Shown: positions 1 through 64,000 of the stretch, piece after piece
Layout of the letters: each line of letters starts with the position of its first letter
Numbering within the stretch: position 1 is the stretch's first letter
Assembly (NCBI RefSeq): GCF_947501165.1
Contig: NZ_CANMUU010000003.1
Span: forward strand, 1-64,000
DNA length: 64,000 bases
From: an uncultured Allomuricauda sp.
GTDB taxonomy: Bacteria > Bacteroidota > Bacteroidia > Flavobacteriales > Flavobacteriaceae
Reading direction: 5' to 3'
Program-made: the position numbers and the translations under genes
The notes under the pieces: model-generated
The model's input: only the letters and a program-made list of their open reading frames with translations
The model's database searches: none
Told to the model about the DNA's origin: nothing

Positions 1-1
1 G

Positions 2-73
2 TAGCCCGTAGGGGAATCGAACCCCTGTTACCAGGATGAAAACCTGGCGTCCTAACCCCTAGACGAACGGGCC
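2..73 (-). tRNA. tRNA-Glu (anticodon TTC)
   Basis: On the minus strand a full cloverleaf is readable: acceptor stem GGCCCGT pairs with ACGGGCT (first pair G-U), the anticodon loop TTTTCAT sits between CCAGG and CCTGG and gives anticodon TTC, and the T arm contains GGTTCGATTCC. The discriminator base is A and no CCA is encoded. It lies downstream of a canonical Bacteroidota promoter and is separated from proS by about 80 bp, so it is probably its own transcription unit or the start of a tRNA cluster continuing left of the window. Confidence 0.96.
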
Positions 74-97
74 ATTAAGGTCGCATAATTGCGGATG

Positions 98-128
98 CAA
101 AAATACAACTATTTTTAAGTATTGCAAC
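98..128 (-). promoter_or_regulatory. Bacteroidota promoter of tRNA-Glu
   Basis: On the minus strand GTTG (128-125) is followed by a 19-bp spacer and TATTTTTG (105-98). This matches the known Bacteroidota sigma consensus TTTG-N17-23-TAnnTTTG almost exactly. Initiation about 7 bp downstream gives a leader of roughly 20 nt before the mature tRNA 5' end. Confidence 0.8.
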
Positions 129-153
129 AGTTACGGTTATTTTTTAGACCGTT

Positions 154-1629
154 TTAGTATGCCTTGGCAAATAGCACTCTTTGTACCGATGGATTCCCTG
201 TTACCATACAACTTCCTTCCTCCTTTTCAGCAGGGAAAGGAATACAGCGAATAGTAGCTTTTGTTTCGTTCTTTATTCGTTCTTCGGTTTCACCAGTTCC
301 ATCCCAATGGGCAGAGATGAATCCACCTTTCCCCTCCAAGACTTTTTTGAATTCTTCATAGGTATCTACCTTGGTAATATGTTCACTTCTAAAGTCCAAC
401 GCTTTTTGGTAAATATTCTTTTGAATATCATCTAGAAGCACTGTAATTTTATCAACAATTTCTCCAGCATTTACAGATTCTTTTTCTAAAGTATCCCTTC
501 TTGCCACCTCGAAGGTACCGTTTTCCAAATCGCGTTGTCCTACAGCCAATCGTACAGGAACCCCTTTCAATTCATATTCATTGAACTTGAATCCTGGTTT
601 ATGGGTGTCTCGTTTATCAAACTTCACTGAAATTCCTTTGTCTCGCAACGATTTAATTAGAGGGTCCACACGTTCGGCAATGGCATCCAATTGCTCCATA
701 CCCTTATATATAGGTATTATGACAACCTGAATAGGTGCCAATTTTGGCGGCAAAACCAGGCCATTGTCGTCACTATGGGTCATAATAAGGGCCCCCATCA
801 ATCGAGTTGAAACCCCCCATGAGGTAGCCCACACAAAATCTTGCTTCCCTTCTTTGGTAGCAAACTTGACATCAAAAGCCTTGGCAAAGTTTTGACCCAA
901 AAAGTGTGAAGTTCCAGCCTGAAGCGCCTTACCATCCTGCATAAGAGCCTCAATACAAAATGTCTCTTCTGCCCCGGCAAAACGTTCGCTTTCCGTTTTA
1001 GTTCCCTTTATTACGGGCACACCCATGTAGTTCTCGGCAAACTCAGCATATACATGCATCATCTGTTCCGCTTCATCCATTGCTTCTTTTTCTGTAGCAT
1101 GAGCAGTGTGTCCTTCTTGCCATAAGAATTCAGCGGTACGTAAAAACAAGCGTGTACGCATTTCCCAACGCACTACGTTTGCCCATTGGTTCACCATAAT
1201 GGGTAAATCTCTGTAGGACTGTATCCATCTCCGATAAGTATCCCAGATAATGGTTTCTGATGTTGGCCTCACAATCAGTTCTTCTTCCAGCTTAGCTTCT
1301 TCATCCACAACAATTCCACTTCCATCCTCGGCATTTTTCAAACGATAATGGGTAACTACAGCACATTCTTTGGCAAAACCCTCTACATGACTGGCTTCCT
1401 TGCTCAAATAGGACTTAGGGATAAAAAGCGGAAAATACGCATTCTCATGTCCAGTCTCTTTAAACATTTTGTCCAATTGCGCTTGCATCTTTTCCCATAT
1501 GGCAAAGCCATAGGGCTTAATCACCATACAACCTCGTACACCAGAGTTTTCAGCCAAATCCGCCTTAACCACTAATTCATTATACCAGCGAGAATAATCC
1601 TCACCGCGACTTGTTAGATTTTTACCCAT
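154..1629 (-). CDS. proS: Prolyl-tRNA synthetase (archaeal/eukaryotic-like short form)
   Basis: Charges tRNA-Pro with proline in the cytoplasm. The 491-residue product is a class II synthetase: RPTSE at 121-125 and the motif 2 region ending [18 protein letters not shown] near 158-175 form the ATP and proline site, followed by the anticodon-binding domain (about 290-400) and a C-terminal domain ending in tyrosine. It lacks the roughly 180-residue editing insertion of the E. coli type and resembles the archaeal/eukaryotic form, which is usual in Bacteroidota. The ATG at 1629 is the only start giving the conserved N-terminus. It is divergent from the lipoprotein gene at 1726. Confidence 0.97.
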
Positions 1630-1725
1630 TTATCATAGTTTGGCACAAAACTTGTGTTTTAATACATGAAAATAATTCGGTAAAACTAATTATTTTTTAG
1701 TACGTTCAACAATAAAAATTGCGAC

Positions 1726-3051
1726 ATGATAAAGTCTTTACAACTCCACAACTTCCACCTCTTTTTTGCACTTTCCATGGTCTTAATTCTTTCCTCCTGT
1801 GGGTCGTACCAGCAAGCCTCTTATTATGAGGATGATGGTATTTATTCCAGTGGGAATGAAGTGGTAAGAGTAGAAAAAAAATCTCCTCAAGCCGTCCGCG
1901 TTGAGAACAAGGAAAGTAACATTTATGGAGATTATTTTGGCCAAAAGGCTGATGAGTTTGGAGAAATATTAGACGATGAAATTTTTACCGACGTAGATAG
2001 CTATTCAAGCAATAGCCCTATTGATAGTACTGCAGTTGGGGCTCAAACCGATTATTTTGATACTGGGAATACCTATAACGGTAATGCTGGCTGGGGAGAC
2101 AATCCCAATAACGTTACCATAAATGTTTATGACAACTGGGGTTGGGGCGGTGGCCTTGGCTGGGGTTGGAACAATCCATGGTTATGGAACGGAGGATGGG
2201 GCTGGAACAACTGGGGCTGGGGCGGTGGCTTTGGCTGGGGTTGGAACGACCCATGGTTATGGAACGGCTGGGGCTGGGGCGGTGGCTTCGGTTGGGGCGG
2301 CGGCTTCGGTTGGGGTTGGAATAGGTTTGGAATTGGTTATGCCGGTTTTTATGGTGGTGGTTTTGGACCCTATTATGGCAGAGGTTTCTATGGACGTGGT
2401 TTTAATAGAGGTGTTGCCTTCAACAGAACCCGACGAGGATATGCTTCAAGAACTATTCCAGGCACTTCATTGCGAACCGGAAGGTCTAACTTAGCATATA
2501 GCTCCGTTAGAAGCTCCGCTTCAAGAAGTAGGGCCGGGGTGTCCCGAACTGGAACAAGCCGGAGTTCTGTAGCATCCCGAAGTAGCAGAACATATAGAAG
2601 TAACAGTAGCGCAAGAAGGAGTATTAGTGCAGATGCAGCGGCACGCAATAGAAGCTACCGTTCAAGCAGAAGCACACGTACCACACCAAGGTATGGCACA
2701 AACTCGAGAAGCAATCGCTCCTATGGGTCATCACCAAACGGAAATAGTAGAACCTATAGAAGTGGTAACGCTTCAAGAAGTTCATCACGCTACAATTCCG
2801 GGAACCGAAGCACACGGAGTTATCAGAGCAGGACTGCACCAAGCAGCAGAACATATAGCCGTTCTAGCGGTGGAACCAGAAGTAGTGGGAGCTATAGAAG
2901 TTCTGGAAGCAGAAGTTCTAGGAGTTCGGGTAGCTATAGAAGCTCAGGTAGCAGAAGTTCAAGAAGCTCAGGTAGCTATAGAAGTTCAGGAGGAAGTCGT
3001 TCCTCTGCCGGAAGGTCTTCCGGAGGAAGAAGCAGAGGAGGAAGAAGATAA
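1726..3051 (+). CDS. Low-complexity Gly/Trp- and Arg/Ser-rich lipoprotein, function unknown
   Basis: A 441-residue product with a lipoprotein signal ending LILSSC near residue 25, so probably anchored in the envelope. Three zones are visible: an acidic zone (about 30-125), a Gly/Trp/Asn zone built on GWGWNNPWLWNG-like repeats (about 135-230), and a strongly basic Arg/Ser/Gly tail (about 245-441) with repeats such as SGSYRSSGSRSSR. The first is negatively charged and the tail very positive. No catalytic domain is recognisable. It lies 38 bp upstream of the OmpP1-type gene and may be co-transcribed with it. The large ORFs in other frames here are by-products of the repeats. Surface coat, adhesin or polyanion-binding roles are possible but unproven. 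Confidence 0.85.
   Translation: MIKSLQLHNFHLFFALSMVLILSSCGSYQQASYYEDDGIYSSGNEVVRVEKKSPQAVRVENKESNIYGDYFGQKADEFGEILDDEIFTDVDSYSSNSPIDSTAVGAQTDYFDTGNTYNGNAGWGDNPNNVTINVYDNWGWGGGLGWGWNNPWLWNGGWGWNNWGWGGGFGWGWNDPWLWNGWGWGGGFGWGGGFGWGWNRFGIGYAGFYGGGFGPYYGRGFYGRGFNRGVAFNRTRRGYASRTIPGTSLRTGRSNLAYSSVRSSASRSRAGVSRTGTSRSSVASRSSRTYRSNSSARRSISADAAARNRSYRSSRSTRTTPRYGTNSRSNRSYGSSPNGNSRTYRSGNASRSSSRYNSGNRSTRSYQSRTAPSSRTYSRSSGGTRSSGSYRSSGSRSSRSSGSYRSSGSRSSRSSGSYRSSGGSRSSAGRSSGGRSRGGRR
2136..2267 (+). repeat. 57-bp direct repeat inside the lipoprotein gene
   Basis: Positions 2136-2192 and 2211-2267 are two copies of a 57-bp unit differing at only a few bases. Each encodes WGWGGGLGWGWNNPWLWNG or a near copy, and further partial copies follow to about 2320. 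The unit is a multiple of three, so gain or loss of copies keeps the frame. Confidence 0.85.
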
Positions 3052-3089
3052 ATTCCCAAAAACCTTATCGACTAAAAAAAATATTCAAA

Positions 3090-4589
3090 ATGAAGAGATT
3101 ATCAATTTTCATAATAGTATTGTCATGCACTTTTGTAAGTGCCCAGAACATTAATGATGTACTACGTTACAGTCTGGAAGAAACCCAGGGAACAGCAAGG
3201 TTTCAGGCTCTTGGTGGAGCTTTTGGAGCTGTAGGCGGGGACTTATCTGCCTTAAACGTCAATCCTGCAGGGTCCGCCATATTTAACTTTAGTGAATTTA
3301 CCCTTACCGGCTCAAATTATAATAGAGATAATGAGGCATTGTTTGGGAATTCTCAAAGAAATACAAATATCAATTCTGTTAAATTAAATCAGGTTGGTGG
3401 TGTTTTTGTATTTAAGTCTAATGAAAGTCCATGGAAAAAATTAACGTTGGCTTTTAATTATGATCAAGTCAGAAACTTTGATAATGAGTTTAGGGCTTCG
3501 GGAACTACTACCCAAGGAATAGACAATTACTTTCTCAATTTTGCACAAGGGGTAGAATTAGGTCCTCTACGTGTACAACAAGGTGAGTTTATTGAAGACG
3601 CCTATCTGGATATCGGTTCTTCTTTGGGATTTGGTGCCCAACAAGCTTTTCTAGGATTCCAAGCTGGCTTAATTGAACCCACTGCGGATGAAGACACCAA
3701 TACTTCTTATGTATCCAATGCGGAATACAGTGCCGTAAATCAAGATTATTTACAAAGCACATCTGGATTCAACAGCAAGTTTACAGCAAACTTTGCCGGA
3801 CAGTATCAAGAAAACCTATTTGTAGGGGCTGCTCTAAATTTTCATTCTGTGCTCTTTGAGCAATTGACCTTATTGGATGAGAACGGCTATGACCCTACCT
3901 CACCTGTTCAATTCACAACCTTTGATAATTTCCTACGTACGGAAGGTTATGGTTTTTCTTTTAGTGTGGGTGCCATTGCAAAATTAAATGATAATATAAG
4001 GGTTGGAGGTAGTTACCAATCCCCTACATGGTATAGACTTACGGACGACACATCTCAAAGAATCAATTCTACTTTGGCAGAACCGGATATTGATTTTATA
4101 GATTTTAATATTGTAAACTTATTTGAAGAATATAATATTAAAACTCCTGGAAAAATAACGGGAAGCGCCGCTGTGATTTTTGGCAAAGATGGGTTTTTAA
4201 GTTTTGATTACGGATACCAAGACTTCTCCCAAGCTGAACTTACGCCAAATGCAGACCCTAACTTTGCAGCCGAAAATGATTTCATTGCCAATACGCTTGG
4301 AATTGTCAATTCCTACAGAATTGGAGGAGAATTTAGAATTGATAATGTTAGTCTTAGAGGCGGTTATCGTTATGAAGACAGTCCGTATGAAAATGGTGAA
4401 ATTATTGGAGACCTAGTAGGATACTCTGGTGGTATTGGTGTCAATTTTGGACCAAGCAGATTAGATCTCGCATTTGTAAGAACCGAACGCGATGTGAACG
4501 AATTACTCTTCGCCTCAGGCCTTGATAGCTCTGTGGATATCAACCAGATAAATACAAATATAACTTTGGGTTACAGCTTTAAGTTTTAG
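3090..4589 (+). CDS. OmpP1/FadL/TodX-family outer-membrane transport protein
   Basis: A 499-residue outer-membrane barrel with a cleavable signal (MKRLSIFIIVLSCTFVSAQ). The mature N-terminus reads RYSLEETQGTARFQALGGAFGAVGGDLSALNVNPAGSA; the GGAFGAVGGD...NPAG signature is characteristic of the FadL-like hydrophobic-compound channels of Bacteroidota. The C-terminus alternates hydrophobic residues and ends in phenylalanine (LGYSFKF), as barrels do. The family imports hydrophobic molecules across the outer membrane; the actual substrate is unknown. An OmpP1-type gene near proS is a common flavobacterial arrangement. Confidence 0.85.
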   Translation: MKRLSIFIIVLSCTFVSAQNINDVLRYSLEETQGTARFQALGGAFGAVGGDLSALNVNPAGSAIFNFSEFTLTGSNYNRDNEALFGNSQRNTNINSVKLNQVGGVFVFKSNESPWKKLTLAFNYDQVRNFDNEFRASGTTTQGIDNYFLNFAQGVELGPLRVQQGEFIEDAYLDIGSSLGFGAQQAFLGFQAGLIEPTADEDTNTSYVSNAEYSAVNQDYLQSTSGFNSKFTANFAGQYQENLFVGAALNFHSVLFEQLTLLDENGYDPTSPVQFTTFDNFLRTEGYGFSFSVGAIAKLNDNIRVGGSYQSPTWYRLTDDTSQRINSTLAEPDIDFIDFNIVNLFEEYNIKTPGKITGSAAVIFGKDGFLSFDYGYQDFSQAELTPNADPNFAAENDFIANTLGIVNSYRIGGEFRIDNVSLRGGYRYEDSPYENGEIIGDLVGYSGGIGVNFGPSRLDLAFVRTERDVNELLFASGLDSSVDINQINTNITLGYSFKF

Positions 4590-4616
4590 GAAACTCAAAG
4601 AAATGCTACAATGAAG

Positions 4617-4648
4617 AAAGCCAGGAAAATTCCCGGCTTTTATTTTTT
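4617..4648 (+). terminator. Rho-independent terminator after the OmpP1-type gene
   Basis: AAAGCC-A-GG, a loop AAAATT, CC-C-GGCTTT and then a T-rich run. The stem has one mismatch. It sits between convergent genes. Confidence 0.7.
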
Positions 4649-4649
4649 G

Positions 4650-6098
4650 TTATCTAATTAAAGAGAAATGCCTTCTTACCGATCGGGCCACGAAAACACC
4701 CTCATCATCCCTTTCATAATCCAAACGGAACCAATAGTCCGAAGAAGGCAAGGGTCTACCATTAAAAGTACCGTCCCATCCCAAAGAATTGATATCCAGC
4801 TGCTTTAAAAGTTTTCCGTATCTATCGAAAATAAAAATACTCGGATTGGTTAAGGTTTCAACACCGAGAACGTTCCAGTTGTCATGTATGCCATCACCAT
4901 TTGGGGTAAAGAACTTAGGGTATCCTACTACCAAGAATTCGATAGGTTCTGTGGTTCCACATCCATTTACATCATTGATGACAACTGTGTTTACACCTGG
5001 GGGCACATCCAAAAAGACAGGATCGTCCTGAAATTCACCTCCATTAATGGCGTATTCATAATTGCCATTTCCCAAAACCGAAATCTCAATATTATAAGGA
5101 TCGGTCTGGTCACTGTTCACCAAATCATCCACTACCCGTACTTCATCAAGCACTGGCACTCCAAAGAAAGTAATTAGTATATCATCAGTAATCGTAGTGG
5201 CAAAAGTAGTTTCAATAGTTACTCGATATCTTCCAGAATTGGGACTAGTAACCGTAAGTTCGGTGGCGCCCGCACCCGTGGCCAGGACTTGGTCATAAAC
5301 ACCATCGTCTTCCAAATCAACTTCCCAAGTAATGTTCGCAATACTAGGACCCGCTGGTGAATTAAGGGCACTTAAAACGATATCTGGGTCGCCCTCGCAG
5401 GCAATAATGTCCAACCCTAGGAACTCATCCCGCAAGGTGCAGTCCAAAGCTGAATTTTGGTCAGCGTCCACTGAACTACCTGTAAAGGTTAATGAATACG
5501 GTTCAGCATCACCATTAAAGTTTGTATTAAAGTTGTTGATGAACAGGTAATAAATCTCACCTTGTTGAACATCCAACCACTCATCATAGGTGTTTTGACT
5601 AGCACGAACAAATGGGGCCCCCACTTGTCCATTTATTGGGTTTACACCTACCCCTGTAAATCCGGTATCATTAATTTCGTAGTTACATCGGATTGGTATT
5701 TCCGAACCGTTACCAATTATGGTACAAAAATTTGAACCCAATGTTTGGTCAAATGGCCCATAGAGTGCAAAATCGATTTCTGAAGTAACAATACCTCCAG
5801 GGTTAACAGGTAGAGCCTCAATATCAAAACCAATCTGACCATCCGTACCCGCTCTAAAAACATACCAGGAAGTGTTGTTCTCTATATTGGCAGAAGCTAC
5901 ACTTCCTTTTTCCAAACATCCGGTTTGCGTAATGACCATGGGGTCAAAATCATCAATATCACCACTACCATCCGTAGCGGATAGAATGGGCATATCGGCA
6001 CAGACAGGAATTGCTGTTCTACAATCACCTGAATTCTGGGCGTTTATTTCCATAAAAAACAGGGAAAAACAACAGATAGCGCAAAATAGAGCTCTCAT
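4650..6098 (-). CDS. Secreted protein with T9SS type B C-terminal sorting domain
   Basis: A 482-residue protein with a Sec signal (MRALFCAICCFSLFFMEINAQ). The last 85 or so residues, starting KFFTPNGDGIHDNWNV and including IFDRYGKLL and GWDGTFNGRPLPSSDYWF, are the gliding-motility-associated C-terminal domain (type B CTD) recognised by the type IX secretion system. The body has a cysteine-containing N-terminal domain of a kind common in Bacteroidota surface proteins (GDCRTAIPVCADMP) and an Ig-like region (about 230-310). It should be exported to the cell surface or medium. No enzymatic motif is seen; an adhesive or structural role is inferred. Confidence 0.88.
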   Translation of the reverse strand: MRALFCAICCFSLFFMEINAQNSGDCRTAIPVCADMPILSATDGSGDIDDFDPMVITQTGCLEKGSVASANIENNTSWYVFRAGTDGQIGFDIEALPVNPGGIVTSEIDFALYGPFDQTLGSNFCTIIGNGSEIPIRCNYEINDTGFTGVGVNPINGQVGAPFVRASQNTYDEWLDVQQGEIYYLFINNFNTNFNGDAEPYSLTFTGSSVDADQNSALDCTLRDEFLGLDIIACEGDPDIVLSALNSPAGPSIANITWEVDLEDDGVYDQVLATGAGATELTVTSPNSGRYRVTIETTFATTITDDILITFFGVPVLDEVRVVDDLVNSDQTDPYNIEISVLGNGNYEYAINGGEFQDDPVFLDVPPGVNTVVINDVNGCGTTEPIEFLVVGYPKFFTPNGDGIHDNWNVLGVETLTNPSIFIFDRYGKLLKQLDINSLGWDGTFNGRPLPSSDYWFRLDYERDDEGVFVARSVRRHFSLIR

Positions 6099-6372
6099 AC
6101 GGTTTGGGGCTAAAGGTTATGCTGCATTTTATCTAACCATAACTACTTTTTCACCCTTTTTAGTATCCTTCAACCGAAAAAATATGCAGTTAATCGACAA
6201 AATGCATTCCCAATCCATATTCCATGACTTAAAATAAGTTCCAATTATTCAAATGTTTCACTGAAAGCACAGGGCTTTGATTTTGACAAACAGCTTACTA
6301 GCTTGCTTTAGCTTAACAATAATTTATAGATGCTAAGGCCAGTTGCCAGATGTTAAATAGGTGTTTATTGCA

Positions 6373-6380
6373 TATCTTTG
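6373..6380 (+). promoter_or_regulatory. -7 box of the folE promoter
   Basis: TATCTTTG matches TAnnTTTG. Transcription would begin near 6387, downstream of the upstream in-frame ATG at 6350, which argues that folE translation starts at 6401. A good -33 partner is not evident. The remaining 6099-6372 intergenic DNA shows nothing else recognisable. Confidence 0.65.
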
Positions 6381-6400
6381 CACCCTTGAAGAAAAAACAA

Positions 6401-7081
6401 ATGAAAGTAGAACAGGCCTTGGAAGAGCAATATGAAGAACGTGGAGATGGACACGTAGGTTCCGCCTCGGAAACTCCAATACGCGAGGATGCTTTTGCAT
6501 TGAGTGACCAAGAGAAGATAGACAAGATACAGGAAAATGTTAAGGATATCATGCAGACTCTTGGCCTAGATTTGACTGATGATAGCCTTAAGGGAACCCC
6601 AAAGAGGGTGGCAAAAATGTTCGTAAACGAGATTTTTGGAGGGTTGCATCCAGACAGAAAACCTAAGTCTTCCACTTTTGAGAACAAGTACAAATATGGA
6701 GAAATGTTGGTGGAAAAGAACATTGTGGTCTACTCCACCTGCGAACACCACCTTCTTCCTATAGTAGGACGCGCGCACGTAGCTTACATTTCAAATGGAA
6801 GGGTTGTGGGTCTCTCCAAAATGAACCGTATTGTGGATTATTATGCCAAACGTCCACAGGTCCAAGAACGTATGAACATTCAGATTGTTAAAGAACTGCA
6901 ACGCGTGTTGGGCACTGAAGATGTAGCTTGTGTAATAGACGCTAAACATCTATGTGTGAATTCAAGAGGGATTCGAGATATTGAAAGCAGTACAGTTACT
7001 GCCGAGTATGGCGGTAAATTCAAAGAAGAGTCCGTACGTCGCGAGTTTTTGGATTACATCAACCTGGATACCGAGTTTTAA
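6401..7081 (+). CDS. folE: GTP cyclohydrolase I
   Basis: Converts GTP to 7,8-dihydroneopterin triphosphate, the first step of folate/pterin synthesis. The 226-residue product carries the family signature: zinc ligands in [10 protein letters not shown] (Cys about 114, His about 117) and in [10 protein letters not shown], with [21 protein letters not shown] between them. The start at 6401 (MKVEQALEE) is preferred over the in-frame ATG at 6350 because a -7 promoter element lies between them and the extra 17 residues look non-coding. It is 14 bp upstream of cysS and is likely co-transcribed with it. Confidence 0.95.
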
Positions 7082-7095
7082 CTTCTACCACATCC

Positions 7096-8577
7096 ATGCA
7101 CCTTTATAAAAATCAACAACTAAGAGTTTACAACTCTCTTACCGGAAAAAAGGAAGATTTTGAGCCCATAAACGAAGGCCACATCGGTATGTACGTTTGT
7201 GGTCCTACAGTTTATAGCAATGTGCACTTGGGCAACTGCCGTACATTTATGTCTTTCGATATGATGTTCCGTTATTTCAAACATCTGGGATATAAGGTCA
7301 GGTATGTCAGAAATATCACGGATGCCGGGCATTTGGAAAACGATGCGGATGAAGGTGAAGATAAAATTGCCAAAAAAGCAAAACTGGAGCAGATTGAACC
7401 TATGGAGGTGGTTCAACGCTACACGGTTGATTTCCATAACACCTTGCGACAGTTCAATTTTTTACCCCCAAGTATTGAACCAACCGCAACAGGACACATT
7501 ATAGAGCAAATTGAAATTATAAAAGGAATTCTAGCAAAAGGCTTTGCCTATGAGATTAATGGCTCTGTATATTTTGATGTTCAAGAATTCAACAAAGAAC
7601 ATGATTACGGAAAACTGAGTGGTAGAAAGTTGGAGGATATGATTGCCAATACGCGTGAACTTACTGCCCAAAGTGAGAAAAAAAATCCACAGGACTTCGC
7701 GCTTTGGAAAAAAGCAGATGAACATCATATCATGCGATGGCCTTCACCTTGGGGCGATGGATTCCCAGGATGGCATTTGGAATGTACGGCCATGAGCACA
7801 AAATATTTGGGTGAAACCTTTGACATTCACGGAGGTGGTATGGATTTGAAATTTCCCCATCACGAATGTGAAATAGCCCAAGCTGAAGCATGCTGCGACA
7901 AATCTCCTGTTAAGTATTGGCTACATGCCAATATGCTAACACTTAATGGGAAGAAAATGTCCAAATCCACTGGCAACAATGTATATCCGCACGAGATATT
8001 TAGTGGAAACAATGACCTACTGAGTAAGGCCTATGCACCAGCTGTCGTTCGTTTTTTCATGATGCAGGCCCACTACTCCAGTATTTTGGATTTAAGTGAT
8101 GATGCCCTTCAAGCTTCTGAAAAAGGGTACCATCGACTCATGGATGCCATTTCCGTTTTAGGAAAATTGGACACAGGCACAACATCTGATTTTGATGTTC
8201 AGGCGTGGCAACAAAAATGCTACAATGCCATGAATGATGATTTCAATACGCCCATCTTAATCGCTCAACTTTTTGACGCAGTAAAACACATTAATCAAGT
8301 AAAAGAAGGTAAAGAATCCATCACACAGCAGGATTTGGATTTGCTTTCCGATACTTTTCAAATCTTCGTGCACGATGTTTTGGGCATTGAGCACGTTGCC
8401 CAATCCAATGAGGATTCCAATACATTGAGCGGAGTAATGGATTTATTGATTGATTTAAGAAATCAGGCCAGAGCCAATAAAGATTTCGAAACGTCGGACA
8501 AGATTCGGGATGAACTTACCAATCTGGGCATCCAGCTAAAAGATGGTAAGGATGGAACCACTTTCAGTTTAAAATAA
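7096..8577 (+). CDS. cysS: Cysteinyl-tRNA synthetase
   Basis: Class I synthetase of 493 residues that charges tRNA-Cys. Visible motifs: [18 protein letters not shown], containing the zinc cysteine and a HIGH-type [14 protein letters not shown] and HHECEIAQ with further zinc ligands; and KMSKSTGN, the KMSKS loop. The C-terminal DALR-like and anticodon domains are intact, ending [19 protein letters not shown]. Length is typical. It follows folE in the same direction. Confidence 0.97.
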
Positions 8578-8618
8578 TTTGAGAGTGTTATTGGTGATTT
8601 GCTCTTAATTCAAAAAAG

Positions 8619-8846
8619 ATGACTTTAAAAAAGGTTCTTATTGCTCCTTTTGTTTTTCTGGTAAGAGCCTATCAGTTGCTTATTTCACCTTATACCCCAG
8701 CTACATGTAGGTATTCGCCCACCTGTTCGACCTATACTTTGGAAGCCCTAAAAAAGTACGGCCTTTTCAGAGGGGGCTGGCTCTCTTTAAAGAGAATATT
8801 CAGTTGTCACCCTTGGGGAGGTAAAGGATATGATCCTGTTCCATAA
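8619..8846 (+). CDS. yidD: YidD membrane protein insertion efficiency factor
   Basis: A 75-residue protein with the YidD signature: N-terminal amphipathic/hydrophobic segment ([19 protein letters not shown]), [15 protein letters not shown], and [14 protein letters not shown] with the conserved cysteines. The family sits at the inner membrane and assists YidC-dependent insertion. Here it is not next to rnpA/yidC but lies between cysS and lgt. Confidence 0.95.
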
Positions 8847-8949
8847 TAACTGGGATGAGTGGTTTTACCAGAATTGGCAAATGGTAAAAAAAATTAAATC
8901 CGGTTCGCCAACCACTCAAAGTGGTTATCTTAGTCCAAAATTCTAACCT

Positions 8950-9912
8950 ATGTTTTTTCTAGGCTTCAATTGGAATCCTGACGACACGCTACTTAAACTC
9001 GGTTTCATTCAAATTAAATATTATAACCTGCTTTGGATTGCAGCTTTTGTTGTAGGCTGGTACCTCATGAAGAAAATATTTACAAGGGAGAACAAGTCCA
9101 TGGAAAAATTGGATTCACTGTTCATTTATGCCGTGGTTTCCATTATGTTAGGCGCAAGATTGGGCCATGTCTTTTTTTATGATTGGGATTACTATAAAAA
9201 TCATCTTCTTGAAATTTTGTTGCCCATTCGCGAAAGTGCTAATGAGTCCCTTTTCGGAATCATCAACGGCTACGAATTCACAGGATTTACAGGCCTTGCC
9301 AGTCACGGGGCAACCATTGCCGCCATAATAGGTATTTGGCTGTACTGCCGAAAGTGGAAAGACATAAAAATGCTTTGGTTATTGGATAGAATGGTTGTGG
9401 TATCTGCCATTGGTGCCTGTTTTGTTCGCTTGGGCAATTTCTTCAATTCTGAAATAAATGGAAAAGTCGTGGATGGTTCTTTTGCCTTGGCAACTCGTTT
9501 TATTCGAGATTCTGACGACATGCCGGCATACAAGGCCATGTCTTTGACCAGTGAAAAAACGCCAAGCGCTGCCTATAAGGCCATTGAAACAAATCCTGAT
9601 TTTGCTAGCGTTTTGGAAACTATCCCCTATCGTCACCCAGCACAACTATATGAGGCTGCTGGATATCTGATTCTTTTTATCATTTTGTATCAGTTGTATT
9701 GGAAAACGGACAAAGGAAACAAAGTTGGATTCCTATTTGGACTTTTTATGGTAGGCTTATGGACCATTAGATTCTTTGTTGAATTTGTCAAAAAGAGTCA
9801 AGGTGGTTTTGAGGATTCTCTTGGAGATTTGCTCTCCACGGGCCAGTGGCTAAGCATTCCCATGATTCTTCTTGGGCTGTACTTCATGTTTAGACCCACC
9901 AAAGCAACCTAA
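8950..9912 (+). CDS. lgt: Prolipoprotein diacylglyceryl transferase
   Basis: Transfers diacylglycerol from phosphatidylglycerol to the lipobox cysteine of prolipoproteins in the inner membrane. The 320-residue product has about seven membrane segments. Recognisable sites are ARLGHVFFYDWDYY near 75, GLASHGATIAAIIG near 118 (the conserved catalytic histidine), the Lgt signature RLGNFFNSEINGK near 160, and YRHPAQLYEA near 228. The many lipoproteins in this window depend on it. The insertion between RLGNFFNSE and RHPAQLYE is typical of Bacteroidota. Confidence 0.95.
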   Translation: MFFLGFNWNPDDTLLKLGFIQIKYYNLLWIAAFVVGWYLMKKIFTRENKSMEKLDSLFIYAVVSIMLGARLGHVFFYDWDYYKNHLLEILLPIRESANESLFGIINGYEFTGFTGLASHGATIAAIIGIWLYCRKWKDIKMLWLLDRMVVVSAIGACFVRLGNFFNSEINGKVVDGSFALATRFIRDSDDMPAYKAMSLTSEKTPSAAYKAIETNPDFASVLETIPYRHPAQLYEAAGYLILFIILYQLYWKTDKGNKVGFLFGLFMVGLWTIRFFVEFVKKSQGGFEDSLGDLLSTGQWLSIPMILLGLYFMFRPTKAT

Positions 9913-9922
9913 GCCCATTCTT

Positions 9923-10405
9923 ATGCGAAGTGTTTTAAACTTTATTTTTATTGTTCTTCTGATTTTCGCTTCCTGTAAGACTGAAAACAAACGGGAAATT
10001 CAAACAGAGACTATAACATTCACTAAAGAAGGACAACTAACCATAGCCCAAAACGAATCAGGAAAAGTACTTGCCCAATTGGATATTGAAATTGCGGACA
10101 CGGAATATGAAACTCAAACTGGATTGATGTACCGGAAAAGCATGGAAGATTCCCAGGGAATGCTTTTTGTTTTCGAAGATGTGGCCGAACATTCCTTTTA
10201 TATGAAGAACACCCAATTTTCTTTGGACATCATTTACATTGATGAGAACCTTAAAATTGCTAGCTTTCAAAAAAACACAACCCCTTTTGATGAAAGTGGC
10301 CTGCCATCCGGTGTTCCGGTAAAATACGTATTAGAGGTAAAGGGTGGATTGTCAGATATCTGGGGGCTTCAAGTTGGAGATAGTATTGCATTCAACAAGA
10401 TTTAA
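9923..10405 (+). CDS. DUF192 domain lipoprotein
   Basis: A 160-residue protein with a hydrophobic N-terminus and likely lipobox (LIFASC, Cys about 15), followed by a DUF192 domain: IADTEYETQTGLMYRKSMEDSQGMLF, then HSFYMKNT and LDIIYIDENLKI, which are diagnostic for the family. Its biochemical role is not known. I start it at 9923, not at the in-frame ATG 9872 inside lgt, because the signal peptide begins there. It lies 10 bp after lgt and directly abuts the GNAT gene. Confidence 0.85.
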   Translation: MRSVLNFIFIVLLIFASCKTENKREIQTETITFTKEGQLTIAQNESGKVLAQLDIEIADTEYETQTGLMYRKSMEDSQGMLFVFEDVAEHSFYMKNTQFSLDIIYIDENLKIASFQKNTTPFDESGLPSGVPVKYVLEVKGGLSDIWGLQVGDSIAFNKI

Positions 10406-10930
10406 ATGCACAATTATCTTCTAGAAGGACAGTCTACGGATAGGTTACTATTTAGAAAAGTGGTCCCTTCTGATTTTGAAACCTGGCTTCCCTTTCACGA
10501 GGAGCCTCTATCATCCCAATATTGGGAAGGTTTACCCTCCAATCCCAAAGTAGCTTGCCAACAACAATTTGACCGCATTTTTGAACGCTACGAGCACAAT
10601 TTGGGAGGAATGAACGCACTTGTCCTAAAGAAAAACTCCAAAATGGTTGGTCTTTGCGGTCTTTTGGTTCAATCTGTTGATGAAAAGGATGAATTAGAAA
10701 TAGGATACTCAATTCTGCCCCAATTTTGGAACCAAGGTCTTGCGTTTGAAGCTGCTTATAAGTGCAAAATACATGCCTTCTGCAATGATTTAGCCAAATC
10801 GCTTATTTCCATTATTCATATTGACAATGTGCCTTCCCAAAAAGTAGCCATAAAAAATGGGATGAAATTGGATAAAACCACAACCTATCGCGATAATCCC
10901 GTTCATATTTTTAGGGTGAGTCAGCCATAA
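10406..10930 (+). CDS. GNAT-family N-acetyltransferase (RimJ/RimL-like)
   Basis: A 174-residue protein of the Acetyltransf_3 type: DRLLFRKVVPSDFETWLPF at the N-terminus, a central MVGLCGLL strand, LEIGYSILPQFWNQGLAFEA (the acetyl-CoA binding segment, with the usual G-x-G/A loop modified to NQGLAFEA) and NVPSQKVAIKNGM near the C-terminus. It would acetylate an amino group on a small molecule, peptide or protein; the substrate cannot be deduced. ATG follows the DUF192 stop with no gap, so the two are probably translationally coupled. Confidence 0.85.
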   Translation: MHNYLLEGQSTDRLLFRKVVPSDFETWLPFHEEPLSSQYWEGLPSNPKVACQQQFDRIFERYEHNLGGMNALVLKKNSKMVGLCGLLVQSVDEKDELEIGYSILPQFWNQGLAFEAAYKCKIHAFCNDLAKSLISIIHIDNVPSQKVAIKNGMKLDKTTTYRDNPVHIFRVSQP

Positions 10931-12217
10931 TTGCTACTTTCATTATCTAAGTTATTTCTTCATAAGAGTATGCCTGGACACTATGCCGTTTTTGTGGATA
11001 ACGAATCGCAAATTGAACAGCTGGCATTTCAAATTCAAAAAGGCATTCCCGAAGATTTTTTTGGAGATTTATCATCGAAAAAAGGTGCAATTTTTTCAAA
11101 TACTGAAATTGAGCGCTTCATTTGGGAAGAAGAACAACACGATTTAAGAGAACTTGCAACCAAAAGACCTCAACCGCTCCGGTCGCTGAGTAGTGGTGAG
11201 CGAAAAAAGGCTTTGTTGGAACATGTTCTGGGTCAGAACCCAGATTTTTTAGTTTTGGTCAATCCTTTCGATAATCTGGATGTTGCGTTCCAAAAAGAAT
11301 TACGGAAAAGTCTACATACCATTTCAGAATCTGTGAAACTTATCCAATTATTGAATAGAGCCGAAGATATACTTTCAGATACAGATATCCTTTTGACCTT
11401 TTCTAAAGGTGATTTTTTACCACTTGAGAATACTGAAGCATTAAAGCCTTTGACCAAAAAAGATAATTCCAATGCATTGGGAGATATTCCTCCGCCTTTG
11501 CATGAAAATGATTCCATTTTGGAAGAGAAATTGGTTGAGTTCAAAAATGTCACGGTAAGCTATGACCAACGATGTGTTCTCAAAAAAATCAATTGGACTA
11601 TCCGGAAAAATGAATTCTGGCAGCTCATCGGGCCCAATGGCAGTGGAAAAACTACCTTATTAACTCTAATGACCGGGGACAATCATAAAGGATATGGCCA
11701 AGACCTTACCTTGTTTGGACGAAAAAAAGGTAGTGGAGAAAGCGTTTGGGACATTAAAGAACATATCGGATACTTCACTCCCTCGATGATTGACCAATTC
11801 AGAGGATACCATAAGGTAATACATATGATTGTGTCCGGGTTACATGATTCGGTAGGGCTTTACCAAGAACCCACGGATGCGGAATTGAGATTGGCCATGT
11901 CTTGGCTTTATGTTATTCAATTGGAGCATAAAAAAAACGTTCAGTTCAGGGAGTTGAGCAATGGAGAAAAACGACTGGTGATGTTATCACGCGCAATGAT
12001 AAAACATCCACCACTTTTAATCTTGGATGAACCCACCGCTGGACTGGATGATAAAAATGCAAGTTTCTTCGTGGACTTGGTAAACAGAATTGCAAAGCAA
12101 AGCACCTCTACCCTTGTTTTTGTTTCGCATCGGGTTGAAAAGAATCTCAATCCCATGTCCGTTCTAGAACTTGTCCCTTCAGTAAATGGTTCATCTGGAA
12201 TAGTAAAGAAACCATAA
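10931..12217 (+). CDS. Tandem ABC ATPase-like protein (ModF-like) with a degenerate first domain
   Basis: A soluble 428-residue protein with two ABC-type halves and no membrane segments. The second half is complete: Walker A GPNGSGKTT near 235, signature LSNGEKRLVM near 340 and Walker B LLILDEPTAGLD near 362. The first half keeps a signature-like LSSGERKKAL (87-96) but has no Walker A, and its Walker B equivalent reads FLVLVNPFDNLD. This resembles ModF/YlmA-like proteins of unclear function, not a transporter subunit. The start could be the TTG at 10931, immediately after the GNAT stop, or the ATG at 10970; I give the longer form. Confidence 0.75.
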   Translation: MLLSLSKLFLHKSMPGHYAVFVDNESQIEQLAFQIQKGIPEDFFGDLSSKKGAIFSNTEIERFIWEEEQHDLRELATKRPQPLRSLSSGERKKALLEHVLGQNPDFLVLVNPFDNLDVAFQKELRKSLHTISESVKLIQLLNRAEDILSDTDILLTFSKGDFLPLENTEALKPLTKKDNSNALGDIPPPLHENDSILEEKLVEFKNVTVSYDQRCVLKKINWTIRKNEFWQLIGPNGSGKTTLLTLMTGDNHKGYGQDLTLFGRKKGSGESVWDIKEHIGYFTPSMIDQFRGYHKVIHMIVSGLHDSVGLYQEPTDAELRLAMSWLYVIQLEHKKNVQFRELSNGEKRLVMLSRAMIKHPPLLILDEPTAGLDDKNASFFVDLVNRIAKQSTSTLVFVSHRVEKNLNPMSVLELVPSVNGSSGIVKKP

Positions 12218-12291
12218 ACTATGACTTCTGCCCTGTTTAGTCTCCGGGTTTTTCCTATCTTAAAGGAAAACCAATAGACAAACGTTACAGT

Positions 12292-13761
12292 ATGCAAAAG
12301 ATTCAGGTAAAACCCGGCGCCAAACTCAACGATTACAAGGCCTATGGCTCCCTTTACTCCTTGGTCCTAAACTTTCTTGAGCGGACCAAAGATGCCATTG
12401 CCTCAATTGAAGGGAAAACCATTTGGATGATCAATTCCACAGCTATCGGCGGAGGGGTTGCTGAAATGCTTCCCAGTCAAATGCGTATCCTTCGCGAACT
12501 TGGAGTTTCCATAGAATGGTTGGTTATAGAAGCCAAGGAAGATGCGTTTTTTGACCTCACTAAACGAATTCACAATGCCATACATGGAAGTGGTGATGGG
12601 AAATTTACCGAGGCAGATAGGGAAGTCTACGAGGCGGTGAACAAGCAGAACCTTACAAAAGCATTGGAACTTATTAATGATGGTGATATTGTGGTAGTGC
12701 ATGACCCTCAGCCCATGCCCTTGGCCGCAATGATTAAAAAAGTAAAAAAGGTACCCATTATTTGGCGTTGTCATATTGGATTGGAAGAAGATACTGAGGT
12801 CACTGATGCCGTTTGGAAATTTTTGTCTCTCTACACGGATGATTACGACCATTTTATTTTTAGTTTACCAGCTTATGTGCCAAAGTCATTAAAAAGCAAG
12901 ACCAGTATTATCCCGCCAGCTATCGACCCTTTAAGTCATAAAAACAGGGCGCTCCAATTGCATAAATCTATTGGTATTCTGTATCAATCAGGCATCACCG
13001 ATGATCATGAGGCAATTTTATACCATCGCTATAGTCATCTAGTTAGAAGAATATTACCCGATGGTTCCTTTGGACCACCAAATCAGACCAGTAAACTTAA
13101 TCTCATATATCGCCCCTTCGTAACAGAGATTTCGAGATGGGATCGATTAAAAGGCTTTAAGGAATTGATGGATGCTTTTATCAAAATGAAAAAAGACAAT
13201 CTAAAGCATGGAGACCCTGAAAGTCTTGAATACAAAAGAATCAAAATGACTTTATTGGTCTTGGGTGGTCCAGACCCCGCTTTTGTTTCCGATGATCCAG
13301 AAGGTCAAGAGGTTCTGAGGGAGCTTACAGAAGCCTATCAAGAATTGGATAGAGATTTGCAAAATGACATTGCCATTTTATTGCTTCCCTTAGACAATCC
13401 TAAGGAAAATGCACTGATAGTCAATGCGCTCCAACGTGCATCCAGTATTATTGTTCAAAATTCCATTCAAGAAGGTTTTGGATTAACCGCTACCGAAGGT
13501 ATGTGGAAAAGAAAACCCCTACTGGTTTCTGCGGCCGCTGGACTAAAGTTCCAAGTAGAGCATCAAAAAACAGGACTGATAAATGAAGATCCCACGGACA
13601 TTGAAAGTCTTTCCAAAGCCCTTGCTTATATGCTCAATCATCCTAAAGAAAGAGATAAATGGGGGTTTAATGGGCAGTCCAGAGTTATTCAGAATTTTAC
13701 ACTTTTCAGCCAGTTGATTTCTTGGTTAGAGGTTTTTGCCAAAGTCAAAGAACATGCTTAA
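12292..13761 (+). CDS. TreT-like trehalose-forming glycosyltransferase (GT4)
   Basis: A 489-residue GT-B glycosyltransferase. The N-terminal domain reads IWMINSTAIGGGVAEMLPS and VVVHDPQPMPLAAMI, then WRCHIGLEEDTEVTDAVWKFL and IIPPAIDPLSHKN, a set typical of the trehalose glycosyltransferring synthase TreT. The C-terminal domain has the GT4 nucleotide-sugar site QNSIQEGFGLTATEGMWKRKPLL near 405. TreT makes trehalose from NDP-glucose and glucose. Trehalose as the product is inferred from these motifs; another disaccharide is possible. It follows the ABC gene by 74 bp and precedes the decarboxylase by 72 bp. Confidence 0.8.
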   Translation: MQKIQVKPGAKLNDYKAYGSLYSLVLNFLERTKDAIASIEGKTIWMINSTAIGGGVAEMLPSQMRILRELGVSIEWLVIEAKEDAFFDLTKRIHNAIHGSGDGKFTEADREVYEAVNKQNLTKALELINDGDIVVVHDPQPMPLAAMIKKVKKVPIIWRCHIGLEEDTEVTDAVWKFLSLYTDDYDHFIFSLPAYVPKSLKSKTSIIPPAIDPLSHKNRALQLHKSIGILYQSGITDDHEAILYHRYSHLVRRILPDGSFGPPNQTSKLNLIYRPFVTEISRWDRLKGFKELMDAFIKMKKDNLKHGDPESLEYKRIKMTLLVLGGPDPAFVSDDPEGQEVLRELTEAYQELDRDLQNDIAILLLPLDNPKENALIVNALQRASSIIVQNSIQEGFGLTATEGMWKRKPLLVSAAAGLKFQVEHQKTGLINEDPTDIESLSKALAYMLNHPKERDKWGFNGQSRVIQNFTLFSQLISWLEVFAKVKEHA

Positions 13762-13833
13762 AAAGACCCATTATCTTTAATGCCTTGAAAATCCTATTAC
13801 CCGTATCTTTAAATCTCATTTGATAACAAAACT

Positions 13834-15303
13834 ATGAGCGAAGAGACCCTTGATTTTTCGAATGGTGAATTCAAACAGCTTTTGAATCAAAGTAGTGAAC
13901 TGGTCCTAAGGCAATTTGAAAATATTCATAACCAAAAAGGATACAACGACCATTCACAAAAAGAAGTAGAACAGTGGTTCGATGAAGAACTTCCTGAAGA
14001 AGGTCTAGACCCTTCAGAACTTCTGGATGAGGTAGAAACCAAAGTGCTTAATACGGCAACAGGCAATTTAGGACCTCACATGTACGCATACGTAATGTCA
14101 GGAGGAAACCAAATGGCCATTATTGCCGAAAAGTTAGCTAATACTATCAACCAAAATCAGACGAAATGGCATTTGGCTCCGGCCATGAACGAGATTGAAA
14201 AACGTGTAATTCGTTGGACCGCTCAGATGTTGGGATTCCCAATGGATTCTGGTGGAGTTCTGGTGAGCGGAGGCTCCGCGGCAAACCTGACCGGATTAAC
14301 CGTGGGAAGAAATGTCTTCTTCGAAAAAGAAGGAATTCGGAAAACTGGACTTTTTGGAATGAAGCCTTTTGTGGTTTACGCCTCTGAAGAAGTGCATAGT
14401 TGTGTGGACAAAAGCGTAGAACTTTTAGGCATAGGTTCAAATCACTTACAAAAAATAAAAACCAACGACTCCTTTCAAATAGATTTAGAAGCATTGGAAA
14501 ACCAAATTAAGGATGATTTGGCCCACGGTCTGCACCCTTTCTGCATTATCGGGAACGCAGGAACAGTAAATACTGGAGCGATTGATGATTTGGAAAGCCT
14601 ATCCAAACTAGCAAAACAATATGATATGTGGTTTCATGTGGATGGAGCTTATGGGGCACTAGCAGCTTTATTGGACGATTTGAAACCGGAGTATAAAGGT
14701 ATGGAGCTTGCAGATTCCATTGCCATTGATTTTCATAAATGGCTCTACCAACCCTTTGAAGGAGGATGTACCTTGGTTCGGAACTGGGATAACCTTCGCA
14801 GGACTTACTATAAAAAAGCAGCATATTTGGACACCGAACTGGCCAATGATGGAAATCGCCTGGAATTCAATGAACACTATTTCCAATTATCTCGAAATGC
14901 TAAGGCCTTTAAGGTTTGGATGAGTATCAAAGCCTATGGCATGAGAAGGTTAAGGGCCATGATACAAAAGGATATTGACCTAACAGATTACCTGAATGAA
15001 CAAGTACAAAAATCAAAAGACTTTGAACTGGTTGCTGATTCCAAATTGGCGGTTTCCTGTTTTAGATATGTTGGAAACATGGAATCAAAGGAAGAGATTG
15101 TCCAGTTTAATCGTTTGTTAATGCCTGAACTTGAAAAAGATGGTCGCGTTTTTATCATGGGAACTCAACTTAAGGGGGATTATGCCATCCGTGCGTGTTT
15201 TATCAATCATCGAAAAAATGAAGAGACTACGGACTACCTTTTACAGGTTATCCGAGAGGTTGCGGAAAAAATGATAGTTCAAAAAAAACAATTGGCCATA
15301 TAG
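13834..15303 (+). CDS. Group II pyridoxal-phosphate-dependent amino-acid decarboxylase
   Basis: A 489-residue fold-type I PLP enzyme related to glutamate/aromatic-amino-acid decarboxylases. The signature DSIAIDFHKWLYQPFEGG near 295-315 includes the PLP lysine after H (DFHK). Other sites are SGGSAANLTGL near 147-157, CIIGNAGTVNTGAIDD near 235-250 and WFHVDGAYGA near 268, the aspartate that binds the pyridine nitrogen. The substrate amino acid cannot be fixed from sequence. It is separated by 2 bp from the next gene, so they form an operon. Confidence 0.88.
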   Translation: MSEETLDFSNGEFKQLLNQSSELVLRQFENIHNQKGYNDHSQKEVEQWFDEELPEEGLDPSELLDEVETKVLNTATGNLGPHMYAYVMSGGNQMAIIAEKLANTINQNQTKWHLAPAMNEIEKRVIRWTAQMLGFPMDSGGVLVSGGSAANLTGLTVGRNVFFEKEGIRKTGLFGMKPFVVYASEEVHSCVDKSVELLGIGSNHLQKIKTNDSFQIDLEALENQIKDDLAHGLHPFCIIGNAGTVNTGAIDDLESLSKLAKQYDMWFHVDGAYGALAALLDDLKPEYKGMELADSIAIDFHKWLYQPFEGGCTLVRNWDNLRRTYYKKAAYLDTELANDGNRLEFNEHYFQLSRNAKAFKVWMSIKAYGMRRLRAMIQKDIDLTDYLNEQVQKSKDFELVADSKLAVSCFRYVGNMESKEEIVQFNRLLMPELEKDGRVFIMGTQLKGDYAIRACFINHRKNEETTDYLLQVIREVAEKMIVQKKQLAI

Positions 15304-15305
15304 CG

Positions 15306-15632
15306 ATGACAAGGGAAGAAGTAATACAACTATTGGATGAGGTGGTAGCAAAAAATCCCAATTTTGAACGAAAGGGAAAGACCATGCCCTATACCTCTGC
15401 AAATGGGCACATGTTTTCCCAAGTTAACAAAGCCGGAGAGTTGGGAATTCGGTTGTCCAAAGCGGATACTGAGGACTTTGATGCCCGCTACAGGGCAAAT
15501 CCGTTTTTATCCTATGGAGCGACCATGCGGGAATACATCCTGATTCCTCAGAATCTTCTTCAGGACAAGGACTTGATTGGCAACTTGTTACAAAAAGGAT
15601 ATGAACATGTAATGTCCCTTCCTCCAAAATAA
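15306..15632 (+). CDS. TfoX/Sxy N-terminal-domain-like small protein
   Basis: A 108-residue soluble protein. GKTMPYTSANGHMFSQV followed by ELGIRLSKADTEDF and MREYILIPQNLLQD resembles the TfoX/Sxy N-terminal fold, where a glycine-rich start, an 'MF' strand and a final 'Y/W-x-x-P' strand recur. Proteins of this class in Bacteroidota have no established role, and this one lacks the C-terminal DNA-binding half of true Sxy. It starts 2 bp after the decarboxylase stop and ends at a strong terminator. Confidence 0.65.
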   Translation: MTREEVIQLLDEVVAKNPNFERKGKTMPYTSANGHMFSQVNKAGELGIRLSKADTEDFDARYRANPFLSYGATMREYILIPQNLLQDKDLIGNLLQKGYEHVMSLPPK

Positions 15633-15659
15633 AAAAGGCCGCTTAAAGCGGCCTTTTTG
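15632..15659. terminator. Bidirectional terminator between the 6.4-15.6 kb run and secDF
   Basis: AAAAAGGCCGCTT and AGCGGCCTTTTT form a near-perfect hairpin flanked by A and T runs, so it works on both strands. It ends the plus-strand run and the minus-strand secDF gene. Confidence 0.9.
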
Positions 15660-15678
15660 AATCTATTTTATTCAAATC

Positions 15679-18645
15679 TTAAGCCGTAGCCAAAGAGCCT
15701 ATTTTCTTTTTTAAGGCATCGAACATTATGGGAGTTGCAATGAACACCGAGGAATAGGTACCTACCAATACCCCAACAATCATAGCAAACATAAACCCTC
15801 TTAAGCTTTCCCCACCAAAAACAAAGATTGCTAAAAGTACAATCAATGTTGTAAGGGAGGTGTTCAATGTTCTACTCAAGGTGCTGTTCAAAGCTTGGTT
15901 GATGTTTTCACCATTGTTCCAACCCTTCAAAGTCACGATTTCACGTATACGGTCAAATACAACCACAGTATCATTTAAGGAATATCCTATTACCGTCAGA
16001 ATAGCTGCAATAAATGCTTGGTCAATCTCCATATTAAAGGGCATGATTTTTCCAGTCAATGAAAAGATTCCCAAAACAATCATCACATCATGGAACACCG
16101 CAACAACCGCTCCCAAAGAGAATTGCCACTTTCTGAAGCGAAGCAAAATATATAAGAAAACTACCGCTAACGAGCCAATAATGGCCAAGAAGGCATTGTT
16201 TTTAATATCATCCGCAATTGTGGGTCCCACTTTTACCGATTGTAAGATACCAATTGATTTTTCTGAAGCACCCACTGTAAAATCTTCAAATGAGGTTCCA
16301 TCAGGGAGGTATTTTTGAAGAGAGGTGTACAATTTATTCTGAATCTCTGTATCCACTTCAATACCCTCCACATCCACTTTATATGGCGTGGTTACTTTTA
16401 CCTGATTAGCTTCTCCAAAAGTCTTTACGTTGGTTCCACTACCAAAAACTGTATTCAATTCAGAAGTTATCTCAGATGGATTTACCGCCTTTTCAAAACG
16501 AATTTGATAGGAACGGCCTCCAATAAAGTCTACCCCTTGTTGCAATCCAGTTGTAAATAAAGAAAAGGCCCCTACTCCTACCAAAATGGCAGAAATGACA
16601 TAGGCTATCTTTCTTTTGCCCAAGAAGTTAATGCTCATGTTTTTGAACAGGTTCTTAGTCACTGGTGTTGAGAATTCCAACCTTCTTCCTTTTTTGGCTA
16701 GATAGGAATCCACCATCAAACGAGTGATGAAAATTGCTGTAAACAATGAGGTCACAATACCTATCAAAAGCGTAGTTGCAAATCCTTTAATAGGTCCTGA
16801 ACCAAAAATAAATAGAATAATGGCCGTAAGACCTGTAGTAATATTGGCATCCAAAATTGACGATAAAGCATTGCTAAATCCGTCCGCTACAGCCTGTGCT
16901 TTTCCTTTTCCGCGCGCCAATTCTTCCTTGATTCTTTCAAAAATAAGTACGTTGGCGTCCACCGACATACCAATGGTCAGTACAATACCTGCAATGCCAG
17001 GTAAAGTAAGAACCGCACCAAGGCTTGTCAAAACTCCAAAAATTAATACGATATTGAACGTTAAAGCAATATCTGCGAAGATACCGGCCTTGCCATAGTA
17101 GAAAATCATCCATACCAGTACGAAGGCCATAGCTATCATAAAAGACATGAAACCACTGTCAATGGCTTCTTGACCCAGTGAGGGTCCAACTACTTCAGAT
17201 TGAATAATTTCTGCGGAAGCAGGAAGTTTACCTGCTCTTAATACATTAGCAATATCTTTCGTTTCGTTTACCGTAAACGTACCTGTAATCTCTGAACGAC
17301 CTCCGGAAATAGGTCCTGTGGAAACTCCAGGAGCGGTATATACTTTATTATCAAGAACAATTGCAATTCCCGTTTGATTATTGAAAGCGTCTCCAGTAAG
17401 CTTTTCCCATTCTTTGGCACCACGCGTGTTCATGGTCATGCTTACCGCAGGTTTATTGAACTGGTCAAAAGTATCTTGTGCATCAGATACCACATCTCCA
17501 CTAATACGTGGCACGGCATCTCTATTAGATTTCAAGGCATACAACTCTGCTACCTCTATATCTTTAGCAGGTCTTTCCCAAAGGAATTTTGCAAACTGAA
17601 CATCGTTAGGCAGTAACCTTTTTATCTGAGGCATTCTTAAATATGCACCTATTTCAGCAGTATCGCTGACCAATGCTCTGGCAATGGCATGGCTTCCTGG
17701 GTTGGCAGGAATCAGCTTACTCAAAAGAGGATTTACCTCCGGAGCAAGGTCCAACGAGTCTTGGGCCACATCAGAAAGTAATGAATCAATCTCGGATTCA
17801 GGTTTTGCTACCTCTTCGTCTTCCTCTTCTGGCTCTAAGATTTCCTTTAAGCGCTCATTGGCATTCACAAAAAACGCACCTAAGCTTTGATTGCTCTGAG
17901 GATAGGTTTCCCAAAATTCCAATTGTGCTGTACTTGAAAGAAGCTCCTGAGCTCTCGCAATGTCTCTAGCACCTGGTAATTCAACCAAAATACGCCCAGA
18001 ATTTCCTTCTCTCTGAATGTTTGGTTGGGTAACTCCAAAACCATCAATACGTTCACGCAATACCTCAAATGCTGAAACGATGGACTCATCAATCTTTCTT
18101 CGGATGACTGGTTTTACCTGATCATCGGTCATCTGAAAATTGATATCATCACTCAATCCTTTGTTGGCGAAAATATCGGGAGATGCCAATTTAGTCTCTC
18201 CTTTGATATTGTCAAAGGCCTCGAAGAAGAGTTCCAGATAGGTATTGTCACTATTTTTAGAAGCGTTGTCTGCATCGGCAAGAGCTTTATTGAATACCGG
18301 ATTTTTGGTATTATTGGCCAATCCTTTCAAGATGTCTTTTACCGAAATCTGAAGCGTTACATTGATACCTCCTTTAAGGTCAAGACCCTTGTTCAATTCT
18401 TTAGTCTTGGCATCTTCATAGCTCGTGAACCCAAAAACAGATGCAGGTCCAATAGAATCCAAATACGATGCTTCTAAAGCCTCACGCTTAGCTACATAGT
18501 CCTCCTCTGCTTCCGAAATTTGGCTTATGGCATAGGTTTCAGCATCTCCTTCCAGTTTACTTGTGATAAACGTAAAGGAAAGCTGATAAATACTCACCAC
18601 ACCAAAAAGGATTGCGAAAAGCCTTATAAGTCCTTTATTTTGCAT
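15679..18645 (-). CDS. secDF: Fused protein-export translocase subunits SecD-SecF
   Basis: A 988-residue inner-membrane protein. SecD comprises residues 1 to about 640: one N-terminal helix, a periplasmic domain beginning LNKGLDLKGGINVTLQ near 85, and five helices with SVDANVLIFERIKEELARGKGKAQA. SecF follows, from about 660 to 988, beginning KNMSINFLGKRKIAYVISA, with VDFIGGRSYQIRF, and ending in helices containing SLNDTVVVFDRIRE. The complex uses proton-motive force to pull exported proteins out of SecYEG. The single-chain form is usual in Bacteroidota. An insertion rich in Asp/Glu (about 270-300) in the periplasmic part is the only unusual stretch. Confidence 0.97.
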   Translation of the reverse strand: MQNKGLIRLFAILFGVVSIYQLSFTFITSKLEGDAETYAISQISEAEEDYVAKREALEASYLDSIGPASVFGFTSYEDAKTKELNKGLDLKGGINVTLQISVKDILKGLANNTKNPVFNKALADADNASKNSDNTYLELFFEAFDNIKGETKLASPDIFANKGLSDDINFQMTDDQVKPVIRRKIDESIVSAFEVLRERIDGFGVTQPNIQREGNSGRILVELPGARDIARAQELLSSTAQLEFWETYPQSNQSLGAFFVNANERLKEILEPEEEDEEVAKPESEIDSLLSDVAQDSLDLAPEVNPLLSKLIPANPGSHAIARALVSDTAEIGAYLRMPQIKRLLPNDVQFAKFLWERPAKDIEVAELYALKSNRDAVPRISGDVVSDAQDTFDQFNKPAVSMTMNTRGAKEWEKLTGDAFNNQTGIAIVLDNKVYTAPGVSTGPISGGRSEITGTFTVNETKDIANVLRAGKLPASAEIIQSEVVGPSLGQEAIDSGFMSFMIAMAFVLVWMIFYYGKAGIFADIALTFNIVLIFGVLTSLGAVLTLPGIAGIVLTIGMSVDANVLIFERIKEELARGKGKAQAVADGFSNALSSILDANITTGLTAIILFIFGSGPIKGFATTLLIGIVTSLFTAIFITRLMVDSYLAKKGRRLEFSTPVTKNLFKNMSINFLGKRKIAYVISAILVGVGAFSLFTTGLQQGVDFIGGRSYQIRFEKAVNPSEITSELNTVFGSGTNVKTFGEANQVKVTTPYKVDVEGIEVDTEIQNKLYTSLQKYLPDGTSFEDFTVGASEKSIGILQSVKVGPTIADDIKNNAFLAIIGSLAVVFLYILLRFRKWQFSLGAVVAVFHDVMIVLGIFSLTGKIMPFNMEIDQAFIAAILTVIGYSLNDTVVVFDRIREIVTLKGWNNGENINQALNSTLSRTLNTSLTTLIVLLAIFVFGGESLRGFMFAMIVGVLVGTYSSVFIATPIMFDALKKKIGSLATA

Positions 18646-18683
18646 TGATTACTAAAATTTTAGAAGTTTTCTTAAACAGCGTG

Positions 18684-18714
18684 CAAATATATCATTTCCC
18701 ATAAGATTTGCCAA
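18684..18714 (-). promoter_or_regulatory. Promoter of secDF
   Basis: On the minus strand TTG (18714-18712), a 20-bp spacer and TATATTTG (18691-18684) match the Bacteroidota consensus. The start of transcription would be about 30 nt before the secDF ATG. Confidence 0.75.
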
Positions 18715-18770
18715 TACATTTTATGGGAATTGCAATGCTCACCATTTGTAAAGGATGTTAAAACAAAAAA

Positions 18771-18836
18771 GTCATTTCGAGCGAAGCGAGAAATCTCTAG
18801 GTACAAAGATTTCTCATCCTTCGGATTCGAAATGAC
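18771..18836. repeat. 66-bp palindromic REP/MITE-like element
   Basis: The element begins GTCATTTCGA and ends TCGAAATGAC, perfect 10-bp terminal inverted repeats, with a second inner inverted pair GAGAAATCT / AGATTTCTC. The left arm also contains its own small palindrome around GAGCGAAGCGAG. Such elements are dispersed repeats in many flavobacterial genomes. It separates mdh from secDF and could act as a processing or attenuation hairpin. Confidence 0.8.
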
Positions 18837-18859
18837 TATTTTATATCTTTTTTAAAAAT

Positions 18860-19786
18860 TTAAAGCTGAAGCAATCCGTTGGTTTTGCCTACACCTTCAG
18901 CACTTTCTTGCATTTTGGCTTTTTCGGCATCGCTTAACTCAATCTCCACCACTTTTTCAATACCGTTCTTCCCTAAAAGTACAGGAACTCCGATACATAT
19001 GTCATTCAATCCGTATTCCCCTTCCAAATACGTGGAACACGGGAACATTTTCTTTTGGTCGCAAGCAATAGCCTGCACCAAACCAGAAACCGCAGCTCCT
19101 GGAGCATACCAAGCACTTGTTCCTAAAAGCCTGGTTAAGGTAGCACCCCCTACTTTGGTCTCTTGCACAACGTAATCCAACTTATCACTGCTCAAAAATT
19201 CTGAAACCTTAACACTATTACGGGTAGCATGGCCAATAAGTGGGACCATACCTTTATCACTATGTCCACCGATTACCATACCATCCACATCTGAAATTGG
19301 GGCTTCTAAAGCCTCAGCCAATCGGTATTTAAAACGGGCACTGTCCAAAGCCCCGCCCATCCCAATGATTCTGTTCTTTGGAATATCTGTGGTTTTATGT
19401 ACCAGATAGGTCATGGTATCCATGGGGTTGCTCACAACAATAATAATAGTATTCGGAGAGTGCTCCAATAAACTCGTGGCCACTGTTTTTACGATACCCG
19501 CATTGATTCCTATCAATTCTTCACGCGTCATGCCTGGTTTTCTTGGAATACCGGAGGTTATCACTGCTATATCGCTACCTGCTGTTTTAGAATAGTCGTT
19601 GGTGCTTCCTGTAATTTTGGTATCGAAGCCATTTAATGACGCGGTTTGCATCAAATCCATGGCCTTTCCTTCGGCATAGCCTTCTTTGATGTCCAACAAT
19701 ACAACTTCTGATGCGAAATCCTTCATCGCAATATATTCAGCACAGCTTGCCCCAACGGCTCCTGCCCCAACAACGGTAACTTTCAT
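18860..19786 (-). CDS. mdh: Malate dehydrogenase (LDH-like type)
   Basis: Oxidises malate to oxaloacetate with NAD in the TCA cycle. The 308-residue product begins MKVTVVGAGAVGASCAEYIA, a GxGxxG dinucleotide site; DIKEG near 35 marks NAD preference. ITSGIPRKPGMTREEL carries the substrate loop arginines and VIGGHSDKGMVPL the catalytic histidine near 175. An in-frame ATG at 19897 would add 37 residues unlike any MDH and lies upstream of the likely promoter at 19814-19821, so the start is 19786. Confidence 0.96.
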   Translation of the reverse strand: MKVTVVGAGAVGASCAEYIAMKDFASEVVLLDIKEGYAEGKAMDLMQTASLNGFDTKITGSTNDYSKTAGSDIAVITSGIPRKPGMTREELIGINAGIVKTVATSLLEHSPNTIIIVVSNPMDTMTYLVHKTTDIPKNRIIGMGGALDSARFKYRLAEALEAPISDVDGMVIGGHSDKGMVPLIGHATRNSVKVSEFLSSDKLDYVVQETKVGGATLTRLLGTSAWYAPGAAVSGLVQAIACDQKKMFPCSTYLEGEYGLNDICIGVPVLLGKNGIEKVVEIELSDAEKAKMQESAEGVGKTNGLLQL

Positions 19787-19813
19787 GATTTTCAGTTTAA
19801 ATTTTAACAGCTC

Positions 19814-19821
19814 CAAAAATA
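19814..19821 (-). promoter_or_regulatory. -7 box of the mdh promoter
   Basis: TATTTTTG on the minus strand matches TAnnTTTG. It lies about 28 bp before the ATG at 19786 and excludes the longer reading frame. A -33 element is not clear. Confidence 0.6.
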
Positions 19822-20034
19822 CGGTATTTGATGGAGAAAAAACCTGACTTTTTCCCATTTTCCGATATCGCAACATGGCCATTAAAACCATAAGCAAATT
19901 CTTCTCAATGTTAAAAATACGTACCGTTCAACGAGAAAACAGGAGGTGGATATACCATACATCGATTTTACCACAATAGATCATCTCTTTTTGACGTTCT
20001 CTTAGTCCCAAATTTTACCTAATGTGATTGACCT

Positions 20035-20403
20035 ATGAAGAAGCTCTTTTCTTTGCTGTTAATCGTACTAATTATTGCCGTGAGCAATTGTACAGATATT
20101 CCAGAGAACAATGACCCTATTTTGGGCATCTGGGCACGAACAGCTACCTTATCCGAGGATTCTAAATCCCAAAACTTAAAAGAAGAATGGATTTTTAATG
20201 ATGTCTACCTAGGCAGATATCAAAGATATTCCAATAATACACTCACTTTTTATACTGACTTTAAATGGTCTAATGAAAATGGTGTTTATACCATTACCTA
20301 TTCTGGAACTGACATTGAAGAAGTTACGGTAAATCTTGAAGAAAGTAATCAGCCCGAAATATTGGCGCTTGAAGACGGAGCTGTTTTCGCTACTAGAGAG
20401 TAG
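20035..20403 (+). CDS. Small lipocalin-like lipoprotein, function unknown
   Basis: A 122-residue product with a signal of the lipoprotein kind (LLLIVLIIAVSNC, Cys about 20). The mature part starts with DPILGIWARTATL, the G-x-W motif seen at the start of lipocalin-like beta barrels, and continues as alternating strands with LKEEWIFNDVYLGRY. The family is widespread and poorly characterised in Bacteroidota. A single-gene unit closed by the hairpin at 20430-20455. Confidence 0.7.
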   Translation: MKKLFSLLLIVLIIAVSNCTDIPENNDPILGIWARTATLSEDSKSQNLKEEWIFNDVYLGRYQRYSNNTLTFYTDFKWSNENGVYTITYSGTDIEEVTVNLEESNQPEILALEDGAVFATRE

Positions 20404-20429
20404 ACGGAGACCTGCACTCTATGAAAACA

Positions 20430-20455
20430 GAGCGCCCCGGCAAATGCCGGGGCGT
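20430..20455 (+). terminator. GC-rich hairpin after the lipocalin-like gene
   Basis: GCGCCCCGGC and GCCGGGGCG pair around the loop AAAT, followed by a mixed T-rich stretch. The stem is very strong, the T run weak. It separates two convergent genes. Confidence 0.7.
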
Positions 20456-20483
20456 TCAGGTTTATATAATTTTCTTTTCACTA

Positions 20484-21494
20484 TTATCTAAAACCAAAAT
20501 TAAGTCCAAAAGTAAAGGTGCTAAACTCGGAAAGATTATATTCTGCATTTAATCTAAAGAATCCTAGTTTTATTTTGGTTCCCAAATTGGCAGACACTCC
20601 ACTAGCATTTTGGGACACGGAGAACGGGTCCGTTATTGTTACAGGCAAGAAAGGTCCATTAGCTTCATAGGTTCCCAATAAATCTATATCGGAACTACCT
20701 GTAATATACCCTATACCTCCATAAAAATTGATGACCGGTATTTTTCTTGTGGAAACCACTGCGCTGAAATTCCACGTTCTAAATGAGGCATCGAGCCGTT
20801 GGTCGCTTCCATCTATTACCCCAGTATCGGTAAAATCATATTCTCCACTAAGATTGGTGTATCCAATTACTGCAGATATTGCTATTGGCAATACCTTATC
20901 CGCAGGAAGTAATTTGGTAAATTCATATTGCAGACCGGCTCCAAACAGTCCTAAATTGGCATCATCATCAAACTTAATCTTAGGAAGAAAACGGGCTTTA
21001 ACCTCTAATCCTTTAATCAATCCAACACTGGCCTGAATATATCCTGAAGGAATAAAATTTAAATCTTCTCCGGCCAATCCTGAAGGTAGTTCAAATTCTT
21101 CCCTGAAAAGACTCGTTTCGTCTTCAACTACCACATCAATACCTTCAATATCCCCTAGTCCTGTTGAAACAGGTCTGGCCTGACCAGGATTGTTTACAAA
21201 ATCAAGGTTTTCGTAGTCATTCGGGTCGAGAATAAACGATTTTTTATCATCCTTGTTTTTGAAACCTGTTAAGTTACCTACAATGGATATTTCAAAACCT
21301 CCCAGAGGTTTGGCGTCAGCCGTATTGTACCATCCGTTGGAAACACTATAAATAGCAGCTTCAGAAACCGGAGCCAAATAGGCATTGGCAAAACGCTCTG
21401 CATCATTTACTCCGGCAACGAATAAATCATTTAAATCTTGGGCCATACCCATTGTACTCATGGATAAAACCCAAATGAAAAAAAGTCTTTTCAT
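20484..21494 (-). CDS. DUF6588-type outer-membrane barrel protein
   Basis: A 336-residue protein with a Sec signal (MKRLFFIWVLSMSTMGMAQ), then DLNDLFVAGVNDAERFANAYLAPVSEA, a conserved start of the DUF6588 family, and a series of amphipathic strands ending FTFGLNFGFR, consistent with an outer-membrane barrel. The role of the family is unknown. It lies 72 bp downstream of gyrB on the same strand, but a terminator intervenes. Confidence 0.75.
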   Translation of the reverse strand: MKRLFFIWVLSMSTMGMAQDLNDLFVAGVNDAERFANAYLAPVSEAAIYSVSNGWYNTADAKPLGGFEISIVGNLTGFKNKDDKKSFILDPNDYENLDFVNNPGQARPVSTGLGDIEGIDVVVEDETSLFREEFELPSGLAGEDLNFIPSGYIQASVGLIKGLEVKARFLPKIKFDDDANLGLFGAGLQYEFTKLLPADKVLPIAISAVIGYTNLSGEYDFTDTGVIDGSDQRLDASFRTWNFSAVVSTRKIPVINFYGGIGYITGSSDIDLLGTYEANGPFLPVTITDPFSVSQNASGVSANLGTKIKLGFFRLNAEYNLSEFSTFTFGLNFGFR

Positions 21495-21517
21495 CCTGTA
21501 AAGTTTTTCCTAAAACT

Positions 21518-21547
21518 AAAAAACTCGCCTTGTAGGGGCGAGTTTTT
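21518..21547 (-). terminator. Terminator after gyrB
   Basis: AAAAACTCGCC and GGCGAGTTTTT form a perfect stem around a 7-base loop, with T runs on both strands. Read on the minus strand it ends the gyrB message. Confidence 0.85.
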
Positions 21548-21566
21548 GTTGTGAAACAAAGGTTAT

Positions 21567-23516
<1,950 letters not shown>

Positions 23517-23546
23517 CTATGTTGTTTTTGAAAATTTCAAATCTTA

Positions 23547-23554
23547 CAAATATA
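23547..23554 (-). promoter_or_regulatory. -7 box of the gyrB promoter
   Basis: TATATTTG on the minus strand, about 40 bp before the gyrB ATG. The rest of the 314-bp divergent intergenic region (23508-23821) is AT-rich and shows no gene, RNA or repeat that I can support. Confidence 0.6.
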
Positions 23555-23821
23555 AGCAAAACCCAGTAAAATTAGGGTGTTGAACTACTTTTAAGGTTGA
23601 AGTTATCAACAGATTTCTGTGGAAAAGTAGCTTTCTGAAAATCGCGAAAATTATTCATTACAAACCACCCAGAAACGCATCACCAAAGACCCAAAACTAT
23701 GCTATAACAAATTTAGAGTTCAAGGCACAATAGATGTATGAAATTACATAGGTTTTAGACAGAAAATAATGATTCTAATGAATTCTTGAGTTATTTTTAG
23801 ATAAACAATAAAATCTATACC

Positions 23822-24352
23822 ATGAAAAAATTCACATTTTCATTTTTAGCAATTATTGGCTTCTTATTCTCTGTTCAGGCACAGGATGGGAGTCAAACCA
23901 GCCAAGGAAGTTGGTTGATTGAAGCAAATACTGGTTTTGGGGGAGATGGCCTAGCTGCCCATTCTGCCAATACCGGTTTCGGGCTTGTTTCTTCTGGAGA
24001 CGCCACCATATGGAGCATTGGTGCGGAAGGAGGCTATTTTATAGCTGACGATTTAGCCCTAAAAGCAGGACTTGGTTATTCCGATTTTGATGGTACTACT
24101 ATTTTTTCCTACAAGCTGGGAGCGAAGTATTATGTTATAAGTACTGTTCCCGTACAAGTGGACATTACAGGCGCTAGTATTCAGGATGCCACGGAAAATC
24201 CTCTTTGGGTAGGTCTGCAAGGAGGTTATGCCATCTTTTTGACCGACCATATCAGTATTGAACCTGGTTTGCGTTACAACGTAAGTCTAAACGAAGATTT
24301 TTCAGATGATGGAATCTTTGAATTTAGAATTGGTTTTGCCCTCTTTTTCTAA
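23822..24352 (+). CDS. Small outer-membrane beta-barrel protein
   Basis: A 176-residue protein with a signal peptide (FTFSFLAIIGFLFSVQAQ) and about eight predicted beta strands with aromatic girdles, ending FRIGFALFF. This is the size and pattern of the eight-stranded OmpW/OmpA-barrel-like proteins of Bacteroidota. No extra domain is present. Function unknown. It stands alone and is followed by a terminator. Confidence 0.8.
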   Translation: MKKFTFSFLAIIGFLFSVQAQDGSQTSQGSWLIEANTGFGGDGLAAHSANTGFGLVSSGDATIWSIGAEGGYFIADDLALKAGLGYSDFDGTTIFSYKLGAKYYVISTVPVQVDITGASIQDATENPLWVGLQGGYAIFLTDHISIEPGLRYNVSLNEDFSDDGIFEFRIGFALFF

Positions 24353-24359
24353 AAACACA

Positions 24360-24384
24360 AAAAGCCCCTTTAAAAAGGGGCTTT
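24360..24384. terminator. Bidirectional terminator between the barrel gene and asnB
   Basis: AAAAGCCCCTTT and AAAGGGGCTTTT form a hairpin flanked by A and T runs, between convergent genes. Confidence 0.88.
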
Positions 24385-24445
24385 TCCGACTAATTGAAAA
24401 TGAACAAAACCTCATTCATCTACCGCACGAAACTTTCTTAAGAAT

Positions 24446-26116
24446 CTACTTCACATAGGCATCTTCGTGAACATGCGCCACGGCCCTACCTGAAGGATCA
24501 TTCATATTTTTAAACGCTTCATCCCATTCCAATGCAATTTGTGTGCTACAAGCCACAGAAGGTTCTTGAGGAACACTTAGGGCGGCAGCATCCGAAGGAA
24601 AATGTCCTTCAAAAATGGAACGATAATAATACTCTTCTTTAGTGGTTGGAGTCTGAATTGGAAACTTGAAATGGGCATTTTTCAATTGCTCATCAGAGAT
24701 TTCTTCCTCAACCAATTGTTTCAAGGTATCTATCCAGCTATACCCTACACCATCTGAAAACTGTTCTTTTTGTCTCCAAGCCACGCTCTCAGGCAAATAG
24801 GATTCAAATGCCTTTCGAATTACCCATTTCTCCATACGCTCTCCATTGATCATTTTATCTTTTGGATTGATTCGCATAGCCACATCCATAAATTCTTTAT
24901 CCAAGAAGGGCACGCGACCCTCAATTCCCCATGCTGCCAAAGACTTATTGGCACGAAGGCAATCGTACATATGGAGTTTATCTAGTTTTCTTACTGTTTC
25001 TTCATGAAAATCCTTTGGACTTGGTGCCTTATGAAAATAAAGGTATCCACCAAAAAGTTCATCAGCTCCTTCACCGGACAGTACCATTTTTATTCCCATA
25101 GATTTTATGACTCTGGCCATAAGATACATTGGTGTTGAAGCTCGTATAGTGGTGATATCATACGTTTCCAGATTGTAAATCACGTCTTTAATGGCATCCA
25201 ATCCTTCTTGGATGGTAAACTTAATTTCGTGGTGGATAGTTCCAATATGGTCTGCTACTTTTTGGGCTGCGGCCAAGTCGGGAGATCCCTCCAAACCAAC
25301 AGAAAACGAATGTAATTGAGGCCACCATGCCTCTTTGGTATCGCCAGATTCTATTCGCATCTGGGAGTACTTTTTTGCGATTGCCGAGGTAACGGAAGAA
25401 TCAAGGCCTCCAGACAATAATACACCATAAGGCACATCTGACATCAATTGCCGATGAACAGCAGCCTCCAAAGCATCCTTTAGTTCTTGAATACTGGTGT
25501 TGTTCTCTTTTACCGCTTCGTACTCCATCCAATCGCGCTTATACCATCTTTTAAACTCCCCATGCGAACTATGCAAATAATGTCCAGGAGGAAACAACTC
25601 AATCTTGGTGCATACCCCTTCCAAAGCCTTAAGTTCCGAAGCGACATAAAACGTACCGTTTCTGTCCCAACCTATGTAAAGCGGGATAATCCCCATATGA
25701 TCACGAGCAATGAAATATTCATCTTTTTCGCTATCGTAAATGGCGAAGCCAAAAATTCCGTTCATCTCATCCATGAATTCAACACCCTTTTCTTGATAAA
25801 GCGCTAGAATCACTTCACAATCCGATTGTGTCTTGAATTCATACTTCCCTTCAAACTGTTTTCTTAACTCCTGATGATTATAAATTTCACCATTAGCGGC
25901 AAGTATCAGTTTGCCATCTGAACTTAACAATGGTTGCTTTCCAGATGCTGGGTCAACAATGGCCAATCTTTCATGGGCCAAAATGGCTTTATCATCTGCA
26001 TATATTCCGCTCCAGTCTGGACCGCGATGACGCACTTTTTTGGACATCTCCAATAACTGGGGTCTTAGTTTATCTACACTTTCCTTTACATCAAAGGCAC
26101 ATACAATTCCACACAT
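24446..26116 (-). CDS. asnB: Asparagine synthase B (glutamine-hydrolysing)
   Basis: Makes asparagine from aspartate, ATP and glutamine. The 556-residue product begins MCGIVCAF; Cys2 is the glutaminase nucleophile after Met removal. The amidotransferase domain continues with RHRGPDWSG, LAHERLAIVD and AANGEIYNHQELR. The synthetase domain has the PP-loop LLSGGLDSSVTSAI near 232 and SGEGADELFGGY near 347. Length and order match E. coli AsnB. No partner gene lies in the same operon. Confidence 0.97.
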   Translation of the reverse strand: MCGIVCAFDVKESVDKLRPQLLEMSKKVRHRGPDWSGIYADDKAILAHERLAIVDPASGKQPLLSSDGKLILAANGEIYNHQELRKQFEGKYEFKTQSDCEVILALYQEKGVEFMDEMNGIFGFAIYDSEKDEYFIARDHMGIIPLYIGWDRNGTFYVASELKALEGVCTKIELFPPGHYLHSSHGEFKRWYKRDWMEYEAVKENNTSIQELKDALEAAVHRQLMSDVPYGVLLSGGLDSSVTSAIAKKYSQMRIESGDTKEAWWPQLHSFSVGLEGSPDLAAAQKVADHIGTIHHEIKFTIQEGLDAIKDVIYNLETYDITTIRASTPMYLMARVIKSMGIKMVLSGEGADELFGGYLYFHKAPSPKDFHEETVRKLDKLHMYDCLRANKSLAAWGIEGRVPFLDKEFMDVAMRINPKDKMINGERMEKWVIRKAFESYLPESVAWRQKEQFSDGVGYSWIDTLKQLVEEEISDEQLKNAHFKFPIQTPTTKEEYYYRSIFEGHFPSDAAALSVPQEPSVACSTQIALEWDEAFKNMNDPSGRAVAHVHEDAYVK

Positions 26117-26328
26117 AATCCTTTTCTTTTATTCTATGATGAAACAAAAATGAACCCTAAATATCAAAAATGAAACTTACATGAGGATTTTGAATTCAAA
26201 ATTTAATAAAAAGCGTTCATTTAATATAAATTAGTAATTATATGCAGGTAGAAAGGTTTTTTTATGAACATTTTGAAAGGTTGTTAAAATTTAACGTCTC
26301 TTTATAAGTATCCCGGAGATTTACCTCC

Positions 26329-26336
26329 TAGTTTTG
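26329..26336 (+). promoter_or_regulatory. -7 box upstream of the DUF2911 gene
   Basis: TAGTTTTG matches TAnnTTTG and lies 22 bp before the ATG. A clear -33 element is lacking. Confidence 0.45.
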
Positions 26337-26357
26337 AACCCATAAATTTTAAAAAAC

Positions 26358-26897
26358 ATGAAAAAACTAATTCTATTTTCTTTTTTAGCCCTTGGTTTAG
26401 TCTTTACTACTGAAGCTACTGCACAAAAATTCAGTGGTCTTGACAAAAGCCCAGCAGATATTGCATCTTACCCTACGAGTTACAGGGAAGCGGATAAATC
26501 TGTACGTGTTGTATACAGCAGACCTCAGCTTAAAGGAAGAAACCTATCTGACCTTGCTCCTGCTGGAAAAGTATGGAGAACCGGTGCAAACGAAGCTCCT
26601 GAAATCACCTTTTACAAGGATGCTACTTTTGGCGGCAAGTCTGTAAAGGCTGGAACTTACGCTTTGTTCACTATTCCAGGTGAAAGTGAGTGGACTGTTA
26701 TTTTGAACAGCAACTTGAATCAATGGGGTGCTTATTCCTATGACAGCGCGGCAGATGTTACGCGTGTGACTGGTGCAGTTTCAACAGATTCTGAGTCTTT
26801 GGAAGCTTTCTCTATTGCTTATAAAGATGTTGACGGCGGAGCCCATATGGTTATGGGATGGGGAACTACTCGTGTAGCAGTACCCGTTTCTTTCTAA
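26358..26897 (+). CDS. DUF2911 domain protein, exported
   Basis: A 179-residue protein with a Sec signal (LILFSFLALGLVFTTEATAQ). The mature part follows the DUF2911 pattern: VRVVYSRPQLKGRNL, GKVWRTGANEAPEITF, KAGTYALFTIPGESEWTVILN and NQWGAYSY. The fold is thought to be a beta sandwich and the role is unknown; these proteins are abundant in the periplasm or surface fraction of Bacteroidota. It is a single-gene unit closed by a strong terminator. Confidence 0.92.
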   Translation: MKKLILFSFLALGLVFTTEATAQKFSGLDKSPADIASYPTSYREADKSVRVVYSRPQLKGRNLSDLAPAGKVWRTGANEAPEITFYKDATFGGKSVKAGTYALFTIPGESEWTVILNSNLNQWGAYSYDSAADVTRVTGAVSTDSESLEAFSIAYKDVDGGAHMVMGWGTTRVAVPVSF

Positions 26898-26920
26898 AGA
26901 AAGAATCTCTACAAATAATC

Positions 26921-26949
26921 AAAAAGCGAGCATATAGCTCGCTTTTTTT
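26921..26949. terminator. Terminator between DUF2911 and amidohydrolase genes
   Basis: AAAAAGCGAGC-ATATA-GCTCGCTTTTTTT, a perfect stem with A and T runs on both sides. The amidohydrolase stop codon lies within its edge. Confidence 0.9.
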
Positions 26950-28567
26950 ATTTTACTTGCGCTCCCCCAACAAAGACCTGTTCCGCTTTTAGATTTGGAA
27001 TATCTTGTTCAGGAATTGTCATTATATCTTCACTCAAGATTACAAAGTCAGCTTTTTTACCCACCTCAATACTTCCCTTTTCCTCCTCTTCAAAATTGGA
27101 ATGGGCCGCCCAAATGGTCATTCCCTTTAGGGTTTCTTCCCTAGAGAGTGCATCTTTCATTTGAAATCCACCATCAGGATAATTATCCAAGTCTTTTCTA
27201 GCAACTGAGGCATAGAATGTCAGGAATGGGCTTACTTGCTCCACTGGAAAGTCTGTACCCAAGGCAACGGTTCCAGCTTTCTCCAATAGCTTTTTAAAGG
27301 CATAAGCTCCCTTTATACGTTCGGGACCCAATCTGTCCTCTGCCCAGTACATATCGCTAGTGGCGTGGGTAGGCTGTACCGATGGTATGATACCACTTTT
27401 GAAATAATCAAAATCCTTTTCGGAGACAACTTGGGCATGTTCCACTTTCCAACGTCTATCCGTTTTACCCTCCAATGCTTTTTGATAGGTTTTTAGAATC
27501 ACCACGTTGGCAGAATCGCCGATGGCATGTGTATTCATTTGGTACTCTGTTGCCGCAATACGCTTTGCAATATTCTCAATGTCGTCAATTGGGGTAATCA
27601 TCGCACCAAAATGACCTTTCTTATCGGAATACTGGGCTTTCAGTGCTGCACCACGAGAACCCAGAGCACCGTCGCCATATACTTTTATGGAGCGTACATT
27701 AAGCTTGTCCGTTTTAATAATTCCCTTGTTCAGATAATACTCTAAATTCTCAGGAGTGTTACTTACCATAGCGTAAATCCTAATGGATAAATCTCCTGCT
27801 TGTTGAAGACTATCTATGAGTTCTATCGTAGAGCGGTCCAAACCAGCATCGTTCACCGTAGTCAGTCCATATTCAAAACAAAGTTTTTCTGCCTGTTGTA
27901 AAGCTTGGATTTGTGTTTCACGATTGGGTTGGGGCATAACAGCATCAACCATAGCCATTGGAGCATCCACAAGAACTCCTATAATCTGACCATTTTCCTT
28001 TACAATTTCACCTCCTTCTACTTGAGTGGAATTGTCAATGCCAGCCATTTTAAGGGCTTTATGGTTTACCAGATACGCATGTCCATCCACTCGCTGCAAA
28101 ACCACTGGAATATCCGGAAACATCTTATTGAGCGGTTCGTTGAAAGGAAATTCCTTGATTTCCCAGTCATTTTGGTCCCAACCCCTTCCCAAAACCGCAT
28201 TTGACGGATTTTTTTTGTGAAAATCTGCAACCCGCTGGAGTACCTCATCGTAACTTTTGGTTCCGACCAAATCCACAACTTGTTGGTTAAGGCCTAATCC
28301 GTAAAAATGGCAGTGCGCATCGATTAAGCCTGGTACTACTGTTTTTCCTTGCGCATCGATTTGCCGATTGGCAGTATAGCTTGCACTGATATTCGCTTGT
28401 TCAGAAACAGCTACAAATTTTCCATCTTTTATAGCTACTGAAGAAGCTTTTGAAAAATCACTATCAACAGTGTAAATATTGGCATTGTAGACAATGAGGT
28501 CTACTTCCTCTTTAGGGGTACATGCGAATAAAAAAGATAGTACAAGAATACTTACAGACCGTTTCAT
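26948..28567 (-). CDS. YtcJ-like metal-dependent amidohydrolase lipoprotein
   Basis: A 539-residue protein with a lipoprotein signal ending FLFAC (Cys about 16) and an amidohydrolase-superfamily domain: GKTVVPGLIDAHCHFYGLG, with the H-x-H metal site near 80, a further histidine in MNTHAIGDSAN, VEHAQVV, and LGTDFPVEQVSPF carrying the catalytic aspartate. The composite domain returns at the C-terminus (GSIEVGKKADFVILSEDI). YtcJ-type enzymes hydrolyse amide or related bonds in diverse compounds; the substrate is not predictable. It would act in the periplasm. Confidence 0.9.
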   Translation of the reverse strand: MKRSVSILVLSFLFACTPKEEVDLIVYNANIYTVDSDFSKASSVAIKDGKFVAVSEQANISASYTANRQIDAQGKTVVPGLIDAHCHFYGLGLNQQVVDLVGTKSYDEVLQRVADFHKKNPSNAVLGRGWDQNDWEIKEFPFNEPLNKMFPDIPVVLQRVDGHAYLVNHKALKMAGIDNSTQVEGGEIVKENGQIIGVLVDAPMAMVDAVMPQPNRETQIQALQQAEKLCFEYGLTTVNDAGLDRSTIELIDSLQQAGDLSIRIYAMVSNTPENLEYYLNKGIIKTDKLNVRSIKVYGDGALGSRGAALKAQYSDKKGHFGAMITPIDDIENIAKRIAATEYQMNTHAIGDSANVVILKTYQKALEGKTDRRWKVEHAQVVSEKDFDYFKSGIIPSVQPTHATSDMYWAEDRLGPERIKGAYAFKKLLEKAGTVALGTDFPVEQVSPFLTFYASVARKDLDNYPDGGFQMKDALSREETLKGMTIWAAHSNFEEEEKGSIEVGKKADFVILSEDIMTIPEQDIPNLKAEQVFVGGAQVK

Positions 28568-28615
28568 ATATTTTGGGTTTCCCCAAAAATAGAAAAAGTC
28601 CGGAAAGGAATGTTT

Positions 28616-29698
28616 CTATTTGTCGTCGAACTTGGTCATCACGAACTCCACTCTCCCATCTTCAAAATCTTTGGTCTTTAGCTTACCATTTCGAAGTGGT
28701 TTGGAATCTCCCACACCTTCCCAAACAATGCGGTCTTCGGCTATACCTAGCTTTTTTAAGTGGAGCGCTACAGCTCTTGCCCTCAATGAAGAAACAAATT
28801 TATTGTATTCGGTGGTTCCAATGTTTTCAGCATGTCCAGTAATCTTCATTTGCACTTCTGCATTTTCCTTGAGATACTTAAAAATCTTTTGAATACTGGC
28901 CATTGCTTTTGCATCCAATTCGTAACCTTTTGGCTCGAAAGGATTTTGCTCCATTACATATATTTTGTCTTGCTCGTAGTTTATCCTTGGTAGTTTTTCT
29001 AGCTTAAAATTGTCTACATAGTAATATGAAAAATCACTGGATGAGGCTATTTTATTAGACTCCAAAAGTTGTGTACTCCCGTTATCTTGAAAATTTCCTA
29101 TCAGTATATGATTTTCAAATCCTTTGGCATCGAATTCGGCAGATAAGGTAACCCATCCGCTTGTATCGGCCATTGAATTATCAGCTTTTAAATGGACTTC
29201 ATGGAATTCCAAGTTTGACTCCAAATCCAATCTTGACTTTGTAAGAACAGAAGAATTTGGCACTTTCACTTTTTGATTCACCAGTAAGATGGACATGTTT
29301 TTCAATGCCAAAGTGGAATTTTCAGCCAAACTTACCTGAAATGATATTTTATAGGGATGTTTTTCACGAAGTGTTCTGGTGGTGTTCAGTTGAGCATACT
29401 CCCGATAATCATTCAGTGCATAAAAATATAATCCAATATACGCTGAACCCTCTGCAGCAACCTGACTTCCCTTAAAGTTAGAGGGTACTCCAAATTCATC
29501 ATTTGCACATTTGTTGAAATAATCTCCTGAACTAGAGGTTGGCAAAGACACATCCTCAATCAATACATCCATTGGAGACATATAGATGGGACAATCGGAG
29601 AAATTCTCGAATCCTGAATTAACAATTAAATTTTGAGCAGAAACTCCTGTACAAATGAATATACTGATGCTAAAGAGAGAGAGTAGACGGGTAACCAT
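28616..29698 (-). CDS. OmpA-domain envelope protein, paralogue 1 (altered peptidoglycan site)
   Basis: A 360-residue exported protein (signal MVTRLLSLFSISIFICTGVSAQ). Residues 23 to about 225 form a beta-rich domain starting NLIVNSGFENFSDCP, shared with the gene at 30196. Residues about 250-360 are OmpA-like (PF00691), but the peptidoglycan-binding loop reads GHAENIG (288-294) where the family and the paralogue have GHTD. The arginine of the binding pair (SLRARAVALHL) is kept. It would sit between outer membrane and cell wall. Binding of diaminopimelate may be weakened; that is inference. Confidence 0.85.
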   Translation of the reverse strand: MVTRLLSLFSISIFICTGVSAQNLIVNSGFENFSDCPIYMSPMDVLIEDVSLPTSSSGDYFNKCANDEFGVPSNFKGSQVAAEGSAYIGLYFYALNDYREYAQLNTTRTLREKHPYKISFQVSLAENSTLALKNMSILLVNQKVKVPNSSVLTKSRLDLESNLEFHEVHLKADNSMADTSGWVTLSAEFDAKGFENHILIGNFQDNGSTQLLESNKIASSSDFSYYYVDNFKLEKLPRINYEQDKIYVMEQNPFEPKGYELDAKAMASIQKIFKYLKENAEVQMKITGHAENIGTTEYNKFVSSLRARAVALHLKKLGIAEDRIVWEGVGDSKPLRNGKLKTKDFEDGRVEFVMTKFDDK

Positions 29699-29869
29699 GT
29701 TATATGTTTTATTTTTAAGGTTCCCGTAGGACTATTAACGCACATCTTATTTCCATATTGCGGTTTTGTTGCTTTAAGAGCAATTTATGTTGTAAACAAA
29801 GTGTCCTCGTATGTGAGTCTATACTAAAATCGGTTTTAGGCCGTTACTATTAGTCCAAATCTTACTGTT

Positions 29870-30193
29870 ATGCGCAAAGGAACCTTTACGCTAATAATTT
29901 TTGCTATTCCCTTTTTTGGCTTTAGCCAAAACAGTGTAACCGGGAAAATAATTGATGAATTGGGACTTCCTATTTATCTGGCTTCGGTAGAAATCAATTC
30001 TACGGACGACAAAGTGTACACGAATTTTGATGGCGTTTTTACTATTGAAAGCGAGAAAAACTTTCACTGGAAACTGAATATCAGCTCCAAAGGATACAAA
30101 ACAGAATCTTTCTTTGTTTTAAGCGGAGGCAGTGCAGGAGAGATTGTGCTAGAATACAATGAGGAAATGAGAAAACTTTTAGAGGGAAAATAA
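29870..30193 (+). CDS. Small carboxypeptidase-regulatory-like domain protein
   Basis: A 107-residue exported protein (signal ending FFGFSQ). NSVTGKIIDELGLPIYLASVEINSTDDKVYTNFDGVFTIE follows the CarboxypepD_reg-like (SusC/CnaB-like) pattern found at the N-terminus of TonB-dependent receptors, here as a free-standing domain. It lies between the two OmpA paralogues on the opposite strand, ending 2 bp from the stop of the second. Function unknown; a periplasmic partner for an envelope protein is conceivable. Confidence 0.8.
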   Translation: MRKGTFTLIIFAIPFFGFSQNSVTGKIIDELGLPIYLASVEINSTDDKVYTNFDGVFTIESEKNFHWKLNISSKGYKTESFFVLSGGSAGEIVLEYNEEMRKLLEGK

Positions 30194-30195
30194 TA

Positions 30196-31284
30196 TCAGT
30201 TATCCTCAAATTTCGTCATAACAAACTCGACTCTTCTATTTTTCCGTCTTGCTTGGTCTGTTAATGTGCTATCCAAAGGTTTTTTGTTCCCGTAGCCTTT
30301 GTATGAGATTCTATCCTTATCCAACCCTAGCTGAATCAAATATTTAGCCACCATATTAGCGCGTTGTTTGGAAAGCTTGCTATTATACTCTTCGGAACCC
30401 ATGTGGTCGGTATGACCGCTTATATCTACTTTCAGGTTAGGATGTTTCGTCAAATAAGAATACACCTCTCTCAGGTTATATTTGGCCTTTGGTAAAAGTT
30501 CAAACTTATCAAAGTCAAAATTCACATGCTCCAAAACATAGCTTTTATTGGGTTTGTATTCTGGCCCTAAATATTCCAAAACCACATTATCTACATAGTA
30601 ATAGGCATACCCTTCTGGTTTTGTTGGGTCTTTTTTGAAGTCCAGATACTTAGTTCCACCATTGCTCTTAAAATTCCCAAGAATTAAATTTTTCTCAAAT
30701 CCCTTGGCCACAATATCCAAGCTTATTTTCATCCAGTCCTGCTTATCTACATAAAAACCCGAATTGGAAAATGATTTGGAATGGGTGGTTTTTACACTTT
30801 GCGAAGAAAGCATTGCATTGGACAATTGTCGTTTGGTATGCACCGAAAGTGGTTTTTCTGAGAAAACTGCGCCCATATCCATTACGGCTCCATCAGATTT
30901 TTCAGCAAGACTTAAAGAGAGACTTAATCGATAACGATGTCCTTTTTGTAAACTTTCCTTAAGTGGAACTTGAATGTATTCGCGATAGTCTTTCGGCGCA
31001 AATAAATAAAGTCCTATGTAGCCATCACCTTCAAAAGTTTCCTGTTTCCCTTTGAAATTCATAGGGATACCCAACTTGGTCTTGCTACAAACATTAAAGT
31101 AATCGGTAGTACCCAAGGTAGGGGCATTCCAATATTCGGTGTCCTTGTTGAGGTTGCTCATTTTGACGGGACATTCCACAAAATCCTCAAACCCACCGTT
31201 GTGAACAAGATTCTCTGCCTTCTGGGCAAAAAGCATTGTAGAAAGCAGACCAAAGCACATTATTTGAATGAACTGTAATCGCAT
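30196..31284 (-). CDS. OmpA-domain envelope protein, paralogue 2
   Basis: A 362-residue exported protein (signal MRLQFIQIMCFGLLSTMLFAQ). It shares its layout with the gene at 28616: NLVHNGGFEDFVECPVKMSNL at the N-terminus, a middle beta-rich domain with KGFEKNLILGNFKSNGGTKYL, then a standard OmpA domain: NFDFDKFELLPKAKYNL, ISGHTDHMGSEEYN (GHTD at 290-293), LSKQRANMVAKYL and RRKNRRVEFVM. It probably binds peptidoglycan non-covalently. Confidence 0.9.
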   Translation of the reverse strand: MRLQFIQIMCFGLLSTMLFAQKAENLVHNGGFEDFVECPVKMSNLNKDTEYWNAPTLGTTDYFNVCSKTKLGIPMNFKGKQETFEGDGYIGLYLFAPKDYREYIQVPLKESLQKGHRYRLSLSLSLAEKSDGAVMDMGAVFSEKPLSVHTKRQLSNAMLSSQSVKTTHSKSFSNSGFYVDKQDWMKISLDIVAKGFEKNLILGNFKSNGGTKYLDFKKDPTKPEGYAYYYVDNVVLEYLGPEYKPNKSYVLEHVNFDFDKFELLPKAKYNLREVYSYLTKHPNLKVDISGHTDHMGSEEYNSKLSKQRANMVAKYLIQLGLDKDRISYKGYGNKKPLDSTLTDQARRKNRRVEFVMTKFEDN

Positions 31285-31376
31285 GATTTCACGTTCAGAT
31301 TTGGGTCTCTAGACTGGAAAAAGGTTCATCTAGAGCTAATCATAACGATTTTCTTAACTTTTTATTGCCCTTTTTC

Positions 31377-33128
31377 CTACAAATCAAACTTATAGGAGAC
31401 ACCCGCTAGAGCCTGAAAAGTCTGAACTCTAAAGTTCGCCCAACGCTGATAATCGTTGTTGGCAATATTGGAAGCTTTTACAAAAATGGAAAGTTGTTCA
31501 TTAAATCGATATCCGGCATGTGCGTTTACATCAAAGAAACCATCTAAAGTCAGAATTACATCCGAAGGTATGGGAGGCAGCGGACCAGCAACGACTTGCC
31601 TATCCAAATCTTCACGTTCTCCAACATAAAATAGATTAGCGCCAAAAAACCATTGTTCTGAAATTTGATAATCCATGAATAAGGATCCTTTAATAGAAGG
31701 TAGATTCCATGCCGGATTATCGGTTTCGGTATCATAATCATAGAATTCAGCATTGACACCCAAAGAAAAATTACGATTTACATCTATATTAAGCTCTCCA
31801 AAGACACCCAAGGTTTTGATGTCATCATAAAAAACTTGAAACGAATTGCCCAAAAAATAACCCTCTTCTTCGTTTCTGGCCAGATTCTCTGGATTCAACA
31901 AAAAGAGTGGTCGCCTGTTTTCGGCTGTGTAGGATCCTTTTATGTTATATCCCACACTAGGCAATAGTTGACCTTTTAGACCCAGATACCCTTCGTATTG
32001 TTGGTCTGTGGGTTGAATATCCAATGTGGGTGAAACATATGGATTCTCCTGAACAAAATCATAATAGGAATTCTGTCTAAGTTCGCCTTCTACTCCTCCA
32101 TAGGCAATTACGGTTTCATCAACCAAGCGATACGAAGCAGTTACCGCTGGATAAATAAAAAAGTTACTATCCGAGTTTTCGGTATCCAACCCGTATACAA
32201 TATTTGCCCCTAAATTTAGGGTCAAATCATCTCGAAGAATCAACAAACTTGGGTTTACCCCTACCTGAAAATGGCTGTAATCAATCCCTGATTCATTCGT
32301 TGCACTGTTCAAAGAAGCATTTTCAAAACTACCGCTCACATAATCAAACTTGGTCTTTATAGTCACCAATTCTTCTGTGATAGGTAACTCAATCGTCGGT
32401 TCCAGTACCACCCTATTTTCCCCAGAATCGGTTGCATCCCAAAACCTGCGCAACAAAACGGTTCCCTTTTTAAAAAAAGAATCCTCCAAGCTTAAGTTCC
32501 CGGTAGCTTGGGCATTGAAGTAATTCTGGGTTTCGTCCAAGGGAATAAGTATGGTTTCATCAAACTCTTCCAGCTCTACACCATACCAATTATATAGTTG
32601 ATGTTGAAGACCAAGTCCTATGTCCCAATCCATATCCCTATCCTTTTTGGCATAGGAAACATCCACTTTTGTATTGTAAAAGTCGGCATCCAGCGGTGTA
32701 GACTCAATGTCACCCCGGGAAGAATGATGGCTTAGACCTACATCCAACAAGTTTTCACCTCTATTGAACTCGCGACTGGTATACAAATCGACCATGGCAT
32801 TGTTGAAATTCCCCAAACCTATTGAAGCATAGGAATTATACAAGGTAGGTGGGGGCGTTTTCTTAACTCGCGATGCCCTGCCCTTGGCGGGTGTGAAGGT
32901 AGAAGCCACAGGGACGGAAAAAATGCTGTAATTGATTTTCTTCTTTTGAAGTACAATGGAATCATCCAAAGTTGGGTTTGATTTTAGTTTAAAGGCATCT
33001 GAAACAGTTGGGGAGTAGGGCTTAACAACCGTTACTGTTTCAGTGCCTATATCCTTGGTTTCTTGGGCCAAAACAGGACCCAAAAGGCTCAAAAAAATTA
33101 TGGAAAATATAGTGGTTCTCTTTCGCAT
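31377..33128 (-). CDS. Outer-membrane beta-barrel related to TonB-dependent receptors, no plug visible
   Basis: A 583-residue protein starting MRKRTTIFSIIFLSLLGPVLAQ, a signal peptide. The in-frame ATG at 33149 would add seven residues before it. After a short stretch GTETVTVVKPYSPTVSDAFKLK comes a run of alternating strands (SYASIGLGNFNNAMVDLYTSREFNRGENLLDVGL) through to the C-terminal AGVSYKFDL, typical of TonB-receptor barrels. No 150-residue plug domain fits between signal and barrel. It follows the large TPR gene by 10 bp, so the two probably work together at the outer membrane. Substrate unknown. Confidence 0.8.
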   Translation of the reverse strand: MRKRTTIFSIIFLSLLGPVLAQETKDIGTETVTVVKPYSPTVSDAFKLKSNPTLDDSIVLQKKKINYSIFSVPVASTFTPAKGRASRVKKTPPPTLYNSYASIGLGNFNNAMVDLYTSREFNRGENLLDVGLSHHSSRGDIESTPLDADFYNTKVDVSYAKKDRDMDWDIGLGLQHQLYNWYGVELEEFDETILIPLDETQNYFNAQATGNLSLEDSFFKKGTVLLRRFWDATDSGENRVVLEPTIELPITEELVTIKTKFDYVSGSFENASLNSATNESGIDYSHFQVGVNPSLLILRDDLTLNLGANIVYGLDTENSDSNFFIYPAVTASYRLVDETVIAYGGVEGELRQNSYYDFVQENPYVSPTLDIQPTDQQYEGYLGLKGQLLPSVGYNIKGSYTAENRRPLFLLNPENLARNEEEGYFLGNSFQVFYDDIKTLGVFGELNIDVNRNFSLGVNAEFYDYDTETDNPAWNLPSIKGSLFMDYQISEQWFFGANLFYVGEREDLDRQVVAGPLPPIPSDVILTLDGFFDVNAHAGYRFNEQLSIFVKASNIANNDYQRWANFRVQTFQALAGVSYKFDL

Positions 33129-33138
33129 CGTATTCTGA

Positions 33139-36100
33139 TTAATTGCCATTAGGGTCCACGGAAGAATTTCGTTGTGACTCTCTGGACTTGATTATGGACA
33201 ATTCTCCTTGAGCTTCCGCTACCAACTCCTCGTATTCCGAAAAATTGGAAATGACACTTTCCAAAATGTAGGTGGCTTGAAAGGCATCGTTCAAAGCATA
33301 AAAATTCTTGGCCATAATAACCAGCCCTTTTCCCGCCCATTCTTTATACGCAGCATAATCCTTGGCCAATTTTTGTACAGAAGCATTGGAAGCTTCAAAA
33401 TCTTGTGCTTTATTTTTAAAATATGCATCATAATACCAGGCTTCGGCAGCCAATTCTCCAGTAGCAATTTTTTTGACCTTGGCAAAAGCAGTTTCTGCTA
33501 AGTTTTCATCTCCAGTTTCAATGGCTGACCTGGCTATCATTATTTGGGCATCACTCTTAATACGATTATCAATCTTTGATGCGGCCAATACCTTCTCGGC
33601 ATAGGCAATCGTTAAATCATAATTCTTCTTTCCATAAAAACCCTTCATTAAATTGGACTGGGCGAAAGTTCTATTTTGAGATATTTCGGCCGTTTCTTCC
33701 AATTGTTCCAAATAGGGAATTGCACTATTGTAGTCTTCCCTTGCCACATAAATCTCACAAACACGAGTCAGTGCTTGTTCTTGATATTCGCCTCCACTGT
33801 CTGCAACTGTTTTAAAGAAGGGAAGCGCTCTTTCTTTTTCACCTTTGCTGAAATAGATTTGAGCAATGTTAAAATTGACCTGAAGTGCATGCACTCCATT
33901 TGGGAATTCTTTGATGTAATCTTGAAACCCTTTCAGTGCTGTATTAGTGTTTCCTTCGGCATATTTCCTGTCTGCAGCTTCAAAACTGGCATTTTCCAAC
34001 TCAGAATCTGTAACCTCAACAAAATCCAGATTTCTGGCCCAAGTTGCATACTCGCTTACCCTTCCCTCATCAATATAGACCAGTTTGGCTGTAGCTACCG
34101 CTTGTTTTGCCTCTGAAGTTTTTGGATATTTTTCCACAACACGCTTTAATTTAGTGAGCGCTTCATCATTTCGATTAGCGTTGTAGTGTACTAAACCCTG
34201 ACGCAGCAGCGCTCTTGGCGCGAACTTGCTTCTAGCATATTCTTCCACCAATCTATCATAAATTTGAAGTCCCTCTCTTTCTTGACCTGATTTTACATAG
34301 GAATTTCCCAATTCAAAGAGTGCGTCGTCCCTTAAGGATGATTTTGGGTTTAATCGAAGAAAGTCATTTAACCCTTTAATTTTGGACGAAGCATTTCCCA
34401 AGAAACCATCACACAAGGCTTTTTGAAAAGTGGCGTAGTCCCTCTCTGGTCCATTTAACTTAGAACCTGAATCATATGCTTTTTTGGCCAAACTATATCG
34501 GCTTGTCACAAAATAACTGTCCCCCAATCTAAGATAACTATCTGCTCGCTTGGTATCTTCCGCGGTTTCGGAACCCGCCATTCTTTTAAATAGGGTAACG
34601 GCACTATTGTACTCCTTCAGTTTAAAATGGCAGTATCCCAAATTATAGTCCAATTCTTCGTACTCAGTTAAGGATTTTGCAGCAGGCAGCTTTTGAAATT
34701 TTGCAAAACCGGATAGTGCATCTTCAAACCTATTAAGACGATATGCAGACTCGGCTTTCCAAAACTCTGCTCTAGCTTCAAAAGCTTTGTTTTCAGGATT
34801 CTTTAGAGATTTTGAAAATCGTTCATTCGCATTTTCGTAATCGCCTTCCAAAAAAAGCTCAATGCCTCTATAAAAAGCAACTTTTTGATAGGTTTCCTTG
34901 CTGGCATAATTCTGGTTTTCCTCCAACAGGGTCATAGCGCCTTCAAAATTTTTAGAAGTGATATAGGAATCCACCAACAATTCCTGAATTTCTTGCTGAT
35001 ACTCATCCTTAGGATAAGCGTCTAAATAGGATTTTAATACCTGCGGAACAGGTTCGTAGGGGTTTCCTATTTCGTAACTCAATCGGGCATAGTTCAATAG
35101 CGCATCCTTTTGTATTTCAGGACTAAACTCCATTTCCGAAGCATTTTTGAATGCATTGAGAGCCTCGGTTTTTTGGTCTAGGTTCAAATAACATTCAGCC
35201 AAATGGTAGTACGCATTTTGGGATACATTGTTGGTCCCTCCTATAATCTTATTGAACTGTTTGATGGCATTTTCATAATCCCCTTGTTTGTAAAAACTAT
35301 ATCCAATCAAGTAATAATCGGTATTACTGAAACGGCCTCGTTTGCCCCTATACTTTTGTAGATACGGAATGGCCTCGTTATACTGTTTTAAGTTGAAATA
35401 GCTTTCCCCTATAATTTTGTTAAGCTCAGATACTTCCTTTCTATCTGATTTTGCAAGCTGTTTTTTGGCCATAGCAATGGCCTCTTCAAAATTTCCCAAC
35501 TTGAAATTAAGGTCGGCCTGATAATAGGATAGTTTTTCATTGAGTAGCTCAGGATCTGTGATTTGGTCGAAACGTGCACTTGCTTCATTGTAATCATCCT
35601 GTTCATATGCAATGTATCCTAAATAATATTTGGCTTGGGAGCCATATTTCTGAGAAGTACTTACCTTACTGAGGTATCTCTCCGCCTCTTTTGGTCTTTT
35701 GGAAGCATATAAAGAATAACCGTTATTAAAATTGAACCGCTCTTTGTCATTTGATGACATGGTAGAAACATCCACTTTCTTGTACCACTTTAAGGCATAT
35801 GGGTATTTCCCGGTTTCAAAATAATAATCGGCCACATCCAAAAATGCAGAATTACGTTTTGTGGAAGTTGGATATCGTTCTACAAATTCCTCCATCATTT
35901 TATCTGCTCCCCTTTGATTCAGTCGAATAGCTGCATTCGCGGAATAATATGCACTATTCGCTTCAGTTTCGTTATCCTTGGTGGTTGATTTAACCTGTTC
36001 AAAAATAGATTGGGCAGCCTGATACTGTTGATTGTTATAAAGGTTCAGGGCATCTTGAAAAGCCTTGTCCTCATGATAAAAAACTTTGGTTTCCTGAGCA

Positions 36101-36159
36101 GAGGCAGCAAAAAATATACCCAGAATAACGGGTATTAAAAAGAGGTTTTTTCGATACAT
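33139..36159 (-). CDS. Large tetratricopeptide-repeat envelope protein
   Basis: A 1006-residue exported protein (signal ending FFAASAQ) made of about two dozen TPR-like units, e.g. YPYALKWYKKVDVSTMSSNDKERFNFNNGY, KQYNEAIPYLQKYRGKRG, LYFDEGRVSEYATW and PNGVHALQVNFNIAQIYF. These include YbgF/BamD-like repeats. No enzymatic domain is present. It is likely a periplasmic scaffold; co-transcription with the barrel gene suggests the two form one assembly. Similar TPR-plus-barrel pairs occur in flavobacteria but I know of no established function. Confidence 0.85.
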   Translation of the reverse strand: MYRKNLFLIPVILGIFFAASAQETKVFYHEDKAFQDALNLYNNQQYQAAQSIFEQVKSTTKDNETEANSAYYSANAAIRLNQRGADKMMEEFVERYPTSTKRNSAFLDVADYYFETGKYPYALKWYKKVDVSTMSSNDKERFNFNNGYSLYASKRPKEAERYLSKVSTSQKYGSQAKYYLGYIAYEQDDYNEASARFDQITDPELLNEKLSYYQADLNFKLGNFEEAIAMAKKQLAKSDRKEVSELNKIIGESYFNLKQYNEAIPYLQKYRGKRGRFSNTDYYLIGYSFYKQGDYENAIKQFNKIIGGTNNVSQNAYYHLAECYLNLDQKTEALNAFKNASEMEFSPEIQKDALLNYARLSYEIGNPYEPVPQVLKSYLDAYPKDEYQQEIQELLVDSYITSKNFEGAMTLLEENQNYASKETYQKVAFYRGIELFLEGDYENANERFSKSLKNPENKAFEARAEFWKAESAYRLNRFEDALSGFAKFQKLPAAKSLTEYEELDYNLGYCHFKLKEYNSAVTLFKRMAGSETAEDTKRADSYLRLGDSYFVTSRYSLAKKAYDSGSKLNGPERDYATFQKALCDGFLGNASSKIKGLNDFLRLNPKSSLRDDALFELGNSYVKSGQEREGLQIYDRLVEEYARSKFAPRALLRQGLVHYNANRNDEALTKLKRVVEKYPKTSEAKQAVATAKLVYIDEGRVSEYATWARNLDFVEVTDSELENASFEAADRKYAEGNTNTALKGFQDYIKEFPNGVHALQVNFNIAQIYFSKGEKERALPFFKTVADSGGEYQEQALTRVCEIYVAREDYNSAIPYLEQLEETAEISQNRTFAQSNLMKGFYGKKNYDLTIAYAEKVLAASKIDNRIKSDAQIMIARSAIETGDENLAETAFAKVKKIATGELAAEAWYYDAYFKNKAQDFEASNASVQKLAKDYAAYKEWAGKGLVIMAKNFYALNDAFQATYILESVISNFSEYEELVAEAQGELSIIKSRESQRNSSVDPNGN

Positions 36160-36306
36160 AGTGTTCTACGCTGTTTCTCGATTGACTTTTACCATAACGT
36201 CAAAATCTACGCCAAAGTATGTAATTACATTTTTGAAAATGAATTTGGTTATCCCGAACAAGATAAAATTTTAGAACTTAGTACCTTTAGTTTTTAAAGC
36301 TCCATT

Positions 36307-36990
36307 ATGTCCGAAACCATTGTTCAATTAGAAGACGTTGCGGTTTTTCAACGAGAAAACCTAATTCTGAATCAAATCAATCTTGAGGTTAAAAAAGGGG
36401 AGTTTGTGTATGTAATAGGAAAAACCGGAAGCGGCAAAAGTAGTTTCATGAAGACGCTTTATGCCGATTTACCCTTAAAACAGGGCAAAGGTAAGATCGT
36501 AGATTTCGACCTAAAGACCATGCAAGAAAAAGAAATCCCTTTTCTCCGAAGAAAATTGGGCATTGTTTTTCAGGATTTCAAACTATTACCGGATAGAAAT
36601 ATAAACAACAACCTAAAATTTGTGCTTAAGGCTACTGGATGGACGGACACTGGTAAGATGGAAAACAAAATTGAGGAAGTTTTAGAAAAGGTGGGCATGA
36701 AAACCAAAGGTTTTAAATTTCCACATGAGCTCTCGGGTGGCGAACAACAGCGTGTAGCTATCGCCAGAGCCTTGCTAAACGACCCTGAGTTGATTCTGGC
36801 CGATGAACCAACTGGGAACCTAGACCCGCAAACCAGCGTGGAAGTCATGAAGGTGCTACAGGAAATCAATGAAAACGGGAGAACCATTATTATGGCCACC
36901 CATGATTATGCACTTATTCTCAAGTATCCACACAAAACTTTAAAATGTGATGGAAGTAAGATTTTTGAAGTGATACAAAAAGCAATGTAG
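36307..36990 (+). CDS. ftsE: FtsE-like ABC ATPase
   Basis: A 227-residue ABC ATPase with every motif: Walker [12 protein letters not shown] near 38, Q-loop [16 protein letters not shown] near 90, signature [16 protein letters not shown] near 143 and Walker [17 protein letters not shown] near 163, with the switch histidine in MATHDYALI. The spacing and [11 protein letters not shown] match the FtsE/LolD subgroup, and [14 protein letters not shown] favours FtsE. FtsE energises FtsX to activate wall hydrolases at division; no ftsX is adjacent, which is common in this phylum. Confidence 0.85.
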
Positions 36991-36992
36991 TC

Positions 36993-37409
36993 ATGATTTT
37001 AAAGCAGCAGGATTGTAACAGGGATAAAAGTGTAAATCCTTTTATTGGCATTCTTCTTTTCTTTATTTCCATTGTTCTTATGGCCCTTACCGGACCTTTA
37101 GGATTGATTTACGGCTTTTTAAGACAATTGTTTACCCAAGGTTTTAAGGGAGTTGGTGAATTTGCCTTGGAATTGGCGATTTCCATTGACCAATTGGGCA
37201 ATGTGCTCATGCAACATTTGTTCAATACCCTTTGGATAACTAAAGTAGGTTACAAGTTTGGCAACCGTGACGAAACCATTTCCAGTGCATTGGGAAAAAA
37301 CAAACAACTGGGCACACTAACCGGTTTTGGAAGAGCAATTGATAAAATACTTGATTTAATAGACCCCAACCATTCATTGAATTCAATTGATTACCATATT
37401 GAGCCTTAA
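36993..37409 (+). CDS. Small membrane-associated protein of unknown function
   Basis: A 138-residue product starting 2 bp after ftsE, so in the same operon. Residues 16-45 form one long hydrophobic segment (PFIGILLFFISIVLMALTGP); the next region is moderately hydrophobic, then a soluble tail with FGNRDETISSALGKN and AIDKILDLIDPNHSLNS. I do not recognise the family with confidence; the FGN-x-DETISS-x-LGKN string recalls small Bacteroidota proteins also found in phage or plasmid contexts. No function is proposed. Confidence 0.7.
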   Translation: MILKQQDCNRDKSVNPFIGILLFFISIVLMALTGPLGLIYGFLRQLFTQGFKGVGEFALELAISIDQLGNVLMQHLFNTLWITKVGYKFGNRDETISSALGKNKQLGTLTGFGRAIDKILDLIDPNHSLNSIDYHIEP

Positions 37410-37496
37410 GTCTCACTCAAAAAACACCTTGTCGGATATTCTTTTAACTTTTAAAGATTTTTGTTTCTTTGCCGTATTCAAAAATAAAACCATTGC

Positions 37497-38255
37497 ATGG
37501 AAATTTTAGGCATCGATATTGGCGGCACCGGAATAAAGGGGGCCTTAGTCAATGTGGAGACAGGTGAAATGATCACAGAAAGACATCGAATTCCCACCCC
37601 ATCATCCAGAAAACCGGAAGAAATGGCCGAGGTGGTGGCTCAAATCGTTGAACATTTCAATTACAAAGGTCCTGTCGGTTGTGGGTTTCCAAGTATTGTG
37701 AAAGAGGGGGTCTGCAAATCAGAAGGAAATCTACACAAAAGCTGGGTTGGCGTTAATATTGATGAGCTTTTTACCAAAGCCTCGGGACAACCTTTCACAG
37801 TTTTGAACGATGCCGATGCAGCCGGCTATGCCTCCATGAATTACGGTGTTGGGAAGGGCCGGCAAGGTTTGGTAATTATGATTACCATTGGTACGGGTCT
37901 TGGAAGCGGTGTTTTCCATAATGGGGTGTTGCTTCCAAACTTTGAACTTGGCCAAATTCCCTATAAAAAGTTTAAGAAAATAGAAGATTGGGCTGCTGCT
38001 TCAGCGAAAGAACGTGAAGGTCTCTCCTATGAAAAATGGGGAAGGCGTTTTAATAAGTTTCTAAGATTAGTAGAACTTATTACATCTCCAGACTTGATTA
38101 TCCTTGGAGGAGGTACTTCCAAAAAGTGGAATGAATTCAAGCATCTCATTGATGTGGATTCCGAGGTGGTAAAGGCAGAATTGATGAACAATGCCGGAAT
38201 TATTGGAGCCGCGGTTTCCTGCCTACGCGAACACCACCATGGCCATGTAGTCTAA
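37497..38255 (+). CDS. ppgK: Polyphosphate glucokinase (ROK family)
   Basis: Phosphorylates glucose using polyphosphate. The 252-residue product has the ROK ATP-site start LGIDIGGTGIKGALV, LNDADAAGYA near 102 with the catalytic aspartate, IMITIGTGLGSGVF near 128 and the PPGK-type segment DWAAASAKEREGLSYEKWGRRF followed by LIILGGGTSKKW. The family's zinc-binding ROK signature is absent, as in PpgK. It ends overlapping the typA stop by 4 bp on the other strand. Confidence 0.92.
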   Translation: MEILGIDIGGTGIKGALVNVETGEMITERHRIPTPSSRKPEEMAEVVAQIVEHFNYKGPVGCGFPSIVKEGVCKSEGNLHKSWVGVNIDELFTKASGQPFTVLNDADAAGYASMNYGVGKGRQGLVIMITIGTGLGSGVFHNGVLLPNFELGQIPYKKFKKIEDWAAASAKEREGLSYEKWGRRFNKFLRLVELITSPDLIILGGGTSKKWNEFKHLIDVDSEVVKAELMNNAGIIGAAVSCLREHHHGHVV

Positions 38256-40051
38256 TCTATCTTGTTTCTTTTTCTATCCACTTCTTTCAAGAATATCTTA
38301 CGGATACGAAGATGACTTGGAGTTACTTCTACGTACTCATCCTTTTGAATGTATTCCAAAGCTTCTTCCAATGAAAATTTGATTGCCGGTACAATTTTTG
38401 CCTTATCATCAGCACCAGCCGACCGTACATTGGACAATTTTTTGGTCTTAGTGACATTGATGGTCATATCATCACCTCTTGAATTCTCACCTATCACCTG
38501 TCCTTCATAAATATCCTCCCCTGGGTCAATAAAGAATTTTCCTCTTTCCTGCAGTTTATCAATAGAATATGGTATCGCTGTTCCGTTTTCCATAGAAACC
38601 AATGAACCGTTTATGCGCTGTGCAATATCTCCTTTCAATGGTTGATATTCCAAGAACCGGTGGGCCATAATGGCTTCACCTGCAGTAGCTGTCAACAGTT
38701 GATTTCGTAAGCCAATAATACCTCGGGATGGGATGATAAATTCACAAAGCATCCGAGAACCTTTGGCTTCCATACTGGTCATTTCCCCTTTTCTGATCGA
38801 AACCATCTCAACCGCCTTACCAGAAACTTCTTCTGGCAAATCAATGGTCAAGTGTTCAACTGGCTCACATTTTACCCCATCAATTTCTTTGATAATCACT
38901 TGAGGTTGGCCTATTTGAAGTTCATATCCCTCTCGTCTCATGGTTTCAATCAAAACCGATAAGTGTAGCACTCCTCTACCAAAGACCATGAATTTATCGG
39001 CACTATCCGTTTCTTCAACTCTAAGTGCCAAATTCTTTTCCAGCTCCTTTTCCAAACGTTCCTTGATATGCCTTGAAGTCACAAACTTACCATCCTTTCC
39101 AAAAAATGGGCTGTCGTTGATAGTAAAAAGCATGCTCATGGTAGGTTCATCTATGGCAATTGTCTTTAGTTTTTCCGGATTCTCAAAGTCCGCCACGGTA
39201 TCCCCTATTTCAAAGCCTTCCATACCTACTATGGCACATATATCCCCAGCAACAACCTCCTGTACTTTTTGACGACCTAAACCTTCAAAAGTAAAAAGCT
39301 CCTTCACTCTAGTCTTTACAACAGAACCTTCTCTCTTAACCAAAGAAATTTGTTGCCCCTCTTTTAGGGTTCCTCGCTGCAAACGACCAATAGCGATTCG
39401 TCCTGTAAAAGATGAAAAATCCAATGAAGTGATAAGCATCTGTGTAGAGCCTTCTTCTGGCTTAAACTCTGGAATATGATCAATTACCATATCCAAAAGT
39501 GGTTCAATATTATCTGTAGGTTTTTGCCAATCTTCGCTCATCCAATTCTGCTTGGCAGAGCCGTAAACTGTAGGGAAATCCAATTGCCATTCTTCTGCAC
39601 CCAATTCAAACATTAAATCAAACACTTTCTCATGTACTTCTTCTGGTGTGCAATTCTCTTTATCCACTTTATTGATTACCACACAGGGTTTCAAGCCTAA
39701 ATCAATGGCTTTTTGAAGCACAAATCGAGTTTGAGGCATTGGGCCTTCAAAAGCGTCTACCAAAAGTAGAACCCCATCGGCCATATTGAGTACCCGTTCT
39801 ACCTCACCACCAAAATCGGCGTGACCAGGGGTATCAATAATATTAATTTTAGTGTCCTTATAGATTACTGAAACATTCTTGGAAACAATGGTAATTCCAC
39901 GTTCCCGTTCCAAGTCATTATTATCCAAAATCAGGTCTCCCTTATTCTCATTGTCCCTAAAAAGACGACAATGGTACATAATCTTATCAACCAAGGTAGT
40001 TTTTCCATGGTCGACGTGGGCAATGATGGCAATATTCTTTATTTTGGACAT
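38252..40051 (-). CDS. typA: Ribosome-associated GTPase TypA/BipA
   Basis: A 599-residue translational GTPase. G1 is AHVDHGKTTLVDKI, G2 is ERERGITIVSKN, G3 is DTPGHADFGGEVERV and G4 is VVINKVDKENCTPEEV. Domains II, III and V follow, with the BipA-type C-terminal region MTINVTKTKKLSNVRSAGADDKAKIVPAIKFSLEEALEYI. TypA assists ribosome assembly and stress or cold adaptation. It is transcribed from a clear promoter. Confidence 0.97.
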   Translation of the reverse strand: MSKIKNIAIIAHVDHGKTTLVDKIMYHCRLFRDNENKGDLILDNNDLERERGITIVSKNVSVIYKDTKINIIDTPGHADFGGEVERVLNMADGVLLLVDAFEGPMPQTRFVLQKAIDLGLKPCVVINKVDKENCTPEEVHEKVFDLMFELGAEEWQLDFPTVYGSAKQNWMSEDWQKPTDNIEPLLDMVIDHIPEFKPEEGSTQMLITSLDFSSFTGRIAIGRLQRGTLKEGQQISLVKREGSVVKTRVKELFTFEGLGRQKVQEVVAGDICAIVGMEGFEIGDTVADFENPEKLKTIAIDEPTMSMLFTINDSPFFGKDGKFVTSRHIKERLEKELEKNLALRVEETDSADKFMVFGRGVLHLSVLIETMRREGYELQIGQPQVIIKEIDGVKCEPVEHLTIDLPEEVSGKAVEMVSIRKGEMTSMEAKGSRMLCEFIIPSRGIIGLRNQLLTATAGEAIMAHRFLEYQPLKGDIAQRINGSLVSMENGTAIPYSIDKLQERGKFFIDPGEDIYEGQVIGENSRGDDMTINVTKTKKLSNVRSAGADDKAKIVPAIKFSLEEALEYIQKDEYVEVTPSHLRIRKIFLKEVDRKRNKID

Positions 40052-40070
40052 GTTTCCAGTTTTAAGGCCG

Positions 40071-40103
40071 CAAAGGTACTGCGATTTCTCTACATGGGCA
40101 CAA
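40071..40103 (-). promoter_or_regulatory. Promoter of typA
   Basis: On the minus strand TTG (40103-40101), a 22-bp spacer and TACCTTTG (40078-40071), about 20 bp before the typA ATG. Confidence 0.65.
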
Positions 40104-40151
40104 CTGGAAATGTTTTTTTTATGTTATTGATTCTTAGGTGTTTCAGATACA

Positions 40152-40691
40152 CTATTTCTGCTTCTTACCTTGGCCAAGAACCCATCCTATGCTAAAACTT
40201 ACCGTAGGACCAAAACCATCATCATCCAGAAAATTATCAAAATAATATCCCACACCAAATTCTAGATTAAAGTTGAAACCCTTGGAATATGTTCTTTGAA
40301 TACCATATACAGGTCCAGCAAAGCCAAAATAGCCATCTCCAGAACTTAGGTTTCCAATAATTACCTCCTCTAAAAACAAGGTTCCTGAAGCGGCTAGATA
40401 ATTTCCTGAATTTCCTTGGATACGTTTGTCTCGATCCAATCTCCTTTTGAAATTATAGTAGTATCTGTACTGCCCATTGAGTGCTGGAAAAAAAGCATAG
40501 CCATCTGAATTCGTACCAAACTGCAAACCAGCTCCAAAGGCCAAAGTTTGGTCCTTCGCTATTCCAACTTCATACTCCAAACCTGGATTCAGAAAATTGA
40601 TTTTGAACTGGCTGTCCTCCACATTTTTCTGGTTTTGTGCATTTAAAATCAAGGTAAAGGCAAATAATGGTAGAATGAATAGGTGTTTCAT
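40152..40691 (-). CDS. Small outer-membrane protein, paralogue of the gene at 45110
   Basis: A 179-residue exported protein (signal MKHLFILPLFAFTLILNAQ). The mature part, FKINFLNPGLEYEVGI, QYRYYYNFKRRLDRDKRIQGNSGNYLAAS and GIQRTYSKGFNFNLEFGVGYYF, is a beta-rich barrel-like pattern that matches residue for residue in several stretches with the gene at 45110. The two flank the PF14905 receptor and the LytS/LytTR pair. Function unknown; it is likely in the outer membrane. Confidence 0.78.
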   Translation of the reverse strand: MKHLFILPLFAFTLILNAQNQKNVEDSQFKINFLNPGLEYEVGIAKDQTLAFGAGLQFGTNSDGYAFFPALNGQYRYYYNFKRRLDRDKRIQGNSGNYLAASGTLFLEEVIIGNLSSGDGYFGFAGPVYGIQRTYSKGFNFNLEFGVGYYFDNFLDDDGFGPTVSFSIGWVLGQGKKQK

Positions 40692-40742
40692 TGGTGTAAA
40701 GGTTTTAGTTACAGCGCAGAGCTACAAACACCATACCAATAC

Positions 40743-43142
40743 TTAACTACCTATCCTACCCCTCTCGTCTTCTAAACCGGTTTTTCGTTTCCGGGATTTT
40801 TTGATTTCGTTCCTTCCAAAGTCATACGTGAGTCCAAAGGCTACTCGTCTAGAATCACTTCCCCCACTACCATCTATAAACAATTCACCAAATTGTGTTA
40901 TGCCGCTCCAGGGAGAAGTGAACAAAATATCATTTACCGATAATCTTGCCGTAAAGCGACCATCCATAAATTTTTTCTGAACAGCTGCATTCAAGGAACC
41001 CAATGCATCCGTTTGATAGGTTCCTCCCCAAATTGATGGAGAATTATACCAACCTGAAACTTCAATACGCCAATCGTTAGGTAAAGAAAAAGTATTTTGT
41101 CCATAGAAGTTGAGGGTTTCCTGTCTAACCGGTAAAAACTCTGGACTGGTTGCTTGATAGTCACTGATGAAAGCGTTTAAACTTACGTACACATCCCACC
41201 AAGAAAATATTTTTTTGGGGTACGAAATCCCTAGACTAAATACTTCTTGATTTGCCACATTCAGCGTGGTCAGGTTACTTACACTTTCACTTTCTTCTAA
41301 GGTGACCCTTGCGAAAAAATCAGTGATTCGGCTATAACTAATGGACGTGGTCAATCTATAATTAAAGGTATGGGACAGTTTTAGGTTGTCCGTATATTGA
41401 GGCTGCAAAAATGGATTCCCCTCACTGAAAGAAAGCTCATTCAATCGAAATTGGAATGGATTCAGGGATTGATAATTGGGTCTTTGGATTCTTCGACTAT
41501 AATTTAATGCAAACTGATTCTTTCGATTAAGTTGATAGGTAAGTCCACCAGAAGGAAAGAAATCCGTAAAGTTTCGTTCCACTCTGTTGTTTTCATTTTC
41601 TTGTGTACTTTCCAAGTTTCCATCAGATACTGTATTTTCCACACGAACACCAACCTGAAGATTCCATTTGCCCCATTTGCGATTGTAGTTGAAATACCCA
41701 GCATTGATGTTTTCAGTATACCGGAATTGATTGCTTTGGGTATCATCCAATATATTTTGCCCATTGATTTCATTGAAAAAATTAAATGTATTGTCCGTAT
41801 CCACATAAGAAAGCTTAAATCCCAATCCCAACTTTCCTTTTAGGAAATTCTGTTCATAGTCCACTTTTGCCGTGGCAATCTCAATATCGATGGGTGTTTC
41901 TTGGAAGGTAATCGTTTCCCGAAAAATCGCCGACTCCGAAGGGTCAAAAAAGGTATTGGGCTGAAACGCATTTCGGTCACTATTGTACCCTCCATAATCT
42001 AGGTCCACATTAAGGCTATGACCTAAGGTGTCTGCATACTTGTAGTTGACGTTGGCATTGATGTTATAAGATGTATTGTCCACCTGATTTAATGCTACCA
42101 GAATACTATCTACTTGAACTACATCAAAGGGCCGGATTGGGGTTCTTGTGTTATTTGTACTGAATCTATTATTAAAATTTCCGTTGACGACCGCACCAAT
42201 GGTATGCTTGGAATCCAGATAATAATCGTAACCCAATTTTATGTTGTTACTGTTCCGGTCGTAAATACTTGTGGTCCTTGCATCAAATTGGGTATTGGAT
42301 TGGGTTCGTAAGAGATTTAAGAATCCCGTAGTTTTTCCGAATCGGTTACTGTACGTTCCATATAGATTTCCCTTTTTTCCTCTATTGTTAAAATTGATGC
42401 TAGAATTATATTGCACAAAATCTCCACTGGTAGCTCCGGTATTATACGTCCCATTGGTTCCAAGACTTTTATCTTTTTTGAGTTTGATGTTGATGATTCC
42501 TGCATTTCCTGCTGCGTCATATTTTGAAGAGGGCTGCGTAATAATTTCCACGGCCTCTATATCTGTAGCTTGGAGACTTTCCAAGAAGTTAGTCAAATCT
42601 TCACCTTGGAGAACGGACAATTTTCCATCTATGAATATTTGAACACCAGATTTCCCCTCCACTATGAAGCCTCCATTATTGTCAACTGTTACTCCCGGTG
42701 CCTTCCTTAGCAATTCAAAAGCGCTGGTTCCGGTGGCGTTGATTGTGTTTTCGACATTGAAAACCGTTTTATCCGCCAGAACTTGCACCATTGGTTTTTC
42801 GGCTACTACCGTTACTTCTTCCAAGTTTTGTGTAGCCTCGGTCATTACTATAGGATTCAATGCAAAATCGCCTCCGGTGTAGTTTATTTTTTTCTTATAA
42901 TCTGAATACCCTAGAGCTGTTACTTTAAACAAGTATTCGCTAGGAAGCATTCCAATCAATACAAAAGTTCCATCTTCGTTGCTTATGGTGGCTTTCACCA
43001 GGGAAGAATCTAATGGAGAATTAATGGTTACCGCAGCATACGGAATAGGTTCGTTCAATGCAGATTTAAGTGTTCCCGATATTTTTTGCCCAAAAGAAAC
43101 TACGGCAAAAAACGATAGAAATAAAGTCAAAATGGTTTTCAT
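40743..43142 (-). CDS. Outer-membrane beta-barrel family receptor (PF14905 type)
   Basis: A 799-residue exported protein (signal MKTILTLFLSFFAVVSFGQ). Domain order: CarboxypepD_reg-like (20-105, KISGTLKSALNEPIPYAAVTI), a TonB-type plug (about 115-215: FELLRKAPGVTVDNNGGFIVEGKSGVQIFIDGK) and a large barrel with NYSRRIQRPNYQSLNPF, the signature of the OMP_b-brl_3 family. These differ from SusC proteins and are often next to LytTR regulators in Bacteroidota. It is divergent from the histidine kinase gene, sharing a 186-bp region with repeated ACCTATA motifs. Ligand unknown. Confidence 0.9.
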   Translation of the reverse strand: MKTILTLFLSFFAVVSFGQKISGTLKSALNEPIPYAAVTINSPLDSSLVKATISNEDGTFVLIGMLPSEYLFKVTALGYSDYKKKINYTGGDFALNPIVMTEATQNLEEVTVVAEKPMVQVLADKTVFNVENTINATGTSAFELLRKAPGVTVDNNGGFIVEGKSGVQIFIDGKLSVLQGEDLTNFLESLQATDIEAVEIITQPSSKYDAAGNAGIINIKLKKDKSLGTNGTYNTGATSGDFVQYNSSINFNNRGKKGNLYGTYSNRFGKTTGFLNLLRTQSNTQFDARTTSIYDRNSNNIKLGYDYYLDSKHTIGAVVNGNFNNRFSTNNTRTPIRPFDVVQVDSILVALNQVDNTSYNINANVNYKYADTLGHSLNVDLDYGGYNSDRNAFQPNTFFDPSESAIFRETITFQETPIDIEIATAKVDYEQNFLKGKLGLGFKLSYVDTDNTFNFFNEINGQNILDDTQSNQFRYTENINAGYFNYNRKWGKWNLQVGVRVENTVSDGNLESTQENENNRVERNFTDFFPSGGLTYQLNRKNQFALNYSRRIQRPNYQSLNPFQFRLNELSFSEGNPFLQPQYTDNLKLSHTFNYRLTTSISYSRITDFFARVTLEESESVSNLTTLNVANQEVFSLGISYPKKIFSWWDVYVSLNAFISDYQATSPEFLPVRQETLNFYGQNTFSLPNDWRIEVSGWYNSPSIWGGTYQTDALGSLNAAVQKKFMDGRFTARLSVNDILFTSPWSGITQFGELFIDGSGGSDSRRVAFGLTYDFGRNEIKKSRKRKTGLEDERGRIGS

Positions 43143-43226
43143 GATTGTCGTTATTTAATATTGAATACCCAAAAATTTGAATTTGGTTACGACATTGAAA
43201 GAGCAACCCGACGAGTTGACCCATAC

Positions 43227-43308
43227 ACCTATAAATGGTCCTGGGCAATTCATCGACCTATAGGTCCATTCAACTTTTATGTATATTTAAAAAGCTAGGT
43301 TTATAGGT
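43227..43308. promoter_or_regulatory. Repeated ACCTATA motifs, candidate LytTR-regulator sites
   Basis: ACCTATA occurs at 43227-43233 and 43256-43262, 29 bp apart (about three helical turns), and again inverted as TATAGGT at 43302-43308. The middle copy is part of the perfect 12-bp palindrome GACCTATAGGTC (43255-43266). Read on the minus strand, GGACC-TATAGGTCGATG and GGACC-atttATAGGTGTATG look like a direct repeat. LytTR proteins typically bind spaced direct repeats, and the receptor and kinase genes diverge from this region. Confidence 0.5.
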
Positions 43309-43328
43309 ATCTTTCCAAAAAACCAAAC

Positions 43329-44387
43329 ATGAATAGGAAAATCATTTGGGGTATTACGGTGAAAGAACTTTTGATGGTTCTAGCCTTTTACATTGTTTCT
43401 GCTTTTTTTTACCACCTTACCGTTTGGTTAAGTGTTGCTGATGTAAGAAAAGAATCAAGTTCCTTATTTGGTCTGTATGCTTTCATTGATGGAGGTGCTT
43501 TGCAGTACTTTATTTTCCTCCTTTTTACCATTCCTATTTGGTGGTTTCTGTTTGTTCGCCTAAAAAACTCAAAGCTTTGGGAACGATTGGTTCTGCACAT
43601 TGTTTTTCTTCCCTTTTTCATTTTTGGTTCGCAAAAAATCTATTATGAAATTAGCGAAGCCCTAGAATGGTTCCATTTAGTGGGTTCTAGCTCTGTATGG
43701 GATTTATACATCCCTGGACTCTTCTATTTGATTCAATTCGGCATTTTTCATGCGTATGAGCATTATCTTGAAAATCAGAAAAAGCTTAAGCTTGAAGGGG
43801 AACTTAAACAAGTGGCATTGAAAAGTGAACTTGCCGCCATCAAAGCTCAACTCAACCCGCACTTTCTATATAATGTTTTTAATACCATTAATGCTTCGGT
43901 GCCGCCCAAACAGGAGAAGACTCGAACATTAATCGCAACATTATCTGATTTGTTCCGATATCAGTTAAAAGCTACCAAAGAAGAATGGGTACCCCTAGAA
44001 GAAGAACTTGAGTTTATCAAAAAGTATCTGGAGCTGGAAAAAGCACGATTTGAAGAACGCTTGAAAATTGAAATCAACGTATCCCAAGATTTATATACCG
44101 AAAAAATCCCGCCTATGTTACTCCAACCTTTGGTTGAGAATTCAGTAAAACATGGTATCGCCAATGAACTTAACGGGGGAAAAATCTCTATTTCCATCTT
44201 TAAGGACAATGAAAAGCTGAAGTTTGAAATTGCAGATACGGGTTCCGGTGTTAAAGACAAGGAAAGCATTTTTGGAAAAGGGGTTGGATTAACCAACACG
44301 CGTTTCCGCCTTCAAAAAATGTATCAATCCCAAATGGAAATACTAGATAACGAACCACAGGGGCTTAAAATCCGTTTTGCATTGTGA
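43329..44387 (+). CDS. LytS-type sensor histidine kinase
   Basis: A 352-residue inner-membrane kinase. About four hydrophobic segments lie in residues 10-145 (ELLMVLAFYIVSAFFY, FIFLLFTIPIWWFLF, LVLHIVFLPFFIFG), then a short coiled segment, the His_kinase H-box KAQLNPHFLYNVFN (phospho-acceptor His178) and an HATPase with LLQPLVENSVKHGI and GSGVKDKESIFGKGVGLTNTRFRL. No separate sensor domain is present; the membrane part probably senses. Its stop overlaps the regulator's start (GTGA), so the pair is translationally coupled. Confidence 0.93.
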   Translation: MNRKIIWGITVKELLMVLAFYIVSAFFYHLTVWLSVADVRKESSSLFGLYAFIDGGALQYFIFLLFTIPIWWFLFVRLKNSKLWERLVLHIVFLPFFIFGSQKIYYEISEALEWFHLVGSSSVWDLYIPGLFYLIQFGIFHAYEHYLENQKKLKLEGELKQVALKSELAAIKAQLNPHFLYNVFNTINASVPPKQEKTRTLIATLSDLFRYQLKATKEEWVPLEEELEFIKKYLELEKARFEERLKIEINVSQDLYTEKIPPMLLQPLVENSVKHGIANELNGGKISISIFKDNEKLKFEIADTGSGVKDKESIFGKGVGLTNTRFRLQKMYQSQMEILDNEPQGLKIRFAL

Positions 44388-45106
44388 AAAAAGTATTGAT
44401 TGCCGACGACGAAAAGGCAGGAAGGATATTGATCAAAGAATTTCTCGAGGATTACCCAGACTTGGTTTTGATAGCAGAAGTCAATAATGGTGTGGATGCC
44501 ATAAATGAAATCAATCGATTTAAGCCCGACTTGGTCTTTTTGGATATTCAAATGCCAGGAAAAACCGGTCTTGAGGTCCTAAATCATCTAGAGGAAATTC
44601 CTCAGATAATTTTTTCTACGGCCTACGATCAATATGCCTTAAAAGCTTTTGAGGTACATGCGGTGGATTACTTATTAAAACCCTATACAAAAGAACGTTT
44701 TAAAACAGCCATAGAACGTTTAAGCGCAAATACTTCCAAAATAGGAAAATTGGCGCAGAGCGTATTTATGGAAGATGCGGCCTACCCAAGTCGAGTATTG
44801 GTCCAATACAATAAGAAGCTTATAACCATAAAATGTGAAGATATTGTCTGGGTAGAGGCCTACGGGGACTATTCCAAGGTGCATTCGCAGGACAATACAT
44901 ATCTAAGTAATTTTGGCATCACCGACTTAGAACAAAAGTTGAATCCCCAACTTTTTTTGCGGGTGCATAGATCATCGATTATAAATCTAGACCGCGTAAA
45001 AGAACTCAATAAATATGGTAAAAGCTACGATGTTACCATGGACAATGACGAAGTTGTTCGGGTAAGTCGCGGATATATGGATGCCATAAAAAAGATAATG
45101 CTTTAG
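44384..45106 (+). CDS. LytTR-family response regulator
   Basis: A 240-residue regulator starting with GTG. The receiver domain (1-120) has ADDEKAGR, phospho-acceptor Asp54 in LVFLDIQMPGK and Lys in DYLLKPYTKE. The LytTR DNA-binding domain (about 140-240) has IKCEDIVWVEAYGDYSKVHS and FLRVHRSSIINLDRVKEL, the usual LytTR signature. It would be phosphorylated by the kinase just upstream. Targets are probably the neighbouring receptor and its own operon, inferred from the shared divergent region. Confidence 0.93.
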   Translation: MKKVLIADDEKAGRILIKEFLEDYPDLVLIAEVNNGVDAINEINRFKPDLVFLDIQMPGKTGLEVLNHLEEIPQIIFSTAYDQYALKAFEVHAVDYLLKPYTKERFKTAIERLSANTSKIGKLAQSVFMEDAAYPSRVLVQYNKKLITIKCEDIVWVEAYGDYSKVHSQDNTYLSNFGITDLEQKLNPQLFLRVHRSSIINLDRVKELNKYGKSYDVTMDNDEVVRVSRGYMDAIKKIML

Positions 45107-45109
45107 CGT

Positions 45110-45667
45110 TTATCTTCCTACACACCATCTTTTTTCGCTAACAATCCAACCTATGCTCAAATTAAAGACCGGATATATACCTCCATTGAATTCCCCTAAA
45201 TAATAGGCTGCACCAACATCTACTGAAAAACTTAATCCTGAGTTATAACTTCGTTGAATTCCAGTAACTAGTCCGGCGGTTGCAAAAGTACTTCTGGGAA
45301 TATCGTCTCCGGTAAAATCGTCACCTGCAAAAAAAACCGAAGCTGATGGTGCTATGTAATTGGCAGAATTTCCATATATCTGCCGTCCGCTTGTAGCCCG
45401 TCTGTCAAAATTGTAGTAATATCTATTTTGAATGGTTATTGCTGGGAACAACTTATAGTTTTCAATTGGTTCTGCTACGAAAGGGTCCAACGAAAACTGA
45501 TAAGCCACGCGTGCGTCCAAGGTTGAATTCACACCTAAACTCATTTCATATTCCATACCGGGGTGGAACATATTGATTTTAATTTGCCGTATCTCACAAT
45601 TTTTCCCAAACTGAGCCATGGCCCATTGGGTTGAGAAAACCCCAAAAAGAAGTAAAAAGATTCGCAT
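45110..45667 (-). CDS. Small outer-membrane protein, paralogue of the gene at 40152
   Basis: A 185-residue exported protein (signal ending TQWAMAQ). IKINMFHPGMEYEMSL, NRYYYNFDRR, IYGNSANYIAPSASVF and GIQRSYNSGLSFSVDVGAAYYLG align with the 40152 protein. The sequence is clearly diverged but the motifs are retained. It begins convergently 3 bp from the regulator's stop, so regulation with the two-component pair would need its own promoter. Function unknown. Confidence 0.78.
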   Translation of the reverse strand: MRIFLLLFGVFSTQWAMAQFGKNCEIRQIKINMFHPGMEYEMSLGVNSTLDARVAYQFSLDPFVAEPIENYKLFPAITIQNRYYYNFDRRATSGRQIYGNSANYIAPSASVFFAGDDFTGDDIPRSTFATAGLVTGIQRSYNSGLSFSVDVGAAYYLGEFNGGIYPVFNLSIGWIVSEKRWCVGR

Positions 45668-45716
45668 AGTAGGTACATTTGGGTGCTTAGAGATAACAGA
45701 TACTTTTTCAAAATAG

Positions 45717-45724
45717 TATTTTTG
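45717..45724 (+). promoter_or_regulatory. -7 box of the kdsA promoter
   Basis: TATTTTTG matches TAnnTTTG and lies 14 bp before the kdsA ATG, giving a very short leader. No strong -33 partner was found. Confidence 0.45.
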
Positions 45725-45738
45725 CCAAAACTAAACGT

Positions 45739-46557
45739 ATGCAATTAAGTCGTATCCCCCAGATAAAACATACAACGGAAGATAATTTCTTTTTATTGGC
45801 AGGACCCTGTGCCATTGAAGGAGAGGATATGGCCCTTCGCATAGCCGAAAAAGTTGTCGAGATTACGAACAAACTGAAAATACCCTATGTTTTTAAGGGT
45901 AGTTTTAAAAAAGCCAATCGTAGTCGTATTGACTCCTTTACGGGAATTGGAGATGAAAAAGCACTGAAAATCCTGAAAAAGGTATCAGAAACCTTTGAAG
46001 TTCCTACCGTTACGGACATTCATGAAATCAATGATGCCGAAAAAGCTGCTGAATATGTAGATGTCCTTCAAATTCCTGCTTTTCTGGTACGACAAACGGA
46101 TTTGGTAGTGGCTGCAGCACAAACTGGAAAAGTAGTCAACCTGAAAAAGGGCCAGTTTATGAGTCCCGAAAGTATGAAGCATGCTGTGAAAAAAGTAACC
46201 GATTCCGGGAACGATCAATCTTGGATTACCGATCGAGGTACCATGTTCGGGTATCAGGATATGGTCGTAGACTTCAGGGGCATTCCCACTATGAAGCAAT
46301 ATGCACCCGTAGTTTTGGATGTGACTCACTCGTTGCAACAACCCAATCAATCATCCGGAGTTACTGGAGGACGCCCAGCACTTATTGGTACAATGGCACG
46401 AGCTGGTGTGGCTGCCGGGGTAGATGGCCTCTTCATGGAAACCCATTTTGACCCCGCGAATGCCAAAAGTGATGGCGCCAATATGCTCGACCTAAGTCTG
46501 CTGGAAAAATTATTGAGTGATTTGGTAGCGATACGACAAGTTATAACCCAGCTTTAA
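45739..46557 (+). CDS. kdsA: 3-deoxy-8-phosphooctulonate synthase (KDO-8-P synthase)
   Basis: Condenses phosphoenolpyruvate with arabinose 5-phosphate in KDO synthesis for lipopolysaccharide. The 272-residue barrel has LLAGPCAIEGEDMA, FKGSFKKANRSR, the PEP-binding DVLQIPAFLVRQTDL and TDRGTMFGYQDMVVDFRGIP, and the C-terminal MARAGVAAGVDGLFMETHFDPANAKSDGANML. Length and motifs are full. A DUF1801 gene lies convergently just after it, overlapping 4 bp. Confidence 0.97.
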   Translation: MQLSRIPQIKHTTEDNFFLLAGPCAIEGEDMALRIAEKVVEITNKLKIPYVFKGSFKKANRSRIDSFTGIGDEKALKILKKVSETFEVPTVTDIHEINDAEKAAEYVDVLQIPAFLVRQTDLVVAAAQTGKVVNLKKGQFMSPESMKHAVKKVTDSGNDQSWITDRGTMFGYQDMVVDFRGIPTMKQYAPVVLDVTHSLQQPNQSSGVTGGRPALIGTMARAGVAAGVDGLFMETHFDPANAKSDGANMLDLSLLEKLLSDLVAIRQVITQL

Positions 46558-46925
46558 TCTCTTTTGTAAAAGCCCTTTTCCTTTAGTGAGTTTACTTCTT
46601 GAAGTACCTCAATCAATACTTGATCATTGATGTCTTCCAAAGAATGGTAACGAAGCGATTTCACCACCTTTCTTTTTTCTGAAATCATGAGTTCCACATG
46701 TTTGGTCAAATGGGCAGAGTTCCAGAAAGCAATATCCACATAGCCTTTCTTGGAAGATGCATTCAGATAACAAAGGGGATGCTTGCCGTTGTAAAAACAG
46801 GGAATACCCCATTTGTACTTCATATTTACTTCTGGGGCCACAGCTTCTATAATTGATTTCAAGTGCAATAATATACCGCGCTTGGGCTCAGGCTGTGATA
46901 AAATGTATTCTTCGGCTGGATTCAT
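46554..46925 (-). CDS. DUF1801 domain protein
   Basis: A 123-residue soluble protein of the DUF1801/YdhG-like class: PKRGILLHLKSIIEAVAPEVNMKYKWGIPCFYNGKHPLCYLNASSKKGYVDIAFW. The conserved tryptophan-glycine-isoleucine-proline string is characteristic. The family resembles iron-sulfur or small-ligand carriers but has no proven role. It commonly sits beside kdsA in Bacteroidota. Confidence 0.88.
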   Translation of the reverse strand: MNPAEEYILSQPEPKRGILLHLKSIIEAVAPEVNMKYKWGIPCFYNGKHPLCYLNASSKKGYVDIAFWNSAHLTKHVELMISEKRKVVKSLRYHSLEDINDQVLIEVLQEVNSLKEKGFYKRD

Positions 46926-46991
46926 TTCACATGGTCTTGTTGTTGTTCAACGATTTTAATCAAAAAAAGTGAATTATATTCAAATAAAGAT

Positions 46992-47010
46992 TAACTTTGA
47001 ATTTCAAAGT
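46992..47010. promoter_or_regulatory. Palindromic operator overlapping a -7 promoter box, copy 1
   Basis: ACTTTG (46994-46999) and CAAAGT (47005-47010) flank AATTT, giving a 17-bp inverted repeat. The left arm is embedded in TAACTTTG (46992-46999), an exact Bacteroidota -7 box, and the right arm leads straight into the ATG at 47019. The same palindrome with the same spacing and the identical following ACTTTTAAAT stands before creD. Confidence 0.7.
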
Positions 47011-47018
47011 ACTTTTAA

Positions 47019-47624
47019 ATGGAAGAAAAAAAATATTTAGAAGACATTTCTGAAATCAAAAATCTGATGAATCGTTCATCCAGATTCATTTCCTTAAGCG
47101 GGCTTTCAGGAATACTGGCTGGAGTATATGCAATTCTAGGTGCGATTATAGCATATCTGTTCTTACTTCCGGAAGGAGACTATGTGGTATTGCATAGTTG
47201 GAATTTCAAAATGCTGGTCATCACTTTGGTCAGCGTTGCCCTATTGAGTATTATCTCGGCATATCTGCTTACCACAAGAAAGGCAAAGAAGAACAATGAA
47301 AAAGTCTGGGACGATACTACGAAAAGGCTTTTACTCAATTTTTTAATACCCATGGTAACGGGAGGCATTTATATTTTAATCAAACTCAACAGTCAACATT
47401 ATGGTCTCACCGCATCTTTGATGCTCATTTTTTATGGACTTGCATTGGTCAATGCATCCAAATACACCATCGGTAATGTCAAATATCTGGGGTATGTTCA
47501 AATTATTCTTGGTCTTATCTGTGCCGCACTTCCTGGATATGGATTGTGGTTCTGGATTTTAGGATTTGGCGTACTTCATGTTATTTACGGGAGTTTGATT
47601 TATTTCAAAGAAGAAAAGGCATAA
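47019..47624 (+). CDS. Six-helix small membrane protein of unknown function
   Basis: A 201-residue inner-membrane protein with about six hydrophobic segments (LSGILAGVYAILGAIIAYLF, MLVITLVSVALLSIISAYLL, NFLIPMVTGGIYILI, LTASLMLIFYGLALVN, YLGYVQIILGLICAALPGYG, GFGVLHVIYGSLIYF). The cytosolic N-terminus is acidic. It ends 1 bp before the winged-helix gene (stop TAA, then CATG). I do not recognise the family; its linkage to a regulator and creD suggests envelope-stress work. Confidence 0.85.
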   Translation: MEEKKYLEDISEIKNLMNRSSRFISLSGLSGILAGVYAILGAIIAYLFLLPEGDYVVLHSWNFKMLVITLVSVALLSIISAYLLTTRKAKKNNEKVWDDTTKRLLLNFLIPMVTGGIYILIKLNSQHYGLTASLMLIFYGLALVNASKYTIGNVKYLGYVQIILGLICAALPGYGLWFWILGFGVLHVIYGSLIYFKEEKA

Positions 47625-47625
47625 C

Positions 47626-47922
47626 ATGGGTCTTATAGACAACATCAACAAATTATTTGACCATCGTATTCGATTGGGTATTATGTCCATTTTGATGGTC
47701 AACGAAGACGTTGATTTCAATAGGCTAAAGGAATTATTGAATGCCACGGACGGAAATCTTGCCAGTCATACCAAAACTCTTGAAAAGGCGGAATACATCA
47801 AAATAGAGAAGTCGTTTATTGGTAAAAAACCCAATACCCGATATTCAGCTACCAAGTCGGGAAAGCTGGCCTTCAAAAAACATATTGAAGCTTTGGAACA
47901 GATTATCAAAAATCAAAATTAA
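47626..47922 (+). CDS. Winged-helix transcriptional regulator (ArsR/MarR-like)
   Basis: A 98-residue single-domain DNA-binding protein: LFDHRIRLGIMSILMVNEDVDFNRLKELLNATDGNLASHTKTLEKAEYIKIEKSF forms the helix-turn-helix, followed by a wing KPNTRYSATKSGKLAF and a C-terminal helix. It has no sensor domain, so activity may depend on dimerisation or a partner, perhaps the adjacent membrane protein. The gene starts 1 bp after that protein. The two palindromic operators in front of its own operon and of creD make it the likely repressor or activator of both. Confidence 0.85.
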   Translation: MGLIDNINKLFDHRIRLGIMSILMVNEDVDFNRLKELLNATDGNLASHTKTLEKAEYIKIEKSFIGKKPNTRYSATKSGKLAFKKHIEALEQIIKNQN

Positions 47923-47938
47923 ATTTTTTTATTAATTC

Positions 47939-47955
47939 ACTTTGAAAAACAAAGT
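47939..47955. promoter_or_regulatory. Palindromic operator before creD, copy 2
   Basis: ACTTTG (47939-47944) AAAAA CAAAGT (47950-47955), then ACTTTTAAAT exactly as in copy 1 at 46994. The left arm forms TCACTTTG, one base off the -7 consensus. It begins 17 bp after the regulator's stop. Confidence 0.7.
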
Positions 47956-47973
47956 ACTTTTAAATATGAAATT

Positions 47974-49329
47974 ATGAATACTGCAAAAAACAAAATCAAA
48001 AACTGGTTGAGAAACTCAATTTCCATTAAAATGGCAGTCGTTGGGTTTTTAATACTCATTTTAATGATTCCGCTGGGATTCGTTAAAGACCTCATTAGGG
48101 AAAGAAAATATAGGCAGGTCGAAGTAATTGATGAAATCAACACCAAATGGGGAACCCAGGTCACATTGAACGGACCAATTCTTAAAGTGCCCTATCGTAC
48201 CTATATTGAAGAAAAGATCTACGATGAAAAGACAAAAACTTTTTTGACCTCCCAAAAACCGGAAAGACACGTCGCTTACTTTTTTCCGCAAGATCTTAAT
48301 ATTAAATCCGAAGTAAAAACCAAGCCGTTGGAGCGTGGCATTTATGAATCCGTTGTATACTCTTCTGAGAACAGGATACAAGGCAAGTTTTCCACGCCTG
48401 ATTTCTCTAACAAAGAAATCAATGAAGAGGACATTTTATGGAACAAGGCTACCTTGCTATTCAAAACGAGCAATTTAAAAGGAATCCGAAACACCATAAC
48501 GGTAAAACTGGCAGATAATGAATATGAATTGAAACCAAAATTCAACAACGCACAGATGAACACGCTGGAATCTTCTTACTTGGTGAATTTGGAAGAAATT
48601 GCTGAAACTCCGATGGATTTTTCGTCTACGATCAACATAAACGGAAGTAGTGTCCTGCAATTTATCCCTATCGGTAAAAAAACTCAGGTGTTCATGAAAT
48701 CCAATTGGCATTCGCCAAGTTTCAACGGTAATTTTCTACCCGAAACCGATGGTAAGAAAATAACCGAAAAAGGATTTGAAGCACAATGGAAGGTTTTGGA
48801 AACCAATAGAAAGTTTGGACAATCTTTTTTTGACCATCTGCCTGACTTGACCGGATTTTCTTTTGGCACCCAATTTTTGGTCCCTATAGGTGATTATCAG
48901 AAAACTGAACGTACCAGCAAATATGGTTTGATGATCATAGGCTTGACCCTTCTGGTTTTCTTACTCATTCAGATAAGCAGTAAAATCCCTATCCACCCTT
49001 TTCAATATTTAATGATAGGTTTGGCCTTGGTGATGTTCTACACTCTTCTGATTTCCATCTCTGAGCATCAAAACTATTTAAAGGCATATTTGATTTCCGG
49101 AACTGCAGTAGTTTCTTTGATCACGGTGTATTCCCGTTCCATTCTCAAATACATTAAGTTCACATTCTTGGTTTTGGGTTCCATGTTCAGTTTATACGCT
49201 TTCATTTTTGTAATCATCCAACTGGAAGATTATGCGCTACTAGTTGGAAGTATAGGCCTGTTCATCATTTTGGCCATAATCATGTTCGCCTCGCGAAAAA
49301 TTGATTGGTCTGGAGGGTCCAGCGAATAA
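47974..49329 (+). CDS. creD: CreD-family inner-membrane protein
   Basis: A 451-residue membrane protein of the CreD (inner membrane protein, colicin tolerance/envelope) family: one N-terminal helix (IKMAVVGFLILILMIPLGFV), a long periplasmic part with YFFPQDLNIKSEVKTKPLERGIYESVVYSS and PDLTGFSFGTQFLVPIGDYQKTERTSKYG, and five or so C-terminal helices. In proteobacteria creD is controlled by the CreBC system; here control is probably by the adjacent winged-helix protein. A tiny ATG-AAA-TTA-TGA reading frame just before it overlaps the creD start. Confidence 0.92.
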   Translation: MNTAKNKIKNWLRNSISIKMAVVGFLILILMIPLGFVKDLIRERKYRQVEVIDEINTKWGTQVTLNGPILKVPYRTYIEEKIYDEKTKTFLTSQKPERHVAYFFPQDLNIKSEVKTKPLERGIYESVVYSSENRIQGKFSTPDFSNKEINEEDILWNKATLLFKTSNLKGIRNTITVKLADNEYELKPKFNNAQMNTLESSYLVNLEEIAETPMDFSSTININGSSVLQFIPIGKKTQVFMKSNWHSPSFNGNFLPETDGKKITEKGFEAQWKVLETNRKFGQSFFDHLPDLTGFSFGTQFLVPIGDYQKTERTSKYGLMIIGLTLLVFLLIQISSKIPIHPFQYLMIGLALVMFYTLLISISEHQNYLKAYLISGTAVVSLITVYSRSILKYIKFTFLVLGSMFSLYAFIFVIIQLEDYALLVGSIGLFIILAIIMFASRKIDWSGGSSE

Positions 49330-49376
49330 GTGATATGGTATCGCTGTCTTGGATGTATCGGGGCAGCGATTTGCTT

Positions 49377-49652
49377 TTAAGCCACAGAAAATAGATGTGA
49401 CCCATTTATCTCGATATCAAAATCTTCTTTAATACGATCAATATAGTCTTGTGGTGTTTTCTCCGAAATCCATATCCATTGGTTTTTAATATCCACGTCA
49501 AAATGAAACTTGGAAAAATCAATTAGATAATCACTATCGTATTGGGACAATAGGAACTTAGTAATTCTAGGTCTTAGACGATATTCCAAATCTATGCAGA
49601 TTTTGTTTGTAAAGGAATCGTCATTTTCGGTTATCAACCAGTTGAATTTCAC
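49377..49652 (-). CDS. Small hypothetical protein
   Basis: A 91-residue acidic, aromatic-rich soluble product (NWLITENDDSFTNK, ITKFLLSQYDSDYLIDFSKFHFDVDIKNQWIWISEKT). No signal, membrane segment or recognised domain. Its composition is protein-like and it does not overlap another gene, but no homologue is recognised. It lies between creD (convergent) and the dehydrogenase-like gene upstream on the same strand. Confidence 0.6.
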   Translation of the reverse strand: MKFNWLITENDDSFTNKICIDLEYRLRPRITKFLLSQYDSDYLIDFSKFHFDVDIKNQWIWISEKTPQDYIDRIKEDFDIEINGSHLFSVA

Positions 49653-49738
49653 TGTATTGGTTATAAAGGCAGCTCAATATAAGAAAAAAACACATTTGAC
49701 CAGAGTTCAAGTTATTCACATCGATAAAGAGGGCAGGT

Positions 49739-50941
49739 CTATCTACCATCTACATAACCCTGCAAATATTCAAAGCTTGGTGTCAACTTTCCGCCAGAAG
49801 TCATTCGTGCTCTTTCCAGAATTCTATCTTTATCTCCGTTAAAGAAAGCGGGAATCACATATTTTGAAAATGCCTCTCCAAAACCAGTACTGGCATCGCG
49901 GGGCAATTCGCATGGAAGGTTGTCCACGGCCATAACGGCAATGGCATTTGACTTTTTGAAATCTACCTCTGATTCCGAAACTGGATCATAGCCATAAATA
50001 GGGTCTGCTATGGTGCTGGGCTTTATGGTAGTGGCTACTGGACCATCGATATCGCAACTGACATCTGCTACCACTTTAATCTTGAAATCTGGGTGTTTGG
50101 CATCCTCACGAGTATAGAGATATGGTGCTCCATCCCCATAAAAATGTCCCGCAATGTAAAAATCTGTCACCTCGGCAAAACGAAAGAAATTGGATTTGTA
50201 TTCTTCAGGATTGGCAAAAAAATCAGCTTTATTGCCACGAACCCCATCTTTTCGTTTGTTGTATTCCGAAGCATCGATTTGGCAATAGACCGGTTCTGAA
50301 AAAGTATCAGAAAGGTATTCGGCTACGTTTACTTTTTTGAGGTTCATAGCATCCAACATTTCTTTGGCGCCATTGCCTACCCTACCCTTTCCTGTCAACA
50401 GGATTTTGATATTGGGCAATTGTATTTTTTGGAGCTCATCTATCAAGGCTTGTTGGTCGTGAAGAGCTTCTGCTTTGGGTAGATTGAAGGTTCCATATTT
50501 TAACCCGTATGCGCGAATACCATTATAGGCCCCCACGATACCAGCGTAACGACCGAAAGCTACCAAACGTTGTCCTTTGGTATTTGTAATCACCTCATGG
50601 TCATACAATTCTATGTTCTTTTCTAGCACAGCACGTAACAAATCCCGATTATAAGGTTGTTTTTTAATGGTATGAGAAAAGAAAAAATACTTTTTGTTGG
50701 GAATTAGTGCCGAAATCGGAACTTCTTTCACACCAAGAAGCACATCACAGTCTTCCACATTTTGAGTGACTTTAACACTCGCAGCTTCGTATTCTGTATC
50801 TGTAAAAACCCGAATGGGCGAGGTTTCCACTTTTATTTCTGCTTTTGGAAATTGTTCTAGGACATTTTGGCATTCAGTTGGGGAAAGGACCACCCGACGA
50901 TCAGGTGGGTTTTTACGTTCTTTTATGATTCCAAACTTCAT
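49739..50941 (-). CDS. Alanine/saccharopine-dehydrogenase-like NAD(P) oxidoreductase
   Basis: A 400-residue protein of the AlaDh_PNT/LYS1-like group. The N-terminal half reads KFGIIKERKNPPDRRVVLSPTECQ and FFFSHTIKKQPYNRDLLRAVLEKNIELYDHEVITNTKGQRLVAFGRYAGIVGAYNG, which favours saccharopine dehydrogenase (lysine-forming) relatives over true alanine dehydrogenase. The Rossmann half has ILLTGKGRVGNGAKEM near 180. Such proteins are common in flavobacteria, with the substrate unverified. It stands alone; its last base lies 86 bp before the small gene at 49652. Confidence 0.8.
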   Translation of the reverse strand: MKFGIIKERKNPPDRRVVLSPTECQNVLEQFPKAEIKVETSPIRVFTDTEYEAASVKVTQNVEDCDVLLGVKEVPISALIPNKKYFFFSHTIKKQPYNRDLLRAVLEKNIELYDHEVITNTKGQRLVAFGRYAGIVGAYNGIRAYGLKYGTFNLPKAEALHDQQALIDELQKIQLPNIKILLTGKGRVGNGAKEMLDAMNLKKVNVAEYLSDTFSEPVYCQIDASEYNKRKDGVRGNKADFFANPEEYKSNFFRFAEVTDFYIAGHFYGDGAPYLYTREDAKHPDFKIKVVADVSCDIDGPVATTIKPSTIADPIYGYDPVSESEVDFKKSNAIAVMAVDNLPCELPRDASTGFGEAFSKYVIPAFFNGDKDRILERARMTSGGKLTPSFEYLQGYVDGR

Positions 50942-51025
50942 GTTTGATTTGGTATAATTATTGATCTAAAATAAGGGGTTTGGGTAGGGGAAACAAACTT
51001 TTCCGCCTAAAGCGAGATAAATGGT

Positions 51026-51033
51026 TAACTTTG
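51026..51033 (+). promoter_or_regulatory. Possible -7 box of the ssrA precursor promoter
   Basis: TAACTTTG matches TAnnTTTG exactly but lies about 250 bp before the mature tmRNA 5' end; only a T-rich stretch is found at -33. The surrounding 345-bp region 50942-51286 has no gene; it contains small inverted repeats (CCTCC...GGAGG around 51036-51069) and the repeat at 51247-51274. Confidence 0.4.
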
Positions 51034-51246
51034 CCCTCCTTTGCTCAAAATGAGCTTGAGCTACGGAGGACAAATCCATATTCACCGAAGCCTTGGCGAA
51101 GGTGATAGCGTTAGGGATAGAGGTAAGTGCCATGCACAACCGATAGCCCGGTGCTCCGAAGCTTTAGCCAAAGAGCAAACGCCCACTTCTTGATACATCA
51201 TGCAAGCATGATACTTGAAGTGACACTGGTTCTTTGATAAAAAAAT

Positions 51247-51274
51247 GAGAGATTCTCGCCTTCGCGGGAATGAC
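51247..51274 (-). repeat. Short dispersed repeat (GTCATTCCCGCG type) beside ssrA
   Basis: On the minus strand GTCATTCCCGCGAAGGCGAGAATCTCTC, with an internal hairpin around CGCGAAGGCG. Related GTCATTCCCGCGAAGGCGGGAATC elements are widespread dispersed repeats in bacteria. It ends 12 bp before the tmRNA and shares its GTCATT start and AATCTC segment with the element at 18771. Confidence 0.6.
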
Positions 51275-51286
51275 AATACTCATTAC

Positions 51287-51682
51287 GGGGCCGACTGGTT
51301 TTGACAGCGAGACCAATGGCAATGTAAGCATGTCGAGCGCTGGAATACAGCTCGTTAATCTCATGTTTCACACTTTTAATTGGCGATAATAATTACGCTC
51401 TTGCCGCATAATCTGAATTATAGTAGGATTTGCCTCGTCCTTACTAGGTAGGGAAGCGAGATGTTCCTGGGTAGCCCTTGTTGATGGCGACCCGTTTAGG
51501 AGCACCAGAAAAGTCAACATAAGGTTAGTGTTCGCTTTGGCACTAACACTAAAACTTTAAGAAGCTAAGTGTACGATAGGCGGTCTTTGGTCGGTCGTGC
51601 ATCGAAAACCAAACAAAGTCTAAGCATGTAGAAAGCCTTGCAATTGCTTGTTTGGACGAGGGTTCGAATCCCTCCGGCTCCA
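51287..51682 (+). ncRNA. ssrA: Transfer-messenger RNA
   Basis: Rescues stalled ribosomes and tags the nascent protein for proteolysis. The 5' end GGGGCCGACTGGTTTTGACAG and the 3' end GGTTCGAATCCCTCCGGCTCC form the tRNA-like half, with acceptor GGGGCCG paired to CGGCTCC and discriminator A at 51682; no CCA is encoded. The tag frame is 51381-51410 and reads GDNNYALAA-stop, so with the charged alanine the tag is A-GDNNYALAA, typical of Bacteroidota. A hairpin terminator follows, then the fossil integrase, making this the likely attachment site of the downstream island. Confidence 0.97.
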
Positions 51683-51705
51683 CTGAAAACCCAATAAGTT
51701 TCATC

Positions 51706-51742
51706 AAAAACCCTGTAATCGTATGATTTACAGGGTTTTTTG
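51706..51742 (+). terminator. Terminator of ssrA
   Basis: AAAAACCCTGTAA and TTACAGGGTTTTTT pair around a loop of about nine bases, followed by a T run. The 178 bp from here to 51920 are AT-rich with no further feature seen. Confidence 0.85.
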
Positions 51743-51920
51743 TTTGCTTTACTCTCAATTGAATTCAAATAAAACTATCCTATAAGGGTGTTATTAGGTG
51801 TCTATTTCATATGTTTTTTTAGTGACCCCGAATACAGTATAAATTAAAACATATCAACAAGTTACGATAAAATATTGATTTGTTTTTTATATATTTATTA
51901 TACTAAAATGTATTCATTTA

Positions 51921-52247
51921 ATGCAGAATTCATTCCACACTCTGTTTTATATCAAAAAAAGTAAGGCTGATAAAAAAGGTTATGCCAATGTGTATTTAAG
52001 AATTACAATAGATGGGCAGCGAACTGAAATAAGCATAAATAGGAAAGTTCCCGTCGAGAAATGGAATGGTAGAGCATGACGGGTAAAAGGCGTCAGTCAA
52101 GTTGCTCAGGAAATTAACTCGTATATAAATTCGTTGACTGCAAAGCTCAACAGAATTCACCAGAATCTTGTTGAGAGTAATACCCCAATATCCTCACTCA
52201 TCCTAAAGAATATCTTTCTGAACAATGGAAAAAAACAAAGATGTTAA
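51921..52247 (+). pseudogene. Fossil N-terminus of a Bacteroidota tyrosine integrase
   Basis: Reading from the ATG at 51921 gives an Arm-DNA-binding domain: SFHTLFYIKKSKADKKGYANVYLRITIDGQRTEISINRKVPVEKW, then NGRA, an in-frame TGA at 52077-52079, then RVKGVSQVAQEINSYINSLTAKLN, which fits the helical segment following that domain. In intact relatives the stop is occupied by glycine (GGA), so one G-to-T change explains it. The catalytic R-H-R-Y part is missing; the frame ends at 52247 inside the broken epimerase. Its place after the 3' end of ssrA, the usual target of such integrases, marks it as the remnant that inserted the island. Confidence 0.82.
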
Positions 52248-53153
52248 AGTTGCATCATTTTTAAATTCCATATTCGGGAATTCAAGGGGCGTATAAATAA
52301 CAACGGCCGGCTGTTTTGAAAATACCTTCATACATATTCCACTCTTCTCAGAATACAGTCCAGCCGAAAAGGGTTTATGATTCAGCACGTAAACGTCATC
52401 AAGTCCCGACGAAGGTATCTTTTTGATTTTTCCTTTTTGGACAAAATCATAATACGTTTGCGAACAATTCAATATTTTCCCAGTAGGAACCTTTCTTTCG
52501 TCCAACTCTAGTATTTTGTTACTATTAATCTGTAGGTAGTGTTCAGAAACGCTGCCTTCCCCATTAAGATTATAATAAGCATGATTTGTTAAGTTGAGTA
52601 CTGTGGTCTGGTCAGTTATAGCAGTATATACAATTCGCAGAGCGTTTGATTCCAAAAGATCGTATTCCACTGTAATTTTCACATTCCCGAGATAACCACC
52701 TTCCATATGCTCGCTTAATAAACTGAATTTCAAACTGTTGTTACGACTGTTTTTAGTAGAAATCACCTCCCAAAGTTTTTTATCGAATCCTGCCCTGCCA
52801 CCATGTAGATGTACTCCACCATTTTCATGGTCCAAATTGTACTTCTTACCTTCCAACTCAAAGTATCCTTTGGATATACGACCTGCATATCTGCCTACGG
52901 TACATCCATGATATAAATTGTATTCTTGATATTTGGGAGATGCATAATCCTATGCACTATCCAGTCCCACTACCGCATTAACCAAATGATTATTACGATC
53001 CGGTACTTTTAATGATATTAGGGTGGCACCGTAGCTGCATACTTCCATATTCATTCCTTTGGAATTTGTCAATTTGATTACCTCCATAATCATCGGTCTA
53101 TTTTCCTTGGCAACATTGGCGTTCATTATCCCGAGATAAGAGTATAAATTCAA
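52203..53153 (-). pseudogene. galM: Broken aldose 1-epimerase (galM)
   Basis: One reading frame holds a galactose-mutarotase-like sequence interrupted by a TAG at 52950-52952. Before it: MEVCSYGATLISLKVPDRNNHLVNAVVGLDSA; after it, in the same frame: DYASPKYQEYNLYHGCTVGRYAGRISKGYFELEGKKY and HENGGVHLHGGRAGFDKKLWEV, with the catalytic-region motif VLNLTNHAYYNLNGEG. Most relatives have a glutamine-like residue where CAG has become TAG. The C-terminus is also short: after AVVIYTPLEFPNMEF it stops about 45 residues early, in DNA shared with the integrase fossil. Mutarotase activity is therefore doubtful. Confidence 0.85.
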
Positions 53154-54679
53154 TGACTAGCCTGATAAACCCTCACATAATCCACTTCCATCTTTTGTGG
53201 TAATGCTTTGTCGTCAATATCGAACCCGGGCCAATTCCCTCCAATAGCAAAATTGATAATGAAGAAAAATGGCTGATTATATGGCCAGTTTTCTTTGGTC
53301 TTTTCTTGCGGTTCATAGGTGTAGTATAGGGTGTCATCCACAAAAAAGTCTATCTTTTCATTATTCCACTCCATCGCATAGACATGAAATGCCTCAGCGG
53401 CAGTGCCTATTTGTATACTTCCAGTATGATTATGAGACCCATGTGCCATTGTATTATGAACGGTACCGTGTACCGTGTTTTGCAGTCTTCCAATGTGCTC
53501 CATGATATCCAATTCTCCACAAGTAGGCCAACCCACTTCTTCGATATTGCTGCCCAACATCCAAAGGGCGGGCCATGTCCCATTTCCCTTAGGTAATTTG
53601 GCACGAAATTCCATTCTTCCGTATTGAAATTCACGTTTACCCTGTGAGTTTACCCTTCCTGAAAGATATGTATCCCCAACTTTCTTTGCAGTAATTATGA
53701 GCTTTCCATCTTCCACTGCAATGGTTCCGCTTTTTACGTAGGTCTGCAGTTCGTTGTTCACCCAGCCTGGTTTAGCTTCTCGGATGTTCCAATTAAGTGT
53801 ATCCAAAACAGGATCATCAAACTCATCTGACCAAACAAGTTGCCACTTCTTTTGTTCTGTGGTTCTTGAGTCTGCATTGGTATCCACAAATTCCAATAAA
53901 AGTGGAAATGCAGGTTCTGTCATTTGATGACCATACCCGTCCAATTCAAACAATTTAATTTTTGAATGCCCCATTACTTTCATCATTCGCATGAAATAAG
54001 CATTCTCTTCATAGCGACCTAAAAGTTCAAGTTCCCTATCCCCCGTAACGAGCAAAATTGGAGGAGCATCTTTTCTAATATGATATAGTGGCGCGAACTC
54101 ATCGATTATGGGCTGCGTGCCGGAAATACCCTTTTCTTTTCTGATGGCAAAGTGTGTTATAGTGTGACCGCTTAGTGGCACTATCCCAGCCAGGTTATTT
54201 GCATCAATAGTATGCCTTGATAACCACTTTTTGTCCAACCCAATCATACTAGCCAAATAGCCGCCTGCTGAATGGCCTGAAACAAAAATTTTGTTAGGAT
54301 TACCTCCATAGTCCTTAATATTTTTAAAGACCCACGCTACAGCTGCAGCTGCATCTTCTAAATGTTCAGGGTTCTTTGCTTTAGGATATAATCTGTAATC
54401 GACAGCGACTATGCCGATTCCTTGTTCCTTAAGTCGTTCCGGAATAAACTTATTGCCACCTTCCAATCCCCCTCCATGAAACCAGACTATTGTAGCGAAA
54501 TCCTTTTTATTATTTGGATGGTAAATATCCAAGACACATTTTTTAGCTACGTAAGCATCAGATGTGTTAATGGAATCTGGATAATACTGAATGTTGAAAA
54601 CTGAGGAGTATGCATCTTGCTGGGCTTGATTTGCTTGTACTGCCGATAGGCACAAAAACAACAAAATCAATTTTTTCAT
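53150..54679 (-). CDS. Esterase-GH16 fusion glycoside hydrolase
   Basis: A 509-residue exported protein (signal MKKLILLFLCLSAVQANQAQ). Residues about 40-265 are an alpha/beta-hydrolase: oxyanion loop IVWFHGGG (64-71), nucleophile Ser137 in GHSAGG, Asp214 in VTGDRE and His251 in GYGHQ. Residues about 280-507 are a GH16 (laminarinase/galactanase-like) domain: WSDEFDDPVLDTLNW, WPALWMLG and the catalytic E389-x-D-x-x-E394 motif GELDIMEHIG. Both active sites look complete. It overlaps the sulfatase stop by one base (TAATG), so the two are co-translated. It would cut a beta-1,3-linked glycan and remove an ester group. Confidence 0.88.
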   Translation of the reverse strand: MKKLILLFLCLSAVQANQAQQDAYSSVFNIQYYPDSINTSDAYVAKKCVLDIYHPNNKKDFATIVWFHGGGLEGGNKFIPERLKEQGIGIVAVDYRLYPKAKNPEHLEDAAAAVAWVFKNIKDYGGNPNKIFVSGHSAGGYLASMIGLDKKWLSRHTIDANNLAGIVPLSGHTITHFAIRKEKGISGTQPIIDEFAPLYHIRKDAPPILLVTGDRELELLGRYEENAYFMRMMKVMGHSKIKLFELDGYGHQMTEPAFPLLLEFVDTNADSRTTEQKKWQLVWSDEFDDPVLDTLNWNIREAKPGWVNNELQTYVKSGTIAVEDGKLIITAKKVGDTYLSGRVNSQGKREFQYGRMEFRAKLPKGNGTWPALWMLGSNIEEVGWPTCGELDIMEHIGRLQNTVHGTVHNTMAHGSHNHTGSIQIGTAAEAFHVYAMEWNNEKIDFFVDDTLYYTYEPQEKTKENWPYNQPFFFIINFAIGGNWPGFDIDDKALPQKMEVDYVRVYQASH

Positions 54680-56121
54680 TAATTCGATTTAGAATTTCCA
54701 CCACCTTGATAATTAGGATTTGGTTCAGGCAATTTGGCGTTCATTTCCAATAGCGTTGCATTCATTTTTTCCTTCAAGGTTTCAAATCGCTCGGGGTCTT
54801 CCTTTATACGATTATTGCTTTCTGAAAGGTCCGTCTTTAGATTAAAAAGCTCATAACGGTCATCTTCATAATGATGGATTAGCTTCCAATCCCCTTCGCG
54901 ATAAGCAGTGGACGGCTCTCCCCCTTGCGGACTATAGTGCGGTAAATGCCAGAGCATACCACGTTCAGGTAACGTTTTACTCTTAAATAAAGGAGCAAGG
55001 CTAACACCATCGGAAGTTCTTTTTTTAATTCCAGCAACTTCCATGATGGTATTAAAAAAATCCTGACCCACAACAGGTGTTGAATCCAATTTAGCTTCTC
55101 GGATTACCAAAGGCCAACGTATCAACAAAGGTTCGCGAATACCTCCTTCATAGACGTAGCCTTTTCCTTCGCGCAACATTCCGTTATCCGTTGGAGGAGT
55201 GTGTTTGGCAAAGGCAGGTACTTCCCTTACTGAAAGTCCACCGTTGTCTGAAGTAAAGATGACAATTGTATGCTCTTCAAGGTCCAATTCATTAAGCTTC
55301 TTTAAAATTCGACCTACATTGATATCAATACTCTCCACCATGGCTGCATAGTGAATGTTGGGCAATAGGGGTTCATCAGTTGCACCTCGCTTTTTTCGAT
55401 ATTTTTCCACTAAACTGTCCTTGGCTTCAATGGGTACATGAGGCGAATAGTAATTGAGGCTCATGAAAAAGGTTGAGTCCTTTTTTTGGGTAATGTATTC
55501 TATCGCTTTATTTGTCAATACATCAGTGAGGTAATCACCTTCTTTTGAAGTATCCTGGATTTCAGGTTTTTCGCCAGGTGCAAAAAATGGATAAAAAAAG
55601 CTCTGTGGAAGTCCGTTCCACGCACCTGCAATATTCAAATCAAATCCACGGTTATCAGGCTTAAATTTTCCACCACCAAGATGCCATTTCCCTATAAACG
55701 CTGTGTGATAATTTTTTTCTTTCAATGCCTCGGCAATCGTCTCGAACTCCACATTCAGTTGTTGTGCAATAGGCGGTGTTTGGAGTTTTTGATTGGGCCC
55801 TGCAGGATGGTTACCGTGGATATGCTCTGTAATATTGACCGTGATAGGATGCAATCCTGTCATTAGGCTTGCTCTGGAAGGACTACAAAGTGGTGCCGCT
55901 GCATAGGCGTCCGTAAATCGAATACCATCGGAAGCCAATCTGTCCAGATTAGGTGTCTCAATAAAGTCATTGCCGTAGCAGCCCAAGTCATACCAACCAA
56001 GGTCATCAGCAACAATCATGATGATGTTTGGATTCCCGGGTATGCTTTTTTCACCACAAGAGACTAGAAAACATAAAACTATAGCGGCTTTAAAAAAATT
56101 ATTGTTGAAACGAATTGGCAT
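54679..56121 (-). CDS. Formylglycine (S1) sulfatase lipoprotein
   Basis: A 480-residue lipoprotein (signal ending CFLVSC, Cys22). The metal and substrate site VADDLGWYDLGCYG leads to CSPSRASLMTG; Cys79 in C-x-P-S-R is the residue converted to formylglycine. Further metal ligands are in FTSDNGGLS and GKWHLGG. This type removes sulfate esters from carbohydrates. It is followed directly by the esterase-GH16 gene. No separate maturase gene lies in the window. Confidence 0.92.
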   Translation of the reverse strand: MPIRFNNNFFKAAIVLCFLVSCGEKSIPGNPNIIMIVADDLGWYDLGCYGNDFIETPNLDRLASDGIRFTDAYAAAPLCSPSRASLMTGLHPITVNITEHIHGNHPAGPNQKLQTPPIAQQLNVEFETIAEALKEKNYHTAFIGKWHLGGGKFKPDNRGFDLNIAGAWNGLPQSFFYPFFAPGEKPEIQDTSKEGDYLTDVLTNKAIEYITQKKDSTFFMSLNYYSPHVPIEAKDSLVEKYRKKRGATDEPLLPNIHYAAMVESIDINVGRILKKLNELDLEEHTIVIFTSDNGGLSVREVPAFAKHTPPTDNGMLREGKGYVYEGGIREPLLIRWPLVIREAKLDSTPVVGQDFFNTIMEVAGIKKRTSDGVSLAPLFKSKTLPERGMLWHLPHYSPQGGEPSTAYREGDWKLIHHYEDDRYELFNLKTDLSESNNRIKEDPERFETLKEKMNATLLEMNAKLPEPNPNYQGGGNSKSN

Positions 56122-56266
56122 TTTGAATTGGATTACATCTTCAAAAGCTAAATGTAGTAAAGCATGGAAAAAGTTGCATCATGTACCCACCTGTATCTCC
56201 CCCCCTATGCCACAGGATACTTTTCAAAGAATAAAACAGGAATTTTAAAGTATAAACATTTGAGGT

Positions 56267-57715
56267 ATGAAACATTTATGTAAAAGTGTCTTGCTGGTTT
56301 GGCTATTTCACCATCCTTTCTTTACCAGTGCCCAAAAAATCACCATGGACAATACTATGCCCAGATTGGATGAAAAAGGACAAATTGTTGATGCGCATGA
56401 TGGGAGGGTCATTCAATTTGGAGATACTTATTATTGGTATGGCACCGCCTATGGAAATACAAATGGATTTACCACACAAAACCAGTATCGATGCTATACC
56501 TCAAAAGATATGATGAACTGGAAATATGAGGGAAGATTATTGGAAGCCCCACCTGAAGGGGTATATTACAGACCACATGTGATTTACAATAAAAGGACCA
56601 AGAAATATGTGCTTTGGTACAATTGGTATCCCAAACTTTGGGAAGGACAATTTGGTGTGGCCATAAGTGATACGCCACAAGGGCCTTTCAAAATTGTGAA
56701 TGAAAATGTGCAGATGCACAATTCAAAAATTGGTTTGGGAGACTTTGGCCTCTTTGTTGATGATGACGGAACGGGATATATCAGCTATAATACTATCCAG
56801 AACCATCAAGTGTCCGTTGAAAAACTAAGCAATGACTACTTGTCATCTACCCTTGAAAATGGTGGCACCATATCCCAGCACATGGAAGCGGGTACCATGT
56901 TCAAAAAGGATGGAAACTATTATTTGCTAACGGATTATACCTGCTGTTTTTGCAATTATGGTTCGGGGGCAAGAGTCTACATGTCCAATAACCCTTTGAA
57001 AGGCTATAGGTTGACTACGAATATTAACCGCTACCCCGGGAAATATGCTGCTTTGCTCAACGATGGGGTAACCCGGGGTATCCTTTATGAAACCCTAACA
57101 AAAAATGAAGACGGGTTTGATGCTGTTGAAGTCAATTTTAATGAAAAGCATAACATTGACAAGATAACATTACATGTCTTCACGGGAAACCGACCTGAAA
57201 ACTGTGGTGATATAAACAATCCTAGAGTACACCCGGAAATTAAAACCCCGGAATTTAATGTCTTTGCTTGGGACTATGACGGATGGAAAAAAATCAATAT
57301 TGAAAGTCGGAATGTATCCAAGTCTGCACTGAAGGAAAAAATCAAATTGGAATTGAAACCTACCTTTTCCAACAGATTTAAAATTGTTCCTTCGGAAAGT
57401 GAAACAAACCTCTATGTGAATGAAGTCGAATTATTTAATGAAGAAGTTTCTGAAAACACCAAGGGACACTTTTTTATTATAGGCCCTAAAATTCCACAGA
57501 AACCCATCATCCCTGCTCAACAGACCTATGTCATGAAATTGAACACGGATAAAGGCGAAGCATACATCTGGATGGGTGACTTATGGGGTTCGGCCTCGGA
57601 CAACATAAAAGGGCATGATTATCAGTATTGGAGTGCCCCATTGCAATTCAACCCTGATGGAACCATAAAATCCATGCAATGGACCGATAGCTGGTCTTTC
57701 GAATTAAAAAAATAA
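56267..57715 (+). CDS. GH43-like glycoside hydrolase with inserted discoidin-like domain
   Basis: A 482-residue exported enzyme (signal ending FFTSAQ). The five-bladed GH43 propeller is recognisable: GQIVDAHDGRVIQFGDTYYWYGTAYG (40-63), YYRPHVIYNKRTKKYVLWYNW, GDFGLFVDDDGTGYISY (158-174) and QHMEAGTMFKKDGNYYLL (204-221; Glu207 is the likely acid). Residues about 275-395 (VEVNFNEKHNIDKITLHVFTG, TPEFNVFAWDYDGWKKI, LYVNEVELF) look like an F5/8-type C discoidin fold placed inside the catalytic unit. The final WMGDLWG and YWSAPLQFNPDGT resemble exo-beta-1,3-galactanase-type GH43 (subfamily 24). It is on the opposite strand to its neighbours. Confidence 0.78.
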   Translation: MKHLCKSVLLVWLFHHPFFTSAQKITMDNTMPRLDEKGQIVDAHDGRVIQFGDTYYWYGTAYGNTNGFTTQNQYRCYTSKDMMNWKYEGRLLEAPPEGVYYRPHVIYNKRTKKYVLWYNWYPKLWEGQFGVAISDTPQGPFKIVNENVQMHNSKIGLGDFGLFVDDDGTGYISYNTIQNHQVSVEKLSNDYLSSTLENGGTISQHMEAGTMFKKDGNYYLLTDYTCCFCNYGSGARVYMSNNPLKGYRLTTNINRYPGKYAALLNDGVTRGILYETLTKNEDGFDAVEVNFNEKHNIDKITLHVFTGNRPENCGDINNPRVHPEIKTPEFNVFAWDYDGWKKINIESRNVSKSALKEKIKLELKPTFSNRFKIVPSESETNLYVNEVELFNEEVSENTKGHFFIIGPKIPQKPIIPAQQTYVMKLNTDKGEAYIWMGDLWGSASDNIKGHDYQYWSAPLQFNPDGTIKSMQWTDSWSFELKK

Positions 57716-57722
57716 TGCGTTG

Positions 57723-58769
57723 CTACTCTACTTGAGCAAGTTGGTTCCCAATTCCGATAATAATTGTGGAAGCAATCAACATGGCTAGGCCAAAGGTCAA
57801 TACTAGAATTGCTTTTTTACTTACGCCCCTCCACTCTTTGGTGATTAAGCCCCACATTGTACTAAAAATGATGATAAAAGCCATATGCAGTGTCCAACTG
57901 GCAAAGTCATGCTCACTCATTTGTGTGGTTCCCATACCGTAAAACATGAATTGACAATACCAAGTGCTGCCTGCAATGGCGGCGAAAAGATAATTTATTT
58001 TTAAAGGTGTTGTTTTGTTACTATAATCCTTATAGCTCTTCTTTTTAATATTCAAATAGACACACCAAATCAAATTGGAAGTAAGTCCTCCTGCAAGGAT
58101 GACAATAAAAACAGGGCCGTTTTGCCATAATACCGGAGCACTATTCTGAACGGCTAACTCAGAAATGTGGCTTCCCGCCGCAATCCCAAAAGCAAAGCAA
58201 GCACTCATTATACCGGCAAAAATGGCGACGATAATTCCTTTTTTGAGGTTGAATTCTTTAACACCCTTTTGTTTTTCCTCATCAGAAAGTTCTCTGTCCT
58301 TAAGAATCCCAGCCCTACCACAAATCACGATTCCGACAAGACAAATTCCAATTCCTATTAACACTACCTGGCCTGAAGTGGTTTGCAAAAGTGAATTGAA
58401 TTTTCCTTCGTAAATGGGAGGTATTAAGGTTCCAAAAGCCGCAGTAAGTCCCAAAGCCAATGCCATCCCCAGGGACATTCCCAAATAACGCATGGTCATT
58501 CCAAAGGTCAACCCCCCAATTCCCCAAAGCACTCCAAAGAAATAGGTCCAAAACAGCGTAGAAAAATCGGCTTTGGATAAAATAGTCACGGTTTCCGGTA
58601 CCGTAAGCACGGAAACCATCCATGGAACAATTAACCAAGCAAAGAAACCATTAACGAGCCAACCACTTTCCCAAGACCATCCTTTAATTTTTTTAATAGG
58701 AAGGTAGAAAGAGCCCGCAGCAAATCCTCCGATGGCGTGAAAAAGAATTCCAAAAAAAGAATTGATCAT
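57723..58769 (-). CDS. rhaT: L-rhamnose-proton symporter
   Basis: A 348-residue inner-membrane carrier with ten hydrophobic segments. FGILFHAIGGFAAGSFYLPIKKIKGWSWESGWLVNGFFAW at the N-terminus and FGMTMRYLGMSLGMALALGLTAAFGTLIPPI mark the RhaT family, which imports L-rhamnose with a proton. Length is typical. It is downstream of the isomerase-like and rhamnosidase genes in the same direction, consistent with uptake of rhamnose released by the GH78 enzyme. Confidence 0.9.
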   Translation of the reverse strand: MINSFFGILFHAIGGFAAGSFYLPIKKIKGWSWESGWLVNGFFAWLIVPWMVSVLTVPETVTILSKADFSTLFWTYFFGVLWGIGGLTFGMTMRYLGMSLGMALALGLTAAFGTLIPPIYEGKFNSLLQTTSGQVVLIGIGICLVGIVICGRAGILKDRELSDEEKQKGVKEFNLKKGIIVAIFAGIMSACFAFGIAAGSHISELAVQNSAPVLWQNGPVFIVILAGGLTSNLIWCVYLNIKKKSYKDYSNKTTPLKINYLFAAIAGSTWYCQFMFYGMGTTQMSEHDFASWTLHMAFIIIFSTMWGLITKEWRGVSKKAILVLTFGLAMLIASTIIIGIGNQLAQVE

Positions 58770-58803
58770 TTTGGTTGTGTTTTTTGAATAGCTTTATGGG
58801 ATT

Positions 58804-60219
58804 TCAGCAAATTTTGATGTGCTCAATAGATAGCAAGTTGGCCAGTTTATTAATAGTGGAAGATTTATGTCCTACACCTATTGCACAATGATGTGATGGC
58901 CCAGCCATTGACCATTGATTTATAAAATCCCTTATGGAAATTGGAAACCTGTATCGTGAATTTGTATTTCCGATCTGCAGTGTTGGGCCATCAACGGATT
59001 CACCTTCGGCGGTAAGCAAATAGATTTCTCCCATGCTGTTTTGGCATACAGATAATAGTGTCACGGGACCGCTGGCAACCTTCATTTGAATGGACAATCC
59101 TTTTCCTGGCTTTCCGTGATAAACGGGTAACGGTACCAAACCTACCCGGCCATCGGCCATTGTAAAATGTGCAGGCCCGTCATGCCCCAGAAGAATGACA
59201 TCATCTTCAAAATCCATCGCATAAAACTCTGAAAAAGAGCCCCCTGCTCCTAAAATATCTATAATTTTCATGGCCTGAACATTCTTGATTTCCAGCTCTC
59301 CGGCAACAGGTATGTTTTTTCCAGTAAGGGCCGTAAAACCGGGAATCAGTGAAGTGACAATATCTTCATAACCAGGGTCTCCATCGCCTTCATAATAATA
59401 TGCCAATGAGCCAAGTTGAAACTTCTCCACTAGCTTATCCAACGCCACCGATGTTTGTGCCGCCCGTTCCAATTCATGATTATCACAATCTTTTGATACT
59501 TCAAACAATGTATTGAACTCCTCTATTTTTTGCCTTATTTCTCCATTCGAGACCTGTTCTCGGATACTCTTCAACGTGCCAAACTCCAAAATCTCAAAGT
59601 GGTTTCCAAAAACAATGGCCTGTTGGGTCAAATCACTGTAAACATCTAGCATACCATTGTAGTAATGGCCCAAAACTCCCACACGAGTGTCGCTCATGGT
59701 TTTGACAACCGTAAACGCATCGATATATTCTTTGATTTCTTTCCACACATAATCTTCCCCCAGATAACCAGAAACCAGGTAAAAGTCAATATTAGCCCTA
59801 TTAAATACGCTTGAGATCTCTGGAGCCACGCAACTCTGGCAATAGGCCAACCATTCACCCGTCATTTTTCCTCGATCACCCATAGCATTGATTTTTTTGT
59901 AATCGATGGCTTTTTCTGGTTGAAGGTTAAGCACAACAATTGGCACCTTGGTCTTTTGCGCTACGGGCAACACGTTATGGGAAAGCGCGTAAGTGGAAAT
60001 GAACAGAAAAATGCAGTCAACGTCACTTGTATTAAAAAGAGCAGCTGCTGCATTTGCTTTGTAAGGATCATCAACCATTCCAGCATCAATGACTTCTACT
60101 TCAAACCCTTCAATTCTTTTCTTTATGGCGTTCTGATATCCAATCAATCGTTCTTGTAACCCTTCAAACTGCCCCCAGTAGGTATCTAATCCAATACCAA
60201 ACAATCCTATTTTAATCAT
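58804..60219 (-). CDS. L-arabinose/L-fucose isomerase-like protein
   Basis: A 471-residue cytosolic protein of the AraA/FucI superfamily: IGLFGIGLDTYWGQFEGL at the start, LVSGYLGEDYVWKEIKEY in the middle and EFYAMDFEDDVILLGHDGPAHFTMADGRVGLVPLPVYHGKPGKG, with LLTAEGESVDGPTLQIGNTNSRYRF and QWSMAGPSHHCAIGVGHKSS near the C-terminus, where the family binds metal and sugar. It lies between GH78 and rhaT in one apparent operon (34 and 51 bp gaps). The natural substrate may be L-rhamnose or another deoxy sugar; this is inference. Confidence 0.82.
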   Translation of the reverse strand: MIKIGLFGIGLDTYWGQFEGLQERLIGYQNAIKKRIEGFEVEVIDAGMVDDPYKANAAAALFNTSDVDCIFLFISTYALSHNVLPVAQKTKVPIVVLNLQPEKAIDYKKINAMGDRGKMTGEWLAYCQSCVAPEISSVFNRANIDFYLVSGYLGEDYVWKEIKEYIDAFTVVKTMSDTRVGVLGHYYNGMLDVYSDLTQQAIVFGNHFEILEFGTLKSIREQVSNGEIRQKIEEFNTLFEVSKDCDNHELERAAQTSVALDKLVEKFQLGSLAYYYEGDGDPGYEDIVTSLIPGFTALTGKNIPVAGELEIKNVQAMKIIDILGAGGSFSEFYAMDFEDDVILLGHDGPAHFTMADGRVGLVPLPVYHGKPGKGLSIQMKVASGPVTLLSVCQNSMGEIYLLTAEGESVDGPTLQIGNTNSRYRFPISIRDFINQWSMAGPSHHCAIGVGHKSSTINKLANLLSIEHIKIC

Positions 60220-60270
60220 TACGAATAGTCTACTTAATACATAATCTGAAAAACTCCGATTTGAAGCTTT

Positions 60271-62625
60271 TTATTCTGTTGCTTCAACTTTGTAATAGCC
60301 TGAATCAATTTCGAATAGTTTAAAACCTTCTTCTTCGGTATAAACCACTTCCACTCCATTTACCATTATGTCTTTGTATTTCGAAGGAATATAAACTGTT
60401 GCCTTTGTTTCAGCCGGAACTTTTATAATCAGTTGATACGTTTCTTTATTTTTCACTTCCACCTTAACGGTTCCCTTCACTGTAGGAACCACGGCGGAGA
60501 TATGTTTTAAAAATCCGGGTTGCGGCTTTACCTGAAAGGTTTCCCACCCAGGGGAGGTAGGTTCTATGCCTGCGGCATACTGATACAACAAAGTAAGGCC
60601 CCCACCACTCCATGCGTGATTGGTGGTTCCCCCTCCAAAACCTTCCGCACCAATACCCCAACCTTCCCACAGGGTGGTATAGGTAGTATCGAGTACCATT
60701 TTGGAAAAGCGTTCTTTCATTCGTTCTAAGGCATAATCGGCATAACCCATTTGAAATAGTGCTTCCAACACATACTTCTCCATGTAAGGACTAGCGTGTT
60801 TTTCTTTTTGAAGGACTTGATAGATGGCTTCATATTTGTCAGAATCCGCTAAGCCTGCAACCACAGCTAATCCTTGGGAACGGTCATCCGTTTCACCTTT
60901 GTAATTTGCCGATTTGTAATGATTACCCTTCCAGAAAGTTCTATTAAAGGATTTTTTAAAGCGACTCATCTCTTTTCGAACACTATCCGCTTCTTTTTTG
61001 TTGCCCAAAGCTTCAGCCATATTCGCATATCCCTTCAAGGCCATAAAAAATTGTGTGTTTTGAATTAGTGGCATGTCTTTATTTTCACCCCAATCACCCA
61101 AATTCCAACCCCCTTGCCTTTCTTTGACAACACCTTCTTTCGTGTACTTCCAAACAGAAAGATAGCGTTTCACCGGGGCATAAATCTGTGCTATGGTCTC
61201 CAAATCACCGGTATTCAGATAATAGTTCCAAAAACCATAGTGTCCCACGCTGGACAACATCTGTCCAGGTAATTCTTGATCCCAGATTCCCGTGGGAATT
61301 GGAGAGAAAATAGTGCTGTCAGGACGTTGCCAGTTCATCAGTTCCAGCATTCCTTTTCTCATCAATGCATCTGATGAACGACCTAATGCATAGAAGGCTT
61401 CACCACTTTCCAATACCACATCGCCCCACCACTGGGCACGTTCACGGCCCGGAGTATCCATATAATTGTCGCGCATGGTTACGTACAGCGTTCGCACAGC
61501 TTTTTTGCACATTTGATTGTAAAAATCATCATCTACCTGAATGCTGCCGGTAAATTCAGTATCATACCCTGTTTCGCGATATTTCAGGCCAAGAACTTCT
61601 ACGCCTTCGGGAATCACATAGTACATTGTATGCCCATTGATCCAACCCAATGATTCATAAGATTGCTCACCCTCTTTGGTAATAAACTCTGCTCGCATAT
61701 TATATTCTGAGCCTCCTTTGTAATTATCAGTGAGCATGGTAATTTTTTCACCTGCGTTGGCATTGACTTTTAAAAAGGGTGTTGCCTGTGTATTATAGGG
61801 CAACTCACACTTTATGGTATCTCCCTTACTGATAAAAGGAAAGCTAATTTCATTTTCGTAGGTTTTTAACCCGGAATCCTTCCAGAAGGGAATTGGTCTT
61901 TTGATAAGATTATTCCAAGGTGGTGTGATTCCTGTTCCGAGTACTCTTGCAAAAGGCCAGTTGCTATCATTAAATTCTGGATTTACCCACTCGGAGATAT
62001 CTTTCCGTGCATCAAAAACCAGATTGGATTCGGGTAATCGCCAGTTGGGTTGGGGATTTGCACTTTCGGAAATATATGCGGGATGCGGTATTGCTTTCCA
62101 GGTATCGTCAGATTGAACCATCAACTGGTCATTTTGAAACAATTCGGCTATCATTCCTGCTTGACCACTGGATTTATGAGTCATCCCTTCCTTACCAAAA
62201 TACCAAACCAATAGTGCCAGTGTATTGCTTCCTTTTTGAAGTTTTCCACTCAAATCCACCTCATCATAGTAGGTGTCATTAGGTGTTGGACCACGTTTTA
62301 AACCACCCTCAAATAGCATCATTTCACCATTGAGGTAGAGCCAGTATTTGGAATCGACTGCAATGCGCAAAGTTGCGGGAGTTTGTTCGTTTTCAACTAC
62401 AAATTGCTTTCGAAATGCAATCCATGCGTTTTTTTCGGGTAATTGATTTTTCGGAGTAATCCAACTGGCTTGCCAGCTGGTCTTTATGATTGGATGATAA
62501 TCGTATTGCTTTGGTTGGATCTCTTTTTGAGGGTCTTTATGTTTATCGCAGGATTCAAGTGCCAATAATAGCATGAACAGGTAGCAAAAACTATATTGAA
62601 TTCTATGTAATTTAAAAGCTTTCAT
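60271..62625 (-). CDS. Alpha-L-rhamnosidase (GH78) lipoprotein
   Basis: A 784-residue lipoprotein (signal ending LLLALESC). N-terminal beta domains with QASWITPKNQLPEKNAWIAFRKQF and RIAVDSKYWLYLNGEMM precede the six-hairpin catalytic domain: DNYMDTPGRERAQWWGDVVLESGEAFYALGR near 395-425 (the GH78 acid region), GHYGFWNYYLNTGD, and GADSEGFGG-like WGIGAEGFGGGTTNHAWSGG near 670, then a C-terminal beta sandwich. It would release terminal alpha-L-rhamnose outside or on the surface of the cell. Its ATG overlaps the GH2 stop by 4 bp. Confidence 0.92.
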   Translation of the reverse strand: MKAFKLHRIQYSFCYLFMLLLALESCDKHKDPQKEIQPKQYDYHPIIKTSWQASWITPKNQLPEKNAWIAFRKQFVVENEQTPATLRIAVDSKYWLYLNGEMMLFEGGLKRGPTPNDTYYDEVDLSGKLQKGSNTLALLVWYFGKEGMTHKSSGQAGMIAELFQNDQLMVQSDDTWKAIPHPAYISESANPQPNWRLPESNLVFDARKDISEWVNPEFNDSNWPFARVLGTGITPPWNNLIKRPIPFWKDSGLKTYENEISFPFISKGDTIKCELPYNTQATPFLKVNANAGEKITMLTDNYKGGSEYNMRAEFITKEGEQSYESLGWINGHTMYYVIPEGVEVLGLKYRETGYDTEFTGSIQVDDDFYNQMCKKAVRTLYVTMRDNYMDTPGRERAQWWGDVVLESGEAFYALGRSSDALMRKGMLELMNWQRPDSTIFSPIPTGIWDQELPGQMLSSVGHYGFWNYYLNTGDLETIAQIYAPVKRYLSVWKYTKEGVVKERQGGWNLGDWGENKDMPLIQNTQFFMALKGYANMAEALGNKKEADSVRKEMSRFKKSFNRTFWKGNHYKSANYKGETDDRSQGLAVVAGLADSDKYEAIYQVLQKEKHASPYMEKYVLEALFQMGYADYALERMKERFSKMVLDTTYTTLWEGWGIGAEGFGGGTTNHAWSGGGLTLLYQYAAGIEPTSPGWETFQVKPQPGFLKHISAVVPTVKGTVKVEVKNKETYQLIIKVPAETKATVYIPSKYKDIMVNGVEVVYTEEEGFKLFEIDSGYYKVEATE

Positions 62626-64000
62626 TGCAATGGGATAATTTTAAATGAGTAGCTATACGGTTTTGCATCAACCTGGAAAGCCTTATGTGGACGTGCATCC
62701 AAATTCCAGGTATTGTCTCCCCCCACTCCCATTTGTTTATGATCAATGTTCAAGGTAATGGTTTCTCCAAAAGTCAATTCCTCAATGCGGTTAGACTTTT
62801 CAATTTGTTCTTGGGTAAAGGGCCAAGCGCTGAAACTTACCGGATAACCAACGGATTCAATGCGAAGGCCTCTTCCAGCAGTATTCCTCAATTCTGCCCA
62901 ATGCACTTCTGCCTTGTTACTGCTTTCCTGTGGACGTACATAGTGGGTAAAATCATTCTTTACCGATTCTTGGTAATTCCCGAAAAAGGCTCCGGTTTTT
63001 TTATCAGAATAACTTTCCAAAGGTCCTCGCCCAAACCATTCGAGTTGGTCATATTCTGAGGGGATTTGCAATTGCCAGCCCACTCTTGGTATTTCAGGCA
63101 TATTGGCTTCGGGCTGGAATTGGTAGTACACCTGTAAGGTTCCTTCTACATCAATATGGTAGGTCTGTGTTACTATCGCGTTGGATTGGGCCAGCCTATG
63201 TTTGGTGATGACCTCAATACCATTTTCAGTACTTGAGGTGACCATGTTGAGCAGCTCTTGGCTATCAGAGGCTGTTTTCCAGATACCTTGGCGCTTTCCC
63301 ATCCCCGAAGCACCATCGTTATCTGTCGGAGGTCGCCAAAAGTTTGGTTTGGGAGCTGCACTGACCATGTTTCTCCCATTAATTGCATAAGTAATCAAAC
63401 GACCTTCTTTTTTATCAAAGGCCACTTTTATGTTGACGGTGGTTATGGTAACCGCAGATGTTGATTCAACAAGTCTTGGAGCTGCTGTCTCTGTAACCAT
63501 TTTTGAATTAGGTATATAGCCCAAGAGAAACTGCTCGCTGGCTAGGGCATAGCCTTTCTTAGCCCATGGTTGGTCTTCTTTTAAAATGAAGGAAATGGTA
63601 AGGTGGTATCGAAGCCCTTCTTTGGCTTCAAAAATGGGTAAATCTAATTGTAATGCTCCTTTTTGACATGCTTCAATATCGGGTGAATCTACAATACCGT
63701 TTTTAATGACTTGTCCATCCTCAGCGATTTCCCAAATCACATCATAGGCGTTCAAATTTGTTCTGAAATGGCGATTTTCTACTTTGAACAGACCTTTGGA
63801 AATGCTATCGGCAGTAATTTTGACCCGCTGCCATACATATTTGGCTTGCCATCCCCCAGATTTTATCTTTCCATCAGCAGAAATCAATCCCTTTTGAACA
63901 GGGTTTAAATCGGCTTGTTCCTGACCAAAGTCTTGCCCATGTTTCCATAATGGCTTTGCATCCTTACTTTCCTTAAAAACCAATTGGTCCCGCCAATCCC
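62622..64000 (-). CDS. Beta-galactosidase (GH2, LacZ-like), C-terminal part, truncated by the window edge
   Basis: The reading frame stays open to the right edge: the first visible residues are DWRDQLVFKESKDAKPLWKHGQDFG, matching the IWDWVDQ...GDFG region of LacZ-like enzymes. The start is therefore beyond 64000, and the TTG at 63983 is internal. The remaining 459 or so residues hold the linker and Bgal_small_N-type sandwich: NFWRPPTDNDGA, RVGWQLQIPSEYDQLEWFGRGPLESYSDKKTGA, HYVRPQESSNKAEVHW, QMGVGGDNTW and the last strands. It would remove beta-galactosyl residues and is the upstream member of the GH78-isomerase-rhaT unit. Confidence 0.9.
   Translation of the reverse strand, partial: DWRDQLVFKESKDAKPLWKHGQDFGQEQADLNPVQKGLISADGKIKSGGWQAKYVWQRVKITADSISKGLFKVENRHFRTNLNAYDVIWEIAEDGQVIKNGIVDSPDIEACQKGALQLDLPIFEAKEGLRYHLTISFILKEDQPWAKKGYALASEQFLLGYIPNSKMVTETAAPRLVESTSAVTITTVNIKVAFDKKEGRLITYAINGRNMVSAAPKPNFWRPPTDNDGASGMGKRQGIWKTASDSQELLNMVTSSTENGIEVITKHRLAQSNAIVTQTYHIDVEGTLQVYYQFQPEANMPEIPRVGWQLQIPSEYDQLEWFGRGPLESYSDKKTGAFFGNYQESVKNDFTHYVRPQESSNKAEVHWAELRNTAGRGLRIESVGYPVSFSAWPFTQEQIEKSNRIEELTFGETITLNIDHKQMGVGGDNTWNLDARPHKAFQVDAKPYSYSFKIIPLQ

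Follow-up and report, generated by a model that had tools for sequence, protein, structure and literature searches.

A marine Flagellimonas polysaccharide utilisation locus is very probably the cargo of an immobilised ssrA-docked element

Background

The closest described counterparts of the island reported here are the ssrA islands of Dehalococcoides (vcr-GI). In the available text of PMC3146451, these are stacked downstream of a single tmRNA gene with 20-bp repeats of its 3' end, carry catabolic cargo, have a conserved motif immediately 5' of the repeat, and occur with and without an integration module, all of which resembles the present island. The same text reports a serine recombinase, as against a tyrosine integrase with an Arm-DNA-bind_5 domain in Flagellimonas, describes no conjugation genes, and gives a cargo that includes reductive dehalogenases and not a polysaccharide locus. 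In the flavobacterial group, ICEEa1 and ICEEaIII of Elizabethkingia (available parts of PMC5458099 and PMC10973501) are integrative conjugative elements like the ancestor proposed below; ICEEa1 has a Bacteroidetes-type T4SS and ICEEaIII a tyrosine recombinase, whereas their targets are mutY and a tRNA-Glu gene rather than ssrA, and their cargo is resistance or other genes. The Riemerella 10K island, as described in the available part of PMC6764341, likewise has a tyrosine integrase, an RNA-gene site and direct repeats, and its excision was demonstrated, but it differs in its tRNA-Arg target, 53-bp repeat and 12 ORFs.

Polysaccharide loci borne on mobile DNA are known in Bacteroidota and follow the same principle; the present locus differs in its marine Flagellimonas host, its ssrA target, the decay of the element and the readability of both ends. 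The vehicle of such transfers is often invisible, whereas the present case shows side by side the ends, the empty site, the broken integrase, the scar, relatives with whole integrases and a mosaic cargo. In gut Bacteroides, most variable regions were without mobile-DNA functions (PMC8845570, available part), and a recent paper on Flagellimonas alginate loci stressed vertical inheritance (PMC12323373, available part), the words 'integrase' and 'tmRNA' being absent from its main text. In the accessible portions of PMC10973501 and PMC9366087, tmRNA figures as a mere gene count. Within the literature searched, which had most subscription journals outside its scope, no title or abstract opening dealt with ssrA-docked Flagellimonas elements or with polysaccharide loci at ssrA.

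Results

Extent and ends of the island

The genome under study (G000; 3.73 Mb) belongs to a marine member of the genus Flagellimonas. The window, a stretch of 64,000 nucleotides, was followed on the same contig under continued coordinates, since the island (51,684-88,762; 37,079 bp) ends beyond its edge (Table 1). The docking point is the exact 3' end of the tmRNA gene ssrA, where the first-pass annotation had placed the entry of an island that later lost mobility, and the second copy of the ssrA end that it expected to the right of 64 kb was found shortly after the last carbohydrate gene. This copy is identical to the ssrA 3' end at 21 of 23 positions, including all of the final 15. In the whole genome it is the only non-ssrA site with at most two mismatches to the 20-bp ssrA end (one further site has three), and the 15-bp arm motif beside it has a single occurrence in C3:1-183,000 with two mismatches allowed; as each is the sole one in the DNA searched, the repeat exceeds chance. 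The distal repeat was also considered as part of a dispersed GIY-YIG repeat, which was rejected since, in this genome, the stretch recurs only as a 28-bp partial match elsewhere and never in full.

At the junction, the relatives' downstream DNA diverges into different types right after GGCTCCAC. Leaders resembling that of the island are present in relatives, the closest being that of G039 (85% over 61 nt). The DNA to the right of attR directly follows ssrA in four congeners, none of the same species as the study genome, which provides the empty site that had been predicted: G061 (18 of 18 nt from the first base past ssrA, where its contig is cut), G011 (77% over 376 nt) and G023 (71% over 364 nt), both from the first base after ssrA, and G024 (78% over 347 nt, with the BLAST match starting at base 33 and the earlier bases matching by eye).

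Table 1. Features of the island and its borders
Feature	Position	Strand	Basis
ssrA (tmRNA), intact	51287..51683	+	ARAGORN; Rfam RF00023, 158.6 bits
attL, last 15-23 bases of ssrA	51661-51683		
Element left-end leader just 3' of ssrA; terminator-like hairpin CCCTGTAAT..GATTTACAGGG, then T run	51684..51920	+	sequence
Tyrosine integrase fossil, N-terminal ~108 codons, rest missing	51921..52246	+	Pfam PF17293
Aldose 1-epimerase pseudogene, C-terminus truncated	52247..53153	-	Pfam; alignment to G022 copy
Esterase (BD-FAE) + GH16 fusion	53150..54679	-	Pfam
Sulfatase 1	54679..56121	-	Pfam
GH43	56267..57715	+	Pfam
RhaT, rhamnose transporter	57723..58769	-	Pfam
Sugar isomerase (arabinose isomerase C-terminal domain)	58804..60219	-	Pfam
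Alpha-L-rhamnosidase	60271..62625	-	Pfam
GH2-type beta-galactosidase	62622..64000 in window, runs to 65792	-	Pfam (C-terminal part of GH2)
Sulfatase 2 through galT	65789-88477		contig ORFs; Pfam
Arm motif (15 bp), beside attR	88673-88687		
attR, second ssrA end	88740-88762	same strand as ssrA	
Displaced native flank right of attR: GIY-YIG remnant, 103-aa protein, then exonuclease	exonuclease 90525-91886		

Integrase fossil and cargo

The integrase next to ssrA is present as a fossil only. Its arm domain (PF17293) is matched at E 6e-11 in the ORF at 51,921-52,076, which starts 238 bp past ssrA (the distance had been given as within 240 bp), and at 1.6e-16 over 51,945-52,187, spanning one in-frame TGA; 108 codons fit before the junction, the TGA being codon 53. 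The gene that follows is, as had been claimed, a broken epimerase, with two Pfam-matching pieces in one frame, a single in-frame stop and a shortened C-terminus. The longer epimerase copy of G022 is homologous from 52,247 onwards, and the junction 52,246/52,247, which joins the integrase piece to the truncated epimerase, is best read as a deletion. With its integrase fused and truncated, the island is no longer self-mobile. Compared with the 19 other ssrA-side integrase matches, the fossil shows 39-46% identity to 17 and 34-35% to the other two, so that it is not the integrase of G020.

By Pfam, each of the seven further ORFs scanned to position 64,000 is carbohydrate-related, in line with the description of only carbohydrate genes up to the right edge. 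As cargo the island has a single polysaccharide utilisation locus, in which Pfam identified SusD_RagB, the TonB plug domain and glycoside hydrolase families; it encodes SusC/SusD uptake, two sulfatases, GH16, GH43, a rhamnosidase (of the GH78 type), two GH2 enzymes, and enzymes fitting the breakdown of rhamnose and galactose. From this gene content, the substrate would be a sulfated polymer containing rhamnose and galactose, and looks algal. A search of the island for Tra markers found none, whereas an ICE is recognised by T4SS, coupling protein and relaxase genes; the island is therefore called a relic and not an ICE, and the word 'conjugative' for its ancestor depends on the relatives.

The ssrA-exonuclease interval in the genus

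The interval between ssrA and the exonuclease is an insertion hotspot of the genus. The two genes lie on the same strand, 468 bp to 204 kb apart, in all 42 genomes that have both on one contig. Extra core copies (0-1 mismatch) in these genomes numbered 24, of which 17, from 16 genomes including the one under study, fell inside the interval on the ssrA strand, against 0.22 expected (p 6e-30, the copies being taken as independent); exact copies numbered 12 inside and 0 outside. This count excludes 27 genomes with ssrA and the exonuclease on different contigs, as well as G055, which lacks an exonuclease ortholog, and G049, in which nothing matched ssrA. The reversed core pattern gave 12 matches across all 71 genomes. 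The right-end arm motif (at most two mismatches) was present 89-91 bp before the core end at 13 of the 16 distal sites examined (the G067 copy, which fell between the stretches covered, is not among them), exactly matched in the study genome, and missing from three. The sequence 3' of ssrA was available for 54 of the 71 genomes (one context being just 18 nt). Integrase homologs start 206-249 bp past ssrA on the same strand in 19 of these contexts, the fossil included, and two more hold C-terminal integrase pieces only; the left-end arm motif is found at +105/106 in 10 contexts, and is absent from the study genome at up to two mismatches.

Islands of relatives

Whole integrases occur in related islands. 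G020 has a 152-kb, att-bounded unit docked at ssrA with an intact Int, TraM, DUF4138 and TraG, in which 19 genes of the present locus lie in the same order, ending 0.2 kb before the distal core; for the two leftmost genes (epimerase and GH16 fusion), G020 gave no match reaching 45% identity. The att-bounded unit of G040 measures 46.7 kb and includes Int, TraG, a coupling protein and DUF5712. No protein was assigned to a named relaxase family. Among 13 att-bounded islands, an integrase lies at ssrA in G000 (the fossil), G020, G066, G044 and G040, and a C-terminal piece in G035, while the remaining seven have none at the search threshold used. Markers derived from G020 detected both SusC and SusD in three of the 13 (G000, G020 and G035) and only a SusC-like match in G066. 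A view of ssrA islands as polysaccharide islands throughout was rejected: those of G066 and G044 have methylase and other defence-model matches, and that of G040 has Tra genes.

The same gene order in distant relatives lacking an integrase had been named beforehand as evidence against an island. G020 goes against this objection, with the locus in a unit that has an intact integrase. In G022, which has the locus in its ssrA interval, no integrase was found at ssrA, but this genome is closely related, its locus is separated from ssrA by some 70 kb of other sequence, and a decayed core follows the locus. The G022 locus sits to the right of the 103-aa gene that lies to the right of the locus in the study genome, an order which, together with mixed divergence, does not support a single unchanged ancestral insertion common to both.

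Origin of the island

The stretch 51,684-88,762 is very probably the immobilised relic of an ssrA-specific, probably conjugative, integrative element with glycan-use cargo. A tyrosine integrase would have recombined a short core, TCCCTCCGGCTCCAC, on the element with the same core at the 3' end of ssrA. Insertion of such elements restores the end of the target RNA gene; here it would have brought the terminator-like hairpin directly after ssrA and moved the former downstream DNA to the far side, behind the core copy. The fusion of integrase codon ~108 to the epimerase gene, close to the end of the latter, is most likely due to a deletion.

Simple integration, as initially proposed, is supported but incomplete, since it does not yield two unexpected features: the ssrA allele appears foreign and the cargo looks mosaic. 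In trees of 51 genomes, ssrA of the study genome groups with G039 and G020 (support 0.96; 0.91 with G048 added; 0.48 for the pair with G039), whereas the gene 345 bp upstream groups with G022 and G061 (0.98). In 100-nt blocks, ssrA is 95-98% identical to G039 and 71-90% to G022. Between 52,250 and 69,250, 18 1-kb windows were compared: nine are closer to G020, seven are closer to G022 and two are tied. From 70,250 on, 18 of 19 windows are closer to G022 and one is tied. The tree conflict and the mosaic imply that homologous recombination also took part, and there is close to an even chance that it delivered the whole or part of the present copy from a congener with an ssrA-docked island, for instance by Hfr-like conjugal transfer with the element as its starting point. 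One crossover would then lie at or just before the ssrA 5' end and others inside the locus, site-specific integration having taken place in another lineage or earlier. Resident ICEs in Bacteroides transfer chromosome (PMC8845570, available part). On the other hand, the island stops on its right precisely at the core, where native flank begins, as integration predicts, the ssrA replacement could be a separate gene conversion, and the mosaic could have formed in the G020 or G022 copy and not in this one.

It is rather unlikely that the element was never conjugative, being an integrase-plus-cargo island moved in trans by others. The att-bounded islands of G066 and G044, in which an intact integrase lies at ssrA and a search for Tra markers found none, would fit this, as would the Dehalococcoides ssrA islands, which the available text of PMC3146451 presents as mobilizable and not conjugating; G020, however, whose cargo and right end are the same, combines an integrase with Tra genes inside a single att-bounded unit. 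An ancestral locus lost from relatives, its distal repeat being a tRNA fossil or chance, is very improbable. The rhamnosidase does occur in G020 and G022 inside the same interval, so that some shared history is possible, and some 100 bp to the left of the repeat there is an inverted stretch resembling a T-arm. Against this, the rhamnosidase is limited to five of the 71 genomes (E at most 1e-60, the study genome counted), the fourfold-site difference between G000 and G020 is lower in the locus (0.46) than in core genes (0.67), the distal core is accompanied by an arm motif that other element ends share, and no tRNA or tmRNA was called at the distal repeat, for which reason a fossil of either was rejected.

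Along with the relic of the integrative element, the tmRNA gene likely crossed species. More generally, the ssrA 3' end may be a genus-wide dock, at which ICE-type elements would bring in cargo, feeding loci and defence genes among it, and homologous recombination between docked islands would reshuffle cargo and drag the tmRNA gene across species, a core translation-rescue RNA being replaced as a by-product of a change of diet; we put this forward tentatively, at somewhat less than an even chance. Relatives keep intact docking systems, one with the same locus, and one route by which feeding genes spread is directly readable. The att system (15-bp core, arm motif at a fixed distance and integrase at a fixed distance) is concrete enough to scan for.

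Composition and flanks

The acquisition could be bounded by both ends, as had been hoped, and what follows on its age is relative divergence, not a date. A contrast in codon use on either side of 51.7 kb did not appear as GC3 (0.377 in island and core; p 0.34); GC content is 0.37-0.40 to the left of ssrA and 0.39-0.42 to the right, which is uninformative here. The motif CGGCTCC, placed earlier at 51682, ends at 51,681. The flanks look core-like, as described before for the left one: in stretches taken from five congeners, 30 to 48 of the 56 genes flanking the island on both sides were matched over more than 80% of their length in each.

Boundaries and cargo of the island

A search of the whole 3.73-Mb genome under study (G000) with the 20 bases of the ssrA 3' end, allowing up to three mismatches, matched three sites: ssrA itself, a distal site further right on the same contig and strand (two mismatches), and one three-mismatch site on another contig. 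The distal match, at which no tRNA or tmRNA was called, could be extended to 23 bases, 21 of them identical, including all of the final 15 (the core sequence). The second ssrA 3' end that the first-pass annotation had suggested seeking to the right of 64 kb was thus present, and its position therefore places the island at 51,684-88,762. Because the identical 23-base variant terminates a 13.5-kb ssrA-docked island in the congener G013, the two mismatches appear to belong to the arm of the element itself rather than to reflect decay. An inverted T-arm-like sequence around TCGAAC, approximately 100 bp inside the right end, is similar and in the same place in the element copies of G000 and the congeners G020 and G022, and is possibly another integrase binding site.

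Features of the island and its flanks (contig positions)
Feature	Position	Remark
ssrA (tmRNA)	51,287-51,683	intact
Tyrosine-integrase N-terminus	begins 238 bp past ssrA	Pfam Arm-DNA-bind_5
Broken aldose epimerase	adjoins integrase piece on right	then carbohydrate genes
galT	end 88,477	last carbohydrate gene
Inverted T-arm-like sequence	88632-88655 (L004:5632-5655)	
Distal ssrA-end copy	C3:88,741-88,760	same strand
103-aa protein	89869-90180 (L004:6869-7180)	no Pfam match

The same annotation had held that the island lost its mobility, which agrees with an integrase reduced to an N-terminal piece that carries a TGA and abuts a truncated epimerase. The integrase frame, with the one TGA inside, is collinear to about 52,241, and the match to the epimerase of G022 begins at 52,247; on the simplest reading, a single deletion removed about three quarters of the integrase together with the end of the epimerase. 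The carbohydrate genes run past the right edge of the window, which spans C3:1-64000. By Pfam, the island encodes degradative proteins (sulfatases, a GH16-esterase, GH43, a rhamnosidase and two GH2), uptake proteins (SusC/SusD and RhaT) and metabolic enzymes (isomerases, an FGGY kinase, an aldolase/dehydrogenase fusion, an FMN dehydrogenase, galK and galT). We infer from these families that a sulfated polymer with rhamnose and galactose would be captured and broken down.

Empty and occupied sites in congeners

The sequence to the right of the distal copy, which starts CTACGCCCTCCGAAGCTT..., directly follows ssrA in G061 (18 of 18 bases, then contig end). It also follows ssrA from its first base in G011 (77% over 376 nt) and G023 (71% over 364 nt), and in G024 (78% over 347 nt, the BLAST match starting at base 33); the empty site that had been anticipated was seen in these genomes. 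G066 represents the occupied state, with ssrA, an intact integrase, 13.5 kb, the core sequence and then a flank of the G000 type (83% in its initial 64 nt, plus further collinear pieces). In G016 and G021, where 468 bp and 593 bp, respectively, separate ssrA from the downstream exonuclease gene, the sequence in between matched the G000 flank in its final part only. At the DNA or protein level, the 103-aa protein also has matches within the ssrA-exonuclease region in G011, G013, G024, G048, G061, G066 and G022.

ssrA as an insertion dock in the genus

Across the 71-genome Flagellimonas set, ssrA and the exonuclease gene shared a contig in 42 genomes, in every case with a common strand and a separation of between 468 bp and 204 kb; they lay on separate contigs in 27 others, and two more were without one of the two matches. 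Copies of the core sequence other than ssrA (zero or one mismatch, 42 genomes) fell inside this interval, on the ssrA strand, in 17 of 24 cases, with 0.22 expected (p 6e-30, assuming independent copies); the core sequence had been picked from G000, without which the count was 16 of 23. All 12 exact copies lay inside the interval, and 7 one-mismatch copies elsewhere. Integrase homologs started 206-249 bp past ssrA in 19 of 54 contexts (G000 counted), and C-terminal integrase pieces were found in 2 further contexts. The 15-bp arm motif ACCTATTCGGTGAGC (at most two mismatches) was present at 13 of 16 distal sites, 89-91 bp ahead of the end of the core sequence, the best matches at the remaining three having 6-8 mismatches. 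At the left end it occurred at +105/106 in 10 of the 54 ssrA contexts, and was not found at that position in G000. Because a hairpin, CCTGTAAA..TTTACAG, lies directly past ssrA in 26 of the 54 contexts, and G000 carries a variant that the search pattern missed, a terminator seems to arrive with each element.

With one or two mismatches, the arm motif also occurs internally in the ssrA islands of G013, G044 and G064 (at 2740, 10502/17092 and 1493). What comes after it there is a different sequence, resembling GGTTCTGGTCTTTATAC, which may point to another end type or to module boundaries within the islands. The ssrA-docked islands of G066 (L142) and G044 (L143) encode an intact integrase and a cytosine methylase, and that of G066 also a protein matching the CARF-kinase-AAA model (PADLOC); putative defence-type cargo thus sits at the same dock.

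Relatives of the locus and origin of the tmRNA gene

The rhamnosidase was present in 5 of the 71 genus genomes and 15 of 299 sampled family genomes (G000 counted in both), inside the ssrA-exonuclease interval in G000, G020 and G022 and elsewhere in G005 and G041. G020 carries 19 genes, from sulfatase 1 to galT, in the order and orientation of G000; the block ends 0.2 kb ahead of a core copy and lies within a 152-kb unit with an intact integrase, TraM, DUF4138 and TraG. At a threshold of 45% identity, no counterparts of the epimerase and the GH16 fusion were matched in G020. The G022 locus has extra genes and is followed by a decayed core sequence. G040 has a 46.7-kb unit with an integrase, TraG, a coupling protein and DUF5712. 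No Tra markers were found in the G000 island, and no integrase was seen at ssrA in 7 of 13 att-bounded islands.

Fourfold-site differences from G000 in core genes and locus were 0.67 and 0.46 for G020 (48 and 19 genes), 0.44 and 0.38 for G022 (37 and 19) and 0.64 and 0.55 for G005 (32 and 17); median protein identities were 78.4 and 84.6, 95.1 and 90.9, and 82.6 and 83.9, respectively. Of the one-kb locus windows up to 69,250 (n=18), 9 were closer to G020, 7 to G022 and 2 tied; from 70,250 (n=19), 18 were closer to G022 and 1 tied. G005 was nearest at 53-55 kb. The simplest reading of these sequence comparisons and of the trees described next is that docked islands exchanged DNA by homologous recombination, the recombining cargo copy being that of G000 or a relative's.

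In trees of 51 genomes, the G000 ssrA grouped with those of G039, G020 and G048 (support 0.96, 0.91), whereas its upstream neighbour grouped with G022 and G061 (support 0.98); because these groupings disagree, the tmRNA gene seems to have been imported. In the alignment, the grouping switches at the ssrA 5' end or just ahead of it. The genus contains markedly divergent ssrA alleles: over the full gene, G000 ssrA is about 76-100% identical to the others, and differs from that of G022 at 18% of positions. The closest parallel identified was a family of ssrA islands in Dehalococcoides, which uses serine recombinases (PMC3146451), and gut Bacteroides are known to have polysaccharide loci on mobile DNA (PMC8845570). 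Islands of this kind are therefore already known; what is unusual in G000 is that its tmRNA gene seems to have been imported and that the decay can still be read.

A stretch just upstream of ssrA (window 51240-51286), reading ..TAATTCGTTT.CGGTAAG..AAGCTTACCT.., is conserved in G022, G039, G020, G048, G061 and G005. G000 has a short palindrome-like TTCTCGCCTTCGCGGGAATGACAAT in its place, and G064 and G016 likewise lack the conserved stretch.
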